Positions 1 to 64,000 of a stretch of 64,000 nt of DNA are shown here, piece by piece. The translations under genes and the position numbers were made by a program. The notes under the pieces were generated by a model, which ran no database searches, was not told the origin of the DNA, and worked only from the letters and a program-made list of their open reading frames with translations. How positions within the stretch are numbered: position 1 is the stretch's first letter; every line of letters begins with the position of its first letter. This stretch comes from Dethiobacter alkaliphilus AHT 1. GTDB lineage: Bacteria; Bacillota; Dethiobacteria; Dethiobacterales; Dethiobacteraceae. The stretch is from contig NZ_ACJM01000004.1 in the NCBI RefSeq assembly GCF_000174415.1, forward strand, positions 1-64,000, given 5' to 3'.

Positions 1-268
1 CGACGAGGTGGTACATTTTGCCACACAGCAAAATCCATAACCGAAGGTTTTTGACAACTGCAAAGCGATGGGCCAAAAGTCCTCATCATGAACATTTTTT
101 TTTTCGTGGATTCTTCTTCGCCCGCGATCCTTACTTGTACCCGTAATCGAGTTTGGCATTTTCGGCAATTGCAATCGGCCATTTCCTTTATCTTTCTTAA
201 TGCTGTATATCTACCCTAACTTAAATTAATGGGGGTATGGGGGGGGTGGGGCAAAGAACTTTTCAAGA
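1..268. other. Unassigned left-edge region
   Basis: No coding region here could be supported. In all frames only short open stretches exist, without a good ribosome binding site or a recognisable motif. The run of G residues near 234-250 and the T tract near 97-106 are low-complexity. In Bacillus-type gene order era and recO would follow cdd on this side; neither is visible, so the conserved cluster ends here or is rearranged. Confidence 0.5.
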
Positions 269-297
269 AAAGAGCGCGCCTCTCAGGCGCGCTCTTT
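269..297 (-). terminator. Second intrinsic terminator after cdd
   Basis: A 12-bp perfect GC-rich stem (269-280 with 286-297) has a 5-nt loop. Read on the minus strand it is followed by a T-rich stretch (TTTTCTT). It lies beyond the first terminator of the cdd operon and probably acts as a backup. Confidence 0.7.
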
Positions 298-327
298 GGG
301 GGTTTAAAACAATGAAATCGGTACAAC

Positions 328-356
328 AAAAAAAAGCACTCGGCGTGCTTTTTTTT
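328..356 (-). terminator. Intrinsic terminator after cdd
   Basis: The stem around AGCAC/GTGCT with a TCGGC loop is extended by A8/T8 runs, so it has a U tract in either direction. It sits just downstream of the cdd stop codon and ends the long minus-strand yqfC-to-cdd operon. Confidence 0.8.
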
Positions 357-375
357 TCTGTAACAGCTAATCTAT

Positions 376-765
376 TTAAAAATCTGCTGAGAAAGCATCA
401 GGTAATAAATCCTGGAGCCTGTACATCTGCTGCTTACCTTCCAAGTTGGCGGAAATAATCCATAGGTCCGGGGAAAATTCATACAGCACCTGCCTACACG
501 AACCGCAAGGTGTGACCGGTTGGGGAGTATCGGTAATCAATGCCAGGCCGGTAAACTCTCGTTTGCCGGCTGCCACAGCAGAAAAAGCTGCCACCCGCTC
601 TGCACAAAGAGTCAGGCCAAAAGACAGGTTCTCCACATTACAGCCGGTAAAAATCTCCCCGTCTGCGGTAAGCAGCGCTGCGCCCACAGAAAACCGGGAA
701 TATGGCGCATAAGCATTCTCCCGGGCCTCACGGGCTGCAACCAATAAGCGGTTAATGGCATCCAT
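376..765 (-). CDS. cdd: Cytidine deaminase
   Basis: Homotetrameric-type cytidine deaminase of 129 residues, the normal length for the small bacterial form. It deaminates cytidine and deoxycytidine to uridine and deoxyuridine in pyrimidine salvage, in the cytoplasm. The zinc site is complete: CAE at 54-56 supplies a Cys ligand and the catalytic Glu, and PCGSC at 86-90 supplies the other two Cys ligands. NVEN at 43-46 is the substrate-binding stretch. It is the last gene of the yqfC-yqfD-phoH-yqfF-ybeY-dgkA-DUF881-cdd run. In Bacillus subtilis dgkA and cdd are adjacent; here a DUF881 gene lies between them. Confidence 0.95.
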   Translation of the reverse strand: MDAINRLLVAAREARENAYAPYSRFSVGAALLTADGEIFTGCNVENLSFGLTLCAERVAAFSAVAAGKREFTGLALITDTPQPVTPCGSCRQVLYEFSPDLWIISANLEGKQQMYRLQDLLPDAFSADF

Positions 766-783
766 GATACCGCCCCCTTCACT

Positions 784-1827
784 TTAGTATGCCGGCAGAG
801 TAAGATTATCTACCTTCTCTATTTCAATCTCAAGATCCCGGGAAACCTCCAGAGTGATGCGGATTATTTCCAAACCACTGGCCAGAACTTCCGGATCTCC
901 CACCGCCCGGATAACCACAGGATTCACCGCAATCCGCTCATCATTTACCAAAATCGAGGGGCCCACACAACGAATCGCCGAGGTGTTAACCAAACGCTGG
1001 TTACCCACAGAGATGCCTTTTGCACCGGCGGCATATAACTCATTCACCGTATCCCGTACATCGCCGTCATGAATAATGGTGTCATTGGTATAACCATCTT
1101 CGGCATCATAAATTCGCACCACCACACCGGGGCCGCTCATTTCAGCATATCCGGCCTGGCTGCGCAGCTCATGCAGGGTAACACGCAATGAATCTATTTC
1201 TCTTGTAAGTGTACGAATATGTTCCACAGAATCATAGGGCGTCATTAAGCGGGCACGCCCATCATCCAGCTCAACGTCAACGATGAGACTTGAAGATTGC
1301 TCACCCAGTGCAACGTTTTCAGCAATATCTATCAGTGTTTCTTCCTGCAGAAAATTAATGGGCTCCACCTGGACACCCTCTGAATTAACAGTAATGGTCA
1401 GGCGCTCCCTGCCGTCCAGATCGTGGATACCCTCATCCTGATTGACCAACGCCACCACCGTTTCCCGCTGCCTGGTTTCGTGTTCTTCCAGAATTTTTTC
1501 CTGGGTGCGGCTGCCGTGGGCCAATATGGCGCGGTTTAAATCTTCTCCGTTATCAGCCTGCTCTATGTCATAGCTAAACTGGGAAAGGGCCACATGCACC
1601 TGGGAACGGGACTCAACTCCAAGGGTCTGTGCCAGGCGGCGATTATACTCCACCAGTTCCTTGGCTATTTTTTGGGCTTGCACAAAATCTTCCGCCGGAG
1701 GAGCCAGTCTGTTGTTAATCAGGTAAAAACCACCCAGTATAAGTATAACATTAAAAAATAATACAATTAAGATTGCGACAAAAATTTTCCGTTCCAACGG
1801 AACGGGAGTATTATTTTTATATTCCAA
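784..1827 (-). CDS. DUF881 membrane-anchored protein
   Basis: About 347 residues from a TTG start at 1827, chosen because AGGGGGG lies 9 nt upstream; a GTG at 1851 in the same frame lacks such spacing. One transmembrane helix (about residues 12-37) is followed by a charged extracytoplasmic region and then a coiled-coil-plus-globular C-terminal third (about 202-342) with the SGPGVVV and GAKGISVGNQRL patterns of DUF881 (YlxW/YlxX-like). The biochemical role of that family is unknown. Other DUF881 genes often sit near division genes; this one lies between dgkA and cdd, where no such gene occurs in B. subtilis. The N-terminal half is unlike the DUF881 proteins I know. Confidence 0.75.
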   Translation of the reverse strand: MEYKNNTPVPLERKIFVAILIVLFFNVILILGGFYLINNRLAPPAEDFVQAQKIAKELVEYNRRLAQTLGVESRSQVHVALSQFSYDIEQADNGEDLNRAILAHGSRTQEKILEEHETRQRETVVALVNQDEGIHDLDGRERLTITVNSEGVQVEPINFLQEETLIDIAENVALGEQSSSLIVDVELDDGRARLMTPYDSVEHIRTLTREIDSLRVTLHELRSQAGYAEMSGPGVVVRIYDAEDGYTNDTIIHDGDVRDTVNELYAAGAKGISVGNQRLVNTSAIRCVGPSILVNDERIAVNPVVIRAVGDPEVLASGLEIIRITLEVSRDLEIEIEKVDNLTLPAY

Positions 1828-1904
1828 GAAAAGACGCCCCCCTATAAACACTCACATATATTTACAATCTATCAAAGATCTTTTAAAGACTCTTTATCAA
1901 AGTA

Positions 1905-2282
1905 TTAAAAAAAATTAAATCTCTCCATCAGCTTCGGCACAAAAATAAGCAGCGCCACGGTCAGAGCATAAAACGCTGCCAGCAAAGCTGCACCGGCCGC
2001 TGCGTTTTTGGCCAGACGTGCCAGTGGGTGATAGTCGCGGGTAAACAAATCCACCACCCGTTCCAGAGCAGTGTTTAGCATCTCCATGGTGGTGACCAAA
2101 AACACAGCTGAGAACAGAAACAGCCACTCCAGCCGTTCCAGACCAAGCCACAGGCCGGCCACCACAGCAATACAAGCAGCCAGGGTGTGAATACGCATAT
2201 TTCTTTCACTGCGCCAGGCATCACCCAGCCCGCTCAGCGCACAGCGAAAGCTATCCCGCATGTCTTTGGTTTTAAAACTCAT
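1905..2282 (-). CDS. dgkA: Diacylglycerol kinase / undecaprenol kinase
   Basis: Small integral-membrane kinase of 125 residues with three membrane helices. The signature EMLNTALE at 67-74, the ERNMRIH segment at 27-33 and KNAAAGA at 92-98 match the Gram-positive DgkA family. Those members mainly phosphorylate undecaprenol to recycle the cell-wall lipid carrier, rather than diacylglycerol. The start overlaps the end of ybeY by 11 nt, which suggests translational coupling, the usual arrangement in Firmicutes. Confidence 0.92.
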   Translation of the reverse strand: MSFKTKDMRDSFRCALSGLGDAWRSERNMRIHTLAACIAVVAGLWLGLERLEWLFLFSAVFLVTTMEMLNTALERVVDLFTRDYHPLARLAKNAAAGAALLAAFYALTVALLIFVPKLMERFNFF

Positions 2283-2739
2283 CCCGGCCGGCCCCCACCT
2301 CTTTTAGCAGTTTTTCTTCCAGGCTGCGCATCTCCCGCTTTTCCTCTTCTTCCAGGTGGTCATACCCCAGAAGATGAAGCAGGCCATGCACATACAGATA
2401 TAAAATTTCCCGTTCCACACTGTGGCCAAACTCCTGCGCCTGTGCCCTGGCCCGCTCCACAGAAATTATCACATCACCCAGCATCAATTCTTCTCCCGGA
2501 GGAACCTTAAGGGTCATATCCCCCAGCAGCGGAAACGAGAGGACGTCGGTGGGTGCATCCACAGAGCGCCAGGTCTTGTTTAATTCATGAATGGTTGCAT
2601 CATCACAAAGGGTCAGGCTCACTTCCGCATCAGACGGAAAGTTGTGGTCTACCAGGGCAGCCTTGGTGATTATTTCCATGGCTGAAACTATACCGGAGGA
2701 CAACGGGATGTTTTGTTCATCATTCAACAGGACCGTCAT
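2272..2739 (-). CDS. ybeY: Endoribonuclease YbeY
   Basis: Zinc-dependent endoribonuclease for 16S rRNA 3'-end maturation and ribosome quality control. The ATG at 2739 is preferred (155 residues) because AAGGAG lies 8 nt upstream; an in-frame start six codons earlier has no such site. The motif HGLLHLLGYDH at about 118-128 carries the three zinc-binding histidines. The gene begins inside the end of yqfF and ends inside the start of dgkA, so all three are probably co-translated. Confidence 0.95.
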   Translation of the reverse strand: MTVLLNDEQNIPLSSGIVSAMEIITKAALVDHNFPSDAEVSLTLCDDATIHELNKTWRSVDAPTDVLSFPLLGDMTLKVPPGEELMLGDVIISVERARAQAQEFGHSVEREILYLYVHGLLHLLGYDHLEEEEKREMRSLEEKLLKEVGAGRDEF

Positions 2740-4843
2740 TTTTCCGGCTCCTTTCAATTTCTGCTTTTAACTCTTTTTCAGGATACTCAACTCGCGTATG
2801 ATAAATACCGCTTAAAATTTTAACAAAAGTTTCTCCCACAATATCCAACTCTCTTAAGGTAATATCGCACTGATCAAATTGACCGTCGTTTAACTTTTCT
2901 CTGATAATTTTGCGCACAATGCTTTCAATTCGGCCTGCCACCGGTTTGGGCATAGACCGGGCTGCCGCTTCCACCGAATCGGCCAGCAAAATGATGGCGG
3001 CTTCTTTACTTTGCGGCAGCGGTGCCTCATAACGGAAATTATCTTCACAAAGATTATCTTTACCGTCTCTACACTTCTCAGCCAGGTGATAGAAGTATGA
3101 AACCATACTATTGCCATGATGCTGGACAATAATATCCTGAATCACCTTGGGCAGTTTCCCCTTCCGTGCCATTTCCATGCCGTCTTTTACATGGGAAGTA
3201 ATAATCAATGTGCTCAGGTTAGGGGAGATTTTCTCATGGGGATTCTCGCCGTGCTGATTCTCGATGAAGAAATACGGCCGTTTCAGTTTACCTATATCAT
3301 GGTAAAAAGCACCTACCCGAGCCATGAGGGGGTCGGCCCCTATTCTTTCTGCCGCAGCTTCGGCCAAATTAGCCACCACCAGGCTGTGGTGGTACGTACC
3401 CGGCGCTTCCATCAGCAGTTTCTTTAACAATGGATGGTTGGGATTGGCCAACTCCAAAAGCGTTACCGACGTGGTAAGGCCAAAACCACTTTCCAGGTAG
3501 GGCAACAGCCCGATGGCCATTACCGAAGAAAACAAGCCGTTACCGATGGCGGCCAGAATACTGATACTAAATTCCCGCAAAAGATCGTACTCAAACCGTA
3601 GAGTACCGATATACAAAAACAGACCAATGACAGTAATCACGTTTAAAGCAGCAACATAAAATCCGGCCTTGGTTAAATCGGAGCGACGGGATAAATGTGC
3701 CGTACTGTAGATGGCAATTAAGCCTCCAAACAAAGCCACCAGCATAAAGCGGAAGTCATTGCCTGTTATCAGGGCCACAAAGACTGCAAATACCATGCTC
3801 ATCAATACTGCCAGTCCTGAGTTTAGAAGCACAGCAATTAAAATGGTCCCCATGGCCACCGGTACCAGATATCCGGAAAAATAGTTGGCCGCAATGGTAA
3901 AGGTCAGAGTAATTAAGGCTATAAGACCCAGCAGCGTCAATAACGAATTATCATGATATATGTCTGTCTGGAAAATAAACAGATAAATGCCCACCACAAT
4001 AAATAGCCCCAGTAAAATCATGGCCAGGCCAAAAAACATGGAATAACCGGTGGTATCGCGCAAAAGGCCTAACGCCTCCAACTGCGCCAGGTGCCGCTCT
4101 GTAACTATTTCCCGTTCACTGATAATTTCTGTGCCCCGCAGGATGCGAACCGGTTGAACCGCCTGCCTGGCCGCTTCCCGGGCCAGCATGGTGGCCTCGG
4201 CATTGTAAATCATATTGGGTTCAATAATTTCCTGTGCCAGTTTACCCAAAGCCCTTCTCTGATCCTGGGTAAACAACATCATGTTTATCTCCTGCACAGC
4301 CTGACGCCGGGCGGTCTCCAGTCCGGGCGGCTTAACACCTTGCTGCAGAACCATTTCCACAGTTTCCATCAACTGCAACTGCATTTCCGTCAAATCTTGG
4401 GATCGTGCCTCCAGAAGAGACTCCGCCAACGTTTCATTCAATTCAACTTCCGTCAGTGAATCGAGCAATTCCGCCCGCTCTTCAGGCTCCGTTTCTTCAT
4501 CTGCCCGGACATCTTTTACTGCCGCAAAAAAGGATTCCACCCTTTCCTCCGCCCTGCCAAGCACGGTGGGGTCATAATCATAAGATTCCTGAACGGCCTC
4601 TGCCGCCGCTTCACGCAGCTGATTTGTGGTATAAGTATCTATGGCATCCCATTCCGCCACAATCTTGCGGGGACTGGGCCGCCCCAACTCCAAATCCACA
4701 CGGGTGGCGGAGAGGGCGAAAAATAAAATAAAAAGAATTAACAAATAAAAGATAACCGCCAGCAGTATGCGCTGCCAGCGTGCGTTACCTTTTAGAATAT
4801 CCTTTTTGTCAAGCAGATCCTGAAACCGGCTGCCAACACCCAC
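2720..4843 (-). CDS. yqfF: 7TMR-HDED/HD-domain phosphohydrolase (PgpH/YqfF)
   Basis: Membrane phosphodiesterase of 707 residues beginning at GTG 4843 with AGGAGTG upstream. Layout: one N-terminal transmembrane helix (about 28-48), a large extracytoplasmic 7TMR-HDED domain (about 50-265), a block of seven helices (about 270-465) and a cytoplasmic HD domain (about 475-690) with HHS, the metal-binding pair in FYHDIGKL, and QHHG. Characterised homologues (PgpH of Listeria) hydrolyse cyclic di-AMP. It sits in the conserved phoH-yqfF-ybeY order. Confidence 0.93.
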   Translation of the reverse strand: MGVGSRFQDLLDKKDILKGNARWQRILLAVIFYLLILFILFFALSATRVDLELGRPSPRKIVAEWDAIDTYTTNQLREAAAEAVQESYDYDPTVLGRAEERVESFFAAVKDVRADEETEPEERAELLDSLTEVELNETLAESLLEARSQDLTEMQLQLMETVEMVLQQGVKPPGLETARRQAVQEINMMLFTQDQRRALGKLAQEIIEPNMIYNAEATMLAREAARQAVQPVRILRGTEIISEREIVTERHLAQLEALGLLRDTTGYSMFFGLAMILLGLFIVVGIYLFIFQTDIYHDNSLLTLLGLIALITLTFTIAANYFSGYLVPVAMGTILIAVLLNSGLAVLMSMVFAVFVALITGNDFRFMLVALFGGLIAIYSTAHLSRRSDLTKAGFYVAALNVITVIGLFLYIGTLRFEYDLLREFSISILAAIGNGLFSSVMAIGLLPYLESGFGLTTSVTLLELANPNHPLLKKLLMEAPGTYHHSLVVANLAEAAAERIGADPLMARVGAFYHDIGKLKRPYFFIENQHGENPHEKISPNLSTLIITSHVKDGMEMARKGKLPKVIQDIIVQHHGNSMVSYFYHLAEKCRDGKDNLCEDNFRYEAPLPQSKEAAIILLADSVEAAARSMPKPVAGRIESIVRKIIREKLNDGQFDQCDITLRELDIVGETFVKILSGIYHTRVEYPEKELKAEIERSRKNDGPVE

Positions 4844-4849
4844 GTAAAC

Positions 4850-5827
4850 TCACTCCTGTTTCCGGCCTTCTTCATGTTCGTTATAGGCGCGAATAATTTT
4901 CTGTACCAGGGGATGCCGTACCACATCCTGATCCGACAAGTGGATAAAAGAAATCCCCTCTATATTTGTTAATATTTTTTCAATTTGCGCCAGCCCGGAA
5001 AACCGTCCCCGCGGCAAATCGATTTGCGTAATATCCCCCGTTACAATAACCTTTGATTTAAAACCCATCCGGGTCAAAAACATCTTCATCTGTTCTGCTG
5101 TAGTGTTTTGCGCCTCGTCAAGGATAATAAAAGAATCATCCAGGGTGCGCCCCCGCATATAAGCCAGCGGCGCAATTTCAATAATTCCTTTTTCCATATA
5201 CGTCCGGTATACATCGGTTCCCAACAGGTCATGCAGGGCATCATAAAGCGGCCGTAGATACGGATCTACCTTTTCCTGCAAGTCTCCGGGAAGATAGCCC
5301 AGACTCTCGCCCGCTTCCACCGCCGGGCGTGTCAGAATCAAACGCTGCACCGTCCGCTCCTTTAAGGCCTTAACGGCCATGGTTACCGCCAGATAGGTCT
5401 TGCCTGTTCCCGCCGGACCGATGCCAAAGACGATATCATTTTTGCGGATAGCCTCAATGTAGCCCTTTTGCCCCAAAGTTTTGGGCTTAATCTTTTTCCC
5501 ACGAGGCGTCACAAAAATCATATCGCCAAAAAGAGTACGCAGGCGGTCTGCTTGTCCAGCACGAATCAGCTCAATGGCGTACTCCACATCGGGCACATTG
5601 GGAACCTGGCCCTGACGCAAAAGCCATAAGAGCTCCTCAAACAGCACGCCTACTTTTTCTGCATCTTCACGGTTTCCTTCCACCACAAGCATATCGCCCT
5701 GTGGAATCACACGCACCTGAAAATAACGATCCAACAGGGTTATATGCTGATCAAACTTACCCAGAAGCAAGCGAATTTCATCGTTGTTTTCTACAGGTAT
5801 GGTTTTACGAAACTGCTCATTGGTCAA
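4850..5827 (-). CDS. phoH: PhoH-family ATPase
   Basis: PhoH/YbeZ-type P-loop ATPase of 325 residues from a TTG start, with GGAGGC upstream inside the end of yqfD. An N-terminal KH-like region (to about 105) precedes the ATPase domain. Walker A is GPAGTGKT at 137-144 and Walker B is in IILDEAQN near 233-240. The family is a predicted RNA helicase-like partner of YbeY in rRNA processing, consistent with ybeY two genes downstream. Stop and start codons between neighbours are only a few bases apart. Confidence 0.93.
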   Translation of the reverse strand: MTNEQFRKTIPVENNDEIRLLLGKFDQHITLLDRYFQVRVIPQGDMLVVEGNREDAEKVGVLFEELLWLLRQGQVPNVPDVEYAIELIRAGQADRLRTLFGDMIFVTPRGKKIKPKTLGQKGYIEAIRKNDIVFGIGPAGTGKTYLAVTMAVKALKERTVQRLILTRPAVEAGESLGYLPGDLQEKVDPYLRPLYDALHDLLGTDVYRTYMEKGIIEIAPLAYMRGRTLDDSFIILDEAQNTTAEQMKMFLTRMGFKSKVIVTGDITQIDLPRGRFSGLAQIEKILTNIEGISFIHLSDQDVVRHPLVQKIIRAYNEHEEGRKQE

Positions 5828-5832
5828 AGCGT

Positions 5833-7065
5833 TTAATCGCCTCCCGAATCTGTCTCCTGTACTGCTATATTTTCCAATGTTTCCAACACATAACGCACGC
5901 CAAGCAAATTTTCCTGCTCCAACTCCACTTCTTCTACCGTCACCGACTCCACTTCCACACCTACAGGCAGCTGCAGTTCAGCCAGGGTACGGGCCCGCTC
6001 AGCAGCCAAATCCAGTGCCTGTTCAGCAGAAAGATGACGTTTCTTCCGTTCGATTTCATATGTGGTTTCCGTTATTATTTCGACAGGAACACGGAGAATC
6101 CTTTCAAGAACTCTGGCATTTGACGTTTCCTGCTCATAATCAAGATAAGGAACATTCTGCCGACCGATACGCAGTACCGGCTGGCCATCCACCACCAGAG
6201 TCCAGACAGAAATACTCTGCCCGGTACGCTCACGCTCAATTTCTGTCAGAGACGCTTCACCGTACCCTTCATACCAGACCCGGGCCAGCACCTCACCCCT
6301 GGCCCTCACCGGCACGGTGGGCGGCTCTTCATATATTTCTTCACCGTCCTCGCCTTCCACCGGCGGCTTAGGCTGAGCCTGCAGCACACCTTCAATCAAA
6401 ATTTGCCCGCGGGTAACTATATCACCGGGGCTCACCCGCGGTTCACCGCTTATTACCAACACATCGGTGACCAAGCCGTCCTTCTTAGCCAGTACATTTC
6501 CGGGGGTATCCATATCCACCTGAGGATCAATGGTTTCCACCACCTCAATAATCAGCCGTGTACCACGCACCTCAATTCCTACCCAGGCGATATCAGGCTC
6601 GGCCAAAATCAGCCTGTTGGCCACCACATCCTTATCCAACTGTGTTTTAGGGAGTCCGGGCCGCACTCCGGCTTCTGCAGCCAACTGCCGGATATATTCC
6701 TCATCCAGCCGCTCATTGCCCTCAATTCCCACAAACAGAACAAAAGATGACAAAACATAAAGGGTCAGCACAAAAAAACAAAGGCCGGCAACCAATCCGC
6801 GCCGCCTAAACAACCGGCTGTACAGAAAGGGCAGGCCTGCCTTGCGCAGAATACGGACTCTGCAGCCGGTCCTTTTAGCCAGATGGCGCAAATCGAAAAA
6901 ACTGTCCACATCAACCTTCAACACGGCACTTTGCGGGGTCTGACGGACATCCCAAAATTTAATTCCCTGACGCATAGCCAGATTGATAAACTTTTCCGTT
7001 GCCGCACCCTCTACCGATATTACCAGATATCCGGTGAACTTATGCCGCAATTTTAGTATAGACAC
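5833..7065 (-). CDS. yqfD: Sporulation protein YqfD
   Basis: 410 residues from a GTG start with AGGGGGAT upstream. It has an N-terminal cytoplasmic region, one membrane helix (about 95-115) and an extracytoplasmic POTRA-like part including the GIEGNERL stretch. In B. subtilis yqfD is expressed in the mother cell under sigma-E and is needed for efficient spore formation; its mechanism is not established. It is always paired with yqfC, which lies 21 bp upstream here. Confidence 0.9.
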   Translation of the reverse strand: MSILKLRHKFTGYLVISVEGAATEKFINLAMRQGIKFWDVRQTPQSAVLKVDVDSFFDLRHLAKRTGCRVRILRKAGLPFLYSRLFRRRGLVAGLCFFVLTLYVLSSFVLFVGIEGNERLDEEYIRQLAAEAGVRPGLPKTQLDKDVVANRLILAEPDIAWVGIEVRGTRLIIEVVETIDPQVDMDTPGNVLAKKDGLVTDVLVISGEPRVSPGDIVTRGQILIEGVLQAQPKPPVEGEDGEEIYEEPPTVPVRARGEVLARVWYEGYGEASLTEIERERTGQSISVWTLVVDGQPVLRIGRQNVPYLDYEQETSNARVLERILRVPVEIITETTYEIERKKRHLSAEQALDLAAERARTLAELQLPVGVEVESVTVEEVELEQENLLGVRYVLETLENIAVQETDSGGD

Positions 7066-7086
7066 GCCATTATCCCCCTATTCCGA

Positions 7087-7374
7087 CTAAAACTCATAGC
7101 GAATAATATCAATACTGCCATCAATGGCTATTTCCTCATTTCCCAGGTAGCGGATTGACAATTCTTGCCCCTCCACAATAATCTCACCACCGTTTACCGA
7201 TACACGGACCTTCTCCGAGGTATATTGAATTACTCCGCGGTGATTCTCCAGGCAACACTGAATATTGCCCACCACAGTAATCCGCGGCAGGTTGAGGATA
7301 ATCTCACGCGGCAGCTCCAACAAATCAGCCAGATTCCTACGCCATTTTTTTTCGCCTTTCCCTTTACCGTCCAC
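7087..7374 (-). CDS. yqfC: Sporulation protein YqfC
   Basis: Small YabP/YqfC-family protein of 95 residues from a GTG start preceded by AGGAGGG. The family signature is visible in the central LPRITVVGN and the C-terminal LGNEEIAIDG. The family is conserved in spore formers and acts in the mother cell, but its molecular function is unknown. It is the first gene of the yqfC-yqfD-phoH operon. No sigma-E promoter could be read with confidence upstream. Confidence 0.9.
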   Translation of the reverse strand: MDGKGKGEKKWRRNLADLLELPREIILNLPRITVVGNIQCCLENHRGVIQYTSEKVRVSVNGGEIIVEGQELSIRYLGNEEIAIDGSIDIIRYEF

Positions 7375-7436
7375 GCGCTTCCCTCCTGTCCTGCTTAAAT
7401 ACTATGCAAACAAAAACACGCATATGTTTCCAACCA

Positions 7437-7474
7437 AAATGGGACAAGGGGACAGGTCAACTGTCCCACTTTTT
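7437..7474. repeat. GGGACA-type intergenic hairpin repeat, copy 1 (without 17-nt insert)
   Basis: A hairpin-forming element with GGGACA at its left and TGTCCC at its right end, followed by a T-rich stretch on the plus strand, so it looks terminator-like. The internal boundary GGGGAC|AGGTCAACTG at 7453/7454 is uninterrupted here. In the copy at 55401-55448 the same boundary carries an extra 17 nt. Confidence 0.75.
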
Positions 7475-7515
7475 GTTTTTTTGCCGGGTAACTGTGAGTA
7501 CTTATCGGTGTTTTT

Positions 7516-7536
7516 GGGGACAAGGGACCTGTCCCC
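7516..7536. repeat. GGGACA-type hairpin repeat, copy 2
   Basis: Stem GGGGACA/TGTCCCC with a 7-nt loop, next to a second short CCGTCCC. It belongs to the same family as the copy 60 bp to the left. The pair fills the gap between yqfC and the gene that ends at 7604. Confidence 0.65.
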
Positions 7537-7550
7537 CCGTCCCAAAATGA

Positions 7551-7579
7551 AAAGCACGCCATTTGTTTTGGCGTGCTTT
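7551..7579 (-). terminator. Intrinsic terminator of the NfeD-floA operon
   Basis: An 11-bp perfect stem (7551-7561 with 7569-7579) is followed on the minus strand by TTTCATTTT. It lies 25 bp past the stop of the gene ending at 7604 and separates the NfeD/floA transcript from yqfC. Confidence 0.8.
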
Positions 7580-7603
7580 GCGGTGCTTGTGGTGCTTGGT
7601 TTT

Positions 7604-8047
7604 TTATTGTTGCCGGGGGCGCCATGGTTTTTTGGACCGGGGAGCGCCCAGGACCTCGGAAAAGATAATGCCCTGCACCAGTATCTGCTGATCTATCTGC
7701 AGAGAACCATCCTCGTCTTGCAAATTGATGGCATAATGATCTATTTCTGCCGGTGCCGGCCTTAGCTGTTCTTTTGCTGCTTTGGGCTGCTTTTTGCGCA
7801 CAGGCTTTTTCCGGACCGGCTCAGGTTCAAAATCCTCCGTGGGAGCCGAGTCCGTCTCCAGCACCCAATCCTCATACTCCTGCGGCTGGTCAATGGGACG
7901 GGGACTGGGAGCCAGAGGCCGTCCGGGACGCACAGGGCGTGCCGGTGGAGAAACAGGCCCGCGGCCCTTTTGTTTTTGCTGTGATTCGCCCAAAGAGCGC
8001 AAAACAGAAAACACAATAAAAATGATAAAAATTATCAGGGATTCCAT
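7604..8047 (-). CDS. Hypothetical membrane-anchored Pro-rich protein downstream of floA
   Basis: 147 residues. An N-terminal helix (about 2-18) could anchor it in the membrane. A proline/arginine-rich linker (about 30-60) is followed by acidic and then Lys/Arg-rich stretches and a short C-terminal segment around ILVQGIIFSEVLG. I do not recognise the family. It follows floA by 17 bp with no terminator between, so it is co-transcribed with the flotillin and the NfeD protease. A role in membrane-microdomain organisation is a guess from position only. Confidence 0.6.
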   Translation of the reverse strand: MESLIIFIIFIVFSVLRSLGESQQKQKGRGPVSPPARPVRPGRPLAPSPRPIDQPQEYEDWVLETDSAPTEDFEPEPVRKKPVRKKQPKAAKEQLRPAPAEIDHYAINLQDEDGSLQIDQQILVQGIIFSEVLGAPRSKKPWRPRQQ

Positions 8048-8064
8048 GTTATGTACACCCCGCT

Positions 8065-9048
8065 TTACTTGTCACTGTTCCCACCTTTGTCCGAACCACC
8101 CATTTTGCCGATGGAATCGCGCATCTGGGTATCGGCCTGAATATTTTGCAGGTTGTAGTAATCAACTACGCCCAGCTTACCCTCACGCAGCGCCTGTGCA
8201 AAGGCACGGGGTACTTCCGCTTCCGCTTCCACAACTTTGGCGCGCATTTCCTGAACGCTGGCCTTCATTTCCTGCTCGTGAGCCACAGCCATGGCCCGAC
8301 GCTCTTCCGCCTTGGCCTGGGCAATCCGCTTGTCGGCTTCGGCCTGGTCGGTCTGCAGCTGGGCACCGATGTTTTTACCTACGTCCACATCGGCAATATC
8401 GATGGAGAGAATTTCAAAGGCGGTGCCGGCATCCAACCCTTTACCCAAAACAGTGCGGGAGATGGTGTCCGGGTTTTCCAGCACTTCTTTATGTGTGGTG
8501 GCTGAACCGATGGTGGTAACAATACCTTCACCCACACGGGCGATGATGGTTTCTTCACCGGCGCCGCCTACCAGGCGCTCAATGTTTGCCCGTACGGTAA
8601 CCCGGGCTCTGGCCTTTACCTCAATACCGTTTTTGGCCACCGCTACAACCACCGGGGTTTCGATGACACGGGGGTTAACACTGACCTGTACCGCCTGGAG
8701 AACGTCACGTCCCGCCAGGTCAATGGCGGCGGCCCGTTCAAAACCTAAATCAATGCCGGCCCGCTGAGCGGCAATCAAAGCGTTTACCACCCGGTCCACA
8801 TTACCACCGGCCAGGTAATGTCCTTCCAGCTTATTAACGCTAAGTTCCAAACCCGCTTTGGTGGCTTTAATCAGCGGATTAACAACTTTACCCGGAACCA
8901 CGCGGCGCAGCCGCATACCCACCAGCGTAACAATACCAATGCGGACTCCGGCGGCAATAGCCGATATCCACAGTCCCAGCGGAATAAAACTTAACAAAAG
9001 CGACAGACCTAAAACAATCAGACCCAAAAGAATAAGAAATTCAACCAA
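8065..9048 (-). CDS. floA: Flotillin-like protein FloA
   Basis: 327 residues from a TTG start with GGAGGT 7 nt upstream. An N-terminal hairpin of hydrophobic helices (about 2-45) anchors it. A PHB/SPFH-like domain and a long Ala/Glu/Lys-rich coiled coil (about 220-300, with [15 protein letters not shown]) follow. This is the YqfA/FloA form that scaffolds functional membrane microdomains. The upstream NfeD-type gene is its usual partner. Confidence 0.95.
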
Positions 9049-9070
9049 TATTCATACCTCCATTCATTTG

Positions 9071-10384
9071 TTATAGCGGGCGGACAACAACCCTTGTTCC
9101 TTCCACTTTGACAACCTTTACTTCTGTATCCTGTGCAATAAAACCTCCCTCGCTCACCACATCCACACGCTTTCCATCAATCTCAGCGGTACCCGACGGG
9201 CGCAAAAATGTAACTGCCTTCCCGGTCTTATCCAACAGGTACGTTAAATCACTGGGTCCTACATAACCCAGATCTTTTGTTTCCGCATACTGCAAGATAA
9301 TCTGCGACCACAGGCCCGTTTTTTGCAGCATACGGAATGATAAAGCGATAATTACCCCGGCCAAAAACACAGATATAATCATAATCCGTAAGCCCTGCCC
9401 AGTGGTGGAGGCAGAAAGCACCACCGATGCGGTGAGGCTGGCAATGCCGGAAAGGCCAAGGATTCCGAAGTTAGGCACAAAAGCTTCCACCAGCATTAAT
9501 ATTACCCCAATGACAAAAAGAAATATCACTTCCCTGCCTGCCAAGCCCGCCACAATATGCCCTCCGAAAAAGAGGCTAAAGGATAGCAGACTGACAAGAC
9601 CGGCCACACCGAACCCGGCGGTCATCACTTCCATGACCAGTGCGGCAAGACCGATGGTAATCAGCAGCGTGGCCACCGCGGGGTGGGTTATCAGGCGGGC
9701 CAACTCCTCTGCCGGGCTGAGGGGAATCCTCTCCACAGCGGCATCTGCCAGCCCAAGATGCTCGTAAAGTTCTGAATAAGTAGTAAATACACCATCGGTA
9801 AAATCGATGCGCTCTGCTTCGGCAGTGGTAAGAGTTAAGATCTCCCCTTCGGCTACCAGGCCTTCAATGGCAATTTCGGGACTTGCCATAGCTGCCGCCA
9901 CCTGCTCATCCCTTCCCTGCCTTTCAGCCACACTGCGCATTTCGCTTTCCCACCATGACCGGGTCTTTTCATCTATTTCCGCACCGGACATATCCTGGAT
10001 CTCCGCGGCACCAATGTTACTACCAGGCGCCATGTACAAAGCATCAGCAGATAAAGCAATATAAGCCCCGGCGGATATGGCGCTCCAGCGCACATAGGCA
10101 TATACCGGCATATCGGCACCATAAATCAAGTCACGTATCTGTGTGGCCGCATCCACGGCACCGCCGGGTGTGTTTATTTCTAAAATAATTGCTTGGGCAC
10201 CGGCTTCCTCCGCTTCGCGGAACGAACGCTCCAGGTAACGATGCAGGCCCTGTTCCACAGCTCCACCAATAGGAATTACATACACCGTCTCCTGCTCGGC
10301 TGATACAGCAGGCGGCTGTACGGTAAAAATGGACATTCCGGTAAACAGGAGGAGCATAATAAGTGCAACAGTACGATTTTTCAC
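9071..10384 (-). CDS. NfeD-family membrane serine protease (YqeZ-type)
   Basis: 437 residues from GTG at 10384, chosen because AGGAGGG lies 9 nt upstream; the frame stays open 46 codons further, into the rpsU terminator. A signal peptide (to about residue 30) is followed by a ClpP-class periplasmic serine protease domain (about 33-230) with NTPGGAVDAA and the WSAISAGAYIA segment around the catalytic Ser. Four to five membrane helices and a C-terminal OB-fold NfeD domain (about 375-437) complete it. This is the long NfeD form that pairs with flotillins; floA is 22 bp downstream. Confidence 0.9.
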   Translation of the reverse strand: MKNRTVALIMLLLFTGMSIFTVQPPAVSAEQETVYVIPIGGAVEQGLHRYLERSFREAEEAGAQAIILEINTPGGAVDAATQIRDLIYGADMPVYAYVRWSAISAGAYIALSADALYMAPGSNIGAAEIQDMSGAEIDEKTRSWWESEMRSVAERQGRDEQVAAAMASPEIAIEGLVAEGEILTLTTAEAERIDFTDGVFTTYSELYEHLGLADAAVERIPLSPAEELARLITHPAVATLLITIGLAALVMEVMTAGFGVAGLVSLLSFSLFFGGHIVAGLAGREVIFLFVIGVILMLVEAFVPNFGILGLSGIASLTASVVLSASTTGQGLRIMIISVFLAGVIIALSFRMLQKTGLWSQIILQYAETKDLGYVGPSDLTYLLDKTGKAVTFLRPSGTAEIDGKRVDVVSEGGFIAQDTEVKVVKVEGTRVVVRPL

Positions 10385-10478
10385 AGTCAGGACCCTCCTT
10401 TTTTCTTTTACAAAAAAAGATAATAAATACAGGACTTTCTTGAAATCCCTTTTTATTATACCATTATTAACAACAAAG

Positions 10479-10506
10479 AAACAGCAGGCAAATATGCCTG
10501 CTGTTT
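10479..10506 (-). terminator. Intrinsic terminator of rpsU
   Basis: A 12-bp perfect stem (10479-10490 with 10495-10506) has a 4-nt loop and a downstream T-rich stretch on the minus strand. It begins 8 bp after the rpsU stop codon and insulates rpsU from the NfeD gene. Confidence 0.85.
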
Positions 10507-10514
10507 CGTGCTGT

Positions 10515-10703
10515 TTAGCCAAACCGCTTTTTCTTCATGTTCTTTCTGGCGGCTTCTGATTTCTTTTTACGCTTGACACTGGGTTTTTCATAATGCTCGC
10601 GTTTGCGAACTTCAGCTATAATGCCGGTTTTTGAGCATTGTTTTTTAAAGCGGCGAATCGCGCTATCTAGCGTTTCATTTTTGCCTACCTTAATCTCCGT
10701 CAA
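10515..10703 (-). CDS. rpsU: 30S ribosomal protein S21
   Basis: 62 residues from TTG at 10703, with GAGGGGAGGG 6 nt upstream; an in-frame ATG at 10754 would add 17 residues unlike any S21. The sequence has the S21 core [14 protein letters not shown] and [15 protein letters not shown], and ends in a basic tail. Small-subunit protein near the mRNA path. It has its own consensus promoter (10788-10816) and terminator and is therefore monocistronic. Confidence 0.96.
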
Positions 10704-10787
10704 CTGCTTTCCCTCCCCTCGATAACAACCTGCCTGACGTATGCCGGGATGCAAGAGAGAATAATTATACCTGAAATTACTTTATTG

Positions 10788-10816
10788 ATTATAACGTTTT
10801 AACGAGAATCTGTCAA
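10788..10816 (-). promoter_or_regulatory. Sigma-A promoter of rpsU
   Basis: On the minus strand TTGACA (10816-10811) and TATAAT (10793-10788) are both perfect hexamers separated by 17 bp. The element starts 7 bp before the end of the HIT gene and drives rpsU only. Confidence 0.88.
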
Positions 10817-10822
10817 CACAAC

Positions 10823-11155
10823 TCAGGGGACAAACTTCTTGCCGGCCAGAATATGAAAATGAAGATGAGGTACTACCTGGCCTGCCGCTTCCCCACAGTT
10901 TGAAAGCATTTTGTAACCGCCGGCAACGCCGCTTAGTGCCGCTACTTCTTTTACAGCCAGTAATAAATTACCGGCCAGTCCAACATCATCCCCGGTTAAG
11001 TCATCCAGGGAGGCAAGATGTTTTTTGGGCACCACCAGAACATGAGTGGGAGCCATCGGATTAATATCTTTAAAAGCTATTGTTTCTTCGTTTTCAAAAA
11101 CCACGTCTGCAGGAAGCTCCCGCCTGACAATTTTACAGAAGATGCAGTCTTCCAT
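10823..11155 (-). CDS. HIT-family nucleotide-binding protein
   Basis: 110 residues from ATG 11155 (AGGAGG 10 nt upstream); a longer in-frame start at 11308 has no ribosome binding site. The histidine triad HLHFH lies near residues 97-101, and CIFCKI at 4-9 is the usual bacterial N-terminus, with a Cys pair that can bind zinc. HINT-type enzymes hydrolyse adenosine phosphoramidates or dinucleotides. In Clostridia it is frequently found next to mtaB or rpsU, as here. Confidence 0.92.
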   Translation of the reverse strand: MEDCIFCKIVRRELPADVVFENEETIAFKDINPMAPTHVLVVPKKHLASLDDLTGDDVGLAGNLLLAVKEVAALSGVAGGYKMLSNCGEAAGQVVPHLHFHILAGKKFVP

Positions 11156-11232
11156 TTCTTTTATCCCTCCTGTCCTGTAAATAGTTATATTATACCATCT
11201 TCTCAAAAAGCAGGCAAACGGTGCGCGCCGGC

Positions 11233-11259
11233 ACAGGGACAGGCACACTGTTTTGGGCC
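11233..11259. repeat. Possible degenerate GGGACA-type hairpin
   Basis: Stem GACAGGC/GCCTGTC with a loop of about 12 nt in the divergent region between the HIT gene and the twin-ATPase gene. It resembles the other GGGACA repeats only loosely. Confidence 0.35.
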
Positions 11260-11306
11260 TGTCATACAATAGAGTAGATAAAACGAGAACAGGAAAGGAG
11301 ACGACC

Positions 11307-12410
11307 ATGGGTTACGGAATGACTCACAAGTATTTTGCCGGTGGCAATACCTGCCGCGGTTTTCACTCACTCTTCCACTACATACCGGAGCCGGACACAA
11401 AACGGCTGATTATCATTAAAGGCGGTCCCGGCACCGGCAAGTCAACCCTGATGAAACAAGTTGGCCAGAAAGCACGGGAACAGGGCATGTCCACTCAGCT
11501 GTTTTACTGCTCATCAGATAATGAGTCCCTGGACGGACTGGTGGTGCCGGCACTGGGGCTTGCCATGGTGGACGGTACCGCCCCTCATGTAATTGACCCC
11601 AAAGTCCCCGGTGCCTATGACGAAATTTTGAACCTGGGAGATTGCTGGGACACTGCGGCACTACGGCCTCACAGAGAGGAAATAGCAGCCCTGGTAAAAC
11701 AAAATGGTGAATATTTCATCCAGGCATACCAGTACCTAAAAGAAGCCGCAGTGGTGATGGAGAAAATGCGCTACCTGATGGCTAAGGCCATGGATTACAG
11801 TGCACTGGCAAAAATGACCCAGCAGCTTTTAACCGAACTGGCAGCGGCCCTGCCGGAAAAAGAGGAACCCCCGAAGGAGCGTCATCTTTTCGGCAACGCC
11901 ATCACACCGGCAGGACTTGTTAATTTATACCCTTCAATTTTCCAGGGAGTAGAACGGTTCTATCAATTAACCGGCGACCCCGGTTCCGGCAAATCAACCC
12001 TGCTGAAACATATTTACGAAACAGTGCTGCGTGCCGGCCAGGACGTGGAAGTGTACCATTGCGGCTTTGACCCTGAGCGCCTTGACGCCGTGGTGATCCC
12101 GGCACTGAAAACAGCGTTTGTGAAAATGACCTACCCGCACACCTTCACCGTCCCCCCCACCCATCCGGTAAAGGAACAATATACCCTGGCTCTGAGCCGC
12201 CACTCCCGAGCCTCACTGCTTAGGGCATCTTCCTCAGAACGGGCGGAGAGCCAGGAGAGGTTCTGGTTTTTAACAGGCAAAGCGGTGGAGATGATCCGCA
12301 GTGCCAAACGCAACCATGACCAACTGGAAGGCCACTACATCCGGGCCATGGATTTCTCCCAAACAGAAGCCATGCGTGATAAAATCATCCGTGAGCTCTT
12401 TTCAGAGTAA
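11307..12410 (+). CDS. Twin P-loop ATPase (PRK06851-like)
   Basis: 367 residues from ATG 11307, preceded by AAAGGAG. Two homologous halves each contain a Walker A motif: GGPGTGKST at 39-47 and GDPGSGKST at 223-231. The contexts are parallel, with H-LF-G/FG-A-TP type segments and YHCG/FYCSS following each. This tandem-ATPase family occurs in many Clostridia and Bacilli; its biochemical role is unknown to me. The gene is divergent from the HIT gene and monocistronic. Confidence 0.8.
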   Translation: MGYGMTHKYFAGGNTCRGFHSLFHYIPEPDTKRLIIIKGGPGTGKSTLMKQVGQKAREQGMSTQLFYCSSDNESLDGLVVPALGLAMVDGTAPHVIDPKVPGAYDEILNLGDCWDTAALRPHREEIAALVKQNGEYFIQAYQYLKEAAVVMEKMRYLMAKAMDYSALAKMTQQLLTELAAALPEKEEPPKERHLFGNAITPAGLVNLYPSIFQGVERFYQLTGDPGSGKSTLLKHIYETVLRAGQDVEVYHCGFDPERLDAVVIPALKTAFVKMTYPHTFTVPPTHPVKEQYTLALSRHSRASLLRASSSERAESQERFWFLTGKAVEMIRSAKRNHDQLEGHYIRAMDFSQTEAMRDKIIRELFSE

Positions 12411-12431
12411 GCCCAATTGAAAGTACAAAGA

Positions 12432-12454
12432 AGGCATGCCGTCGGCATGCCTTT
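12432..12454. terminator. Bidirectional terminator between convergent genes
   Basis: A 10-bp stem AAGGCATGCC/GGCATGCCTT has a GTC loop. T-rich sequence follows in both directions. It lies between the convergent ATPase gene and the hypothetical gene ending at 12459. Confidence 0.8.
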
Positions 12455-12458
12455 TAGC

Positions 12459-12998
12459 TTATTTCTGCGGAGCTTCTTCTGCCGCCGTTTCGGCAGCGTC
12501 TCCCGCAGTAAACTGCTCCAGGATATTTCCTTTTTTATCCACGAAGGTCCATGTTGTTTCGCCCGCGTCCAGCACCACATCTGCTGCCGGCACGGTTACT
12601 ACCTGGAAGAAGTCGCGCTTGGGATTAACCTGCACTTCAACTTCCATCTCCCCTTCACCCCTGGGGTTTGCCTTAACATTCTTTACTTCAGCATGCAGGG
12701 CAAACAGGGCCATTTCATGCTGGGGCTGGAAAGGATACTGCGGCAATTGGATGGACCATTCTTCAGCCACATTCGCCCAGGCCTCTTCATCAGCGGCCAG
12801 GCGGAAGGTCGGCTGTTCCTTCCTCTCGCCCTTGTCTGCAGTGGTGAAACTCACCTCATTTCGGGCAGCCACCTCTTCCGGATTAATGGTGGGGCTGGCC
12901 CTAAAAGAATCATAAACGGAGAGTGACACCAAAAGCACCAGGAGAAACAGCAGCGGGAGCAGTCGCCGCGCTTCTACCACAAACAATTTTTTACCCAT
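12459..12998 (-). CDS. Hypothetical protease-complex-inhibitor-like (BsuPI-type) secreted protein
   Basis: 179 residues from ATG 12998 with GAGGTGG upstream. One N-terminal membrane anchor (about 8-28) is followed by an extracytoplasmic region. A beta-rich stretch around EWSIQLPQYPFQP, EMEVEVQVNP and TWTFVDKKGNILEQF is followed by an Ala/Glu-rich tail. I do not recognise the family firmly; the tail end (TWTFVDKKGNIL) recalls protein complexes annotated only as hypothetical in Clostridia. It is monocistronic, convergent with the twin ATPase and divergent from the kinase of the Agr-like locus. The BsuPI comparison is weak and based on beta-strand pattern only. Confidence 0.5.
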   Translation of the reverse strand: MGKKLFVVEARRLLPLLFLLVLLVSLSVYDSFRASPTINPEEVAARNEVSFTTADKGERKEQPTFRLAADEEAWANVAEEWSIQLPQYPFQPQHEMALFALHAEVKNVKANPRGEGEMEVEVQVNPKRDFFQVVTVPAADVVLDAGETTWTFVDKKGNILEQFTAGDAAETAAEEAPQK

Positions 12999-13102
12999 TC
13001 TTCCACCTCTTTTCCGCCTGTCTTTTCGATTCATCCTATTCACGGACAAAAAAAAATATGTCCACTCTTTGAAAATAAAATGGACACGCTTTAATCTTTT
13101 AA

Positions 13103-13127
13103 AGGAGATATACTATTTTTGTCGAAC
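13103..13127 (+). promoter_or_regulatory. Spo0A box and sigma-H-like promoter before the kinase gene
   Basis: A perfect 0A box, TGTCGAA, lies at 13120-13126 in the context TTTTTGTCGAAC. It overlaps the -10 part of a sigma-H-like promoter: AGGAGAT (13103-13109), 13-bp spacer, CGAAC (13123-13127), to be compared with the AGGAWWT / RGAAT pattern of spoVG-type promoters. The kinase start is 51 bp downstream. An identical box pair occurs before agrD in the same locus. Confidence 0.6.
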
Positions 13128-13177
13128 TAACTTTTATATTTGGTTATTATGTCTCTTTTTTATTTGGAGAAAACATT

Positions 13178-14308
13178 ATGCAACCTCATACCCTGGCAGA
13201 AAAGTTTTTTAGCGAACGCTCATTTTCCCTGTCACTGAAATTAACCGTTTTCATAATCGCACTATTCTTATATGCAATGCTGTATATAACTTTTTCCGGC
13301 GGCTTCCTGTCAACCCAGGAATGGCGCCTTATTCTGTATTTTCTTTATATAATTATCTTTGCCGCTACATTTCTCTGTGGTTTTATGCCGGGGATAGTAA
13401 TTGCTGTGCTTAGCAGTATTCTTGCTTCGTCAATTCTTGTACCACAGGGACTCACTTTTGAGCAACTTTCAGTGGCAGACCTGGAAATCTACCCCTTCGT
13501 TGCCATGTATTTTATAATTGTTATAACTGTAAACTGGTTTCGGGAAAATATTGAACGTCTCAAAGAGCAGCTGGTTGAAAACGAACGACTGCACCAGCAG
13601 GCACGTCACATGGAAAAGCTGATGCTGGCCGGAGAAATCGCCGCCGGCATTGCCCATGAGGTTCGCAACCCCCTTACCGTGGTGCAGGGCTACATTCAAC
13701 TTATCTCCGCCAAGTGCAAAAAGCAATGTAACAGCGAAGATTCATTCTCCTTACTACTGGATGAGCTAAATAGAGCAAACGATATTATTTCCGACTTTCT
13801 GCGCTTCAGCCGTCCGGATCAACCGCAAAAATCTCAAGTGAACCCCAATGAAGTGATAGAATCCTCAGCCTCCCTGATTTATGGCGAGGCAATGCGCCAT
13901 AATGTACGGATTTTTTTATACCCCGATGCAGATATGCCCACCGTACTTCTGGACAAGGATCAGCTGATTCAGGTCTTTTTAAACCTCTTTCATAACGCCA
14001 TCCAGGCTATGCCCCAGGGCGGAACCATTACCGTCTATACCGGCTATGACAAGCACCTTGATTTGGTAACCATCAAGGTACTGGACAGCGGCACCGGCAT
14101 GGATGCCCAAACGGCGCAGCGGCTTTTCTCGCCGTTTTATACAACAAAGGAAAATGGAACAGGACTTGGTTTATCTATCAGCCAATCCATTATTCACGCC
14201 CACGGCGGCGAGATTAAAGTTGACAGCACGCCGGGACAGGGGACCGAATTTATCATAACATTACCACTACACAAACTTACTGAAGAGCAAGCAGGAGGTG
14301 CCCTCTGA
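13178..14308 (+). CDS. Membrane sensor histidine kinase, DUF4118-like input domain
   Basis: 376 residues, first gene of the Agr-like locus, with TTGGAG upstream of the ATG. Residues 20-125 form about four membrane helices; the stretch GFMPGIVIAVLSSILAS followed by VPQG resembles the DUF4118 membrane domain of KdpD. A short coiled coil leads to the HisKA domain with phospho-acceptor His160 in HEVRNPL, the KinB/KinA-like form. The HATPase_c domain shows NLFHNAIQAM, DSGTGMD and GTGLGLS. It is not an AgrC-type kinase (no HPK10 features) and has no receiver gene beside it, so a phosphorelay to Spo0F/Spo0A is plausible. The stop overlaps the next start (TGATG). Confidence 0.9.
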   Translation: MQPHTLAEKFFSERSFSLSLKLTVFIIALFLYAMLYITFSGGFLSTQEWRLILYFLYIIIFAATFLCGFMPGIVIAVLSSILASSILVPQGLTFEQLSVADLEIYPFVAMYFIIVITVNWFRENIERLKEQLVENERLHQQARHMEKLMLAGEIAAGIAHEVRNPLTVVQGYIQLISAKCKKQCNSEDSFSLLLDELNRANDIISDFLRFSRPDQPQKSQVNPNEVIESSASLIYGEAMRHNVRIFLYPDADMPTVLLDKDQLIQVFLNLFHNAIQAMPQGGTITVYTGYDKHLDLVTIKVLDSGTGMDAQTAQRLFSPFYTTKENGTGLGLSISQSIIHAHGGEIKVDSTPGQGTEFIITLPLHKLTEEQAGGAL

Positions 14309-14793
14309 TGCAAAGTCCTGTTTGGGCGCATCTTCTCTTTGCTATTATTCCTGAAATTACGTTACTGGTTTGTCTTACAGTATCCCTGGCCGGTATAACC
14401 CTGCGCGTAAAGCCGGCTATCGTTACAGCTCTGCTGTACGCACCAATCCTTGTGGCGGTGCGTGAATTCTTCCCGCCGGGAATACATACCGTTAGCGCCA
14501 TAATTATTGTTCCGGCTCTTGTTTCATTTCTTTATAGATTCTCATACAGCCGGGCCCTGAAATGGTTTGTTGTTGCAATTTTACTTCTCCTTCTGAGCGA
14601 AAGTACTGTCTTCCTGATAGCGGAACATTTTGTACTACCCGGTGCTGTCACGCTTAGCACCGGGTGGCATGTGGCTCTGTATGCACTACCAAGCAATTTG
14701 ATGTTGCTGGCTTTTGTACTTATCCTTCAAAAAACAACCTGGATTCAACAACTGCAGGCTGTAATTAGTGAAGCTGTACAAAAAGCTAGCTAA
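14308..14793 (+). CDS. Small integral membrane protein, paralogue A of three
   Basis: 161 residues, four to five hydrophobic helices, no soluble domain. Its start overlaps the kinase stop by 1 nt and AGGAGG precedes it, so the two are coupled. It shares a pattern with the next two genes: F-x3-PE near residues 11-16, a G-x3-(R)-x-KP/RP segment near 28-36, an R at about 52 followed by PPG-x-H, and LP-x-N/I-LLL near the C-terminus. I do not recognise the family. Possible roles (peptide sensing, export or kinase control) are inference from the operon. Confidence 0.75.
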   Translation: MQSPVWAHLLFAIIPEITLLVCLTVSLAGITLRVKPAIVTALLYAPILVAVREFFPPGIHTVSAIIIVPALVSFLYRFSYSRALKWFVVAILLLLLSESTVFLIAEHFVLPGAVTLSTGWHVALYALPSNLMLLAFVLILQKTTWIQQLQAVISEAVQKAS

Positions 14794-14818
14794 AACTTTG
14801 GAACAGGAGGGGTTTTAT

Positions 14819-15310
14819 TTGCAGGAAACGATTCCTTTGATCGCCTTGATTTTTCACTCATTTCCCGAAGCAGTTGCCATGGCTTTAGCAGGTTTAATCA
14901 TTATCGGGGTCAGGCCGCAGTTTGGCAAGGTTCTGATCTATGGTGCTCTCAGCGCCCTCAGTTCTTATTTCCTCCGGCAACTGGGCCTGGACTTTCTGAT
15001 TTTGCTGTTAACGCTGTCTGGCCTTAATGTTATTTTTTTGTTTTTCTTGTTTAGGCTCTCTGTAGTGAAAGCTGTTAGCGCCGTTATTGTAGCCACATTC
15101 TTACTACTGGTTTTTGAAGGGCTGATGTTAAGTATTATTTTACAGAATACACCGCTTACTGTGGAAATGATTATGGCCCCGGAAAATGCAGTACTACGGG
15201 TGCTGGTAGCGCTGCCGCAAATAAATCTTCTTGCCGCCACAGCATACATTGCCTACCTGCTAAGGGGAATGCAGTCGGACAGCTACAGTTCAATAAGAAC
15301 CTATTATTGA
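14819..15310 (+). CDS. Small integral membrane protein, paralogue B of three
   Basis: 163 residues from TTG 14819, chosen because CAGGAGGGG lies about 6 nt upstream; an in-frame ATG 17 codons earlier overlaps paralogue A and lacks a site. Same pattern as its neighbours: IFHSFPEAV near 9-17, GVRPQFGK, SYFLRQLG, and ALPQINLL near 137. Hydrophobic throughout, with about four to five helices. It is the most divergent of the three, lacking the PPGxH segment after the conserved Arg. Family unknown to me. Confidence 0.72.
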   Translation: MQETIPLIALIFHSFPEAVAMALAGLIIIGVRPQFGKVLIYGALSALSSYFLRQLGLDFLILLLTLSGLNVIFLFFLFRLSVVKAVSAVIVATFLLLVFEGLMLSIILQNTPLTVEMIMAPENAVLRVLVALPQINLLAATAYIAYLLRGMQSDSYSSIRTYY

Positions 15311-15377
15311 TTACTATATAAATTATAAATCCATTTCAAAACATGATGATTTGACAGCCTGAAAGGACGTTGACAAC

Positions 15378-15833
15378 ATGGATATTATGCCCTTTGTAAC
15401 ATTGATTTTTGTCGCCATGCCGGAAGCTATGCTTTTAAGTGCGGTGGGCCTCACTGTAGTGGGCACACGCCCCAGGCTGAAGCCTATTTTGCTCATCGCT
15501 GTACTATATGCCATAACTGCCTTTGTAGTTCGACAGCTCCCGTTTCCTCCAGGTTTACATTCCATTGTACTTTTGCTGATTCTGGCAGGATTTTTGTTTT
15601 ATCAGTTTAAAATAACTTTAATTAAAGCTGTTGCAGCTGTTTTTTCTGCCTTTGTTTTCCTGGCACTGGGAGAAAATATTTTTCTCCCACTGTTTATGAA
15701 TATCCTGGACCTTTCCGTTGCAGAGATCCTGGCCAGTCCCTGGCTGCGCATCGCAGCATCACTTCCTAATCTGCTGATGCTTTTGATAATTTTTGGCATT
15801 GGCTATCGTTTACGAAAATTCCATCTCCGTTAA
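15378..15833 (+). CDS. Small integral membrane protein, paralogue C of three
   Basis: 151 residues, with GAAAGGA upstream of ATG 15378. It is closest to paralogue A: IFVAMPEAMLL, GTRPRLKP, FVVRQLPFPPGLHS and SLPNLLMLL line up with matching segments there. About five helices and a short basic tail (RLRKFHLR). A 67-bp gap separates it from paralogue B, without a terminator. Three diverged copies in a row suggest subunits of one membrane complex. Family unknown to me. Confidence 0.75.
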   Translation: MDIMPFVTLIFVAMPEAMLLSAVGLTVVGTRPRLKPILLIAVLYAITAFVVRQLPFPPGLHSIVLLLILAGFLFYQFKITLIKAVAAVFSAFVFLALGENIFLPLFMNILDLSVAEILASPWLRIAASLPNLLMLLIIFGIGYRLRKFHLR

Positions 15834-15855
15834 GCGAGTGAGGCATTGTAGCTCT

Positions 15856-16452
15856 ATGAAATTAATTGAATTATTTTTAATTTATCTTTCTAATGAATTA
15901 AATTTAAATGAATCTCAAAGAGACATAATCCGCTATGGGGTCGAAACTATTGCTTCCACATTACAAGGAATTTTGGCCGTCATTATTACTTCATTACTGC
16001 TGAATCTGTTTTATGAAGCAATGGTAATATTGTTTGTAATTATGATTTATCGGAAACTTAGTGGAGGTGCTCACTGTATTTCGTCATTGGGTTGCGTGGT
16101 AGTGGGTACTACATCAGTAATAGTCCTTGCTTTTCTGAGTATAAGGATACCTGTCAGCCTACAGTACCAATTGCTTCTCACACTGTTTCCGCCCTTAATT
16201 GCTCTGGTTATTACATATTTCTATGCTCCTGCCGATGTGCCGGAAAAACCTATTAATAATCAAAGACAACGAACGGCATTACGCACTCTGAGTATTATAT
16301 GCTTATGTATTTGGACTGCAACCGTTGCCCTGGCAAAGTTGCCGGTATGGATAATTTACGCAGGAAGCCTTGGTATACTTTGGCAAGCATTTTTATTAAC
16401 GCCTGCAGGCTTTAGCTTCATCAAAAAAATTAACCCTATTTTCTCACGCTGA
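15856..16452 (+). CDS. agrB: AgrB-family accessory gene regulator (peptide-processing membrane protease)
   Basis: 198 residues from ATG 15856, 22 bp after paralogue C. AgrB proteins are membrane cysteine endopeptidases that cleave the AgrD C-terminus and form the thiolactone ring of the autoinducer. The active-site block RKLSGGAHC at 66-74 contains catalytic His73, and Cys80 is seven residues later, the same spacing as His77/Cys84 of the Staphylococcus enzyme. About five to six helices. The adjacent agrD-like gene supports the call. The upstream start at 15793 would overlap paralogue C and lacks a clear site. Confidence 0.92.
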   Translation: MKLIELFLIYLSNELNLNESQRDIIRYGVETIASTLQGILAVIITSLLLNLFYEAMVILFVIMIYRKLSGGAHCISSLGCVVVGTTSVIVLAFLSIRIPVSLQYQLLLTLFPPLIALVITYFYAPADVPEKPINNQRQRTALRTLSIICLCIWTATVALAKLPVWIIYAGSLGILWQAFLLTPAGFSFIKKINPIFSR

Positions 16453-16458
16453 CAGCAC

Positions 16459-16514
16459 TGTCGAACAATGTAACATTTCGACAAAAGAAGGGTTTTTTGC
16501 TCTTTATATGGAAT
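16459..16514 (+). promoter_or_regulatory. Inverted Spo0A box pair and sigma-H-like promoter of agrD
   Basis: TGTCGAA at 16459-16465 and TTCGACA at 16477-16483 are two perfect 0A boxes in inverted orientation, 11 bp apart. They are followed by a sigma-H-like promoter, AGGGTTT (16489-16495), 14-bp spacer, GGAAT (16510-16514). The pair could also form a weak hairpin. The agrD start is 31 bp past the -10. This arrangement points to Spo0A control and separate expression of the signal peptide. Confidence 0.65.
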
Positions 16515-16544
16515 GACTGCGAAAACATCACAGGAGGTTTTATC

Positions 16545-16667
16545 ATGAAAAAAAGAATCCTCATCCTTTTGTCTAGCATTTTGACGTTGGTCGCCCTAAG
16601 TGGAGCAGCTTCTGCCTGCACGGCAACTCTTTATCAACCGGAACTGCCGGAAGCACTGAAAAAGTAG
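16545..16667 (+). CDS. agrD: AgrD-like cyclic lactone autoinducer precursor peptide
   Basis: A 40-residue peptide with AGGAGG 7 nt before ATG 16545. It has the typical precursor plan: basic amphipathic N-terminus (MKKRIL), hydrophobic leader ending in GAASA, a single Cys at 25, and the conserved C-terminal recognition tail YQPELPEALKK. Ala-x-Cys followed by YQPE-x-P-x-x-L is the hallmark of the clostridial cyclic-lactone autoinducer family. The mature ring probably begins at Cys25 (CTATLY region), but ring size cannot be read from sequence. It lies 92 bp after agrB with its own promoter elements. Confidence 0.9.
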   Translation: MKKRILILLSSILTLVALSGAASACTATLYQPELPEALKK

Positions 16668-16677
16668 TTAATGTAGT

Positions 16678-16702
16678 AAAGCCGCCAAAAAATGGCGGCT
16701 TT
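16678..16702. terminator. Terminator between agrD and mtaB
   Basis: A 10-bp stem AAAGCCGCCA/TGGCGGCTTT with an A5 loop lies between the convergent agrD and mtaB genes. It can serve both strands, although the T tracts outside the stem are short. Confidence 0.75.
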
Positions 16703-16715
16703 ATTCATGCTAAAG

Positions 16716-18011
16716 TTATTTTGATACCTTTCCTAGCAGGCCATCTTTTAGCTCCGACAAGATATCCACCTTTACAATCTGGCCCAGCATAGCCTGGGGA
16801 GCTTCTGCTGTGACCCGGACGTAGTGTTCTGTGAGGCCGGTAATCTGCCCTTCTCCGGCACTTTCCTCAAACAAAACCTCCACCGTCTCGCCGATAAAGC
16901 GGCGGCGAAAGGTGCCGGCCAGCTCTTCACCCAGATCAATGAGGCGCCGGCTGCGTTCTTCCTTGACCTGGGGAGAAATCTGCTCGTCAAATTTAGCGGC
17001 GGGGGTACCGCTGCGTGGTGAATATTTAAAAACATGGATCCGGCTGAAACCGCATTTGCGCACCACTTCCAGCGTCCGCTCAAACTGCGAATCAGTTTCT
17101 CCGGGAAAGCCCACCATCACATCGGTGGTGATGGCCATTTCAGGAATCTGTGCCCGCAACCAGCGAATCAACTGCAAAAACTCAGCGGAATCATATTTGC
17201 GGTTCATGCGGCGCAGCACATGATCATCGCCGCTTTGTAAGGGGATATGTAAATGGCGGCAGACCTTAGGATAGTCCAGGAGTACCTCTATTAAATCCGG
17301 TGTGATTTCCGTAGGCTCAATGGAAGAGATACGGATGCGCCGGATTTTTTCAATGGTCACCAGCTCCCGGATTAAATCACTTAGGGCCAGCTCACCGGGC
17401 AAATCTTCGCCGTAGGAACCCAGATGTACTCCGGAAAGGACCATTTCCGAAAAGCCCTGTTCTGCCAAACGCTCCGCTTCGGCGGCGGCATCCTCAGGAG
17501 GACGGCTATGCAGCGGTCCCCGGGCGTAGGGGACAATACAGTAGGAACAGAACTGGCGGCACCCTTCCTGCACTTTAAGAAAGGCGCGGGTGCGCTCTCC
17601 GCTTTGGCTGGCGGGCATTGCTTCAAATCCCTGTTTTTCCTCCCAGGGCGCCACACAGTTAAGGCGGCCTTTTTTTGCTTCCTGTACCAGCTCAGGAAGC
17701 CGGTGGCGGGAATGGGTCCCGATAACCAGATCCACCTCCGGGATTTCCATTATATCGTCGGCAGACACCTGGGCGTAACAGCCGGTAACCACAATCACCG
17801 CGTCGGGATTGGTGCGGCGGGCCCGGCGAATCATCTGCCGTGACTTACGGTCACTGAGGTGGGTGACGGTGCAGGTATTAATAACATAGACATCTGCAGT
17901 CTCTTCAAAAGGAACCGTTTCATAGCCCGCTTCGCCAAACAGATTTTGTAATGCGGCGGTTTCGGTCTGATTTACTTTGCAGCCCAGTGTATAAAAAGCA
18001 GCATTCGCCAT
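16716..18011 (-). CDS. mtaB: tRNA t6A37 methylthiotransferase MtaB
   Basis: Radical-SAM enzyme of 431 residues that converts t6A37 to ms2t6A37 in tRNAs reading ANN codons. The N-terminal UPF0004 domain has Cys11 in TLGCKVNQ, Cys47 in NTCTV and the Cys in VTGCYAQ, which bind the second 4Fe-4S cluster. The radical-SAM CxxxCxxC is in EGCRQFCSYC. A C-terminal TRAM domain occupies about 370-431. The ATG overlaps the rsmE stop by 1 nt; this is the last gene of the hrcA operon. Confidence 0.95.
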   Translation of the reverse strand: MANAAFYTLGCKVNQTETAALQNLFGEAGYETVPFEETADVYVINTCTVTHLSDRKSRQMIRRARRTNPDAVIVVTGCYAQVSADDIMEIPEVDLVIGTHSRHRLPELVQEAKKGRLNCVAPWEEKQGFEAMPASQSGERTRAFLKVQEGCRQFCSYCIVPYARGPLHSRPPEDAAAEAERLAEQGFSEMVLSGVHLGSYGEDLPGELALSDLIRELVTIEKIRRIRISSIEPTEITPDLIEVLLDYPKVCRHLHIPLQSGDDHVLRRMNRKYDSAEFLQLIRWLRAQIPEMAITTDVMVGFPGETDSQFERTLEVVRKCGFSRIHVFKYSPRSGTPAAKFDEQISPQVKEERSRRLIDLGEELAGTFRRRFIGETVEVLFEESAGEGQITGLTEHYVRVTAEAPQAMLGQIVKVDILSELKDGLLGKVSK

Positions 18012-18751
18012 TATTTACCTCCCAGTTCCCCCACTTGGTACAGGGCAACAGCAGTGGCTACCACCGCCGCCGTCTCTGCCCTTAGGATGCGCGGCCCCAG
18101 TGTAACCGGTTCAATGCCCAGCTTGCCCAAAGCGGCCGCTTCTTTTGCGCTAAAGCCGCCTTCAGGGCCGGTTATTAAGAGCACCCGGTCACCGCGGCTG
18201 CATCCTTCCAGGGATTTTGCCAAAGGCCTGTCCTCTTCACTTTCCCAAAAAAATACTACTTTGTCAAATGTTTTGCTCAAATCCAGCACATCTGGCCACT
18301 TACAGGGAGGGTTAAGTTGGGGAATTATTGCCCGGCGCGACTGGGCCGCTGCTCCGTGGATAATTTTTTGCCAGCGCTTTTGGATTTTTTCGGCCTTTTT
18401 GTCCGGCCGTACAACACTACGTTCGCTGGTAAACGGGAAAAATCCTGCTGCCCCCAGTTCGGTGGCTTTTTGCAGGATAAATTCGGTCTTTTCCCCTTTT
18501 AGGACGCCAAAGGCCAGGTAAAAGCGGATGACGGCCTCACTGTCCGGCAGTTCATGGCCCAGGCGGCAGCGCACTTCACCATGGTCCACACCGGCAATAA
18601 CGGCCCGGCGACAGCTTCCCTTGTCATCGCACAACTCAACCTCCTGCCCCACGGACGCCCGCAGGACCCGCAGCAGGTGGTGCGCGTCGTCATCTGTGAG
18701 AATAACTTCATCCCCGTGTACTTGTCCGGGGCCATAAAAGAACCGGCTCAT
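18011..18751 (-). CDS. rsmE: 16S rRNA m3U1498 methyltransferase RsmE
   Basis: SPOUT methyltransferase of 246 residues. The start at ATG 18751 is chosen because it overlaps the prmA stop as ATGA and begins with MSRFFYG, the family N-terminus. The N-terminal PUA-like domain is followed by the knotted SAM-binding domain with LLITGPEGGFS and LGPRILRAETAA near the C-terminus. It sits between prmA and mtaB, as in most Firmicutes. Confidence 0.95.
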   Translation of the reverse strand: MSRFFYGPGQVHGDEVILTDDDAHHLLRVLRASVGQEVELCDDKGSCRRAVIAGVDHGEVRCRLGHELPDSEAVIRFYLAFGVLKGEKTEFILQKATELGAAGFFPFTSERSVVRPDKKAEKIQKRWQKIIHGAAAQSRRAIIPQLNPPCKWPDVLDLSKTFDKVVFFWESEEDRPLAKSLEGCSRGDRVLLITGPEGGFSAKEAAALGKLGIEPVTLGPRILRAETAAVVATAVALYQVGELGGK

Positions 18752-19689
18752 ACCTTCAACTCCAAAAGAAGCGCCTGCCATTCACCGGCACTTCGGGTTT
18801 GGTGTATCTCATAGCCTTCCCTCTGATACGCTTCATAAACCTCCCGGGCCCGGTCATGGACAATGCCTGAAGCAATGAGGAGACCGCCGGGGCGCAGCAC
18901 ATGGCGGATCCGCCCCGTAATGGCCAGCAGGGCATCGGCTGTTAAATTGGCGGTCACCACATCGGCGGCGCGCAGTTCCTTCCAGGCTTCTTCAGCAAAC
19001 AGATCGGCGTGGATAAAAGGCACATCTTCCATGTCATTTCTTTTGGCATTTTCCAGGCTGGCGCGAATGGCAGCTTCATCCACATCTACGCCCATAACGT
19101 CCTTAATGCCCAATAGCCGTGCCGCCAAAGCCAGAATTCCTGAGCCACAGCCCAAGTCCAGCATGGTGGTGTCTTCAGTGGCTACTTTCTCCAGAATCTC
19201 CAGACAAAGCCGGGTGGTTTCATGGGTGCCGGTACCAAAAGCCGCCCCGGGATCCAGGCGCAGCACCTTCCGCTGTGGCCAGGGGTTTTCGTTAAGCCAG
19301 GCCGGCATAATTACCAGCTTCTCTCCGATGGGCGTGGGCTGCCAGTACTGCTTCCAGGCTTGCTCCCAGTCGGCCTCGTCTACTTCCCGGAACATCACTT
19401 GGGCCGGGGCCAAACCGAAGCCCGGCAGTCCGTCCAGGAAAGACACCAGCTCCGTTTCCTTTTTACTGCCTAAAAAAGAAAGGGGGAAATACCCCCTTAT
19501 GGTTATCATATTATCATGTCCGGCATCGGCGGCAGGGGGGAAATAATCACCCAGGCCGGCTTTTTTGACGGTTTCCCAGTCCCACTGGTCTTCCACCGCC
19601 ACACCGCCTGCTCCCAGGTCCATAAGCTTCTCCGACACTGCCTCGGCACTTTGGCGACCGGTAATGACCATAACTTCCAGCCAGTGCAA
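18748..19689 (-). CDS. prmA: Ribosomal protein L11 methyltransferase
   Basis: Class I SAM methyltransferase of 313 residues from a TTG start (GGGAGGC upstream). An N-terminal substrate-recognition domain (to about 110) is followed by the catalytic domain with FGTGTHETT and the SAM-binding LDLGCGSGILALAA near 167-180. It trimethylates L11 in characterised bacteria. It immediately follows dnaJ and is translationally linked to rsmE. Confidence 0.95.
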   Translation of the reverse strand: MHWLEVMVITGRQSAEAVSEKLMDLGAGGVAVEDQWDWETVKKAGLGDYFPPAADAGHDNMITIRGYFPLSFLGSKKETELVSFLDGLPGFGLAPAQVMFREVDEADWEQAWKQYWQPTPIGEKLVIMPAWLNENPWPQRKVLRLDPGAAFGTGTHETTRLCLEILEKVATEDTTMLDLGCGSGILALAARLLGIKDVMGVDVDEAAIRASLENAKRNDMEDVPFIHADLFAEEAWKELRAADVVTANLTADALLAITGRIRHVLRPGGLLIASGIVHDRAREVYEAYQREGYEIHQTRSAGEWQALLLELKV

Positions 19690-19690
19690 T

Positions 19691-20827
19691 TTATTTGCCT
19701 CCCAGCGCGTCTTTCATCTTATTGATGATCCCTTTATCCTGCGGCAAAACTTCTTCGCCGGCCAACTCCGCATACTGGCGCACCAGTTCTTTTTGCTTAC
19801 CCGAAAGTTTCTTGGGAATCTTAACCGCTACGCGGACATGCTGATCACCACGGCCGTAGCCGCGCAGATGGGGAATTCCTTTGCCGCGCAGCCTAAAGAG
19901 TGTGCCCGGTTGTGTCCCCTCAGGCACTTTGACCCGTGCCTTGCCGTCTAAGGTGGGCACTTCCAGTTCGGTGCCCAGGGTAGCCTGGGCAAAGGAGATG
20001 GGCATCTCCACAATAATGTCATTGCCCTCACGCTTGAACACTTCATGGGGACGGACATGGAGGACAATATATAAATCACCGGGAGGGCCGCCGCGTAAGC
20101 CGGCCTCGCCCTCACCGGACACCCGGAGACGCGAACCGGTATCCACACCGCCGGGTATTTTAACTTCAATTTTACGTTCGCGCCGTACCTGGCCGTTGCC
20201 GTGGCAATCGGGGCAGCGCTCTTTAATGATTTTACCTTCGCCGCGGCAGACATCACAGGGCTTTACGCTGACAAAGCGCCCAAAGGCCGTATTGCGCATA
20301 ACCTGCTCCTGCCCTGTACCGTTACAATGGGCACAGGTCTCCGGCTGAGTACCCGGTTTGGCCCCGCTACCGCTGCAGGTTTCACAGGTTTCGCTGCGGG
20401 GAATGTCCACCGTTGTTTCCAGGCCAAAGGCCGCCTCCTCCAGGGTGATTTCCATATCGTAGCGCAGATCATTGCCGCGCTGCGGGCCGTTTCTCCGACC
20501 GCCACGCTGTGCGCCGCCAAAGAATGTGTCAAAGATATCTTCAAACCCGCCAAATCCCTGGAAACCGCCCTGGCCGCCAAAGCCGCCGGCACCAAAACCA
20601 CCTTCTTCAGCAGCATGGCCGAACTGATCATACTGGGCCCGGCGATTGGAGTCACTGAGCACATCGAAAGCGTCTTTGACTTCTTTAAATTTTTCCTCCG
20701 CACTCTTATCGTCGGGGTTGACGTCCGGATGGTATTTTCTTGCCAGCCTCCGGTACGCCTTTTTTATCTCTTCAGCGGACGCATCTTTGGATACGCCCAG
20801 AACTTCGTAATAATCACGTTTGGCCAT
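19691..20827 (-). CDS. dnaJ: Chaperone DnaJ
   Basis: 378 residues from ATG 20827 (GGGAGAG upstream), omitting four extra in-frame codons. J domain with the HPD motif (HPDVNP near 32-37), Gly/Phe-rich linker (about 77-115), zinc domain with four CxxCxGxG repeats ([32 protein letters not shown]) and the C-terminal client-binding domains. DnaK co-chaperone, in the hrcA-grpE-dnaK-dnaJ order. Confidence 0.97.
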
Positions 20828-20842
20828 TTGCTCTCCCATTCC

Positions 20843-22681
20843 TTACTTATCGTTGTTCTTTTCTTCCTCATCCACCACTTCGTATTCTGCATCCACCGTG
20901 TCTCCCTGGTCACCACCGTCGGCGGCCTGTTCGCCACCCTGGTCCTCCTGCTGTTGGTACATCTGAGAGGACAGTTCGTGCAGATACTTGGTCAGGTTTT
21001 CAATCTCGCTTTTAATGGCTGCAGCATCTTCCTGGCCCGCCACTTCACGCAGCTTGCCAATGGCCGCCTCAATTTCTGATTTCTTGTCTGTCTCCACTTT
21101 ATCCCCTAAGTCTTTAAGCATTTTCTCCGTGGAGTACGCCAGGGAATCCGCTTCGTTTCTGGCCTCCGCCAGCTCCTTGCGTTTCTGGTCTTCTTCGGCA
21201 AACTGTTCGGCGTTTTTCACCATGTTGTCAATATCATCATCACTGAGTCCGCTGGAGGCGGTGATGGAAATCTTCTGTTCCTTACCGGTGCCCAAATCCT
21301 TGGCAGATACGTTTACAATGCCGTTGGCATCAATGTCAAAGGAAACCTCGATTTGCGGTACGCCGCGTGGTGCGGGGGGAATGCCGTCCAGAATGAAACG
21401 GCCCAGGGTCTTATTGTCCGCGGCCATCTGACGCTCGCCCTGCAGCACATGAATATCAACCTGAGACTGGTTATCCGCTGCGGTGGAGAAAGTCTGCTTT
21501 TTAGAGGTGGGAATGGTGGTGTTGCGCTCAATGATTTTGGTAAACACGCCGCCCAGGGTTTCAATACCCAAAGACAAGGGTGTTACATCCAAAAGCAGTA
21601 CATCTTTAACTTCTCCGGCCAATACACCGGCCTGGATTGCCGCACCCAGAGACACCACCTCATCCGGGTTTACGCCTTTATGGGGGTCTTTGCCGGTGAG
21701 CTTTTTAATGCCTTCCTGCACCGCCGGAATACGGGTAGAACCACCCACTAAGATAACGCGGTCAATGTTTTCCGGCTTCAGGCCCGCATCCTGCATAGCT
21801 CGGCGGGTGGGCCCCATGGTGGCCTCCACCAAATCGCTGGTCAGCTCATCAAATTTGGCCCGGGTCAGATTGATATCCAAATGCTTGGGTCCTTCGGCGG
21901 TGGCTGTAATAAAGGGCAGGTTAATGTTGGTGGTGGTTACGCTGGAGAGCTCGATTTTGGCTTTTTCCGCCGCTTCTTTTAAGCGTTGCAGCGCCATGCG
22001 GTCGTTGCGCAGATCCACCCCCTCATCCTTTTTAAACTGCTCTGCTAAATAGTCTATTACTTTTTCATCAAAATCATCACCACCCAGGCGATTGTTTCCG
22101 CTGGTGGCTTTTACTTCAAAGACGCCGTCTCCCAACTCCAGGATGGAAACGTCAAAAGTACCGCCGCCCAAATCAAATACCAGAATGGTCTGGTCTTCAT
22201 CTTCTTTGTCCATACCGTAGGCCAAGGCTGCGGCGGTGGGCTCGTTGATGATACGCAGTACTTCCAGGCCGGCGATTTTACCCGCATCTTTGGTGGCCTG
22301 ACGCTGGGAATCACTGAAATACGCAGGAACAGTGATAACCGCCTTATCTACGCCCTCACCCAGATAGGCTTCCGCATCGGCTTTTAGCTTCTGCAGCACC
22401 ATGGCGGAAATTTCCTGCGGTGTGTATTCCTTATCGTCAATTTTCACCTTATGGTTGGTACCCATATGGCGCTTAATGGACATGATGGTTTTGTCCGGAT
22501 TGGTGATGGCCTGCCGTTTGGCCACCTGGCCCACCAACCGTTCACCGGTCTTGCTGAAAGCCACAACCGACGGGGTTATCCGGTCGCCTTCGGCGTTGGC
22601 GATAACCTCCGGTTCGCCACCTTCCATAACTGCTACTACTGAATTTGTTGTTCCTAAATCAATGCCAATAACTTTACCCAT
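20843..22681 (-). CDS. dnaK: Chaperone DnaK (Hsp70)
   Basis: 612 residues. The ATPase domain opens with [13 protein letters not shown] and includes [10 protein letters not shown]-like [12 protein letters not shown] near 168-179. The linker [13 protein letters not shown] leads to the substrate-binding domain and an acidic C-terminal tail. Major ATP-dependent chaperone. It belongs to the CIRCE/HrcA-controlled heat-shock operon. Confidence 0.98.
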
Positions 22682-22730
22682 TGTAAGTATAACCTCCCGA
22701 CTGTCAAATTCTATTGTATTTTTTTACTGG

Positions 22731-23267
22731 CTATTTTGCCACTTTTACCATACTGGGGCGTAAAACTTTATCGTGCAACCGGTACCCTTTTTGCAGCTCT
22801 TCGGCCACTTCATTTTCCGGCAGGTCACACTCCACCTGCATAACAGCATGGTGGCAGTTAGGGTCAAACTCGTTTCCGCAGGCCTCAATGCCACTTAGGC
22901 CCTGCTTCTCCAAAACAGACATAAACTGCTTGTAGACCAGATCAACTCCGGCGGCCAACGCTTCTTCAGAGCCTTTGGCCTCTTTGGCCCGCTCCAGATT
23001 GTCAATGACAGGCAAAAGCTCCCGTACCAGGTCACAGACGGCCTGTCGGGTCAACTCCTGCTTCTCTGCTTTTACCCGTTTACGGTAATTGTCAAAGTCG
23101 GCCTGCAAACGCTGCAAGCGGGAAAACAATTGTGCGTTTTCTTCCTGCAGTTTTTTTAAATCCTCGGTTTGCGGCTTGGCTTCTTCTTGTGGAGTATCAT
23201 CGGCATCCCCGTTTTCCCGGGGCTGCTCTGCTTCCTCCTCCCACTCTTTGCGCTCCTCTTCACTCAA
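22731..23267 (-). CDS. grpE: Nucleotide exchange factor GrpE
   Basis: 178 residues from a TTG start (AAAGGAA upstream). A highly charged N-terminus and a long coiled coil (about 38-100) are followed by the beta-wing domain with GIEACGNEFDPNCHHAV and a VLRPSMVKV end. It exchanges ADP on DnaK. Its position between hrcA and dnaK confirms the call. Confidence 0.96.
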   Translation of the reverse strand: MSEEERKEWEEEAEQPRENGDADDTPQEEAKPQTEDLKKLQEENAQLFSRLQRLQADFDNYRKRVKAEKQELTRQAVCDLVRELLPVIDNLERAKEAKGSEEALAAGVDLVYKQFMSVLEKQGLSGIEACGNEFDPNCHHAVMQVECDLPENEVAEELQKGYRLHDKVLRPSMVKVAK

Positions 23268-23295
23268 TTCCTTTCACCTCACTTATATCTTCCCA

Positions 23296-24324
23296 TCAAA
23301 GAGTATCAAGCACTCCGTTTAAGCGGCCTGCGATATGCTCAATGATGGTTATCACCTTGGAATATTCCATGCGTGTGGGTCCCAAAACGCCGATGGTACC
23401 CACCGGCCGTTCATGCAGATGATAGGTGGCGGTCACCAGGCTGCAGTCGCTAATCTCGGTGATGGCGTTTTCTGTGCCGATACGGATGGAGACCCCTCCC
23501 AGAGATGTCTCCAGGATAAATGACAGCCGCTCGCCCTGTTCAAACAGCGTGAGCAGGTGCCGTACCTTCTCCATATCTTTAAACTCCGGCTGATTGAGAA
23601 TGTTGGATGTGCCGCCGAGAAAAACACGGCTTTCTCCTTCAGCAGAACAGTCCTCCAGCAAATGCAGCATGTGGTCCAACAGTTCAATGCGGGCATACAG
23701 GTCGCTGCGCAGCTTCTTTAACCGTGTAGCAGATAAGGACGAGATGGTTTGTCCCGCCAATTGTTCATTAAGATAGTTAACAATCCGTACCAGTTCATCA
23801 CTGCTTAAAGCCTGAGGCAAGTCGATAACTTTGTTCTTAATATATCCGGTATCGGTAAGTAATACCACCAAGGCCCGTTGTTCATCCAGGGGAATAAGTC
23901 GCATCTGCTTAAAGGCGCTGCGCCGAAACTGAGGGCCCATCACCAGAGAGGTGTAACAGGTCATAACCGACAGCACTTTGGCCGTTTGCTGAATGATTTG
24001 GTCGATTTCACGCATTTTTTCCAGCTGGGTAAACACACCGCTAAGATATTCATGCTCTTCTTTGGCCAGCTGTGCGGCATCCATCAGGGCGTCAACATAA
24101 AAACGATACCCCTGCTGCGACGGAATGCGTCCTGCAGATGTATGCGGCTGCGTTAAATAACCCAGCTCTTCCAGATCAGCCATCTCATTGCGGATGGTGG
24201 CCGCAGACAGATCCATTTGGTGGCGTCTGGAAATGGATCTGGAACCCACCGGCTCTGCTGTTTGAATGTAGTCGGTTACAACGGCATGGAGAATTCTTTG
24301 TTTTCGCTCGTTCAAACCAGCCAT
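23296..24324 (-). CDS. hrcA: Heat-inducible transcription repressor HrcA
   Basis: 342 residues. A winged-helix N-terminus (RKQRILHAVV, and SAATIRNEMADLEELGYL near 40-57) precedes a GAF-like domain. It represses the operon by binding the CIRCE element directly upstream of its own start and is stabilised by GroEL in known systems. First gene of hrcA-grpE-dnaK-dnaJ-prmA-rsmE-mtaB. Confidence 0.97.
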   Translation of the reverse strand: MAGLNERKQRILHAVVTDYIQTAEPVGSRSISRRHQMDLSAATIRNEMADLEELGYLTQPHTSAGRIPSQQGYRFYVDALMDAAQLAKEEHEYLSGVFTQLEKMREIDQIIQQTAKVLSVMTCYTSLVMGPQFRRSAFKQMRLIPLDEQRALVVLLTDTGYIKNKVIDLPQALSSDELVRIVNYLNEQLAGQTISSLSATRLKKLRSDLYARIELLDHMLHLLEDCSAEGESRVFLGGTSNILNQPEFKDMEKVRHLLTLFEQGERLSFILETSLGGVSIRIGTENAITEISDCSLVTATYHLHERPVGTIGVLGPTRMEYSKVITIIEHIAGRLNGVLDTL

Positions 24325-24341
24325 TTGTTTTCCCCCTTAGT

Positions 24342-24368
24342 TTAGCACTCTCTTTAGGTGAGTGCTAA
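24342..24368 (-). promoter_or_regulatory. CIRCE operator
   Basis: Perfect match to the consensus TTAGCACTC-N9-GAGTGCTAA at 24342-24350 and 24360-24368. It lies 18 bp upstream of the hrcA start, downstream of the promoter, where HrcA binding blocks the heat-shock operon. Confidence 0.98.
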
Positions 24369-24378
24369 AGCTATATAA

Positions 24379-24408
24379 AAAATACCATTTCCGGCGGAGG
24401 TTTGTCAA
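24379..24408 (-). promoter_or_regulatory. Sigma-A promoter of the hrcA operon
   Basis: On the minus strand TTGACA (24408-24403) is followed after 18 bp by TATTTT (24384-24379); a TATATA a few bases on is an alternative -10. CIRCE lies just downstream, as expected for HrcA control. Confidence 0.7.
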
Positions 24409-24411
24409 GGT

Positions 24412-25554
24412 TCAGACAGTAAGGAACTGGGCAAAAACAATGTTTGCCAGGGGATAACCGGAGGATGAAAGATAAATGCGCTCTGCATCGCAGACAATCA
24501 ATCCCTGCTTTTTTAAGAGGGCAATTTCTTTGGCAAATACCTGGCGCAAATCACAGGCAAAACGAGCCTGAAATTCGGCAAAGTAAACTCCCTGCATAAG
24601 GCGCAGTCCCAGCATCATGGTATCCTCCATCATCTGCCGCCTGGTGACAAAGGTCTCCTCCTGCAGCGGCAGGCTATTCTGCTCCAGGCCTTGCCGGTAC
24701 CCCTGCCAATGGACAGTATTATGGAACCGTTTATCCTGCCAAAAGGAGTGTGCGCCAAGCCCCAGGCCCAGATAAGGCCGGTTCTGCCAGTAGGTAAGAT
24801 TGTGCCGGCACACTTTTCCGGGCCGGGCAAAGTTGGCAATCTCATAGTGTTCATAGCCGTGAGACAGCAAGCGGTCTTTTCCGGCAAGCATCATGGACAG
24901 CACATCTTCCTCGGCAGGAAGCTCCACTTTCCCCTTTTCCACCAGGCTGGCCAGCTCCGTCCCTTCTTCCACTTTCAGACCGTAGAGGGAAATATGGTCC
25001 GGCTGCCAGCGGCAGACTTCGCTCACCGCCTCTTCCACATCTTCTGCGGACTGCTTCGGCAGGCCGGTCATGATATCCACCGAAACAGTGGGAAAGTGCT
25101 CCCGGCAAAGGAAAAAGGCCTGCCTGGCCTGGGCTGCGGTATGGGTGCGCCCAAGCAGGGCGAGCCTGCAATCATTTATGTCCTGAATCCCCAGGCTAAT
25201 CCGGTTAACCCCGTAGGATGCCAACAGCTTTGCCTTCTGAGCTGTAATGGTTCCGGGATTGGCCTCCACCGTCCATTCCGCATCATTTAGCGGCAGGTGC
25301 CTGCGGCAGGCAAGCAGCAGATATTCTAATTGAGCCTCCTCCAGAACGGTGGGTGTTCCGCCGCCGATATAAAGGGTTTCAACCACATGTCCGCCGGCTT
25401 TTAATTCAGCGCCCCGAAGCGCCATTTCCTTCTCCAACAGCTGCAGATACCGGTGGACGGACAAAGCACTGCCGGTGACGGAAAAGGACAGAAAATCACA
25501 GTAGTGGCATTTGGCCGGACAAAAGGGAATGTGCAGGTAAACAGAAGTTCTCAT
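24412..25554 (-). CDS. hemW: HemW-type radical SAM protein (haem chaperone)
   Basis: 380 residues from ATG 25554, one base after the lepA stop. The 4Fe-4S motif is CPAKCHYC near 11-18, preceded by YLHIPF, and GGGTPT follows near 70. HemW proteins resemble coproporphyrinogen III oxidase HemN but act as haem chaperones; the Cys pattern CxxxCxxC with a following D/F, rather than the HemN CxxxCxxCxC pattern, favours HemW. The lepA-hemW-hrcA order is standard in Firmicutes. Confidence 0.92.
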   Translation of the reverse strand: MRTSVYLHIPFCPAKCHYCDFLSFSVTGSALSVHRYLQLLEKEMALRGAELKAGGHVVETLYIGGGTPTVLEEAQLEYLLLACRRHLPLNDAEWTVEANPGTITAQKAKLLASYGVNRISLGIQDINDCRLALLGRTHTAAQARQAFFLCREHFPTVSVDIMTGLPKQSAEDVEEAVSEVCRWQPDHISLYGLKVEEGTELASLVEKGKVELPAEEDVLSMMLAGKDRLLSHGYEHYEIANFARPGKVCRHNLTYWQNRPYLGLGLGAHSFWQDKRFHNTVHWQGYRQGLEQNSLPLQEETFVTRRQMMEDTMMLGLRLMQGVYFAEFQARFACDLRQVFAKEIALLKKQGLIVCDAERIYLSSSGYPLANIVFAQFLTV

Positions 25555-25555
25555 C

Positions 25556-27352
25556 TTATTCGATGCCCAGCACAGCCATAAATGCTTCCTGGGGAATTTC
25601 CACATTCCCCACCTGTTTCATGCGCTTCTTCCCTGCTTTCTGTTTCTCCAGCAGCTTACGCTTACGGCTGATATCGCCGCCGTAACATTTATCCAAAACA
25701 TTTTTGCGCATGGCCCGGATACTTTCCCGGGCAATGATTTTGTTGCCGATGGCGGCCTGGATGGGCACCTCAAACATCTGCTTGGGGATAATTTCCCGCA
25801 GTTTGCCGGTTAATTCCCGTCCCCGCTGATAAGCCCGGTCCTCATGGGCAATAAAAGACAGGGCATCCACCGTTTCGCCGTTAATCAGCACATCCACTTT
25901 AACCAGTTTGGACTGGCGATAACCAAGAAGCTCATAATCAAAGGAAGCGTAGCCGCGGGTGCGGGATTTTAATAAGTCAAAGAAGTCAAAAACAATTTCT
26001 GAGAGGGGTAACTCATACGTTAACAGGACGCGGCTGGTATCCAGATACTCCATATTCATAAAGTTGCCCCGCTTTTCCTGGCAGAGCTCCATCACAGCGC
26101 CCACATATTCGCTGGGGACAATAACCCGGGCGGAAACGTAGGGCTCCTCAATGAAAGCGATATCCTGGTTCTTAGGCATCCTTGCCGGATTATCAATGCT
26201 TAAGGTCTCCCCGGTGTGCATATTCACCTGGTAAACCACGTTTGGTGCGGTGGTAATCAGGGACAGTTTATATTCCCGCTCCAACCGCTCCTGGATAATT
26301 TCCATGTGCAAAAGTCCCAAAAACCCGCAGCGAAAGCCAAAGCCCAGCGCTTCGGAGGTTTCCGGTTCGTACTTCAGCGCCGCATCGTTTAAGTTCAACT
26401 TGTCCAGGGCATCCCGCAGATCTTCGTATTCACCGCTGTCCACCGGATACAACCCGCAATACACCATGGGGTTTGCACGCCGGTAGCCGGGCAGAGGGGC
26501 TTCTGCAGGCCGGTCGGCGGAAGTTATGGTATCGCCCACCTGAGTGTCTTTAACATTTTTTACTCCTGCCACAAGATACCCCACCTCGCCGGCGGCCAAA
26601 GCGGATGCTTTGGTCATTTGGGGCTGGAATGTACCTATTTCCGATACTTCAAAGACTTTGTCGTTGGCCATCATCTTAATTTTCATCCGGTCTTTAATCC
26701 GGCCTTCCATCACGCGGATATAGGCCACCGCCCCACGATAAGAGTCATAATGGGAATCGAAAATCAACGCGCGCAGCGGCTCATCCTCTTCTACGGTGGG
26801 CGGAGGAATCTGTTGGACCACCGCTTCCAGCACGTCTTCGATGCCCATACCGGCCTTGGCCGATACCAGCACCGCTTCATCCCCGGGAATTCCGATAACA
26901 TCTTCCAGTTCCCGTTTTACTTTTTCCACATCGGCACTGGGTAAGTCAATTTTATTAATAACCGGGATAATTTCCAGGTCATTCTCCAGGGCCAGGTAGA
27001 CGTTGGCCAAAGTCTGGGCCTCAATCCCCTGCGCTGCATCCACCACCAACAGCGCTCCTTCACAGGCCGCCAAACTGCGGGAAACCTCATAGGTAAAATC
27101 CACATGGCCGGGAGTATCAATAAGGTTTAAGGTATACTCCTGACCGTCCTTGGCCTGGTAACGTAATCGTACCGCCTGCAGTTTAATGGTTATTCCCCGC
27201 TCCCGCTCCAGATCCATTTGGTCCAGAACCTGATCAGCCATCTCCCGCTGTGTCAGAGCGCCGGTATATTCCAGTAGCCTGTCGGCCAGAGTGGATTTGC
27301 CATGGTCAATATGGGCAATAATACTAAAATTACGAATATGGCTTCGCTGCAT
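25556..27352 (-). CDS. lepA: Elongation factor 4 (LepA)
   Basis: 598 residues from ATG 27352, which has AGGAGG six bases upstream; an ATG two codons earlier abuts the AGGAGG. GTPase motifs are AHIDHGKST (G1), RGITI (G2), DTPGHVDF (G3) and NKIDLP (G4). The C-terminal LepA-specific domain ends in [17 protein letters not shown]. It binds the ribosome and affects elongation or assembly. No terminator separates it from spoIIP and the small gene upstream. Confidence 0.97.
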
Positions 27353-27491
27353 TGTCATCCTCCTGTCGGTCTCCCAAGCAGATATAAATCGCTATCTTTG
27401 AGTGATCCATTAAGTTTTAATTATATCATCAGAGGCTAACGTAGACAAGAAAATGTGACCGGGAAGATTTGCGGCAATGCAAGCAGGACTT

Positions 27492-27701
27492 TTATTGACC
27501 CAAGGGCAGCTGCCAGGTTCGGCCGGCAAAAATCAGTACCCAGGAATCATCTTCACCGCGCTTAAGGTGCAAAGCTCCCGGAGTTTCCTGCCTGCCGCTG
27601 ACTTCCTGCAGGCCCCTTTCGGTAATATACAGCCCGGCGGTAAACAGCAGAGCTGCAAACAAAAAAATAAGCAAGACGGAAAATACCGTTTGCTTTTTCA
27701 T
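27492..27701 (-). CDS. Small membrane protein, possibly YqxA-like
   Basis: 69 residues from ATG 27701 with GAGGAAT upstream. One N-terminal membrane helix (about 5-24) is followed by a short outer domain (ending DSWVLIFAGRTWQLPLGQ). In B. subtilis the gene between spoIIP and lepA is yqxA (DUF3679), also a small single-helix membrane protein; position and plan agree, sequence similarity is too short to judge. Function unknown. Confidence 0.55.
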   Translation of the reverse strand: MKKQTVFSVLLIFLFAALLFTAGLYITERGLQEVSGRQETPGALHLKRGEDDSWVLIFAGRTWQLPLGQ

Positions 27702-27767
27702 AATTATTCCTCCCTGCATCTTCATTAACGGTTATTATCCCGTGATGAGGTAGGCTTTATGCAGTTA

Positions 27768-28838
27768 TCAGTTGCCGGAGTTATATAGTTCCGCCAGGGC
27801 ACGGGCCAGGTACGGCAAGGCACGCCGTGCTTCCTCCAGCGAGTTCTCGTGTCCTCCCACTTCTATTAACAGGGAACCGGGATGAACGTGTTGGTTGTAT
27901 ACCAGCGGGCGCTCCCTTACGCCCCGGGAAATGCCGGGTACCATTTCCTCCAGTTGTTTATGCAAAAACTGCGCTTTTCTGTTGTTTTCCTGCCATTCGG
28001 GATGGCGTGAACCCACCACAAAAAGTATCCTGCCCACCGATTGCCCGTCAATCTCTGTGGTAGTTACATTTCTGGCCACTCCGTCCCGATGCAGGTCTAT
28101 AACTAAATCGGCATCGGGATTCTGCTCCAACAAATCTTTGATGGTTGGCAGCGCCCTTTCATATGATCCGGTGCGGGGGATGTCATGGATTTTATCATTA
28201 TGTATGACTGGAATATTATACTGGGAGCGCAGCAAGTCACCCAATTCGCTGCCCAACTGGGCAACGGTCTTTGTCAGGTCATCTGTGAAGGTCTTTCCGG
28301 AGGTAGGAACAAAAGATTCCGTGGTATGGACATGATAGATGATTACTTTGCCCTCACCGCTCAATGTCTGCCTGAGAGGAATAACGATTCTGGGCGTCTC
28401 CTCTTCTTCTGGGTCATTTTGCCTCATGGGCACATTATTAACCTGAGGCTGTTTTTCCAGCTCTGCATCCACCATGAAAGGAATCTGTGAAGAAATCAGG
28501 TTTTTGGGGTCGCTTAAGTCACTGAGCCGGGTTGTCTTCTTCTCCTCCACCACAGCACCGGACTCACCTTCGTTTTTCTGAGGCGGCGCCGGCTCAAAAC
28601 CGGGAATAACCTGGGCTAACATATGCAAATAAAGCGCCTGTGGCAAAGAACCTGTGATTTCTTCCTCTTCAGCAACTACAGTTGCCATGGCAGGCACCGC
28701 TACGGGCTGGGAAAAATACCGCACACCGGCTAGTACAAATAGTATGGCCAGTAATAGAAAAATCACTTTTTTGAACTTATACTGTTTTTGTTTACTCCGT
28801 TTTCTGCCGCGGACTCTGAAAAAGACACTTCTGGCCAC
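27768..28838 (-). CDS. spoIIP: Stage II sporulation protein P
   Basis: 356 residues from a GTG start with GGGAGGG upstream. One N-terminal membrane helix (about 25-45), a variable linker (to about 165), then the SpoIIP amidase/endopeptidase domain with IYHVHTTESF near 165-174 and VIDLHRDGV near 245, which hold the predicted zinc ligands. It degrades septal peptidoglycan with SpoIID and SpoIIM during engulfment. The gpr-spoIIP order is the same as in B. subtilis, and a sigma-E-like promoter precedes it. Confidence 0.93.
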   Translation of the reverse strand: MARSVFFRVRGRKRSKQKQYKFKKVIFLLLAILFVLAGVRYFSQPVAVPAMATVVAEEEEITGSLPQALYLHMLAQVIPGFEPAPPQKNEGESGAVVEEKKTTRLSDLSDPKNLISSQIPFMVDAELEKQPQVNNVPMRQNDPEEEETPRIVIPLRQTLSGEGKVIIYHVHTTESFVPTSGKTFTDDLTKTVAQLGSELGDLLRSQYNIPVIHNDKIHDIPRTGSYERALPTIKDLLEQNPDADLVIDLHRDGVARNVTTTEIDGQSVGRILFVVGSRHPEWQENNRKAQFLHKQLEEMVPGISRGVRERPLVYNQHVHPGSLLIEVGGHENSLEEARRALPYLARALAELYNSGN

Positions 28839-28894
28839 GGGAACTCCCTCCCTTTTCCTGCTGGCTGTTTAATAAATTTAAACCCCTATATATA

Positions 28895-28922
28895 ATGGTA
28901 TGTTAACAGGCAAAGCTTATGC
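28895..28922 (-). promoter_or_regulatory. Sigma-E-like promoter of spoIIP
   Basis: On the minus strand GCATAAG (28922-28916), a 13-bp spacer and CATACCAT (28902-28895) match the sigma-E pattern KMATATT-N13/14-CATACAHT in 5 of 7 and 7 of 8 positions. It ends 57 bp before the GTG of spoIIP, a mother-cell gene in known spore formers. Confidence 0.55.
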
Positions 28923-29097
28923 CTGAAATTTGTCAGCCATTTGTTGGAAATACAATAAAGTATATGTTCCAGATCAAAGAATATGCCTGGCAAGAAAGGC
29001 GCGCTCTTTCGGGTTCCTCAGCGCGCGCTTTTCACTACTGCCTACCTTAGCAGCTTCGCTATCTGCGAAGCGTTAAAATTTCCTGGCAGTGCTAAAG
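28923..29097. other. Gap between gpr and spoIIP with two extra hairpins
   Basis: Besides the gpr terminator this gap holds two inverted repeats: GCGCGCT/AGCGCGC around 29000-29027, and GCTTCGC/GCGAAGC at about 29053-29071. Neither has a long T tract, so they may be relics or back-up terminators. No open reading frame here looks real. Confidence 0.5.
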
Positions 29098-29131
29098 AAA
29101 ACGCAAAGGGCGTTTTGGCCCTTTGCGTTTT
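29098..29131 (-). terminator. Intrinsic terminator of gpr
   Basis: A 13-bp stem (29098-29110 with 29119-29131) with an 8-nt loop reads into TTTTCTTT on the minus strand. Its base overlaps the gpr stop codon. Confidence 0.85.
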
Positions 29132-30126
29132 TAGTGCAGATATTTACCTGTTTCTTCACTGCGGATGGCCGGATGCATGGCGGCGTTGATACCCCCAGCC
29201 AGCAACCTGGCTATATCCTCCACCAGCGTATCGATTTCCTTGGGAGTAACCATCAGGCGGCCGCCGTAGGGCTCCAGCACTTCTTGCATCACAGCCCGTT
29301 TATCTCCCTCGGCAATGCTTTGGATAACCGGGTAGATGGGCGAATCCTTGCCCGCCTCCTGCATAATGGCCTCCATCATGTGATCGGTGAGGTCATCGGC
29401 AATGGTAACGGCATCCACCACTGTGGGAATGCCCACCGCAATTACCGGAATTCCGATGGTTTCTTGCGAGATACCCATCCGTTTATTACCCACACCGGAG
29501 CCGGGGGTTATTCCGGTATCGGCAATCTGTACCGTGGTATGCAAGCGGCTTAAGTTCCGGGCTGCCAGGGCATCCACGGCAATCAGGGCATCGGGCTTTA
29601 CTTTCTCCACCAGGCCCTGGATAATTTCACTGGTTTCTACTCCGGTTATGCCCAGAACACCGGGAGCTATGGCTCCCACCGGGCGAAAACCCTCGCCCAG
29701 CGTTTCCGGCTGCAGCTCCAGGATATGGCGGGTTACCAGCAAATCTTTAACCACTCTGGGACCCAGCGCATCCGGAGTCACATTCCAGTTACCCAGTCCC
29801 ACCACCAAAACTGTTTGCTCCGGCCCCAAATCCAGCATAGACAACAATTCCTGGGTAAACTGGCGGGAAACCGTATCCTGCAGCTCAGTATTTTTTTGCC
29901 GCAGTCCCGGCGCTTCCAAAGTAATATAACGACCCTGCTTTTTTCCCATTTTCTCTTCCGCATCGGGGGTGGTGATATGAACCCTGGTTACAGTCATTTC
30001 ACCAATATCCTCAGTTTGTGTCTGCACACCGGGGATTTCTTCCTGCACCTCGCCCATCAGCATTTCACGGGCTTCAATGGCCAGATCGGTGCGGATATTA
30101 CGACGTTTTATATTAATTGCGGTCAT
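29131..30126 (-). CDS. gpr: Germination protease GPR
   Basis: 331 residues with AAGGAGGAG upstream. GPR degrades the small acid-soluble spore proteins at germination. The N-terminus has NIRTDLAIEARE, the zymogen auto-processing region. The core contains VGLGNWNVTPDALGPRVV near 112-129, the family signature, and DALAARNLSRL. It is an aspartic-type protease made in the forespore as an inactive precursor. Its presence implies SASP-containing endospores. Confidence 0.95.
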   Translation of the reverse strand: MTAINIKRRNIRTDLAIEAREMLMGEVQEEIPGVQTQTEDIGEMTVTRVHITTPDAEEKMGKKQGRYITLEAPGLRQKNTELQDTVSRQFTQELLSMLDLGPEQTVLVVGLGNWNVTPDALGPRVVKDLLVTRHILELQPETLGEGFRPVGAIAPGVLGITGVETSEIIQGLVEKVKPDALIAVDALAARNLSRLHTTVQIADTGITPGSGVGNKRMGISQETIGIPVIAVGIPTVVDAVTIADDLTDHMMEAIMQEAGKDSPIYPVIQSIAEGDKRAVMQEVLEPYGGRLMVTPKEIDTLVEDIARLLAGGINAAMHPAIRSEETGKYLH

Positions 30127-30144
30127 GGCGCTGCTCCTCCTTAA

Positions 30145-30186
30145 AAATTTCCCGGGCAGGAAAACGTTTCTCTGCCCGGGAAATTT
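30145..30186 (-). terminator. Intrinsic terminator before gpr
   Basis: A 15-bp perfect stem (30145-30159 with 30172-30186) ends the small membrane-protein gene upstream. The loop contains a second small inverted repeat, AAACGTTT. It lies only about 20 bp before the gpr start, so gpr must rely on read-through or an internal promoter within the short gap. Confidence 0.8.
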
Positions 30187-30199
30187 GCTAATTTACTTT

Positions 30200-30526
30200 T
30201 TACCTCAGTTCCGTGGGCACAAAAGCATCTATGATGCCAATGACCAAAGCGGCCAGGGCAGCACCGATGATGGTTACGCTCATACCGGGGACCACAAACT
30301 GAGACAGATAAATCACAATGGCGGAAACGACAAAACCGATAATGCCCCGGTTATGAGGAGAGATTTTTTTGCCAAACACACTCTCCACCACAAACCCCAA
30401 AACGGCAATCACCACAGCCGCCGCCAGCGCTGCCCCAAATCCCAGGGTGGCAAAGCCGGGCAGAAGGAAACTAACCAGCATCAGCACAATTGCGGAGACA
30501 ATAAAGCGAACAATTAAACCAATCAT
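30200..30526 (-). CDS. Phage-holin-4/YvlD-family small membrane protein
   Basis: 108 residues made of about four hydrophobic helices with many Gly and Ala, containing LLPGFATLGFGAALAAA and IIGFVVSAIVIYLSQFVVPG. The pattern fits the Phage_holin_4_2 / YvlD family, which despite its name is a chromosomal bacterial family of unclear function. The two halves look like an internal repeat. A single gene between rpsT and gpr, with its own terminator; nothing suggests a prophage. Confidence 0.7.
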   Translation of the reverse strand: MIGLIVRFIVSAIVLMLVSFLLPGFATLGFGAALAAAVVIAVLGFVVESVFGKKISPHNRGIIGFVVSAIVIYLSQFVVPGMSVTIIGAALAALVIGIIDAFVPTELR

Positions 30527-30666
30527 GTTCTCACCTCCAGTGTTAAATTTGCTGCTAATAGCTTAACCAAACGGCTTTTCACTATACATTTGCACTTTTA
30601 GTTGCATTTTCAAGAAACACATGGTAAAATTGTTGTGTCCTCAAGCAAGATGAAGGAGGTGAACGC

Positions 30667-30948
30667 ATGCCCAACACAAAACAGGCCTTAAAACGCATGA
30701 GAGTAACCGCGAGACGGACGGCGCGCAACCGACATGTGAAAAGTTCGGTTAAAACTGCCGTACGCCGTTTCGGCGACACACTGGATCAGGGTGACCTGAA
30801 TACAGCCAGTGATAAATTGCAAGCTGCCGTAAAAAACATCGATAAAGCTGTCAGCAAAGGGGTCGTGCACAAAAACGCCGCTGCACGGAAGAAATCCCGT
30901 CTGGCAAAGCGCTTAAACAAAGCTCAAGCTCAAGTAGCAGCTGAGTAA
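30667..30948 (+). CDS. rpsT: 30S ribosomal protein S20
   Basis: 93 residues with AAGGAGG 8 nt upstream. Lys/Arg/Ala-rich helical bundle protein with NTKQALKRMRV, KTAVRRF and the C-terminal HKNAAARKKSRLAKRLN signature. Binds 16S rRNA early in assembly. It lies opposite to holA and gpr, as in B. subtilis, and is monocistronic. Confidence 0.97.
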   Translation: MPNTKQALKRMRVTARRTARNRHVKSSVKTAVRRFGDTLDQGDLNTASDKLQAAVKNIDKAVSKGVVHKNAAARKKSRLAKRLNKAQAQVAAE

Positions 30949-30964
30949 TCTACCTATTACAGAG

Positions 30965-30986
30965 AGCCCGGACAATCCGGGTTTTT
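30965..30986 (+). terminator. Intrinsic terminator of rpsT
   Basis: A stem of CCCGGA/TCCGGG, extended by two outer pairs, is followed by TTTTTTGTT on the plus strand, 16 bp after the rpsT stop. Confidence 0.85.
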
Positions 30987-31029
30987 TGTTATTTTATTTG
31001 TTGTTTAGTTTGGGATCTGACCCAAGAAA

Positions 31030-31060
31030 AAGCCCGGGAACGTGTGTCGTTCCCGGGCTT
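31030..31060 (-). terminator. Intrinsic terminator of holA
   Basis: A 13-bp perfect stem (31030-31042 with 31048-31060) is followed by TTTCTT on the minus strand. It starts 10 bp beyond the holA stop codon. Confidence 0.85.
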
Positions 31061-31069
31061 GATTATTTC

Positions 31070-32107
31070 TCAGGCGCTTTTTTCTCCCAACGCCACCACC
31101 AGCGTTTCCAATGCCAGAACCTGATCTATTTTACCGCGCTTAATATCCAAATCCGTTTGTAATAACAGCTCCACCGCACGACCCAGCTGGGCATCACTTG
31201 CTTTGTAAGCCTGGGCCACCAGCTTCTCCGCCGCATAGGGATGTATCCCCAGCCGTGCCGACAACTCGTCTGCACGACAACCGTTATTTAATAGTTCATG
31301 GGCACTGCCCAGCAGGCGAAACTGCCGTACCAGCATGGCCAGGATACGCAGCGGCGGCTCGCCCGCACCCAACAAGTCCTTTAACAAGAAGAGCGCTTTG
31401 GGTGCGCGGCCATAGACCACCGCATCCGTCAGCGCAAAAATATCTCCCTGTATAGAGCGGGAGGTGGCAAGCATTACAGTGCTTTCATCCAGCTCCTGCC
31501 TGTCATCCCCAAGGTAGGTGGCCAGCTTATCAACCTCATTGGCCAGGCGGCGCAAATCACGCCCCACCCGTTCCACCAGTAAATTTAATGTATGACTGGA
31601 AGCAGTTTTGCCAACCGAGGCTACCCTTTTGCGCAGCCAGTCTGCCAGCGCTGCTCCTTTTAGGGGCTCAAAAACAAATACTCCGCCGGAAGCTGCCAAC
31701 TCCTTGGCAGCTTTGGTGGTTTTCATAAAGTCCCGGGCACAAAACACCACACAGGAAGCGGCATCCCGTCGGGCCAAATAGGCCTGCAGTTTGGCCAGAT
31801 CTTCTTTGCTGCCTGCTCCTTTGGCAAAATAGGGCGCATCAGCCACCGTCACCATGCGGCTGTCGCCAAAGAGGGAAACTGTATCCACCATATCCAGCAC
31901 GTCGCCCAGGGCATACTGGGGACCTTCTATTCTGGAATAATCGGTGGACACTGCCGCTTTAGCCTCCATCAGGCCATAAACCGCTGCCACCGCATCCTGC
32001 ATCAGAAAATCCTCACTGCCTGTAAATATGTATACAGGGTGCAGCGTACCGGCTTCAAGCTCACGTTTTAAGCGCAGGTAATCCGGTTCTTTGCCATACT
32101 TTTTCAT
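31070..32107 (-). CDS. holA: DNA polymerase III subunit delta
   Basis: 345 residues. Clamp-loader delta subunit with an AAA+-like fold; recognisable stretches are PVYIFTGSEDFLMQDAV near 22-38, VTVADAPYF and DLRRLANEVDKLATYLG near 180-196. It opens the beta clamp. In B. subtilis (yqeN) it directly follows comEC; here an 11-kb alpha-glucan gene block separates the two. The gap of about 77 bp to the upstream GH57 gene shows no terminator. Confidence 0.92.
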   Translation of the reverse strand: MKKYGKEPDYLRLKRELEAGTLHPVYIFTGSEDFLMQDAVAAVYGLMEAKAAVSTDYSRIEGPQYALGDVLDMVDTVSLFGDSRMVTVADAPYFAKGAGSKEDLAKLQAYLARRDAASCVVFCARDFMKTTKAAKELAASGGVFVFEPLKGAALADWLRKRVASVGKTASSHTLNLLVERVGRDLRRLANEVDKLATYLGDDRQELDESTVMLATSRSIQGDIFALTDAVVYGRAPKALFLLKDLLGAGEPPLRILAMLVRQFRLLGSAHELLNNGCRADELSARLGIHPYAAEKLVAQAYKASDAQLGRAVELLLQTDLDIKRGKIDQVLALETLVVALGEKSA

Positions 32108-32184
32108 TGCTTTCCTCCGTAGGTGTCAGTGATGTACATATTATTTCCACACCTTACGGACAATTCCTGCCGCTATTTGCAAGT

Positions 32185-33882
32185 TCAGTTTTTCGCCTGT
32201 ACCATGGCGGTGGGACCGGCCAACGGATTGTCCACCCAGGCCGCTTCACCATGCTGTGGCCGGATTACCGGCTCATCCAGATATGGCGGATTGGCCACAC
32301 CGCATTCCCGGTAGGCATTGGCCAGGTGCTTACGAAACAGCGCTTCAAAAGGCGCAGCCAGATAGTAGGGCATGCTGTCAACCCACCAGGTATAATCACT
32401 GCCCTCGGCAATAAGCAGGTTCTCTTTGGCCCGCATCAACCTTTCAGGGGAGATGGTACCCCGCACCCGCTCCAGCATCTGCCGGGCATCAAGCAGCATT
32501 TGCCAGAGCCGGTTTTTGCTTTCGCTGCCAATCCAGCGGGTCACGCTGTGATCCACCCAGGAACCGCTGTGCAAATTCTCCAAGTGCCGCCCAGGCGGAT
32601 GCTCCTGCAAAAACTCGGAAACAGTCACGGTACGCAGGAGCGTATCCTGCGACAGGCGGCTATAAAGTTTATGTAAAAACTCCTGCTTGTCGCCGGGATA
32701 CCATTCCCAGGCATTTTCCCCGTCCAAAGCCAGGGTGACCAGGTGAGGCCCCTGGCAGTTGGCTACGCTTTCCCGGATTTTATGGAAACGATGAATTAAG
32801 TCATCCACGGCATGATCCATGCTCATCTGATGATAGACAAAACCAATGCGGTCGGAAAGATGATGATCTCTGAAGATAACCGCAATTTCACGACCCTGTA
32901 CCTGTGCAAGGTAGGGCCTATACAATTCATCGGCGTTTAAAACGTGGCCAAAACCGTCCCGGTAGATTTCACAGTTTAATGACCTGGCCAGAATATCTTC
33001 ATCGGTAATGGTCCAGTCAAACCCGTGATCGGCAAACATGGCCAGCGCCTCCGGGCTCACAGCCTGTTCCGGCGGCCAGATACCGCTGGGCGTGCCGTCA
33101 AAATAGCGGCGGTACTGGTTAACAGCCCGCACCGTTTGTTCCGCGGCGTCTTCAGGATAACTGAAGGTAGACGGCAGATGCAGCCCCGGTGTTGCCCGCA
33201 GCGCACTGGTGCTGTCGATTAACAAAGGAACAATGGGATGGTAAAAAGGCGTAGTAATCAGCTCAATCTGGCCGCTTTGTGCCAGCTCTTTATGCACCGG
33301 TACCACCTGCCGGATTATATCCCATTGCTTTTTTAGCACCAGCGCTTTATCTTCTTCGCTAAAGGACTGACCTTTTTGCTGCAGAGCGGATAATTCCTCA
33401 TCCTTTTGGCGCACTTCCGGGTCAATCCAGGCCAGGTTGAACCAGACCTGTAAATCCAGATAATCCTGGTCGGTAAAACGGGCCAGGGCAGCTTCCACCG
33501 ATTCCGGCTCCTTGCAGCGCCCCTGTTTGGATAATAGCTGACTATAGCGGGGCCAGCAGCCGATTACCCGCTCCCAGTGGATATCAAAGTAATGAGAAAG
33601 CAGAAAGCGCTTTTCCTCCGCTGAGAGCTCTTCCACCGGCTTCATTACCCGCAGGTAATAATCATCGGCTCCTTCCAGATAATCGTCCAGCTGCGCCACC
33701 AATGACGGGGTCAGGTTAAATGTCTGCCTGATTTGCGGGTACTCCCGCAGAATTGCGGCCATCTGATAATAATCCTTGGTGGCATGCAGCCGTACCCAGG
33801 GCATGATGTACTCTTTTTTCATGGTGTCCAGATAATACGGTTGGTGCTGGTTCCAGACAAAGGCAATATACAATGGTTTCAC
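32185..33882 (-). CDS. GH57 glycoside hydrolase (amylase/amylopullulanase-like)
   Basis: 565 residues from a GTG start with AAGGAGG upstream. The family starts with FVWNQHQPYY (conserved region 1). The nucleophile Glu is in GIWPPEQA near residue 271, and the acid/base Asp in ALDGENAWEW near 384. These match the alpha-amylase/amylopullulanase branch of GH57. No signal peptide is present, so it acts on intracellular alpha-glucan. Its first codon overlaps the stop of the preceding GH57 gene, so the two are coupled. Confidence 0.85.
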   Translation of the reverse strand: MKPLYIAFVWNQHQPYYLDTMKKEYIMPWVRLHATKDYYQMAAILREYPQIRQTFNLTPSLVAQLDDYLEGADDYYLRVMKPVEELSAEEKRFLLSHYFDIHWERVIGCWPRYSQLLSKQGRCKEPESVEAALARFTDQDYLDLQVWFNLAWIDPEVRQKDEELSALQQKGQSFSEEDKALVLKKQWDIIRQVVPVHKELAQSGQIELITTPFYHPIVPLLIDSTSALRATPGLHLPSTFSYPEDAAEQTVRAVNQYRRYFDGTPSGIWPPEQAVSPEALAMFADHGFDWTITDEDILARSLNCEIYRDGFGHVLNADELYRPYLAQVQGREIAVIFRDHHLSDRIGFVYHQMSMDHAVDDLIHRFHKIRESVANCQGPHLVTLALDGENAWEWYPGDKQEFLHKLYSRLSQDTLLRTVTVSEFLQEHPPGRHLENLHSGSWVDHSVTRWIGSESKNRLWQMLLDARQMLERVRGTISPERLMRAKENLLIAEGSDYTWWVDSMPYYLAAPFEALFRKHLANAYRECGVANPPYLDEPVIRPQHGEAAWVDNPLAGPTAMVQAKN

Positions 33883-35957
33883 TAGTGTACCTCCTTTATC
33901 ACTTCACGTACCTGCTGGGAGAAAGAAAATGTCTGCGCTTCGCCGGGTTGCAGGCGCAAATCCCAGGCAGGCATCAGTGTGGATCCCTGATAAACCCTCT
34001 CCATCCCGTCTTCAGACTGAGACACCGTTTCTATGGGCATACGCCAGACGGTGGCGGGACGTTCAAATGAAAACTCGGTGGAAATTCCCAGCCATTCATC
34101 GGTGAGGCCAAACTGTCGGGTCTGATGCAGTTCGCCACGGGAGTCAAGGCGTGCATTGGCCAGCTGCCGTCCCGGCGAAGAATAATAGCGATCCGGCGCC
34201 TGTCCCGCCAGAAAAGTAATGTTAAACTCCACGGCAAACATGGTCTCCAGCGGACTGTCGCCGCTGTTTTCCAGCGTATATTCATAGCGTATTTCTCCGG
34301 ACTGCGGTGTATACCCCACTGTTTTGGACACCCGCACAGGCTGAGCTGTACCGTTTAGACGGACAGTCCCGTTGCGGCTCAGGCCAACCTGTGCCGCTCC
34401 GTTTGCATTGGCACCCTGCAGCTCATAAACGGCGCCGGTAAAATCACCGATATCTGCAGCGCCGGGACCGCCGGAGAGCTCTTCAATGGTGGTGCCCGGC
34501 GGATAGAAGTGATCAATCAGGGAGGCGCGCCTGTAATTATCATAGACCAACAGGTTCTCAAGGCCCGCTTCTTTAACCCGGGTGATATGATGGATTGTCT
34601 TTATTTCGTCGGTGGAGCACTGGCCCTGGGCCATTTCAAAAATATTGCAGTGATACGGCTCCTGCCTGCGGCTTAGCACATCAAAGAGGTTAAAGCGACG
34701 GGGCTTAAAGTCCAGCTCCAAAAGTGAACCCCCTTGAGCCGGCGCCACCACAAAGCCCAACTCCGGTCCGCTCACCAGCACCTCCTCGGCGCCGTCATAA
34801 TCAAAATCTTTTTGCTCCACTTCCACCCAACTCTGCTCGTTGTGGAGCATCCGGTCGGTCAGCGTTTCAGCGGCAATGAGCCGGCTGTAAAGGGCGGAAC
34901 GGAGAAAATTCAGGTACAGCCCGCCAAAAACACCGTGCCAGTAAGCACAGTTACACTGTCCGGCCCACAGGTATTCCTCGGCTTCACTTTTTTGCGGTCC
35001 GGCGGGAACACGGCTCAATTTATCCCGCACATGTAGCATTTTCTTGTGAATCTGGTTGCTCTCCGGATAGCGCACAAAGAAATTGCGCCAAAAACCTCCG
35101 GACCACTCCATCATCTCCCGGTAGGAACCGGCAGGCAGATAGATACGGCCCGCAGGGGGCTGCTTTTGCATAAATTCCTGGAACGTGGTCACCTGCAGCC
35201 ATTGGCTGTTTTCCTGCAGTAAAGAAAAAAAGCGGCGCAACCATTGCTCTTTGTAAACCAGATCTGCCGTTCCGGGCCAGGAACCGAATTTTTCGCCGTC
35301 ATCGGCCAGCACCACAACCCGGTCTCCCTCAGGGGTGGCCATCTGAGCCAGATAATCTATGGTTTCCTGCGGCTCGGCAAAGGGAATTTTGTAGCGCAGC
35401 GTTTCACTGATGGGAAAAATGGACAGGCGGGATCCCGACTCTTCGGTGACATAATAGTGCAGCGTTTCTTCTTCTGTAAAACCTACGTTACGAAAATGGG
35501 CGTCATCCAAAACGGTATAACCGATGCCGGCCTGAACCAGCGGCTTGGCCAGGTGCGGCTCCCAAATCCTCTCGGCCAACCAGGCTCCGCTCACATCGGT
35601 CTGAAAATTTTCCCGGATAAAGCGGCTCTGCTTGGCAATCTGCCCCACTTTGTCTTCATCGGGGATCATCACCAAAATGGGCTCATAGAAGGCTCCACCC
35701 ATCATCTCTATCTGACCGGAAGATACCAGGTTGCGCAACCGGGACATAAAAGCAGGGCGGTTTTCCTGCAGCCAGCGCAAAAGAATTCCGGAATAGTGCT
35801 GAACCACCTTGATTTGCCCAAACTGCTCCAACTCAGCAATAAAGGGTTCGTAGGCGTTGGTGTAGGTCCGCTCAAAAACCTCCGGCAAATTGCCTTCCGG
35901 CTGATGATTATGCAGTGCCAATATCAGGTGAATTTTCTTTGCCTGTTGTGTACTCAT
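33882..35957 (-). CDS. GH57 4-alpha-glucanotransferase-like enzyme
   Basis: 691 residues, AAGGAG upstream of the ATG. The layout follows the Thermococcus 4-alpha-glucanotransferase: GH57 barrel with LALHNHQP, the nucleophile Glu near 129 in WLAERIWEP, and Asp near 219 in LADDGEKFGSWP; then a helical DUF1925-type part and a C-terminal beta-sandwich DUF1926 (about 410-690). It transfers maltosyl or longer units between alpha-1,4-glucans. No signal peptide. First of the GH57 pair that follows the degenerate glycosyltransferase gene. Confidence 0.88.
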   Translation of the reverse strand: MSTQQAKKIHLILALHNHQPEGNLPEVFERTYTNAYEPFIAELEQFGQIKVVQHYSGILLRWLQENRPAFMSRLRNLVSSGQIEMMGGAFYEPILVMIPDEDKVGQIAKQSRFIRENFQTDVSGAWLAERIWEPHLAKPLVQAGIGYTVLDDAHFRNVGFTEEETLHYYVTEESGSRLSIFPISETLRYKIPFAEPQETIDYLAQMATPEGDRVVVLADDGEKFGSWPGTADLVYKEQWLRRFFSLLQENSQWLQVTTFQEFMQKQPPAGRIYLPAGSYREMMEWSGGFWRNFFVRYPESNQIHKKMLHVRDKLSRVPAGPQKSEAEEYLWAGQCNCAYWHGVFGGLYLNFLRSALYSRLIAAETLTDRMLHNEQSWVEVEQKDFDYDGAEEVLVSGPELGFVVAPAQGGSLLELDFKPRRFNLFDVLSRRQEPYHCNIFEMAQGQCSTDEIKTIHHITRVKEAGLENLLVYDNYRRASLIDHFYPPGTTIEELSGGPGAADIGDFTGAVYELQGANANGAAQVGLSRNGTVRLNGTAQPVRVSKTVGYTPQSGEIRYEYTLENSGDSPLETMFAVEFNITFLAGQAPDRYYSSPGRQLANARLDSRGELHQTRQFGLTDEWLGISTEFSFERPATVWRMPIETVSQSEDGMERVYQGSTLMPAWDLRLQPGEAQTFSFSQQVREVIKEVH

Positions 35958-35988
35958 CTAAATCTCCTTTTGCACGCAAATGGCGTTA

Positions 35989-37170
35989 TTAGTCCTTGAT
36001 GATAAAAGGCAGTTTCACCGGGCCCACTCCCCGACAGGTTCCAACGCACAGCTTTGCTGCCTGCTCCAAGCCAAAACGCTCACAAATACGGGAGCGGCTG
36101 CGCTGCCGCATGGCCTGCTGCCAGTCGGTCCGCTGCCGGAAATCCCGTACCGCACGCGCCACTGTCTCCTGCCAGCCCTGTTCTCCGTCCTGGTAAAGGT
36201 AGCCGGTGGGATACTGGGCATCCGTTGTTTCATCTGTTACCAAACTTTTGGTAAAGGGCGAAGCCGACGTTATTACAATACTGCCTGCCGCCATGGCGGC
36301 CAACGCCTCCTGCGGCTTTCCCCGCTCACCGTCAAAAAAATAAAAATCGGTAGCCTGCAGCAGTGTTTGCCGGCGGCTCTCATCACCGGCAGGAGGTAAA
36401 AAAACTATTTCCTCCGGTAATGCATCCCCAAAGTAAGGGGGATCGCCGGTAGCCAGCAAATATCCTGTCTTTTTTGCAGCGGCCAACACCTGCTTTTTTC
36501 TCTGCGGCCGCGGGGCATCGTTTGTCGCAATGTGGGACCAGTAAGCGGTGTTTACCGCAGGGAAACCTTCCACTACTTTTCCCGCATAAGCGGAAAAAAA
36601 ATCCGCCCAGTGCTGCGGTTTTTGCCCCATGGACTCATCCACCACATATACGGCTGCTGCGGCGGCAGCGGTTTCCGCCAGAAAAGTTTCACCCAGCTGC
36701 AAACTGCCGGCAGGCAACGTCAGCCCCAAAGAATGCAGATCACGCAGCGGCATCTTGCACTGTGTCAGGCGGCAAACATGATAAATAAAAGGAATTTGCC
36801 GGTATGCCCGGCAAAGTAAGGCACAAACTATATCCTGAGCGCAAAACAGCTGTAAAAAATCGGGCTTTGTTTTTTCCTGTGCCGCCAACTGCCCTAATGT
36901 GGCAGCCACCGCCGCTGCAAAAAAAAGCGGTGATGACTCCTGAATAAAAAAGATGCGAACCGCATCTTTGCCGGCTTCTTTTACAGTCACCGGCTGTATT
37001 CGCTCTCCCACCCGCAGATTAAACCGGGCAAAGGACGACATCTGCAAGTCCCGGGCTAAGAGGGCATCATCGGTAAATAAATAAGCCTGCCCCGCTTCAG
37101 CGGCCACGCTGGAGGCCAGCGCCAGAGACAGATTATCATTTTGTCCACGACGAATTAAACCAATAATCAC
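35989..37170 (-). CDS. Divergent GT-B glycosyltransferase-like protein
   Basis: 393 residues from a GTG start. The C-terminal half has the plan of GT4/GT5 enzymes: a KPQEALAAMAAGSIVITS segment near 300-320, where the EX7E-like element would be, and a terminal helix around RICERFGLEQAAK. The N-terminal half has LQLFCAQDIVCALL and FIYHVCRLTQC but lacks the Gly-rich loop of glycogen synthases (GGL). I therefore doubt a normal catalytic site. It is unusually rich in Ala and Gln. Position next to GH57 genes suggests a role in alpha-glucan handling. Confidence 0.6.
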   Translation of the reverse strand: MIIGLIRRGQNDNLSLALASSVAAEAGQAYLFTDDALLARDLQMSSFARFNLRVGERIQPVTVKEAGKDAVRIFFIQESSPLFFAAAVAATLGQLAAQEKTKPDFLQLFCAQDIVCALLCRAYRQIPFIYHVCRLTQCKMPLRDLHSLGLTLPAGSLQLGETFLAETAAAAAAVYVVDESMGQKPQHWADFFSAYAGKVVEGFPAVNTAYWSHIATNDAPRPQRKKQVLAAAKKTGYLLATGDPPYFGDALPEEIVFLPPAGDESRRQTLLQATDFYFFDGERGKPQEALAAMAAGSIVITSASPFTKSLVTDETTDAQYPTGYLYQDGEQGWQETVARAVRDFRQRTDWQQAMRQRSRSRICERFGLEQAAKLCVGTCRGVGPVKLPFIIKD

Positions 37171-37349
37171 AAAAAATTCCGTCCTTTACCTCTCTTGTAG
37201 CTACTGTGTCGATGCAAACATAGCTTACCACCGGTACCATTTTTTATTCCGCAATCAGGCCCCTAAAATAACAATTTAGATGCAAATGCATTTATAAGAA
37301 AGAATTAGTTTGGCTATACTAAAGTTTGTTATAGAAATTGCGGCAAAAA

Positions 37350-37369
37350 GGCTTTGCCGGCGCAAAGCC
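37350..37369 (+). repeat. GGCTTTGC hairpin, leader of the DUF4912-GH57 operon
   Basis: A perfect 8-bp stem GGCTTTGC/GCAAAGCC with a CGGC loop, 43 bp before the DUF4912 start. A near copy occurs at 40107-40127 before another gene of the same cluster. It has no T tract, so it is not a terminator and may be a regulatory site. Confidence 0.5.
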
Positions 37370-37412
37370 ATATAATTTATAACAGTACAAATAAGGATTC
37401 AAGGAGGAAGCT

Positions 37413-37928
37413 ATGCACGCACCGGACCGACACGAACTAAATGCGGGATGGACTCTGCCGGAAGCTTATGGCATCGACCGTTTGGTTCTGCTACCCAAAA
37501 ACCCACACACCCTTTTTGTGTACTGGGAAATAACTCCCGGTCTTAACCAAAAAATGCAGGACCAACACGGACATTCCTGGGGAAAGGGCACACTCATCAT
37601 ACGCTTGCACGATCTGGATATGAGGACAAATCAGGATATGGAAATCAATCATGACGCCGACAACTGGTATATTTCAGTTGATGCGGCAGACCGGACTTAT
37701 TATGTGGAATTGGGCCGCATGCTACCCGACGGGCGTTTTATTTCCATGCTTACCTCCAACACCGTGCGCACTCCCCGTGATTCCATTTCGGCAGTAATTG
37801 ATCCCCGATGGAGGATGTTTGCATTCTGGCAGGAGCGCTATCACCGGCAGATACCCAACCTATCCTCCTTTGCCTTGTTTTCCAGAGAAGGACAGTTAGA
37901 CGCAGAGGAGGCGAAATACGTTGACTAA
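37413..37928 (+). CDS. DUF4912 domain protein
   Basis: 171 residues, AAGGAGGAAG before the ATG. The domain signature LPEAYGIDRLVLLPKNPH near 15-32, then FVYWEI and a beta-sandwich with YYVELG near 90, is typical of DUF4912. Family members often precede GH57 branching enzymes and look like carbohydrate-binding or adaptor modules; this is known by association only. The next gene begins inside its last codons, so they are translationally coupled. Confidence 0.85.
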   Translation: MHAPDRHELNAGWTLPEAYGIDRLVLLPKNPHTLFVYWEITPGLNQKMQDQHGHSWGKGTLIIRLHDLDMRTNQDMEINHDADNWYISVDAADRTYYVELGRMLPDGRFISMLTSNTVRTPRDSISAVIDPRWRMFAFWQERYHRQIPNLSSFALFSREGQLDAEEAKYVD

Positions 37929-39540
37929 AGGCTATTTATCACTGGTTCTTCATGCCCACTTGCCTTTTGTGCGGCACCCCGAATATGACTATTCATTTGA
38001 AGAAAAATGGTATTTTGAAGCGTTAACGGAAACATACCTGCCGCTGTTGCAAACGTTTAACCGCCTTAATGCAGATAATGTTGACTATCGCATTACAGTT
38101 TCTGTTTCTCCCACACTGGCGGCCATGTGGCAGGACGAGTATCTGCGGGAGAAATATCGCGGCTACCTGGAAAGGTTGTTGGACCTGGCAGATAAAGAAG
38201 TAACCCGGACCGCCGGTGATGCAGAGTTTTCTCCACTGGCCCGTCACTACCGTCAGCGCTTCCAGGAAGCCTATCATCAGTTCTTTGAGCATCATCAGGG
38301 TAACTTGGTCGGCGCTTTTCGCAGCCTGGCGGAATCAGGCAAGGTGGAATTAATCTGCTGTGCAGGTACCCATGGCTACCTGCCCCTTTTAAATACCCAG
38401 CCCGAAGCGGTCTATGCACAGCTTTATACCGCCGTTGAGCAGCATACCCGCCTGTTTGGTAAACAGCCCCAGGGCATCTGGCTGCCGGAATGTGCCTATG
38501 AATACGGCATTGATAACTTCCTACGGGAGCTGGGCATTCACTATTTCTTTGTGGACACCCATGGCATCTTATTTGCCAAACCCCGTCCCGCCTTTGGCAC
38601 CTACAGCCCGCTCATCACTCCCGCCGGGGTGGCAGCATTTGGCCGTGATGAAGAATCCAGTAAACAGGTTTGGAGCAAGACCGAGGGTTATCCCGGCGAT
38701 TTTTATTACCGCGATTTTTACCGCGATATCGGTTATGACCTCCCTCTGGATTATATCGGCCCCTATATCCACCCTGACGGCATTCGGCTGCATACCGGTT
38801 TTAAATACCACCGCATCACCGGCACAACGGATCACAAAGAACCTTACCAGCCCCATATCGCTCAACAAAAAGTGGCGGAGCATGCAGGTAACTTTATGTT
38901 CAACCGTGAAAAACAGATCGAATATCTGGCCGGTGAAATGGGACGCCCACCCATTATTGTGGCCCCCTATGATGCCGAACTGTTTGGCCATTGGTGGTAT
39001 GAAGGTCCGGCCTGGCTGGAGGATTTTTTCCGCAAAGTGCATTATGACCAGGATACCTTTAAGACCATCACTCCCAGTGAATATCTGGGTCTGGGACTGC
39101 CTCTGCAGGAGGCCGAGCCCAGTTCATCCAGTTGGGGCAGTGAGGGGTATCATGATGTGTGGTTAAACAAAGATAATGACCGGCTCTATCGGCACCTGCA
39201 TATGGCGGCACAGCGAATGCGCCAGGCCACCGTGGACTTTCCCCTGGCACAGGGCCAACAAAAAGAGGCCCTCAACCAGATGGGCCGGGAGCTGCTTTTA
39301 GCCCAGGCCAGTGACTGGCCATTCATCATTTCCACCGGCACCATGGTACAGTATGCCAGAGAGCGTATCGAAGATCATGTGGTACGCTTCAACAGGCTCC
39401 ATGAGCAGCTTTATGCCAACAATATCGATACCGACTGGCTTGAAAAACTAAAAGCCAAGGATAACCTGTTCCCCCATCTGGACTATCACATTTTTGCCCC
39501 CCAGCAAAGCATGGAAAAAGTGGCTACACCAATTAACTAG
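37921..39540 (+). CDS. GH57 1,4-alpha-glucan branching enzyme
   Basis: 539 residues from a TTG start inside the end of the DUF4912 gene, preceded by GAGGAGG. Catalytic residues of the GH57 branching enzymes are seen as Glu190 in WLPECAY and Asp351 in PYDAELFGHWWYEGP, and LVLHAHLPFVRHP opens the protein. A helical DUF1957 domain fills about 420-530. It should introduce alpha-1,6 branches in glycogen-like polymer, complementing the GT4 synthase at 42673. No GH13 branching enzyme is present in the window. Confidence 0.9.
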   Translation: MTKGYLSLVLHAHLPFVRHPEYDYSFEEKWYFEALTETYLPLLQTFNRLNADNVDYRITVSVSPTLAAMWQDEYLREKYRGYLERLLDLADKEVTRTAGDAEFSPLARHYRQRFQEAYHQFFEHHQGNLVGAFRSLAESGKVELICCAGTHGYLPLLNTQPEAVYAQLYTAVEQHTRLFGKQPQGIWLPECAYEYGIDNFLRELGIHYFFVDTHGILFAKPRPAFGTYSPLITPAGVAAFGRDEESSKQVWSKTEGYPGDFYYRDFYRDIGYDLPLDYIGPYIHPDGIRLHTGFKYHRITGTTDHKEPYQPHIAQQKVAEHAGNFMFNREKQIEYLAGEMGRPPIIVAPYDAELFGHWWYEGPAWLEDFFRKVHYDQDTFKTITPSEYLGLGLPLQEAEPSSSSWGSEGYHDVWLNKDNDRLYRHLHMAAQRMRQATVDFPLAQGQQKEALNQMGRELLLAQASDWPFIISTGTMVQYARERIEDHVVRFNRLHEQLYANNIDTDWLEKLKAKDNLFPHLDYHIFAPQQSMEKVATPIN

Positions 39541-39578
39541 AAACCAGCACGCCAGGTGGCGTGCTGGTTTCTAGTTAA
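39533..39578. terminator. Bidirectional terminator, 22-bp perfect palindrome
   Basis: The left arm 39533-39554 and right arm 39557-39578 are perfectly complementary over 22 bp with only a 2-bp gap. It spans the stop codon of the branching-enzyme gene and ends just before the stop of the convergent gene. It can terminate both transcripts. Confidence 0.8.
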
Positions 39579-40036
39579 AGCTTATTTGTCTCAGAAATAC
39601 TGCCGAAACGAACAAGCAGCCATGCGGCCAATAGACCGAACAAAACATGGTATGCAAACAGCAAAAAAATGTCCTCAGGACGTGGGGGCACTGTTATGTA
39701 CCCACCCAACGGAGATACGCCGCCAATGGTGATAAGCCAGATAACTGCTCCCCAAATTGCCCCTTTAAGAAGTGCCCAATCCTTGCCGGTGACAGACAGA
39801 ATATGGGCTAATATAATCCCCAGGACCACACTTACGGACAGATGAACTAACCAACCCAACGCCTGCCACACCGGCAACGCATTCTGCGTCAGCATCTGCC
39901 GCATAAAAATCCCACCGCCAATATTAATCAGGCATAACTCACAAACACTGGTTATAAATAAAACTATTGAAATCAAACCAATCACAAGACCGGATACAAA
40001 CCCGGCGCCGGCGCCCGCTGCTGTTTTATCCAACAA
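39575..40036 (-). CDS. Hypothetical four-helix membrane protein
   Basis: 153 residues with GAGGAGG upstream. About four hydrophobic helices, separated by short loops; a Cys-rich spot (SVCELCLINIGGG) follows the first helix and a PPRPEDIF loop lies near 125. I do not recognise the family; similar Clostridial proteins are annotated as hypothetical. It is monocistronic within the alpha-glucan block, convergent with the branching-enzyme gene. Confidence 0.6.
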   Translation of the reverse strand: MLDKTAAGAGAGFVSGLVIGLISIVLFITSVCELCLINIGGGIFMRQMLTQNALPVWQALGWLVHLSVSVVLGIILAHILSVTGKDWALLKGAIWGAVIWLITIGGVSPLGGYITVPPRPEDIFLLFAYHVLFGLLAAWLLVRFGSISETNKL

Positions 40037-40106
40037 AAAACCTCCTCTTGCCGCCTTTGCTTGCTATATAGTATTTGCTGCAAACGAAGGTTTATCCATT
40101 AGATAC

Positions 40107-40127
40107 AGCTTTGCCGGCTGCAAAGCT
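40107..40127 (-). repeat. AGCTTTGC hairpin, upstream of the membrane-protein gene
   Basis: Stem AGCTTTGC/GCAAAGCT with a CGGCT loop, 71 bp before the start of the gene ending at 39575. It differs from the hairpin at 37350-37369 by the outer base pair and one loop base. Both lie in leaders of genes in the alpha-glucan block. Confidence 0.45.
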
Positions 40128-40133
40128 ATAAAA

Positions 40134-40162
40134 AGAAGCGAGCCTGTTGCAGGCCCGCTTCT
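40134..40162 (-). terminator. Terminator of the nucleotidyltransferase-mutase gene
   Basis: A 13-bp stem with one A-C mismatch (40134-40146 with 40150-40162) and a 3-nt loop reads into TTTTATAG on the minus strand. Its base lies 3 bp beyond the stop codon. Confidence 0.8.
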
Positions 40163-40165
40163 CCC

Positions 40166-42640
40166 TTATTTACCCAGCTCTTGCTGGATTTTTTTAATTT
40201 TTTCGGCATACATATCGGTCAGCTCTTCTGCAGTTTCGGTGGAGTACCCTTCACCGTAGACCCGGTAAACCGGCCGCTCCGAATCCGGAAGTACCAGTGC
40301 CCATCCTTGGGGATGACGGACTTTCACGCCGTCCACCAACTCCACATCATCGTTTTGGGTCTCTTCAATTAACCGGCGCATCACCGCTCCTTTCACTCCC
40401 CAGGAGCAGTCCACATCCTGTTTGTGGAGAAAAAACGGCGGGATACTGTCCAGCAAAGTGGCCAAGCTTACATCTTCACTGGCCATAAATTCCAGAATCC
40501 GACCCAAAGAAGCTATGGCATCAAAAGACAGGGTAAACGGATCGTATTTCATGTTTTCCGCTTCGCTTTCTGACAGTGCTTCCATCAGTGAGCGCGGTTC
40601 GGTTTTGGTGCGCAGTACACGACCTTTATGCTCTTTGGCCAGCTGCTCAATAACGCCCGGCGCCGTAATGGGCACAGCCATGGTTCCGCCGGCGTTAGCC
40701 TTAAAGATAATGAGCGAAGAAAGGGCCATGAACATATCCTCATCCACATAGCGGCCCTGACTGTCAAACAACACCAGGTTTTCCGCGTTGGCATCCATTA
40801 CCACGCCCAGATCCGCCCCATTGCCGGTAACTGCTTCAGCCACTTCGTTAAAATGATTTTGCAGCACGCTCATGGTCAGCGGCTCACCCGCCGGCAAGGA
40901 AATGGTAAAGACCTCGCAGTTTAGCTGCTGCAAAAACGGCACCAAGAGCGAGTACAGCCATGGCGTGGGATAAGCCAGCACCACTTTGCGCTGAGTGTTT
41001 TTTAAAACCTGCAGATCCAAGCCGTCCAGGAGCTGCTGCAGGTATTTTTCCGTGAAACTGGTGAGCTTAACGGTTTCGCCAACTTCCAGCCCTTTAATAC
41101 GTTTAAAATCTTCACGGTAGTAAGCCTGCTCAATTTTTCGCTCCCAGCCTTTAGCCAGATTGAGTCCTTCGGAATCAAAGAATTTTATCTTGGTGTTGGT
41201 GTTATCTTCCCGGGACAGCTGCAGATGGATGCCGCCCTTGACATCCAGTTCTTTTACTGCGCGCCGGGTTATGGGGGTAACGGTCTCCCCCAAATCGTAG
41301 ACCCGGATTCCTGCGGACAACAGGCCGGAAACGGCAGCTTCTTTAAGCATCCGCGAAGCTTTCCAGTCATCACTGCTGACCACCACCTGGCTGCCTTCAC
41401 CCAAAAGCGAACCATAGGCTACGCTGAGTTTAGCCACCAATTCCGGAGTAATTTCCACATTAACAATGCCGCTGATACCGTCAAAACCAAACAGGCTTTT
41501 TGCCGGCTTTGCGCCCCAAATCAAGCTCTCAGAGACCACGCTGCCGCTTTCCACCAGTTTGTGGGGCCAGATTTTCACGTTTGGCTTAATGATACTGTTC
41601 TCTTCAATGGTGGTATCATCTCCCACCACCGAGCCTTCATAAAGAGCAGAGTGACGCATAACCTGGACACGGTTGCAGAGCATGGCGCCGCGAATCTGGG
41701 CACGCTGCCCGATATAACCGTTACGCCAGATCAGGCCGCGCTTTACCGAAGCATAAGCTTCTACCTGGGTGTTGGGGCCCAGTACGGTATAGCTATCCAC
41801 GCAGGCTCCGCGGCCAATGCGGGACCCGCTGCCAATCAGTGCCGGCGCGTTAATTTGCGCTCCCGGCTCAATAATGACATTTTCCCCCACATAAACACCG
41901 GGAGACTGTTCCCGCTCCTGGATATTTACCTTAACGGTATCCTTGAGGATATCAAGATGCGCCCCGTGATACTGTTCAATATTTCCGATATCACACCAGT
42001 ATCCTTCGGCCACATAGCCATAAAGAGGATATCCTTTTTGCATCAACAAGGGAAACAGGTCCTTGGCAAAGTCAAACTGTGCACCTTCCGGAACATACTG
42101 CAGCACTTCAGGCTCCAGGATATAAATACCGGTGTTAACGGTATCGCTGAAAACTTCTCCCCAGCTGGGTTTCTCCAGAAATTGCGTAATCCGGCCTTCA
42201 TCATTGGCAATAACCACACCATACTCCAGAGGAGTTTCCACTGAAGTCAAAACCAGTGTGGCCACACCTCCTTTGGCACGATGGAACTCAATGGCCTTTT
42301 GCAAGTCAAAATCGGTCAGCGCATCACCGCTGATAACAATGAAGGTTTCATCCAGAAAGGAACCGGAGTTTTTCACGCTGCCTGCGGTGCCAAGTGGTGA
42401 GTCCTCAATGAAATACCGCATATTTACGCCAAACTCCCGGCCGTCTCCAAAATAATTCTCGATTTGTTCCGGCAGATACTGCAGGGTGACACCTATTTCC
42501 TTAAGATCATAACTCTTTAAAAGTGACACGATATGCTCCATCATGGGCCGGTTCATGATAGGCACCATGGGCTTGGGCCGGTCGCAAGTCAAAGGACGCA
42601 GGCGGGACCCCTGTCCTCCGGCCATAATAATAGCTTTCAT
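40166..42640 (-). CDS. Sugar nucleotidyltransferase / phosphohexomutase fusion
   Basis: 824 residues from ATG 42640 (AGGGGGAA upstream). Three modules: an NTP-transferase domain (about 1-235) with [11 protein letters not shown] at 9-19, a left-handed beta-helix hexapeptide region (about 245-370), and a phosphomannomutase/phosphoglucomutase-like domain (about 380-820). In the mutase part the usual TASHNP loop with the phosphoserine is not evident; the corresponding stretch reads [15 protein letters not shown], so mutase activity is doubtful. The family is usually annotated mannose-1-phosphate guanylyltransferase. It follows the GT4 synthase directly and may supply its NDP-sugar. Confidence 0.85.
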
Positions 42641-42672
42641 ATAGATTCCCCCTTGATAAGGAAGTTTTGGGC

Positions 42673-43929
42673 TCAATGGTGCCGCTGAAGCACATGAACA
42701 CGCGGCTTCTCTTCAGCAACCATTTCCTGATGTGGGATTGACCACTCACAGTTGCTGAATTCTGCCAGCACTTGTTGATAGATGTTCCGTGTCTGCCCCG
42801 CTATTTCCTGCCAAGAATACTGTTTTTTAATCTTTTGTAAAGCTTGTTCGGCCATATTCCTGGCAGATGATTCATTTGCCAACAAAGAAATTACCTGGTC
42901 CGCCAGAGATGCGGCATCACCGGGGAAGCACTTTAAACCGTCTATGCCGTGCTCCACAATGTCTCCCAGGCCTCCGGTTTCCGAGACAACAACCGGGACG
43001 TTGGCTGCCATTCCTTCCAGTGCCACAATACCAAAAGGTTCATACAGGCTGGGGAAAACTGCCACAGATGCGGACTGATACAGTGCGTTACGGGTATGGT
43101 CATCAATATAGCCGGTAAAATAGATACGATTCTCAATACCCATCTGCCGTGCCTGAGAACGCAGGCTTTCCAAGGCAGGGCCTTTGCCGGCAATAACAAA
43201 TTTGGTTTTAGGCTCCGCGGCCAAAATGCGCGGTGCCGCGTCCAGTAAAACGTGTACTCCCTTTTCCTGAACCAGACGGCCAATAAAAAAGACAATCTTC
43301 TCATCTGCTGCAGCAAACCGCTCGCGCACTGTACTATCATGGCGTCCCGCCACAAACTGGCGGGGATCCACACCATTGGGAACAGTTTCAATCTTATCGT
43401 CGGGCAAATGAAAGACCGTTTGCAGCTCATTATACATATACCTGCTGCAGCAAATTACTTTCCAGGCCTCATACGTCAACCACCACTCCACATCACTGAT
43501 ATAACGCTGTTCATCGGTATGCAAACCGCGGTTTCTGCCGTATTCGGTGGCATGGATTGTGGCCACCAGCGGCAGCCGCGCCGCATGCTTTACCGCCCGG
43601 GCCGCATAGGCCACCAGCCAGTCATGGGCATGAATAAGATCATAGCTTTCCCCCTGCTGAAAAAGTGATAAAGTTTTCTCCAGCATGGTTAGGTTGAGCT
43701 GCAAAATACCGGAAATAAAATCCCGCGGCACCAAATGATACGGCTTAATGCGCAGGACACGCACTCCATTCATTATTTCCTCAGGTTCCGCCGTGCCGTC
43801 TTCATCCACAGTAATCACATCAACTTCCGTACCGCCTGCTGCCAGTGCCACACTCAAATCATGGACATGTCGTGCCAAACCACCAACTACACGCGGCGGA
43901 TATTCCCAGGAGAACATCAGTACACGCAA
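42673..43929 (-). CDS. GT4 glycogen-synthase-like glycosyltransferase
   Basis: 418 residues from a TTG start with AGGGGTG upstream. GT-B fold: N-terminal [17 protein letters not shown] at 7-23 with the Gly-rich donor loop, IHAHDWL near 103, then C-terminal [11 protein letters not shown] near 220 and the EX7E element in [16 protein letters not shown] near 295. The N-terminus is that of archaeal/Clostridial glycogen synthases of family GT4, and the GH57 neighbours support it. Donor (ADP-, GDP- or UDP-glucose) cannot be told from sequence. Confidence 0.88.
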
Positions 43930-44016
43930 ATATCTTCACCCCTGCATATGTTTATTTACACTCCCGCGTATTATATCCAATCCTGGTCAATATATGAAAA
44001 AAAGTAAGGTCTATGC

Positions 44017-46353
44017 TTACGGTGCAGAAAACATGGGCTGAACCTGCCAGCCATATCCGTCGGTGGTCACCGTGACCGCACCGTGCAGGTCGGTGCGGTA
44101 GGTATAAATGCCATGCTCAGCCAGCAAATCCAGCGTTTCCTGACGCGGATGGCCAAAGGAATTATGTCCCACCGGAATCACAGCTATCTGGGGCTTTGCC
44201 AGCTGCAGAAATTCAGCAGACAGTGCCCCGGCACTGCCGTGGTGCGGCACCTGCAGCAGGGTATGCCTCAGTTGTTGAGGCCGGTTATTAACAAGCCAGC
44301 GCACCGCATCGGTTTCCGCATCACCGGTAATTAGAAGAGCAAAATCTTTATAAATAAAGCGTAGCACCAGCGAATTATTATTTACATCATCCACAGTATA
44401 GGTGAATCTCTCTGCCGGAGGAGCCAGCACCTCAATCTTTACTTCATCCAGAAAAAGACGATACCCCTCTTCCAGAACCAAATCAATAACGCCCGCCGCA
44501 GCCAGGGTGGTTAAAAGTTTTCCATATGCTTCTGACTCCTCAACCTCCCCGTTATGCGCAAAAACCCCCACAGGGAGCTCTTCTGCAACGGCTTCCATGC
44601 CGCCATAATGGTCGTCATGGGGGTGAGTCAGGATGAGAAAGTCCAGGCTGCGCACTCCTGCGGCCCGCAAATAGGGGAGAACAGCAAACTGGCCCTGTCC
44701 CGGTTTTCCCGCATCAATTAACAGGTTACTGCCGGCAGGTGTGCGAACATGAACCGCCATCCCCTGGCCCACATCAATAAAGGTTACCTCCAACGGAGCC
44801 TGTCCCCAAACAGGCAGCAAAGCAAACAATAAAATATTCAAACCCACTAAAACAGCCAGCAATTTTTTGCCCGTCACTGGACGAAAAGAAATCCGGGCCA
44901 CAAACATCACCAACAAGGTTCCATACAAAAGCCAAATTACCGGGTGAACCACCGGGACCCGCAAGGCGGCAAAGGGCAGGGACGCTAAGCTTTGCGGTAA
45001 ACCTTCCAGGATCAACAAAGCCGGCAGAGCGGCAAATAAGAAGGGAGCAGACAAAGGTAAAGATACCAAGCCAAAAAGAATTCCCGCCAAACCCAGAGCC
45101 ATCACCAGCCCCACCAAAGGCACGCACAACAAATTAACGGGAACGGCAAGCAGTGAAAACAGCCCGAAATGATTGGCCTGCAGCGGTAAAACCGCCAGTT
45201 GGGCCGCCACAGTAACGGCCATGGGGCCGGACACCTGCGGCGGAAGGGAAACCAGATACTGCTGCAACCGTGGGGACAACAGCAAAATCCCGGCAGTGGC
45301 GGCAAAGGAGAACTGAAAAGAAAGACTAAAGAGCCACAGCGGGCGGAAAAACAACATCAGCATACCCACCGCCGCCAGTCCCAGCAAACCGTCCCGCTCC
45401 CGGCCGGTTTGCCGCGCATACAGCGCCAATAACATTGTCAGCCCGGCCCGCCAGACCGGAGGCCTACCTCCGGTCAGATAAACATAGCAGAGCACCAAAA
45501 TGGCAGCCAAAAGCGCCTGCCACAACATCCCCCGGCCCCGAAACAGCCGGGAAGCCAGAAACAAGGCAAAGGCAGCCACAAAGCCCACATGTAATCCGGA
45601 CACCGCCAGTAAGTGGGCGATGCCCAACCGCCGGTAGGCCTCCACCGTCTCCTCAGAAACTGCATGCCTGTCTCCTAACAGCAGGCCGGAAGCCAACCCG
45701 GCGCTGCTCTCCGGCAGATAGTGTTGCAAAGAATGCAAGGCCCGCCAACGCAGTTGATGGGCCCACCACAGCGGCAGATGCCCGCCACGCCCGTCTAGCA
45801 CCTGCAAATCATGGCCCCGAACCGACATCACCGCACCCACGCCAACGGACTCCAGGTAGGCAGCATAATCAAAGCCGCCGGGGTTTCTTTGGCTCGCCGG
45901 CGTTAGCGCAATCCCCCTAAGCTGCAAGCGCAGCCCGTATTCAGGCACAAAATCTTCCGGTACCAAAAAAATGCTGACCCGAACCGTGGCAGAAAGCGGC
46001 TGCTCATTTTCTCCCACCGTTACACTCTCTGTCCGGAAAAGAAAGGCCGCCCGGCCTTCTTCTGCGGGAAGAACCTCCTGGATATAACCGGTATAAATCC
46101 TCTCTTCCCCCAGATGCCCGCTCCAGGGGTGATGGATCTGGTACCCGGCCAAAACAGAAAGAAACATTCCCACAAACAAAAAAAGAAGAAGAAGCGGCAC
46201 GGTGGCAGACTTCTTCTTCATGGTGAACACAATTGTTAATGCAGCAGCTACCATCCCCACCAGTGCAATCCAAACCAGAGGAACATTAGCCAGGCGGCCC
46301 AGCCAAATCCCCACCGCAAAAGCAGCACCTATCAACGGCAAAGCAGCCACCAA
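44017..46353 (-). CDS. comEC: ComEC/Rec2 DNA-uptake channel with metallo-beta-lactamase domain
   Basis: 778 residues from a GTG start (GGGAGGG upstream). N-terminal helices plus DUF4131 (about 25-170), Competence domain with many helices (about 210-490, including LLAVSGLHVGF), and a C-terminal metallo-beta-lactamase-type nuclease domain with THPHDDH near 576-582. It conducts single-stranded DNA into the cytoplasm during transformation and may degrade the other strand. comEA is about 9 kb away rather than adjacent. Confidence 0.95.
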   Translation of the reverse strand: MVAALPLIGAAFAVGIWLGRLANVPLVWIALVGMVAAALTIVFTMKKKSATVPLLLLFLFVGMFLSVLAGYQIHHPWSGHLGEERIYTGYIQEVLPAEEGRAAFLFRTESVTVGENEQPLSATVRVSIFLVPEDFVPEYGLRLQLRGIALTPASQRNPGGFDYAAYLESVGVGAVMSVRGHDLQVLDGRGGHLPLWWAHQLRWRALHSLQHYLPESSAGLASGLLLGDRHAVSEETVEAYRRLGIAHLLAVSGLHVGFVAAFALFLASRLFRGRGMLWQALLAAILVLCYVYLTGGRPPVWRAGLTMLLALYARQTGRERDGLLGLAAVGMLMLFFRPLWLFSLSFQFSFAATAGILLLSPRLQQYLVSLPPQVSGPMAVTVAAQLAVLPLQANHFGLFSLLAVPVNLLCVPLVGLVMALGLAGILFGLVSLPLSAPFLFAALPALLILEGLPQSLASLPFAALRVPVVHPVIWLLYGTLLVMFVARISFRPVTGKKLLAVLVGLNILLFALLPVWGQAPLEVTFIDVGQGMAVHVRTPAGSNLLIDAGKPGQGQFAVLPYLRAAGVRSLDFLILTHPHDDHYGGMEAVAEELPVGVFAHNGEVEESEAYGKLLTTLAAAGVIDLVLEEGYRLFLDEVKIEVLAPPAERFTYTVDDVNNNSLVLRFIYKDFALLITGDAETDAVRWLVNNRPQQLRHTLLQVPHHGSAGALSAEFLQLAKPQIAVIPVGHNSFGHPRQETLDLLAEHGIYTYRTDLHGAVTVTTDGYGWQVQPMFSAP

Positions 46354-46387
46354 AACTCCCTCCCAATGAGACCCCGGGTGACACCCC

Positions 46388-46480
46388 CGGGACGGTTCTC
46401 AAAGTCTCACACCACACTACATCTTGTGTAAAAACCTGGTGCAAAACGGGGACCCTCTGCGAGGACAGGCGGACCTTTTT
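46388..46480. repeat. Composite intergenic repeat, copy L (46.4 kb)
   Basis: It contains in order GGGAC|GGTTCTCAAAGTCTCAC (46389-46410, no insert), CACTACATCTTGTG, and GGGGAC followed by the 17-nt insert CCTCTGCGAGGACAGGC (46454-46470) and GGACC plus a T tract. Inverted, rearranged partners lie at 48060-48215. The two copies bracket the DUF4349 and rnhA genes. Confidence 0.75.
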
Positions 46481-46516
46481 TTGCAGCAACCCTGCAAAAA
46501 CAGACAAAACTTATTC

Positions 46517-47401
46517 TTACGCATCAGGAGTTCGCGGACGATTCCCTGCAAACCTGCGAATCAGCAAAGAAACGGGCACACCCACCACAGCAAAAAACAA
46601 AAGATAAGGCAGGGCGGTCAACAAAAATACCAGAAAATTACCCAACCCCGTCACCATGGCATTTACAGAATTTATAAGACCGGCTACCCCACGCTGCCAA
46701 ACCCCCTGCAAGCCGGTACCGGTAATGGTGGGGCTGGCCGTTGGCGTCTGGCGAAGTGATACATGAATTGTGGCATAATCTACCCGGTCACTAAGGTAAC
46801 GGAATTCAGCTGTCAGCGATTCCAACTCTCCCCTGATGCGACCCAGCTCCTGCTCTACCTGCAGAATCTCCTCCACAGTATCCGCATCCTGCAAAATATC
46901 CAAAAGCCGCTCTTCCTGCCGCTGTAGATTACGGATTCTTGCTTCCAAATCCACGTACTGCAGCGTCACATCTCTGCCGCCGGTGCTTTTATGGGTCTGC
47001 TTGCCCAGGGAATCAATTTCTGCCAACACATCGTCCATCTGATTTGCCGGTATGCGTAGGGTCAGGCTGGAACGACGGTTTTCCTCCGCGCCGTACACAC
47101 TGGATTCAGCTATAAACCCGCCGGCCTGCTGTACAATCTGCCTGACTTCACCCAGCACATTATCAAGATTCTCCACATCCAAAGACAAATCTGCAGTCCG
47201 GATAATATGCTGCACATCTCCTGCCCCGTCACTGTCCTCACCGTACTGCTCTTCCATTGCTGCGCGGGAATTGAGTTCCTCCGGTGAAGCGGCATCGTCA
47301 TACCCTCTTCCCGCCTGTTCCCGTACAGCTCCGCAAGCGGTAAGCATAAACATTAACAGCAACAACAATAAAAACAGGCCCAGAAATTTCTTCCCAAACA
47401 T
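46517..47401 (-). CDS. DUF4349 lipoprotein
   Basis: 294 residues. The lipobox LTAC (Cys about 23) follows a hydrophobic signal, so the protein is a membrane-attached lipoprotein. The DUF4349 domain fills about 65-265, with ADLSLDVENLDNVLGEVR, a central coiled coil (RIRNLQRQEERLLDIL) and the TIHVSLRQ end; a C-terminal membrane helix and a basic tail follow. The domain is widespread in bacteria and of unknown function. It precedes comEC, separated by repeat copy L. Confidence 0.85.
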   Translation of the reverse strand: MFGKKFLGLFLLLLLLMFMLTACGAVREQAGRGYDDAASPEELNSRAAMEEQYGEDSDGAGDVQHIIRTADLSLDVENLDNVLGEVRQIVQQAGGFIAESSVYGAEENRRSSLTLRIPANQMDDVLAEIDSLGKQTHKSTGGRDVTLQYVDLEARIRNLQRQEERLLDILQDADTVEEILQVEQELGRIRGELESLTAEFRYLSDRVDYATIHVSLRQTPTASPTITGTGLQGVWQRGVAGLINSVNAMVTGLGNFLVFLLTALPYLLFFAVVGVPVSLLIRRFAGNRPRTPDA

Positions 47402-47455
47402 CCGCAGCCCCCCTTTAATTTACCTTTATTGACGGAAAAGAGGAAAAAAAGTTCC

Positions 47456-47887
47456 TTAACGGGGAACCGCATCACGGGCCAATTGGTCGCAGCGGTTGTT
47501 TAGTTCATCATCGGCGTGGCCTTTAACTTTAACCCACTCTATGTCATGTTTGCGGTCCAACTCCAATAGCCGCTCCCATAAATCACGGTTTACCACCGGC
47601 TCTTTTTTACTGTTGACCCAGCCGTTTTTTTGCCATTTATCAAACCAGCGCTGCTTAAAGGCATTAACCAGATAAGCACTGTCGCTGTGCAGCTTCACCT
47701 TACAGGGCTCCTTCAACAGCTCCAGCGCGGAAATGGCTGCCTGCAGCTCCATCCTTTGATTAGTGGTTTTTTCATCACCACCGGAGATCTCCTTTTCATG
47801 GGAACCATAGCGCAGAACAGCACCCCAGCCGCCCGGTCCCGGGTTACCGGAACAAGCTCCATCGGTATAAATAATAACGTCTTTCAT
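47456..47887 (-). CDS. rnhA: Ribonuclease HI
   Basis: 143 residues from ATG 47887 with GGAGGG upstream; a longer in-frame start at 48028 runs through the repeat-side gap and is unlikely. The catalytic acidic set is visible: Asp in [14 protein letters not shown] at 7-20, Glu in RMELQAA, Asp in LHSDSAYLV and Asp in the DDELNN end. The basic handle region ([18 protein letters not shown]) is present as in E. coli RNase HI. Removes RNA from RNA-DNA hybrids. Confidence 0.95.
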
Positions 47888-48012
47888 AGACCCTCCACAT
47901 TCACTTCTGTTTTTCCTGATTATACCACCTAACCAACAGAGCAGGCAATAGACCCTGCTGCCACCATCACCCTGTTTGGCAAACTGCGAAGCCTTATAAT
48001 TTCCGGCAAGAA

Positions 48013-48046
48013 AAAACTCAGGACCCAATCTGTGGTCCTGAGTTTT
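48013..48046 (-). terminator. Intrinsic terminator beyond the UPF0182 gene
   Basis: A 13-bp stem (48013-48025 with 48034-48046) with an 8-nt loop reads into TTCTTG on the minus strand. It lies past repeat copy R and before rnhA. Confidence 0.8.
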
Positions 48047-48059
48047 GCAGTTTTTTGCA

Positions 48060-48215
48060 CATCCCAGTTTGCATGCACAAGATGTAGTGTGTCATGAGAC
48101 TTTGAGAAAACCGCTTGTCCTCGCAGAGGGTCCCCGGAGTCTCAATGTAACTGGTCATGAGGTATGCAGTTTTTTGCATGGTTTATGCGAAAAAAGGTCC
48201 GTCCCCGGTTTGCAT
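48060..48215. repeat. Composite intergenic repeat, copy R (48.1 kb)
   Basis: Inverse-orientation relatives of copy L. It holds CACAAGATGTAGTG (48075-48088), GACTTTGAGAAAACC (48098-48112), the insert as its complement GCTTGTCCTCGCAGAGG (48113-48129) next to GTCCCC, and an insert-free boundary GGTCC|GTCCCC at 48196-48206. Short ATGCA/TGCAT words and TTTTTTGCA are scattered through it. Confidence 0.75.
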
Positions 48216-50974
48216 TAGTCGAGGAGTTCTTCTATTTCTTCCAGGTCTTCGGTTTCCAGAGGTTCGCCTTCGGCTACTTCCTGCAGGCGGGCGAGGATGG
48301 TGCCCAACTCCTGCTGCAGGCGGCCGTATTCGGCCCAGTCGCCCTGGCGCTGTGCCTGTTCTGCTTCAGCAAACAGTTGAGCAGCCCGCTCAATCAGTTC
48401 GTTGAGCACCGCATCGCCCAGGTCAATGGGAGGTAGCGGTTGTGTGGGATCATCGGGATCCGGCTCCACCCCGGGCTGAACACCAAAGACTGCCGCCAGC
48501 GCTTCCTCCAGGGTGCGCTCCATCACCACCCGTTCCCCGTAGGCCACAATAACCCGGGCCAGCTCTGGCAGTTCACCTGTTTCCGCCCGCAAATAAATGG
48601 GTTCCACATAGAGAATTGAGCCGTTAATGGGCAGCACCAACAGGTTGCCGCGAATTACGCTTGAGCCTCGCTGATCCCAGAGTGTTAACTGCTCGGAAAT
48701 ACGGGAATCCTGGTCAATGCGCGCTTCTATCTGTGACGGGCCGTAGAGCAGCTCGCCTCTGGGGAACTGGTAAACAATCAGCTCGCCATAATGCTCACCG
48801 TCTGAGCGGCCTGCCATCCAGGCCACCATATTATCCCGGATTACCGGCGTATAGGGCAGCATTAGCACAAATTCCGGCTCTTCTTCCTGAGGCAGGTTAA
48901 TTATTGTGTAATAAGGCTCCATGGTAATGGAACTGCCCTCATATATCTCCTGGGGCCACTGCCACTGGTCTTCCCGGTTATAAAAGACCTGGGGATTTTC
49001 CATATGGTAGGTGGCAAAGGCCTGGGACTGAATTTTAAACAAAGTTTCCGGATAGCGGATATGAGCCTGCAGGCTTTGCGGCATTTCATCCCTGGACTTA
49101 AAAAGCCCGGGGAAAATCTCCGCATATGCCTTAATCATGGGGTCTTCAGGTTCGAAAACATAGAAATCAACACTGCCGTGATAAGCATCCACCACTGTCT
49201 TTACAGAATTACGGATATAGTTTACTCCACCAAAAGGCTCGGCATAGGGGAAGTTATTGCTGGTGGTATAGGCATCAATTATCCAGGAAAGCCTGCCTTC
49301 TGCCGCCACCAGGTACGGGTCCTCATCAAACTGTAAAAACGGAGCCAAAGTTCGCACCCGGTTAGCAATATTTCGCTCGTAGTGAATCCGGCTTTCTGAA
49401 GTCAGCTCTCCGGAGATGAGGATTCTGTAATCGCCAAAACGGATGGCAAACAGCAGCCGGCGCAGCATGCCGTCAATCTCAATGCCGCCGTCCCCTTCAT
49501 AACGGTAAAAAGCGTTGGTTTCACCCATGGGATAATCAAACTCATCGGTGTTGGTGCCGGTAAAAATATAATTATCGGTCAGCTCACCGTAATAAATCTG
49601 CGGCACATCTACCTGCAGGTCAGTCTCGGTGCGCACAGGTAAATCACGCACCACCAGATTAGGCTGGCCCTGCGAAGTAACTTCGTTTACCGGGCTGACC
49701 ACCAAACCGTAACCATGGGTATACATTAGTCTTTCGTTTACCCAGGTACGGGACGGTAAGTCCGGAACAGAAAGCTCTCTGGCAGAGAGCATTACCTGAC
49801 GGTACTCTCCGTCAATCATGTAACGGTCAGTATCCACATCATTAAACACATAGTAGCGCCGCAGGCTCTGCAGCTGGTTGAAGGTCCGTCCCAGCGGACG
49901 GTAATCCCAAAGCCGCACATTGTGCAAAGTCCCTTCATTGGCCAACAGCTCTTCATATCCCAGAGTGCCGGTCAATGGAAACTCCCGGCGCTCAATTTGA
50001 TCCAGCCCAAAAGCCATCTGTGTAAAAGCAATATTATGCTCTAAATACGGCGCTTCCCGATTAAATTCATTGGGTTCCACAATAAACGATTGCACCGCAC
50101 CGGGCACAACTCCACCCAATACTATGGAAACCACAAGCAAAGCCACAATGCTGCCGGTTATCAGGCGGGAATTTTTAAGCCTGATATTCATCAAAAGTGC
50201 TGCCGCCGCCAGTACCGAAAGAGCCAGCAATACCCAATAGGCGGGAAGCTGGGCATGGATATCGGTGTAGCCGGGCCCAAAGGTGGCGCCGCGCTCCGAA
50301 AGGAGCAGGCCGTACATCTGCAGCCTGTAGCCTAGCGCCCGGGTTATAAATGCCGCCGCCACCAACACAGACAGGTGAACCTGGCCGCGCTGCACAAAAA
50401 GGTTGCGGATACCCAGCTGCTGAGGCGGCTGAATAAACAGATAAATGGCACCGCAAAAAACTGTGGCGGTGATAATAACAAACATCAGATATTGATATAC
50501 CAATTCAAGAAACGGTAGTGAAAACAGGTAAAAGGCCACATCCTGAGAAAAGATGGGGTCCACCGTACCGGTACTTCCTCCCGCCAGAAACAAGCGGATA
50601 TTAAGCCAGTTATCTCCTAACCCCGCCGTCAAAAGCCAGGGCACCAGTACAGAAACCAGCAGAAAAACTATTCGCATCCGCTTGTGGGTGAGCAGATTGC
50701 CAAAGCGTGTCTCCATTAACATTTGCCGCAATACCGGATTAGGCATTGACAACAGAGCTTTCAGTGTAAACATCAGATTCAGGTACAAAAATAAGGCAAA
50801 AATAAGCCAGGCAGCCAGCCTCACCACCCAGTACGAACTAATAGCAGTGACAAACACACTTGCAAATCCTAATTGTTCAAACCACAGCCAGTCAATATAC
50901 ACTCCCGATGCCAGACGAATTAAAATTACGAGTAAAACTGCGGCGGCCGCAACCACCCAAGTTATTGGTTTCAT
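48215..50974 (-). CDS. UPF0182 family membrane protein
   Basis: 919 residues with GGGGGGATG upstream. About seven membrane helices occupy residues 1-310; a very large extracytoplasmic domain follows to about 850, with QRGQVHLSVLV, IERREFPLTG-like and YVEPIYLRAE stretches that are landmarks of UPF0182. An acidic Glu/Gln-rich tail ends the protein. Function is unknown in all species. It stands alone, divergent from the ger operon. Confidence 0.93.
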   Translation of the reverse strand: MKPITWVVAAAAVLLVILIRLASGVYIDWLWFEQLGFASVFVTAISSYWVVRLAAWLIFALFLYLNLMFTLKALLSMPNPVLRQMLMETRFGNLLTHKRMRIVFLLVSVLVPWLLTAGLGDNWLNIRLFLAGGSTGTVDPIFSQDVAFYLFSLPFLELVYQYLMFVIITATVFCGAIYLFIQPPQQLGIRNLFVQRGQVHLSVLVAAAFITRALGYRLQMYGLLLSERGATFGPGYTDIHAQLPAYWVLLALSVLAAAALLMNIRLKNSRLITGSIVALLVVSIVLGGVVPGAVQSFIVEPNEFNREAPYLEHNIAFTQMAFGLDQIERREFPLTGTLGYEELLANEGTLHNVRLWDYRPLGRTFNQLQSLRRYYVFNDVDTDRYMIDGEYRQVMLSARELSVPDLPSRTWVNERLMYTHGYGLVVSPVNEVTSQGQPNLVVRDLPVRTETDLQVDVPQIYYGELTDNYIFTGTNTDEFDYPMGETNAFYRYEGDGGIEIDGMLRRLLFAIRFGDYRILISGELTSESRIHYERNIANRVRTLAPFLQFDEDPYLVAAEGRLSWIIDAYTTSNNFPYAEPFGGVNYIRNSVKTVVDAYHGSVDFYVFEPEDPMIKAYAEIFPGLFKSRDEMPQSLQAHIRYPETLFKIQSQAFATYHMENPQVFYNREDQWQWPQEIYEGSSITMEPYYTIINLPQEEEPEFVLMLPYTPVIRDNMVAWMAGRSDGEHYGELIVYQFPRGELLYGPSQIEARIDQDSRISEQLTLWDQRGSSVIRGNLLVLPINGSILYVEPIYLRAETGELPELARVIVAYGERVVMERTLEEALAAVFGVQPGVEPDPDDPTQPLPPIDLGDAVLNELIERAAQLFAEAEQAQRQGDWAEYGRLQQELGTILARLQEVAEGEPLETEDLEEIEELLD

Positions 50975-51117
50975 TTACATCCCCCCTGGTTATTTTCTAT
51001 TCTTGTTTTAACACACTGATTCCTGCAATGCGCTATCTCAATGGATTACTGGAAACCCGTATAAATTCTTCCTCTATTGAAGATATTTAATCTATATGAC
51101 ATAATTCGGGGGACGTT

Positions 51118-52779
51118 ATGGTTAACGCTTTGTCTTTTTTAAAAAAGCTTAAAAAACTTAAAAAAGCCACCGCCAAAGATGTGGAAACCCAGCCGGAGAA
51201 ACGGGGCACTAAACTGCGCGCCAAAGACTCTGCCCATTTGAAGATGCGCATGGAGCTAATCCAGCAACGACTGGGAGAAAGTAACGATGTGGTCATCCGC
51301 CAGATTACCAGCAGCAATCACCGCCTTGAATTTGCGGTAGTCTTTATTGACGGCTTAAGTGACAAAAAACTGATTCATGACCATATCATCCGCCCCATTC
51401 AGTCAGACAATGTGGTAAGCCGCTATTCCCAGGAACTTACCCTAAAAAATGCCCTGGATTTATTGCAGAGCCATATAACCAGCAGCAGTGAAGTAATGGT
51501 GGTGGGCACGCTCAACGAAGCCATTAAATTTGTCTTAAACGGTGACACAGCACTCCTAATCGACGGGGAGGAGAAAATCCTTATCTACGGAACCCGGGAA
51601 TGGCAGATGCGGGCCGTAGACGAGCCGGAAACGGAATCGGCAGTGCGGGGGCCACGGGAAGGCTTTACCGAAACACTGCGTGTCAATACTTCTCTTCTGC
51701 GCCGCCGCATCCGCCACGAAAACCTGCGGCTGGAAACAATGAAAGCGGGGCGCCGCACCGATACCGAAATAATTCTGGCCTATATTAACGATATTGCCAA
51801 CCCGCAAACCCTGGATGAAGTGCGCAAACGGGTGGCGGCCATTGACACCGACAGCATCCTGGAATCAGGTTATATCGAAGAATTCATAGAAGATGTACCC
51901 CTCTCCATCTTTCCGCAAATCGAACATACCGAAAGGGTGGACAAAGCGGCCGCCGCCATCCTTGACGGCAGAATCCTGATTATGGTGGACAATACCCCAC
52001 ATTCCCTCATCGTTCCCACCACATTCTTTCAGTTCATGCAGGCTTCCGAAGATTATTATGAACGCCCCTACGTGGGCCTGGCCCTGCGCATACTTCGTTT
52101 GTTCGTTCTCAATGTTGCGCTGATGCTGCCGGCTCTTTATGTGGCCATTGTTACTTTTCACCAGGAGATGCTGCCAACACCACTTCTGCTTAGCATTCTG
52201 GCCGCCCGCGCCGGCATCCCCTTTCCGGCGGTGGCGGAAGCTCTGATCATGGAAGCCATGTTTGAAGTTTTACGGGAAGCGGGCGTGCGCCTGCCAAAAA
52301 CCGTGGGCCAGGCCGTCAGCATCGTCGGCGGTTTGGTAGTTGGTGACGCCGCCATCCGTGCCGGGATTGTTTCCCCCGCCATGGTCATCGTGGTGGCCAC
52401 AACGGCCATTTCCACCTTTGCCATCCCCGCCTTTAACGCCTCCATTACCCTGCGCATCCTGCGCTTCCCCCTCATTGTCCTGGGCGGAATAATGGGGCTC
52501 TACGGCGTAATCTTTGGCCTGCTGATAATCCTAATCCATCTGGCCGGTCTGCAATCCTTTGGCGTTCCCTATCTTTCACCCATGGTCCACGGCACACTGC
52601 CGGATATGACCAAAACATTTGCCCGTCCTTTCTGGTGGATGACCGGCAAGCGCCCCCACGAATTGAAACCCCAGGATACCACACGGCAGGCCAATAACAT
52701 GTTCATGCGTAAACCGCCCGGTGATGAACGGGAACTGGTCCATGAAAAAACGGAGGATAACAATGCTGGAAAAAGGTAA
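51118..52779 (+). CDS. Spore germination receptor subunit GerA
   Basis: 553 residues, GGGGGAC upstream of the ATG. Cytoplasmic N-terminal domain (to about 300) with the RQITSSNHRLEFAVVFIDGL opening, then four to five helices (about 320-500), matching the GerA/SpoVAF family. The segment ETLRVNTSLLRRRI and the basic C-terminus ending in NNAGKR are typical. A-subunit of an inner-membrane germinant receptor in spores. The B-subunit gene starts inside its 3' end. Confidence 0.93.
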   Translation: MVNALSFLKKLKKLKKATAKDVETQPEKRGTKLRAKDSAHLKMRMELIQQRLGESNDVVIRQITSSNHRLEFAVVFIDGLSDKKLIHDHIIRPIQSDNVVSRYSQELTLKNALDLLQSHITSSSEVMVVGTLNEAIKFVLNGDTALLIDGEEKILIYGTREWQMRAVDEPETESAVRGPREGFTETLRVNTSLLRRRIRHENLRLETMKAGRRTDTEIILAYINDIANPQTLDEVRKRVAAIDTDSILESGYIEEFIEDVPLSIFPQIEHTERVDKAAAAILDGRILIMVDNTPHSLIVPTTFFQFMQASEDYYERPYVGLALRILRLFVLNVALMLPALYVAIVTFHQEMLPTPLLLSILAARAGIPFPAVAEALIMEAMFEVLREAGVRLPKTVGQAVSIVGGLVVGDAAIRAGIVSPAMVIVVATTAISTFAIPAFNASITLRILRFPLIVLGGIMGLYGVIFGLLIILIHLAGLQSFGVPYLSPMVHGTLPDMTKTFARPFWWMTGKRPHELKPQDTTRQANNMFMRKPPGDERELVHEKTEDNNAGKR

Positions 52780-53884
52780 AATCTCACCCCGCCAGACAGG
52801 CCAGCTGGTATTCATATCCATCCATGCCACCATCATCCTCTTTGTGCCGGCCATCACCGCCACAGCCGCCGGCCACGATGCGTGGCTGTCCACCTTTACC
52901 GGTTCACTTTTCGGGCTGGTAACCCTGGCCATAGTATCCTGGCTCAGTGTAAAACATCCCGGCCAGAATCTGTTTCAGTACAGTGAAACAGTCTTTGGCA
53001 AATACATAGGTAAACTGATCGGGCTGGCCTATGTATGGCTGTTTTTACATATGGTGGCTATCATTGTCCGCGAATTCGGCGATTTTATGACCACTTCCTT
53101 TATGCCCAACACTCCTCTGTCGGTATTTAACTTCAGCCTCCTTGTCCTCTGCGCCTGGGCCGTCATTGCCGGCCTGGAAGCCATCGCCCGCATGAACGAA
53201 TTTATCATTATCCTGGTGGTTTCATTTTTACTGCTCATCATTACCCTCTCCATTGGCAGGTGGGATCTGGGCTTACTTCTGCCCTTTTATTCGCGCGGCA
53301 TCATGCCTATTCTGGAAGGGGCCCAAGCCCCCGCCGCCTGGCACGGTGAAGTGGTATGGCTGGCCGTCATTATTCCCTTTATGACCCGGCCGGGCCGGGC
53401 TTTTCTGGCCGGTGCCGGCGGTATCATCGGTTCAGCAATATTACTGACCACGGGTGTTGTGGCGGCTTTGGCGGTACTGGGCCCGGAATTGGTGTCGTCT
53501 TTCCGTTTTCCCTTTCACCTTTTTACCCGCACCATCAATATCGGCGACCTTCTCACCCGCTTTGAACCGGTGGTTATGACCACCTGGGTGGCCGGTGTGT
53601 TTCTCAAAACTTCCATCTTTTATTACTGCGCCTCGCTGGGCCTGGCACAGGTCCTGGGGCTCTCCGAATACCGCCTGGTGGTACTGCCCCTGGGAGTAAT
53701 GGCCGGCACTCTATCCATCCTGCTTTTTCCCGATGTCACCGTCCTCTCCCAGTTCTTAGGGGAAATATGGCCTCGCTACAGCATTTCCATCTATTTTTTG
53801 GGCCTGCCATCGCTCTTTTTGGCGGTAACACTGATTCGCGAAAAAATTTTCGGCACCAAATTTGGAGGGACCAAACGTGATTAG
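52763..53884 (+). CDS. Spore germination permease subunit GerB
   Basis: 373 residues from ATG 52763, which has GGAGG 7 nt upstream and lies 17 bp before the gerA stop; in-frame starts further up have no site. About ten helices of the APC-type amino-acid permease fold (Spore_permease family), beginning ISPRQTGQLVFISI. B-subunits are thought to bind germinant. The C-subunit gene overlaps its end by 8 bp. Confidence 0.92.
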   Translation: MLEKGKISPRQTGQLVFISIHATIILFVPAITATAAGHDAWLSTFTGSLFGLVTLAIVSWLSVKHPGQNLFQYSETVFGKYIGKLIGLAYVWLFLHMVAIIVREFGDFMTTSFMPNTPLSVFNFSLLVLCAWAVIAGLEAIARMNEFIIILVVSFLLLIITLSIGRWDLGLLLPFYSRGIMPILEGAQAPAAWHGEVVWLAVIIPFMTRPGRAFLAGAGGIIGSAILLTTGVVAALAVLGPELVSSFRFPFHLFTRTINIGDLLTRFEPVVMTTWVAGVFLKTSIFYYCASLGLAQVLGLSEYRLVVLPLGVMAGTLSILLFPDVTVLSQFLGEIWPRYSISIYFLGLPSLFLAVTLIREKIFGTKFGGTKRD

Positions 53885-55154
53885 GCTCAGACAATTGATA
53901 ACCGCCATCCTTATCTTAACTCTGCCTCTTTTTGCCGGCTGCTGGGACCAGGTGGAAATTGAAGATCTGGCTGTGGTGCGGGCCATCGGCTTAGACTATC
54001 TGCCGGGAAGGCAATCACCATATCTTGTGACCCTGGCAATCAAACGTCCTGCGGGCATTGATGAGCAAGGGGGTGCAGGCGGTGAACCCACCATTATTTA
54101 CTCCGGAGTGGGAGCCTCAGTTGACCTGGCCATTCAGCAGGCCACCAATTCCATGTCCAAAACCATCTTTTTAGCCCACGCGGAAGTATATCTGGTAGGC
54201 GAAGAAGCTGCCAAAGCCGGGGTCTCCCCTTTTCTGGACTTTATTATCCGCCACCCGGAGACCCGGTTAAACGGGTTTATGCTGGTCACAGAAGGAATGG
54301 CCCATGATGCCCTACAGCTTACTGAACGGATGGAAGAAAGTGTCAGTGAGGAGATTCTCAGCCTGATTTTCACATCTCAGGAAACTTCGGAAACAGAGGT
54401 GGATGAGGTGTTCATTTTTCTGCGCCAGATGGCTACTCCGGGCAAAGACCCCCACGCCGGCGCACTTACGGTGAAGGCGCCTTTGGCTGAACAAATAGCC
54501 AATGAGGACGACGAAGATGAGAATAATGATAATGATCAAGAAGAAAATGGCGAAAATGAGCAAGACAATGGTAACGGTGAGGAAAACGATACAGGTAATC
54601 AGGAAGATGATGTGCATGCACTGGAAGGTATTGCCGTTTTTGCCGGGGACAAACTGGCGGACATTCTTAAGTACCCGGAATCCCGGGGCATTCTCTGGCT
54701 GACCAACAACATGCGCCGCAGCATAATGGCGGTAAGTGACCCGGTTCACCCGGAGCATATCGTCAACATCAGTATCGCCCGCACCGCGACTAAAATCACC
54801 CCGGTTATGGAAAACGGAGAATTTTCTTTCCGCATCGAAGTTGATACCGAAGGAGACCTTGAGAGCCAGAGCAGTGAAACAGACTTGTCAAAACCTGAAG
54901 AAATTGAAAAATTAAACGACGCCTTAGCCGGAGTCATTAAGGAAGAGATGGAAAAGACCCTGCGCAGACTGCAGGAACTGCAGACAGACGTTATGGGCCT
55001 GGGCATGCGCTTAAACCGCAGGCACCCCCAGGTGTACCGAGAAGTGGCGGATCGCTGGCCCGAAGAATTCAGCAAGGTAAACGTTGATATCCACGTGGAA
55101 GCCAATATCCGCCGCACCGGCCAGCACTCCCACACCACCCGGGTAAACCGCTAA
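53877..55154 (+). CDS. Spore germination lipoprotein GerC with acidic insert
   Basis: 425 residues from GTG 53877 with GGAGGG upstream; an in-frame ATG five codons earlier is too close to that site. Lipobox LFAGC (Cys about 22) followed by WDQVEIEDLA, the Ger(x)C signature. The N-terminal domain ends near 200, and the C-terminal GerC domain lies about 245-400. Between them, residues about 208-243 form a run of Asp, Glu, Asn, Gln and Gly with almost no other residue. That run is absent from standard GerC proteins and looks like a slippage-prone expansion. Confidence 0.9.
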   Translation: MIRLRQLITAILILTLPLFAGCWDQVEIEDLAVVRAIGLDYLPGRQSPYLVTLAIKRPAGIDEQGGAGGEPTIIYSGVGASVDLAIQQATNSMSKTIFLAHAEVYLVGEEAAKAGVSPFLDFIIRHPETRLNGFMLVTEGMAHDALQLTERMEESVSEEILSLIFTSQETSETEVDEVFIFLRQMATPGKDPHAGALTVKAPLAEQIANEDDEDENNDNDQEENGENEQDNGNGEENDTGNQEDDVHALEGIAVFAGDKLADILKYPESRGILWLTNNMRRSIMAVSDPVHPEHIVNISIARTATKITPVMENGEFSFRIEVDTEGDLESQSSETDLSKPEEIEKLNDALAGVIKEEMEKTLRRLQELQTDVMGLGMRLNRRHPQVYREVADRWPEEFSKVNVDIHVEANIRRTGQHSHTTRVNR

Positions 55155-55169
55155 ATTGGAGGGTAGAAC

Positions 55170-55367
55170 ATGCTGATTTTACTTTTGTCAGGCCTCTTCC
55201 TCATTGTATTGCTGGAAGCACCGCGCCTGCTGCTCAAAAAGATGTGGAAAGAACTAATTGTTTTTCTGGGCTTGTGGGCCATCGCCTCTTCTTTGGCCGT
55301 AGCACAGTTTATTGGCGTGGACCTACCCAACCCCACCGACATCTTACATGCAATCTTCCTCCCCTAG
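55170..55367 (+). CDS. Small two-helix membrane protein, probable Ger D-type subunit
   Basis: 65 residues, with TTGGAGGG upstream of the ATG at 55170. Two predicted helices (about 2-18 and 28-48) are separated by the charged RLLLKKMWKE turn. Position directly after gerC with a 15-bp gap, size and topology fit the small D-subunits that modulate GerA-type receptors in Bacillus. Sequence identity is not checkable here. Confidence 0.6.
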   Translation: MLILLLSGLFLIVLLEAPRLLLKKMWKELIVFLGLWAIASSLAVAQFIGVDLPNPTDILHAIFLP

Positions 55368-55400
55368 TGGAACAAGGCACCCTCTACCATGACAGACAGG

Positions 55401-55448
55401 TTGGGACAGGGGGACCCTCTGCGAGGACAGGCAGGTCAACTGTCCCAT
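55401..55448. repeat. GGGACA-type hairpin repeat with 17-nt insert
   Basis: Relative of the element at 7437-7474. The boundary GGGGAC (55410-55415) | AGGTCAACTGTCCC (from 55433) is split by the insert CCTCTGCGAGGACAGGC (55416-55432). The outer GGGACAG/CTGTCCC pair still allows a hairpin that may terminate the ger operon. Confidence 0.78.
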
Positions 55449-55462
55449 TTTCAGTTCCTACA

Positions 55463-55497
55463 AAAGCACACGCCCTAACTGTCAGGGCGTGTGCTTT
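55463..55497 (-). terminator. Intrinsic terminator of comEA
   Basis: A 14-bp perfect stem (55463-55476 with 55484-55497) has a 7-nt loop, 2 bp beyond the comEA stop codon. A-rich sequence inside the 5' arm gives a short T run on the minus strand. Confidence 0.8.
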
Positions 55498-55499
55498 CC

Positions 55500-56078
55500 T
55501 CAATACAACGTAATATGTTCTTTTAGTGACTCCACTGTCTTAACCCCAATTCCGGAGACCTGCACCAAATCTTCCACGGAACGAAACGGTCCGTTTTCCT
55601 CCCGGTAACTGCTAATAGCGGCCGCTTTAGCCGGGCCTATGCCGGGCAATGCCTCCAGCTCCGCAGCGGTGGCGGTATTAATATTTACCTTCCCGCTTTC
55701 TGCTACACCGCCGGTCGGTGTTTCCACATCTTCGGCAAAAGGTACGTTAATCCGCCGCCCGTCATAGAGCGGTTCCGCCAGATTCAGCGCATGGGCATCG
55801 CCATCCGGCAGCACTCCCCCCGCCGCCTCCAGCGCCTCATAAATGCGGGCACCGTCTGAGAGGGTATACACCCCGGGATTTTGCACCGCCCCGGCCACAT
55901 GAACCATAATCTCATGAACTTCATTAACTTCCAACTCTCCTGCGCTCTCTTCAGGAGCTTCGATGACAAATTCACCAGGGGTTTTCGGTGTCAGGGCAAA
56001 GCGGATGACAAGTCCCAACACCAGCATGCCGGCCAAGACCAGAGCGCCAATTTGCTCTTTTCTGGTCATTTGCAGCAT
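55500..56078 (-). CDS. comEA: ComEA-type DNA-binding competence protein
   Basis: 192 residues, GGGAGGC upstream of ATG 56078. One N-terminal membrane helix (about 10-28), an SLBB-type domain (about 55-112, with VHVAGAVQNPGVY) and a helix-hairpin-helix domain (about 130-190) with VNINTATAAELEALPGIGP and a second GIG. It binds incoming double-stranded DNA at the cell surface and hands it to ComEC. Confidence 0.95.
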   Translation of the reverse strand: MLQMTRKEQIGALVLAGMLVLGLVIRFALTPKTPGEFVIEAPEESAGELEVNEVHEIMVHVAGAVQNPGVYTLSDGARIYEALEAAGGVLPDGDAHALNLAEPLYDGRRINVPFAEDVETPTGGVAESGKVNINTATAAELEALPGIGPAKAAAISSYREENGPFRSVEDLVQVSGIGVKTVESLKEHITLY

Positions 56079-56084
56079 TAAAAC

Positions 56085-56148
56085 AGCCTCCCGACAAATT
56101 TTGAGTGATTCTTCTTGACGAAGTCACTCTTTTCCTGCCAGGGAGGCT
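56085..56148 (-). promoter_or_regulatory. Leader hairpin that can mask the comEA ribosome binding site
   Basis: AGCCTCCC (56085-56092) is perfectly complementary to GGGAGGCT (56141-56148). On the comEA mRNA the first of these is the Shine-Dalgarno GGGAGGCT. An inner stem GAGTGA/TCACTC (56103-56128) closes the loop. Either a leuS terminator or a translation-controlling structure is possible. Confidence 0.4.
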
Positions 56149-56177
56149 TAATTTTTGACATTATTTCCTGGGAAATG

Positions 56178-58646
56178 TCAGCGTACGACCAAATTAACTA
56201 GCTTGTCCGGGACAGTAATGGCTTTAACCACCTGCTTGCCCTCCACCAACTGGCCAATACGGTCATCGGCCATAGCCTGCTTTTGCATGGCCTCTTTGTC
56301 CAGGCCGGCAGGGATGGTCAGCTTACCCCGCACCTTACCGTTAACCTGCACCACAATCTCCACTTCCGCCACCTGCAGCACGTCCGGATCATAAGCGGGC
56401 CACTGCTGCTGATGCACACTGCCTTCCTTGCCCAGCCGCTCCCACATTTCCTCTCCCAGATGGGGAGCAAAGGGCGCCAATACCAGTACCAGCATTTCCA
56501 AAAACTCCGCCATGGCAGCAGTGTTAATATGGTCTTCCTTTTCATTCATATATCCGTACGCTGTATTAACAGCCTCCATTACAGCGGAGATGGCGGTATT
56601 GAAGTTAAACCGCTCCTCAATATCTTCGGTGACTTTTTTCAAGGCGGTATGTGCCGCCCGGCGCAGCTCCTGGTCCTGCTTGTCATACTCTGCCGTTTCC
56701 CCGTTTTGCCCCCGCACATCGTCGGCATAGCGGTCCACCAGACGCCAGACCCGTTTCAGGAAGCGGTAACACCCTTCCACTCCCCGGTCGCTCCAGTCCA
56801 GATCTTTCTCCGGCGGCGCGGCAAAGAGAATAAACAGCCGCCCGGTATCGGCGCCATACTTCTCAATAATTTCATCGGGGCTAACCACATTACCCTTGGA
56901 TTTAGACATCTTGGCCCCGTCTTTGTTTACCATACCCTGGGCCAACAGTCGGGTGAAAGGCTCCACCGCCTCGGTCATGCCGGCATCATGGAGTACTTTG
57001 GTGAAAAAGCGGGAATACAACAGGTGCAGGATAGCATGCTCAATGCCACCGATATACTGATCCACCGGCAGCCAGGCATCACTTCTGTCCTTGGCAAAAG
57101 CTTCATTTTCATTCTTGGGATCCGTATAGCGGAAGAAATACCAGGACGAGCAGATAAAGGTGTCCATGGTATCGGTCTCCCGCCGTCCTTTTCCACCACA
57201 GGTGGGGCACTTGGCGTTAAGAAAACCTTCATGCTCAGCCAAGGGAGACTTCCCGGCCTCAAATTTCACATCTTCAGGCAGCATCACCGGCAAATCCTCA
57301 TCGGGAACCGGCACCGGCCCGCACTCATCACAATAAATCATGGGAATGGGCGCACCCCAGTAGCGCTGACGGGAAATAAGCCAATCCCGCAACCTGTAGG
57401 TAACTTTCCCCGTGCCCCAGTCATTGTCTTCCAGATACTCAATAATGGCCTTTTTAGCCGCAACGCTGTCCGTACCGTCAAAGCGGGAAGAATTCACCAA
57501 TACCCCCGCATCAACGTATGCTTCCTGCATATCCTCAACCTGCAGAAATTTATCCCGCGGCGAAATTACCACCTGAATGGGCAGGTTATACTTCTTGGCA
57601 AATTCAAAGTCCCGCTGGTCATGGGCAGGAACACCCATCACCGCTCCGGTACCATAACCCATCAAAACATAATTGCCCACCAAGATAGGCACCTCTTTGC
57701 CGTTAACAGGATTGATGCAGTACGACCCGGTAAAGACCCCTTCTTTCTCCATCTCAGTGGAGGAGCGGTCCACTTCCGACATTTTCCGGGCCTTGTCCAC
57801 CAACTGCCGTACCGCCGCTTCATGCTCGGTTCCCACCGTTAAATCATCCACCAGCGGATGCTCCGCCGCCAGCACCATATAAGTCACACCATATAAAGTA
57901 TCGGGCCTGGTGGTAAAGACGGGAATATCCACGTCTTTGCCTGTAACGGGAAACCGGATTTCCGCGCCTTCGCTTTTACCAATCCAGTTTTCCTGCATGG
58001 TCCGGACCCGCTCCGGCCAACCGTCAAGCAGTTTCAAATCATCCAAGAGCCGCTCCGCATAATCGGTGATTCGTAAAAACCACTGCTCCAGGTCCTTAAC
58101 CACCACTTCATCGCCGCAGCGCCAGCAGCCGCCGTCTTCTACCTGCTCATTGGCCAGCACTGTGGCACACTGCGGGCACCAGTTAACCGAAGCTTTCTTT
58201 TTATAGGCCAGTCCCCTTTTATAAAACAGCAAAAAGAGCCACTGGGTCCACTTATAATAATCAGGAGCACAGGTGGCAACCTCACGGTCCCAGTCGTAGC
58301 TTATGCCCAACGCTTTTTGCTGCTTTTTCATGGCCTCAATATTGGCATAAGTCCACTCCGCCGGATGTACCTGCCGCTCAATGGCAGCGTTTTCCGCCGG
58401 CAGGCCAAAAGCATCCCAACCCATGGGATGCAGCACACTGTAGCCCCGCATGTTTAAAAACCGGGCCAGCACATCTCCAATGGAGTAAACCCGCATATGC
58501 CCCATATGTAGTCGTCCGGAAGGATACGGAAACATTTCCAACACATAGTACTTCTTTTTTCCTTCCTCATCCGTCTTATAAAAATCTTCTTTTTCCCAGA
58601 AATTCTGCCATTTCGGCTCAATGACACTTGGATTGTAATCGGCCAC
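56178..58646 (-). CDS. leuS: Leucyl-tRNA synthetase
   Basis: 822 residues from GTG 58646, which has GGGAGGC 5 nt upstream; the open frame extends five codons to an ATG that overlaps that site. Class Ia synthetase with the HIGH-type motif HMGH near 48-51, KMSKSKGNV near 575-583, an editing domain in between, and zinc-like CPQC/CWRC and CPTC clusters. The C-terminus ends in the VNGKVRGKL stretch typical of LeuRS. Charges tRNA-Leu. No T-box motif was found upstream. Confidence 0.97.
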
Positions 58647-58743
58647 GATTCTGCCTCCCATACTAATATTCTTGCCTCAAAAGCCTGCCAACTACTGGCC
58701 GTAAACCATAACGCTAATGAAGCGGCATATATAACCAGTATTG

Positions 58744-58776
58744 AAAAACGCGCGTTAATTGACTAAAGAAGCGCGC
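58744..58776 (-). promoter_or_regulatory. Hairpin with T tract in the leuS leader
   Basis: On the minus strand GCGCG and CGCGC flank about 17 nt and are followed by GTTTTTC, about 100 bp before the leuS start and just after the predicted transcription start. It could be a weak attenuator. Without the conserved T-box sequence this remains speculative. Confidence 0.3.
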
Positions 58777-58783
58777 TATTCTT

Positions 58784-58813
58784 ATTATATACGGAGAAAA
58801 GCGTCGAATGCAA
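58784..58813 (-). promoter_or_regulatory. Sigma-A promoter of leuS
   Basis: On the minus strand TTGCAT (58813-58808) is followed after 18 bp by TATAAT (58789-58784). It gives a leader of roughly 130 nt before the leuS start codon. Confidence 0.65.
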
Positions 58814-58873
58814 GAGAGCAACTGCTATAGTTGCCCTTCAACGGATTCTCCACTTATTTAGTTGTAAAATGCA

Positions 58874-58903
58874 AGGGCGGAAAAACAAGCGTTTCTCCGC
58901 CCT
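58874..58903 (-). terminator. Terminator of the cytochrome gene
   Basis: Stem AGGGCGGA/TCCGCCCT with an inner AAAC/GTTT extension, 8 bp past the cytochrome stop codon. The downstream T tract on the minus strand is interrupted (TTGCATTTT). Confidence 0.65.
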
Positions 58904-58910
58904 GCCTGCT

Positions 58911-60386
58911 CTATTCATAAGCGATAAAGATTCTTATTCCTTCCGCTCCACTACCGCCCCCGGGAAAATCACCACACCAAACCAGGCAAACTCTCCCTTG
59001 TTTTTCAAAATTGCCAAACACAAACCCTGCTACCTCTGCCTGCTCACCTAACTGCCAGCCCTTCTCAGCCAGAGCTGCCGCCACATCGTTAAAAACATCC
59101 TCCCCAACCAGCGGTAAACGGTTACTGTAAACTACCAACCCAGCGGCTCCCAACGTACCTTCAGGGAACCATTCCTCCTGCTGCCAAATCGCAACAGCTT
59201 CGGGAATCGACCAATTAAAACGTGCATCCAGCGGAATATCCCCCGGAGGAGCAGAAACTGTTCTCACCCCATGCGCGCTGGTATGGCAGGAGAAACAATC
59301 GGTACGGTTTACCCGTATCGCTTCCCGCACCAGTGCATTATCGCTGTTGTGGCAACTCCCGCAATCATCCTGATGCCTAACCTCCTCCTCACTCATGGAA
59401 GTTCCATGGCACGAAGCACAGGATGAGTTTAGTGAAACAGAATGCTCCGGGTGGCCCTCAATGTTGCTTAAGTCGTGACAACTCCCACACGAAGTATCCT
59501 TCTCAGTGACCGCTTCCAGGACCGAAGCATACCGTGGCGTGTTAGTGGGAGTAGCAGCCAGCTCCACTTCCGGCACATCGACACCCCACATATCCTCGGG
59601 AGCTGAGTAGGGAGCATGCATCCTTGCCCTGATGGCGGTGGCCGGGTAGGGCAAATCAAACCATCTGTCCACAACACCCGATGTCCGGTAATACACTATG
59701 CCCCAGTTTCCATTATATAGAGCATGCACTTCCATGCTGTTTCCCCGGTTAAGCGCATGGGTAATCCGAATCCGGTTAATGGCCTCCCCTGCAGGAGCAT
59801 AATAAGTATCCGACCATTCCAGCTGATAATTCCTATCCTTTTCAATTCTCAGAGTATCATCGGTTTCCAGACGATCTGCCAGACCGGATCCGGTATGGCA
59901 TGTATCACAGGTCACAGGATCCCCATAACGGTCTGTACGATTCTCCCGATAATGTTCACTGGTCAGCGTCCCGGCATGGCACCCAAGACAAACCTCATCC
60001 CCGGACTCATGGGCTGCTGCCATATCATGCCGCACATTTGGCAGATTAAGAAAACCCTGCCTTCCATCGGTGGTATGTCTCCAGGAAAAATAGTTGTTGA
60101 TGCCCAAAGAGCCACCGGGATAATGACATACGGTACAGTATCGATATCTGGGACTTTGCTGTACATTCATATTATGACAACCAAGACATGGCGACTGAAC
60201 AGGATGTTCCCCCCTGACAATAGGGTTTGTACTCCACTGAGACTGCAAAACAGGAACATATTCGTCATGGCAGGACCAGCAGGTTGCCTCCCAGATAACC
60301 GGCATCTCCTGATAACCGGAAGCATGTACGCTACCTACAGCCAGCAATAATAGCAAGAGGATAATTGCCAACACCAGCTTTTTCAA
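58911..60386 (-). CDS. Secreted nonahaem c-type cytochrome
   Basis: 491 residues from a TTG start with AAGGAGG upstream. Signal peptide (about 1-22) then nine CxxCH haem-binding motifs: CWSCH, CLGCH, CTVCH, CLGCH and CDTCH before residue 170, then CGSCH, CASCH, CGSCH and CFSCH between about 300 and 375. The two groups are separated by a haem-free insert of about 130 residues rich in aromatic residues. The last 110 residues have no haem motif and resemble a small soluble domain (one CLVWC pair). Probably an extracytoplasmic electron carrier. No haem-lyase or partner oxidoreductase is nearby. Confidence 0.9.
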   Translation of the reverse strand: MKKLVLAIILLLLLLAVGSVHASGYQEMPVIWEATCWSCHDEYVPVLQSQWSTNPIVRGEHPVQSPCLGCHNMNVQQSPRYRYCTVCHYPGGSLGINNYFSWRHTTDGRQGFLNLPNVRHDMAAAHESGDEVCLGCHAGTLTSEHYRENRTDRYGDPVTCDTCHTGSGLADRLETDDTLRIEKDRNYQLEWSDTYYAPAGEAINRIRITHALNRGNSMEVHALYNGNWGIVYYRTSGVVDRWFDLPYPATAIRARMHAPYSAPEDMWGVDVPEVELAATPTNTPRYASVLEAVTEKDTSCGSCHDLSNIEGHPEHSVSLNSSCASCHGTSMSEEEVRHQDDCGSCHNSDNALVREAIRVNRTDCFSCHTSAHGVRTVSAPPGDIPLDARFNWSIPEAVAIWQQEEWFPEGTLGAAGLVVYSNRLPLVGEDVFNDVAAALAEKGWQLGEQAEVAGFVFGNFEKQGRVCLVWCGDFPGGGSGAEGIRIFIAYE

Positions 60387-60477
60387 CGTTCTTCCTCCTT
60401 CTCCTGACTATTTCGACGGCATCGTCATTTAAATTTATTCGCAGGTCAAAGGAGGCTGAACTGATTTTGTCATCAAA

Positions 60478-60501
60478 AATCCGGGGCATTTGCCCCGGAT
60501 T
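60478..60501 (-). terminator. Intrinsic terminator of the carboxyltransferase gene
   Basis: An 11-bp perfect stem (60478-60488 with 60491-60501) with a 2-nt gap reads into TTTTGATG on the minus strand, 3 bp past the stop codon. Confidence 0.85.
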
Positions 60502-60503
60502 CC

Positions 60504-62111
60504 TTAGAATTTGAAGTTACCAAACTTGGACTCGGCAACCGGCTCCCGTAAAGCCAGTTCAAACCCTCTGGCCAGTTTATCCCGCGCTTCCGGCCAGGTA
60601 ATAATTCCGTCATGGAATAACAATGACCCGGTCACATACGGATGACCGTCCCGGTCATAGCGCTCCACCATCTTGTTGCGGAACTCGGTCATTTTTGCCT
60701 CATCGATCTCTTCGCCTTGTTTCTTCTTATTTTTGCGCTCAATACTTTCCAAAATAAATGCCGCAGTCCTACCGGCCATTACCGTGGTCCTGGCCCGCAT
60801 GGTATGGAACACAAACCGCGGATTATAAGCCCGGCCGCACATGCCGTAGTTGGCCGCACCATGGTCCGGACCAATCACCCACTGGATTTTGGGCACTTCC
60901 ACACATGAGCAGGCCCGCACCATATCCGAGCCATACTTACCAATACCGTTCCACTCTTCATTACTGCCCACCATATAACCCGGTGAATTCTGAATATACA
61001 GAAGCGGAGTCTTATCATTACCGCAGCGCACCACCCATTCGGTAGCCTTTCGCGCCCCTTCCAGAAAAATAACACCGTTGCGGTTAGAAGCCACAATGCC
61101 CACCGGCATACCTTTGAGCCATATCTTACCGCAAATTATATTGTCACCCCGGCCCGGAGCATAATTGGCCTTATACTCCTGAAAATAACTGCCGTCGGCA
61201 ATGCACTTAATGACATCTTTAATGTCTATGGGTTTATAGGGATCCGCCGGCATATTGGCCATCAACTCGTCCGGCCCGTACAGCGGCTCATCCCACGATT
61301 CAAAGCGATGCCCGTGAAACTTCTGCGGCGGGTCAAAAGCAATAATTTCCCGTAGCTTCTGAATCCCTTCCTCCTGGGTACTGACAAAATGATCACAACC
61401 GCCGGAATGCTGGGTATGCACATACGCCCCACCCAAATCTTCCGCCGATACTTCCTCCCCAATAGCTGAACGCACCATGGGCGGTCCGGCCAGAAACGCA
61501 TATGCCAGCTTATCAATCATGATGGATTCACAGGCCAGGTAAACCATATACGCGCCACCTGCGGTATTGCCGCCGGTACTTAAGGTATACTGCTTAATCC
61601 CCTTGGCAGACATCCTGGTCATATTATAAAACATGGTGCCGAACATGCCTTCATCGGCAAAGCACTCTCTCTGCAGCGGCAGGAAAATCCCGCCCGAATC
61701 AGCAATATAAACACAGGGCAAACCGCACTGTTCCGCAATCTTCTGTGCCCGCATATGCTTCTTTAACGTAATAGGGTAGTAGGTACCCGCCGTCATCCGG
61801 CTCTCGTTGGCAAAAATCATGCAATCCTTACCATGAATTTTACCTACACCGGTAATAACACCACCACCGGGTATATGCGGCTGCTCCGGATACCCGATAT
61901 CATAACCGGCATCCAGCCCCACTTCATAAAAATCACTATCCTCATCAATCAACATTTCCACCAATTGTCGGGCCGGCATCTTACCCTGCTTGGCCAGCCT
62001 CTGCAGCTGCTTCTCCCCGCCTACATTATAAGCTTCCTCCCGGCGAGCCAAAAGCTCTTGATCCCGCTCCAGCCAGAACTCGTAGTTCTCCTGCCTTTTA
62101 TCCTGAGTCAT
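60504..62111 (-). CDS. Acyl-CoA carboxylase carboxyltransferase subunit
   Basis: 535 residues, with GGAGGGGG upstream of the ATG. Two crotonase-like lobes of the carboxyltransferase fold: the N lobe with IPGGGVITGVGKIHGKDCMIFAN and IADSGGIFLP, the C lobe with GAANYGMCGRAYNPRFVF near 430-450. Length and pattern are closest to methylcrotonyl-/geranyl-type beta subunits rather than PccB. Substrate is not certain. No biotin carboxylase, biotin carrier or decarboxylase gene is in the window, so the partner subunits are elsewhere, or it belongs to an unusual complex. Confidence 0.85.
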   Translation of the reverse strand: MTQDKRQENYEFWLERDQELLARREEAYNVGGEKQLQRLAKQGKMPARQLVEMLIDEDSDFYEVGLDAGYDIGYPEQPHIPGGGVITGVGKIHGKDCMIFANESRMTAGTYYPITLKKHMRAQKIAEQCGLPCVYIADSGGIFLPLQRECFADEGMFGTMFYNMTRMSAKGIKQYTLSTGGNTAGGAYMVYLACESIMIDKLAYAFLAGPPMVRSAIGEEVSAEDLGGAYVHTQHSGGCDHFVSTQEEGIQKLREIIAFDPPQKFHGHRFESWDEPLYGPDELMANMPADPYKPIDIKDVIKCIADGSYFQEYKANYAPGRGDNIICGKIWLKGMPVGIVASNRNGVIFLEGARKATEWVVRCGNDKTPLLYIQNSPGYMVGSNEEWNGIGKYGSDMVRACSCVEVPKIQWVIGPDHGAANYGMCGRAYNPRFVFHTMRARTTVMAGRTAAFILESIERKNKKKQGEEIDEAKMTEFRNKMVERYDRDGHPYVTGSLLFHDGIITWPEARDKLARGFELALREPVAESKFGNFKF

Positions 62112-62289
62112 AACGCAAACCCCCTCCGCATGTTTTCATTACAATATATAACTCGTGCACATCATCACCTATAAACTTACTCTTGCAATATACATACCAA
62201 CCAATTAAACCCGGTATTTGCCCCCAAAAACACCGCCCGCTATGCACACATGCATCAGCAACGCCGGACAAACTGATTCCGTATTGCAT
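62098..62289 (-). CDS. Possible small upstream ORF of the carboxyltransferase gene
   Basis: 63 codons beginning at ATG 62289 with AAGGGGG 8 nt upstream, ending 14 bases inside the carboxyltransferase gene. The composition (Gly-, Cys- and Tyr-rich) is unlike a typical structured protein and I recognise no family. The good ribosome binding site and the overlap suggest translational coupling, so it may be a leader peptide. It could equally be chance. Confidence 0.3.
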   Translation of the reverse strand: MQYGISLSGVADACVHSGRCFWGQIPGLIGWYVYCKSKFIGDDVHELYIVMKTCGGGLRYDSG

Positions 62290-62387
62290 AATTGATTCCC
62301 CCTTGCATCAGGAAGCCTCTTAGCAAAAGATATTATTAACCTTTTATGAATCAATGTCTAAAACCCATTAAAACTGGTATAACATTA

Positions 62388-62417
62388 TTGACAAGGCAAT
62401 CTTTATAAAACTATAAT
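62388..62417 (+). promoter_or_regulatory. Sigma-A promoter of the riboswitch-surface protein unit
   Basis: Perfect TTGACA (62388-62393) and TATAAT (62412-62417) are separated by 18 bp. The predicted start near 62424 gives a leader of about 275 nt containing the riboswitch, its terminator and a second hairpin. Confidence 0.88.
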
Positions 62418-62456
62418 TAGCTTATAAACAGAATAATGCAGATTTTTCCTTTCTGC

Positions 62457-62537
62457 AAGTGTGCGGAATCAATGACCGCGACTCTCATTTGGTCACTTTA
62501 GGGTCGCGCGAGATAGAGTGAAACCGGCTGCACACGG
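62457..62537 (+). ncRNA. c-di-GMP-II riboswitch aptamer
   Basis: The stretch matches the known class II c-di-GMP aptamer in order and spacing. GCGGAATCAATGA (62463-62475) corresponds to the conserved GCGGAAACAATGA; TTGGTCACTT (62489-62498) to TTGGGCACTT; and AGTGAAACCGGC (62517-62528) to AGTGCAACCGAC. P1 is GTGTGC/GCACAC (62459-62464 with 62530-62535), an inner stem is TCACT/AGTGA, and the pseudoknot is CGCGAC/GTCGCG (62477-62482 with 62503-62508). The P1 3' strand is also the 5' arm of the following terminator, so ligand binding should favour read-through (an ON switch). Confidence 0.9.
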
Positions 62538-62565
62538 GTTATTTAACCCGTGTGCTTTTTATTTT
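62530..62565 (+). terminator. Riboswitch-controlled intrinsic terminator
   Basis: An 11-bp perfect stem GCACACGGGTT/AACCCGTGTGC (62530-62540 with 62545-62555) is followed by TTTTTATTTT. Its 5' arm overlaps the P1 3' strand of the aptamer, so the two structures exclude each other. Confidence 0.9.
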
Positions 62566-62623
62566 CCCGCACATATTACAGCATTTTCATATTTACAACT
62601 TTTATCGACAAGGGGAGTGATGT

Positions 62624-62678
62624 GAGAAAGCAATAATTTCTCATCCGATCGGGATATCTTGGGGGGTATAGGGATCGG
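62624..62678 (+). promoter_or_regulatory. Second leader hairpins before the surface-protein gene
   Basis: Two small inverted repeats lie after the terminator: GAGAAA/TTTCTC (62624-62642) and CCGATC/GATCGG (62645-62678) around a G-rich loop, followed directly by A8 and GGAGG. They may stabilise the mRNA or affect translation. I recognise no known RNA family. Confidence 0.4.
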
Positions 62679-62699
62679 AAAAAAAAGGAGGAATTATTA

Positions 62700-63788
62700 A
62701 TGAAAGCTTTAAAAAACAATAAAGTTGCTTTATGTCTGGTTATCGCTTTAATGAGTTATATGTTCTTTGGAGTTAGTTTTACAGCATTGGCATATGGGGC
62801 ATATGAGTCACGGGTAGAGATTTCCGGAAATGACCCTGGATACCTTGAGAGCTATAAGGTGCTAAAAGTAGACCCGCCTCGAGACGGTGAAGAGACAATC
62901 AACATCACCATCGATGAACAACAGATCACAGGCACAATCAAATTTACTTTTTCTGAGGATGGAAAGTATGTCGATTGGGAAACCAACCCTTTGCCCATTA
63001 CACATGTTTTTGTTAAAGGGGGCCCTGGCGGCTTCTTGTACTCCTATGATGGAGAAACTTCTAGTGATCAAGGGTTAAGGGCACCCGATAACAGAGGCGG
63101 CAATCAAGCGGACATCAGTCACGTTACTTTCTATATCATGCCTCAAGATGTTCCGGATCCTGCTCCTGTTCCTGTTACTGTTACCGTAAATAAGGAAGTA
63201 ATAGACGTAGGCGGTGATCCCGTTTCCGATGATGATGGTACATTCACTGTTCTTATAGGCGATGATATATCTGAAGAAATTACCGTTGCCCTGGGAGCTG
63301 AATTCCATCTTCTACCCGACACGTATGATATTGAAGAATTATTTGACGCTGAAAAATATGAATTTGTAAGCTTTTCTGATGAAGTCACAGAAGACTCTGG
63401 AGAATACACTTTTACCGTAGATGATGCCTCAATCACAATAACTATAACAAATCGACTAATTGCTGCAGAAAACGGTAATGGCGATGACGATGGCGAGGTT
63501 GCCGATGAGACTCCTGCCGGTGACGACAATGGCGATGACGAGGACGTTGGCCAGCTTCCCGATGAGACTCCTGCCGGTGACGACAATGGCGATGACGAAG
63601 GTCAGCTTCCAGATGAGACTCCCGCCGGTGACGACGATGACGAGGACGTTGGCCAGCTTCCCGATGAGACTCCTGCCGGTGACGACGAAGAGTTACCCGT
63701 AACCAGTGGAACCGACTTCCTGATGCTGGGACTGGGAACCGCAATGACTACAGGTGGCTTGGTACTCCGTCGACGCAAGCGTAAATAA
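62700..63788 (+). CDS. Wall-anchored surface protein with Cna-B-like domain and acidic repeats
   Basis: 362 residues, GGAGG 8 nt upstream. Signal peptide (about 1-32); an N-terminal domain (about 38-150) with GGPGGFLYSYDGETSSDQGL and ISHVTFYI, seen in many adhesin-like proteins; a prealbumin/Cna-B-like domain (about 157-253) ending TITITNRL; Asp-rich repeats around GQLPDETPAGDD (about 262-330); a sorting motif LPVTS at 332-336, a hydrophobic helix and the RRRKRK tail. The fifth sorting position is Ser where LPXTG has Gly. Expression is under the c-di-GMP-II riboswitch, so it is likely a biofilm or attachment factor. Confidence 0.85.
   Translation: MKALKNNKVALCLVIALMSYMFFGVSFTALAYGAYESRVEISGNDPGYLESYKVLKVDPPRDGEETINITIDEQQITGTIKFTFSEDGKYVDWETNPLPITHVFVKGGPGGFLYSYDGETSSDQGLRAPDNRGGNQADISHVTFYIMPQDVPDPAPVPVTVTVNKEVIDVGGDPVSDDDGTFTVLIGDDISEEITVALGAEFHLLPDTYDIEELFDAEKYEFVSFSDEVTEDSGEYTFTVDDASITITITNRLIAAENGNGDDDGEVADETPAGDDNGDDEDVGQLPDETPAGDDNGDDEGQLPDETPAGDDDDEDVGQLPDETPAGDDEELPVTSGTDFLMLGLGTAMTTGGLVLRRRKRK
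63482..63693 (+). repeat. In-frame tandem repeat coding for acidic linker
   Basis: About three and a half imperfect units of 36-60 bp, each containing GATGAGACTCCTGCCGGTGA (or the variant with CCCGCC), encode (D/N/G-rich)-GQLPDETPAGDD. Unit length varies between copies, consistent with slippage or recombination. It lies between the Cna-B-like domain and the sorting signal. Confidence 0.8.
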
Positions 63789-63793
63789 CAATT

Positions 63794-63824
63794 AAAAAGA
63801 AACCCCGACGGGGTTTCTTTTTTT
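63794..63824 (+). terminator. Intrinsic terminator of the surface-protein gene
   Basis: A 13-bp stem with a GAC loop (63794-63806 with 63810-63822) runs into a T tract on the plus strand. Confidence 0.88.
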
Positions 63825-63876
63825 CCCAGGCTAGTTGTATTATAATGGAAATATAATCTTTAAATGAGGTGGCTTC

Positions 63877-64000
63877 ATGAAACGAGCTATTAACATCTTT
63901 AGCGTCCTCCTTATCTTCAGTGGCTTGGCACTTGTAGCCACCCCCATCTACAGATATGCTGTGGGAATCTATTATCAAAGCGCAGAACGGGCAGCTATGG
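63877..64000 (+). CDS. Probable sortase, N-terminal part (runs off the window)
   Basis: Only 41 codons are visible, open to the right edge. GAGGTGG lies 6 nt upstream of ATG 63877 and TATAAT elements lie around 63839-63855. The visible part is a signal anchor: basic start MKRAIN, hydrophobic helix to about 24, then PIYRYAVGIYY. This is the N-terminal plan of class D/E sortases, and the preceding gene encodes a sortase substrate. The catalytic TLxTC region is beyond the window, so the call rests on position and topology. Confidence 0.55.
   Translation, partial: MKRAINIFSVLLIFSGLALVATPIYRYAVGIYYQSAERAAM

Follow-up and report, generated by a model that had tools for sequence, protein, structure and literature searches.

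A candidate split Agr receptor in Dethiobacter alkaliphilus AHT 1, with stand-alone membrane sensor genes beside an orphan histidine kinase

The window analyzed here (64,000 nt, positions 1 to 64,000 of contig NZ_ACJM01000004.1 of Dethiobacter alkaliphilus AHT 1) contains an Agr locus at which, as the original prediction had noted, neither an AgrC nor a response regulator such as AgrA is encoded. Which protein, then, would read the peptide, and where would its signal go? Six genes lie on the + strand in the order kinase, M1, M2, M3, AgrB, and AgrD; the kinase gene overlaps M1 by 1 nt, and the following gaps are 25 bp (M1-M2), 67 bp (M2-M3), 22 bp (M3-AgrB), and 92 bp (AgrB-AgrD). The order, strand, and tight spacing proposed earlier thus agree with the coordinates of the locus, 13178-16667, whose features are as follows.

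13101..13127, + strand: sigma-H-like promoter of the kinase gene, AAAGGAGAT - 11 nt - GTCGAAC, 50 nt upstream of the ATG
13178..14308, + strand: orphan sensor histidine kinase, 376 aa (PF00512, 1e-14; PF02518, 4e-27; structure model)
14308..14793, + strand: M1, stand-alone 5-TM AgrC-sensor-like protein, the most divergent copy
14819..15310, + strand: M2, second copy, TTG start (alternative GTG at 14768)
15378..15833, + strand: M3, third copy, 5 TM helices
15856..16452, + strand: AgrB, membrane peptidase with a predicted role in processing AgrD (PF04647, 6.8e-35; His73, Cys80)
16469..16483, + strand: conserved motif TGTAACATTTCGACA directly ahead of the agrD -35, containing on its - strand TGTCGAA, an exact 0A-box
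16487..16514, + strand: sigma-H-like promoter of agrD, GAAGGGTTT - 12 nt - ATGGAAT, 30 nt upstream of the ATG
16545..16667, + strand: AgrD, signal peptide precursor, 40 aa (TIGR04223, 4.6e-12)
codons 16617-16631, + strand: predicted thiolactone ring Cys25-Thr-Ala-Thr-Leu29 of AgrD

The signal-producing half of the locus is as first described. The AgrB assignment is upheld by its PF04647 match and by His73 and Cys80, which are invariant across eight orthologues, and a genome search found AgrB once in AHT 1. The 40-residue AgrD scores 45.8 bits against TIGR04223, for which the cut-off is 19, and among its orthologues the flanks are kept and the four ring residues vary. From the presence of both genes, the locus is predicted to make an Agr-type peptide.

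Among the 20 Dethiobacteraceae genomes sampled, eight (AHT 1 included) carry orthologous loci, and the module is missing from the other 12. It had been suggested that the locus interrupts a conserved mtaB-HIT-rpsU region as an accessory element; because a kinase-M-AgrB-AgrD arrangement with one M holds the same site in seven other family genomes, this is no random interruption, and the locus is better described as a module conserved in the family than as something inserted recently. Kinase and M adjoin in all eight loci, and M and AgrB match exactly within the family (8/8 genomes with the module versus 0/12 without). The three small membrane proteins of AHT 1 are true paralogues (blastp, 4e-16, 3e-26, and 4e-5), so the predicted triplet is real at this locus, but it is not general; every one of the seven other loci carries a single M, and the tripled gene is peculiar to AHT 1, one copy being the family norm. 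M3 is nearest to the relatives' single M (37-44% identity), M1 retains all seven signature residues of the M family on inspection of the alignment, and M2 is without the conserved GxH.

M1 to M3 belong to one five-helix family that has no database name. Pfam and NCBIfam searches with the three proteins gave no credible family match, and M matched no fold in the PDB (the best E was 1.1, and a VIA Z of 5.2 is within the noise for helical bundles); the AlphaFold2 model of M3 has a pLDDT of 95.9 and a pTM of 0.89. In other Bacillota, AgrC-type Spo0B/GHKL kinases encoded beside agrBD begin with M, which makes up their first ~150 residues. The A2 profile of the M family matches the N termini of these fused kinases with E values down to 3e-29, their SPOB_a and GHKL domains were confirmed in two, and a comparison with S. 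aureus AgrC, covering the kinase part of the M-fused kinases, matched this catalytic part to the solved structures 6e52 (5e-9) and 4bxi (5e-8). Searches of phages and plasmids for a named full-length M-kinase returned kinase-domain matches only. In the AHT 1 genome the M domain occurs solely as separate genes, found at this locus only, even at E<=1. Since M is fused to AgrC-type kinases elsewhere and otherwise stands alone beside a separate kinase, it is best read as the receptor portion of an AgrC that is divided between two genes. The paralogues are therefore not additional components substituting for AgrC, as had been thought, and appear instead to be the AgrC-type sensor domain encoded as a separate gene; the accompanying suggestion that they are sensor subunits is in line with their homology to the N-terminal domain of AgrC-type kinases.

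The association of M with Agr genes extends well beyond the family. In a phylum sample of 398 genomes, the M family is present in 140, about a third; 132 genomes have both M and AgrB, 8 have M only, 33 AgrB only, and 225 neither (p 2e-62). At 115 of the 127 M loci examined, agrB and/or agrD is nearby, which runs counter to the possibility, raised earlier as grounds for abandoning the idea, that the membrane proteins occur mostly without them; M often directly precedes agrB. M is fused to an AgrC-type kinase in 22 of these loci and accompanied by a separate 2-TM GHKL kinase (split GHKL) in 50, an arrangement common beside agrBD. The partners of stand-alone M are GHKL kinases, HisKA kinases (as in AHT 1), or membrane GGDEF-HD-GYP proteins; where GHKL is absent, M mostly adjoins proteins in which one common TM domain is linked to either GGDEF-HD-GYP or HisKA, and across the phylum sample 68 of the 81 strong matches of this shared partner TM domain have an Agr cassette close by. 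A response regulator is nearby in only 4/51 HisKA and GGDEF cassettes versus 43/72 GHKL cassettes (p 2e-9). These neighborhoods show that the cassette recurs with exchanged output proteins.

The kinase of AHT 1 has four TM helices followed by HisKA (HEVRNPL) and HATPase_c domains and shares 47-54% identity with its seven syntenic orthologues. As a HisKA/HATPase_c protein it differs from the single-chain AgrC receptor kinase (HPK10, GHKL), and its score against PF14501 is below the cut-off, indicating that it is not an HPK10/GHKL AgrC. It had been called KinB-like, which suits the catalytic part but not the remainder; the DUF4118 resemblance ascribed to its membrane domain falls short in Pfam, scoring 14 bits against a gathering cut-off of 28.4. 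An HE[IV]RNPLT H-box on HisKA and an orphan gene, both features of Spo0A-directed sporulation kinases, are present. Compared by hhalign over 80 columns, the TM domain of the kinase bears only a moderate likeness to the one shared by the partner proteins (probability, 73.5; P, 3e-5), and the kinase was not recovered by the profile of that shared domain in a genome scan at E<=1e-6. Homology between M and the kinase's own TM domain was considered and rejected (hhalign probability, 0.7).

Sigma-H-like promoters precede both the kinase gene and agrD in 8/8 family loci. The kinase promoter is degenerate in AHT 1 (11/13 positions; p 0.14 alone) and perfect in three loci (L018, L019, and L020); its 11-nt spacing is identical in all eight, and its summed score over them is 95, with shuffles reaching at most 85 (0/500). 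For the agrD promoter the summed score is 97 (shuffles <=84; 0/500). TTCGACA is present in seven of the eight orthologous agrB-agrD gaps; TGTCGAA occurs in the window at chance frequency (5 found, 4.9 expected), and only its position and conservation carry weight. A TGTCGAA upstream of the kinase gene was rejected as a Spo0A box, the alignment placing it on the -10 of the sigma-H-like promoter. With a weak consensus fold (-1.6 kcal/mol) and no credible Rfam match, a terminator-like hairpin conserved in the agrB-agrD gap was likewise rejected, and the conserved bases there are read as a promoter and a putative binding site. In the AHT 1 genome a perfect sigma-H-like promoter lies upstream of spo0A. 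Spo0A itself is encoded in 19/20 family genomes, AHT 1 among them, and its presence is not specific, because genomes without the module carry it too. The conserved promoters and the orphan kinase support the link to Spo0 that had been proposed for the peptide.

Taken together, these comparisons of genes and neighborhoods suggest, with a probability of about 0.7, a quorum-sensing module of the Agr type whose receptor is split into a membrane sensor and a separate kinase. M is quite probably the peptide-sensing subunit, and we would say the same of the adjacent kinase as its partner; that Spo0A is the main target of the kinase is given even odds. AgrB would cut and cyclize AgrD into the five-residue thiolactone Cys-Thr-Ala-Thr-Leu, which would bind M from outside; through contact with its TM domain, M would then switch the kinase on or off, and phosphate would pass to Spo0A, directly or via a phosphotransfer protein, so that population density would enter the choice to sporulate or enter stationary phase. 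In the weakest step, having three copies of M may broaden or adjust the range of peptides recognized, or the copies may assemble into hetero-oligomers. The earlier interpretation is thus supported in part, namely, in its Agr signal, its non-AgrC kinase, the lack of AgrA, and the sensor-like nature of the membrane proteins.

M might instead assist AgrB in AgrD handling, export, or self-protection and sense nothing, the kinase being an independent neighbor. The close tracking of AgrB by M across genomes, its frequent position directly before agrB, and the lack of a PDB fold match indicating function would all fit such a role. However, the same domain is the N terminus of AgrC-type kinases at 22 loci, which is the clearest pointer to what it does, split-GHKL loci pair M directly with kinase genes, and the 33 AgrB genomes without M imply that AgrB works without it; we therefore regard an AgrB helper as improbable. 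Still less probable, and already disfavored, is that the peptide is read by a classic AgrC/AgrA pair encoded at another site. AHT 1 has five matches to PF14501, but none has an M domain, and the sole LytTR domain belongs to an ABC-ATPase-like protein that is not a response regulator; the AgrC/AgrA pair that had been named as grounds against the original prediction was thus looked for in the rest of the genome and not found.

The identity of the target leaves more room for doubt. M may sense the peptide while the kinase signals to a regulator other than Spo0A, the sigma-H-like promoters merely timing stationary-phase expression. Most HisKA cassettes have no response regulator nearby, so that gene position does not reveal the target, and the best NCBIfam catalytic matches of the kinase are AtoS and ZraS, with KinD third. 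Against this stand the H-box, of the HExRNPLT type also found in sporulation kinases, the orphan state of the kinase gene in 8/8 family loci, and the exact 0A-box ahead of agrD in 7/8. A different regulator is, on these grounds, a possible but rather doubtful target.

The split receptor proposed here resembles agrBDCA of Staphylococcus and Clostridia in its AgrB His/Cys peptidase, its AgrD precursor, and its combination of membrane sensor and histidine kinase; it differs in that the receptor is in two genes, the kinase is HisKA rather than HPK10/GHKL, AgrA is lacking, and the sensor gene is tripled. In AgrC-type kinases the N-terminal part corresponds to M, whereas in AHT 1 a different type of kinase, a HisKA enzyme with 4 TM helices, takes the place of the second half. 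Fragment 134-430 of S. aureus AgrC (TM5-6C), consisting of two TM helices and the kinase, is constitutively active by itself (PMC3841183), and the natural split-GHKL genes resemble this fragment. Many clostridial agrBD loci are without AgrC, and C. difficile agrB1D1 has no known receptor, an unidentified sensor having been postulated; Agr1 promotes sporulation there (PMC10602386). AHT 1 likewise has agrBD without agrC/agrA and an inferred tie to sporulation, but it encodes a receptor candidate adjoining agrB. With KinA-KinE and the clostridial orphan Spo0A kinases, the AHT 1 kinase has in common the HisKA H-box type, the orphan gene, and the sigma-H-like promoter; unlike them, it is without a PAS domain and is tied to a peptide-making cassette. 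Neither a split AgrC nor an agr-GGDEF/HD-GYP cassette was found in the open-access literature searched, an absence that is no proof of novelty.

On balance, we lean toward a widespread, unnamed class of Agr systems in Bacillota in which the detached AgrC sensor M serves as a general peptide receptor with swappable membrane outputs, so that one type of cyclic peptide would control sporulation or cyclic-di-GMP directly. The outputs of this class would, with similar leaning, be Spo0A-pathway HisKA kinases, GGDEF-HD-GYP enzymes, or GHKL kinases that work with LytTR regulators. Such a detachable sensor would provide a concrete receptor class for agrBD loci without AgrC and a route by which Agr peptides, with no response regulator of their own, could act on kinases of the Spo0A type and on enzymes of cyclic-di-GMP metabolism.

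The module is formed by six plus-strand genes (window 13178-16667) encoding a HisKA kinase, three small membrane proteins (M1, M2, and M3), AgrB, and AgrD, whose presence and spacing agree with the original prediction. AgrB (Pfam PF04647, 6.8e-35) and AgrD (NCBIfam TIGR04223, 4.6e-12) are assigned with certainty from their profile matches, and the predicted AgrB residues His73 and Cys80 proved invariant in an alignment of eight orthologues. Among eight orthologues, AgrD is conserved in its leader, at Cys25, and in the Gln-Pro..Pro segment further on, and the four residues next to Cys25 on its C-terminal side differ. In the wider loci, 55 different core patterns were found in 60 matched AgrD copies, as expected of a signal that bears specificity. 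We take the ring to be Cys-Thr-Ala-Thr-Leu, by register with known AgrD precursors.

M1 to M3 are paralogues, as had been proposed, and none has a credible family match in Pfam or NCBIfam. A profile search of 398 Bacillota genomes (the phylum sample) found this family, M, in 140 genomes, and 127 M loci, including that of the window, were annotated. In 22 of the 127 loci, M is fused to an AgrC-type kinase and occupies the first ~150 residues of a 440- to 480-amino-acid protein; in two fused proteins examined closely, M is followed by two more transmembrane helices and then by two domains that score above the Pfam cut-offs, a phosphoacceptor domain of the Spo0B type and an ATPase of the GHKL type. 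One fused protein matches solved Staphylococcus aureus AgrC kinase modules in the PDB (6e52, 5.1e-9; 4bxi, 5.4e-8). In another 50 loci, a ~165-amino-acid M gene adjoins a separate GHKL kinase gene of ~285 amino acids, whose product has two transmembrane helices in one example. This natural break resembles the constitutively active S. aureus AgrC construct of residues 134 to 430, comprising two transmembrane helices and the kinase (PMC3841183), and peptide discrimination by AgrC resides in its N-terminal transmembrane region (PMC5007282). M3 is predicted to be a membrane protein of five compactly packed helices (pLDDT, 95.9; pTM, 0.89), for which a search for solved relatives found none. P15, E16, R52, G59, H61, E99, and P130 are more than 90% conserved whether M is fused, split, or stand-alone; in the alignment, read by eye, M1 and M3 retain all seven, and M2 lacks the histidine. 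The gene for the split GHKL kinase is broken up or parted from M at two loci (L063 and L074), and the reverse-strand open reading frames at these breaks (564 amino acids in L063; 294 and 113 amino acids in L074) probably represent a mobile element.

M is tightly linked to agr genes, with agrB and/or agrD within 4.5 kb in 115 of the 127 loci. In the phylum sample, 132 genomes have both M and AgrB, 8 only M, 33 only AgrB, and 225 neither (P = 2e-62, a guide only, because related genomes are not independent). The original prediction would be refuted if the membrane proteins occurred mostly without agrB/agrD or the kinase, which is not the case: a recognised partner is absent in just 5 of the 127 loci. 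The neighbours of stand-alone M are not only GHKL kinases. In 28 loci (plus 2 also having a kinase) they are membrane GGDEF proteins, almost all of which contain HD-GYP, and in 15 loci, family loci included, they are HisKA kinases with a shared transmembrane domain, plus 6 loci without it; GGDEF, HD, and HisKA assignments were checked with Pfam on representatives. Two copies of M also turn up in other cassettes of the HisKA and GGDEF types.

The shared domain is N-terminal and common to the GGDEF proteins and many HisKA kinases (alignment A6). The phylum sample yielded 81 strong matches to it: 59 have a listed M or AgrB no more than 4 kb away, 9 more proved on inspection to have one at that distance, 5 clearly do not, and 8 are unexamined or at contig ends. 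The domain is therefore largely dedicated to Agr cassettes. The transmembrane domain of the window kinase is a candidate diverged member, judging from profile alignment over the last 80 columns (hhalign probability, 73.5; P = 3e-5; M as a control, 0.7). HisKA kinases with the shared domain at L193, L195, L200, and L209 have no Agr cassette nearby and may take their signal from M proteins whose genes lie elsewhere. Output type requires at least eight changes on a quick AgrB tree, and a response regulator is nearby in 4 of 51 HisKA and GGDEF cassettes compared with 43 of 72 GHKL cassettes. The sole LytTR domain of the window's genome (L128, G000:C1:123504) has an ABC-transporter-ATPase-like protein, and not a receiver domain, as its fusion partner. 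An M-AgrB-AgrD order ending in a membrane GGDEF-HD-GYP protein is seen at L085, L100, L108, L111, L112, L114, L117, L145, L149, L162-L165, L169, L171, L172, L174, L175, L178, L186, L188, and L189, a layout which suggests direct control of cyclic-di-GMP by an Agr peptide.

Within Dethiobacteraceae, HK-M-AgrB-AgrD (HK, the HisKA kinase) has identical order and location in 7 of 19 other genomes, flanked by mtaB on one side and by a small membrane-anchored protein and a P-loop ATPase on the other. Each of these seven loci has one M copy, AgrB and M are confined to the same 8 of 20 genomes, and the eight AgrBs group together (SH-aLRT, 99). The module is therefore an old family module, missing from the remaining genomes, in which M became tripled in the window's lineage. 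Its G+C content (0.434) is lower than that of the flanks (0.509 and 0.551). The P-loop ATPase (window 11298-12410) is of the PRK06851 family and is near the module wherever the contig reaches that far.

Sigma-H-like promoters (RnAGGAWWW, 11 to 12 nt, RnnGAAT, after the B. subtilis consensus) lie 5' of the kinase gene and of agrD in all eight family loci. Summed scores (promoter score maximum, 13) were 95 and 97, respectively, exceeding all of 500 shuffles (at most 85 and 84). The strict pattern occurs at 121 sites genome-wide, 13 times more often than the reversed pattern (9 sites), providing a candidate sigma-H regulon map. A perfect site, AGAGGATAT-N11-GTCGAAT, lies 54 nt 5' of the spo0A start, and seven of the eight family loci have an exact 0A-box sequence just 5' of the agrD -35:

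L129 2296-2322, minus strand: sigma-H-like site of spo0A, strict pattern match
Window 16469-16483: motif TGTAAYRTTTCGACA, directly 5' of the agrD -35, conserved in 7 of 8 agrB-agrD gaps

The motif TGTAAYRTTTCGACA is a possible site for Spo0A or another regulator. Elsewhere, a sigma-H-like site lies 5' of M in 21 of the 30 GGDEF cassettes (3 for the reversed control) and in 7 of the 13 other cassettes with a HisKA kinase (none for the control).

The analyses establish the parts of the module and their homology, linkage, and shared promoter pattern. In the mechanism we propose, AgrB would free a cyclic pentapeptide, M would bind it and gate the kinase via the membrane domains of both, and the orphan HisKA kinase would feed Spo0A, which is encoded in the window's genome and, across the family, in 19 of 20 genomes. 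Having several copies of M may broaden or tune the recognition of peptides. The sigma-H-dependent genes of B. subtilis include kinA, spo0F, spo0A, and phr genes; together with the sigma-H-like promoters and the 0A-box, this places the module among genes turned on as growth ends and fits feedback with Spo0A. Earlier work has described Agr peptides, AgrC, and orphan agrBD; our search of an open-access library found no account of a stand-alone AgrC sensor as a family, of its pairing with HisKA or GGDEF-HD-GYP proteins, or of a partner transmembrane domain shared among outputs. The stand-alone AgrC sensor bears on the receptor question of Clostridioides difficile Agr1, for which another transmembrane sensor has been postulated (PMC10602386).
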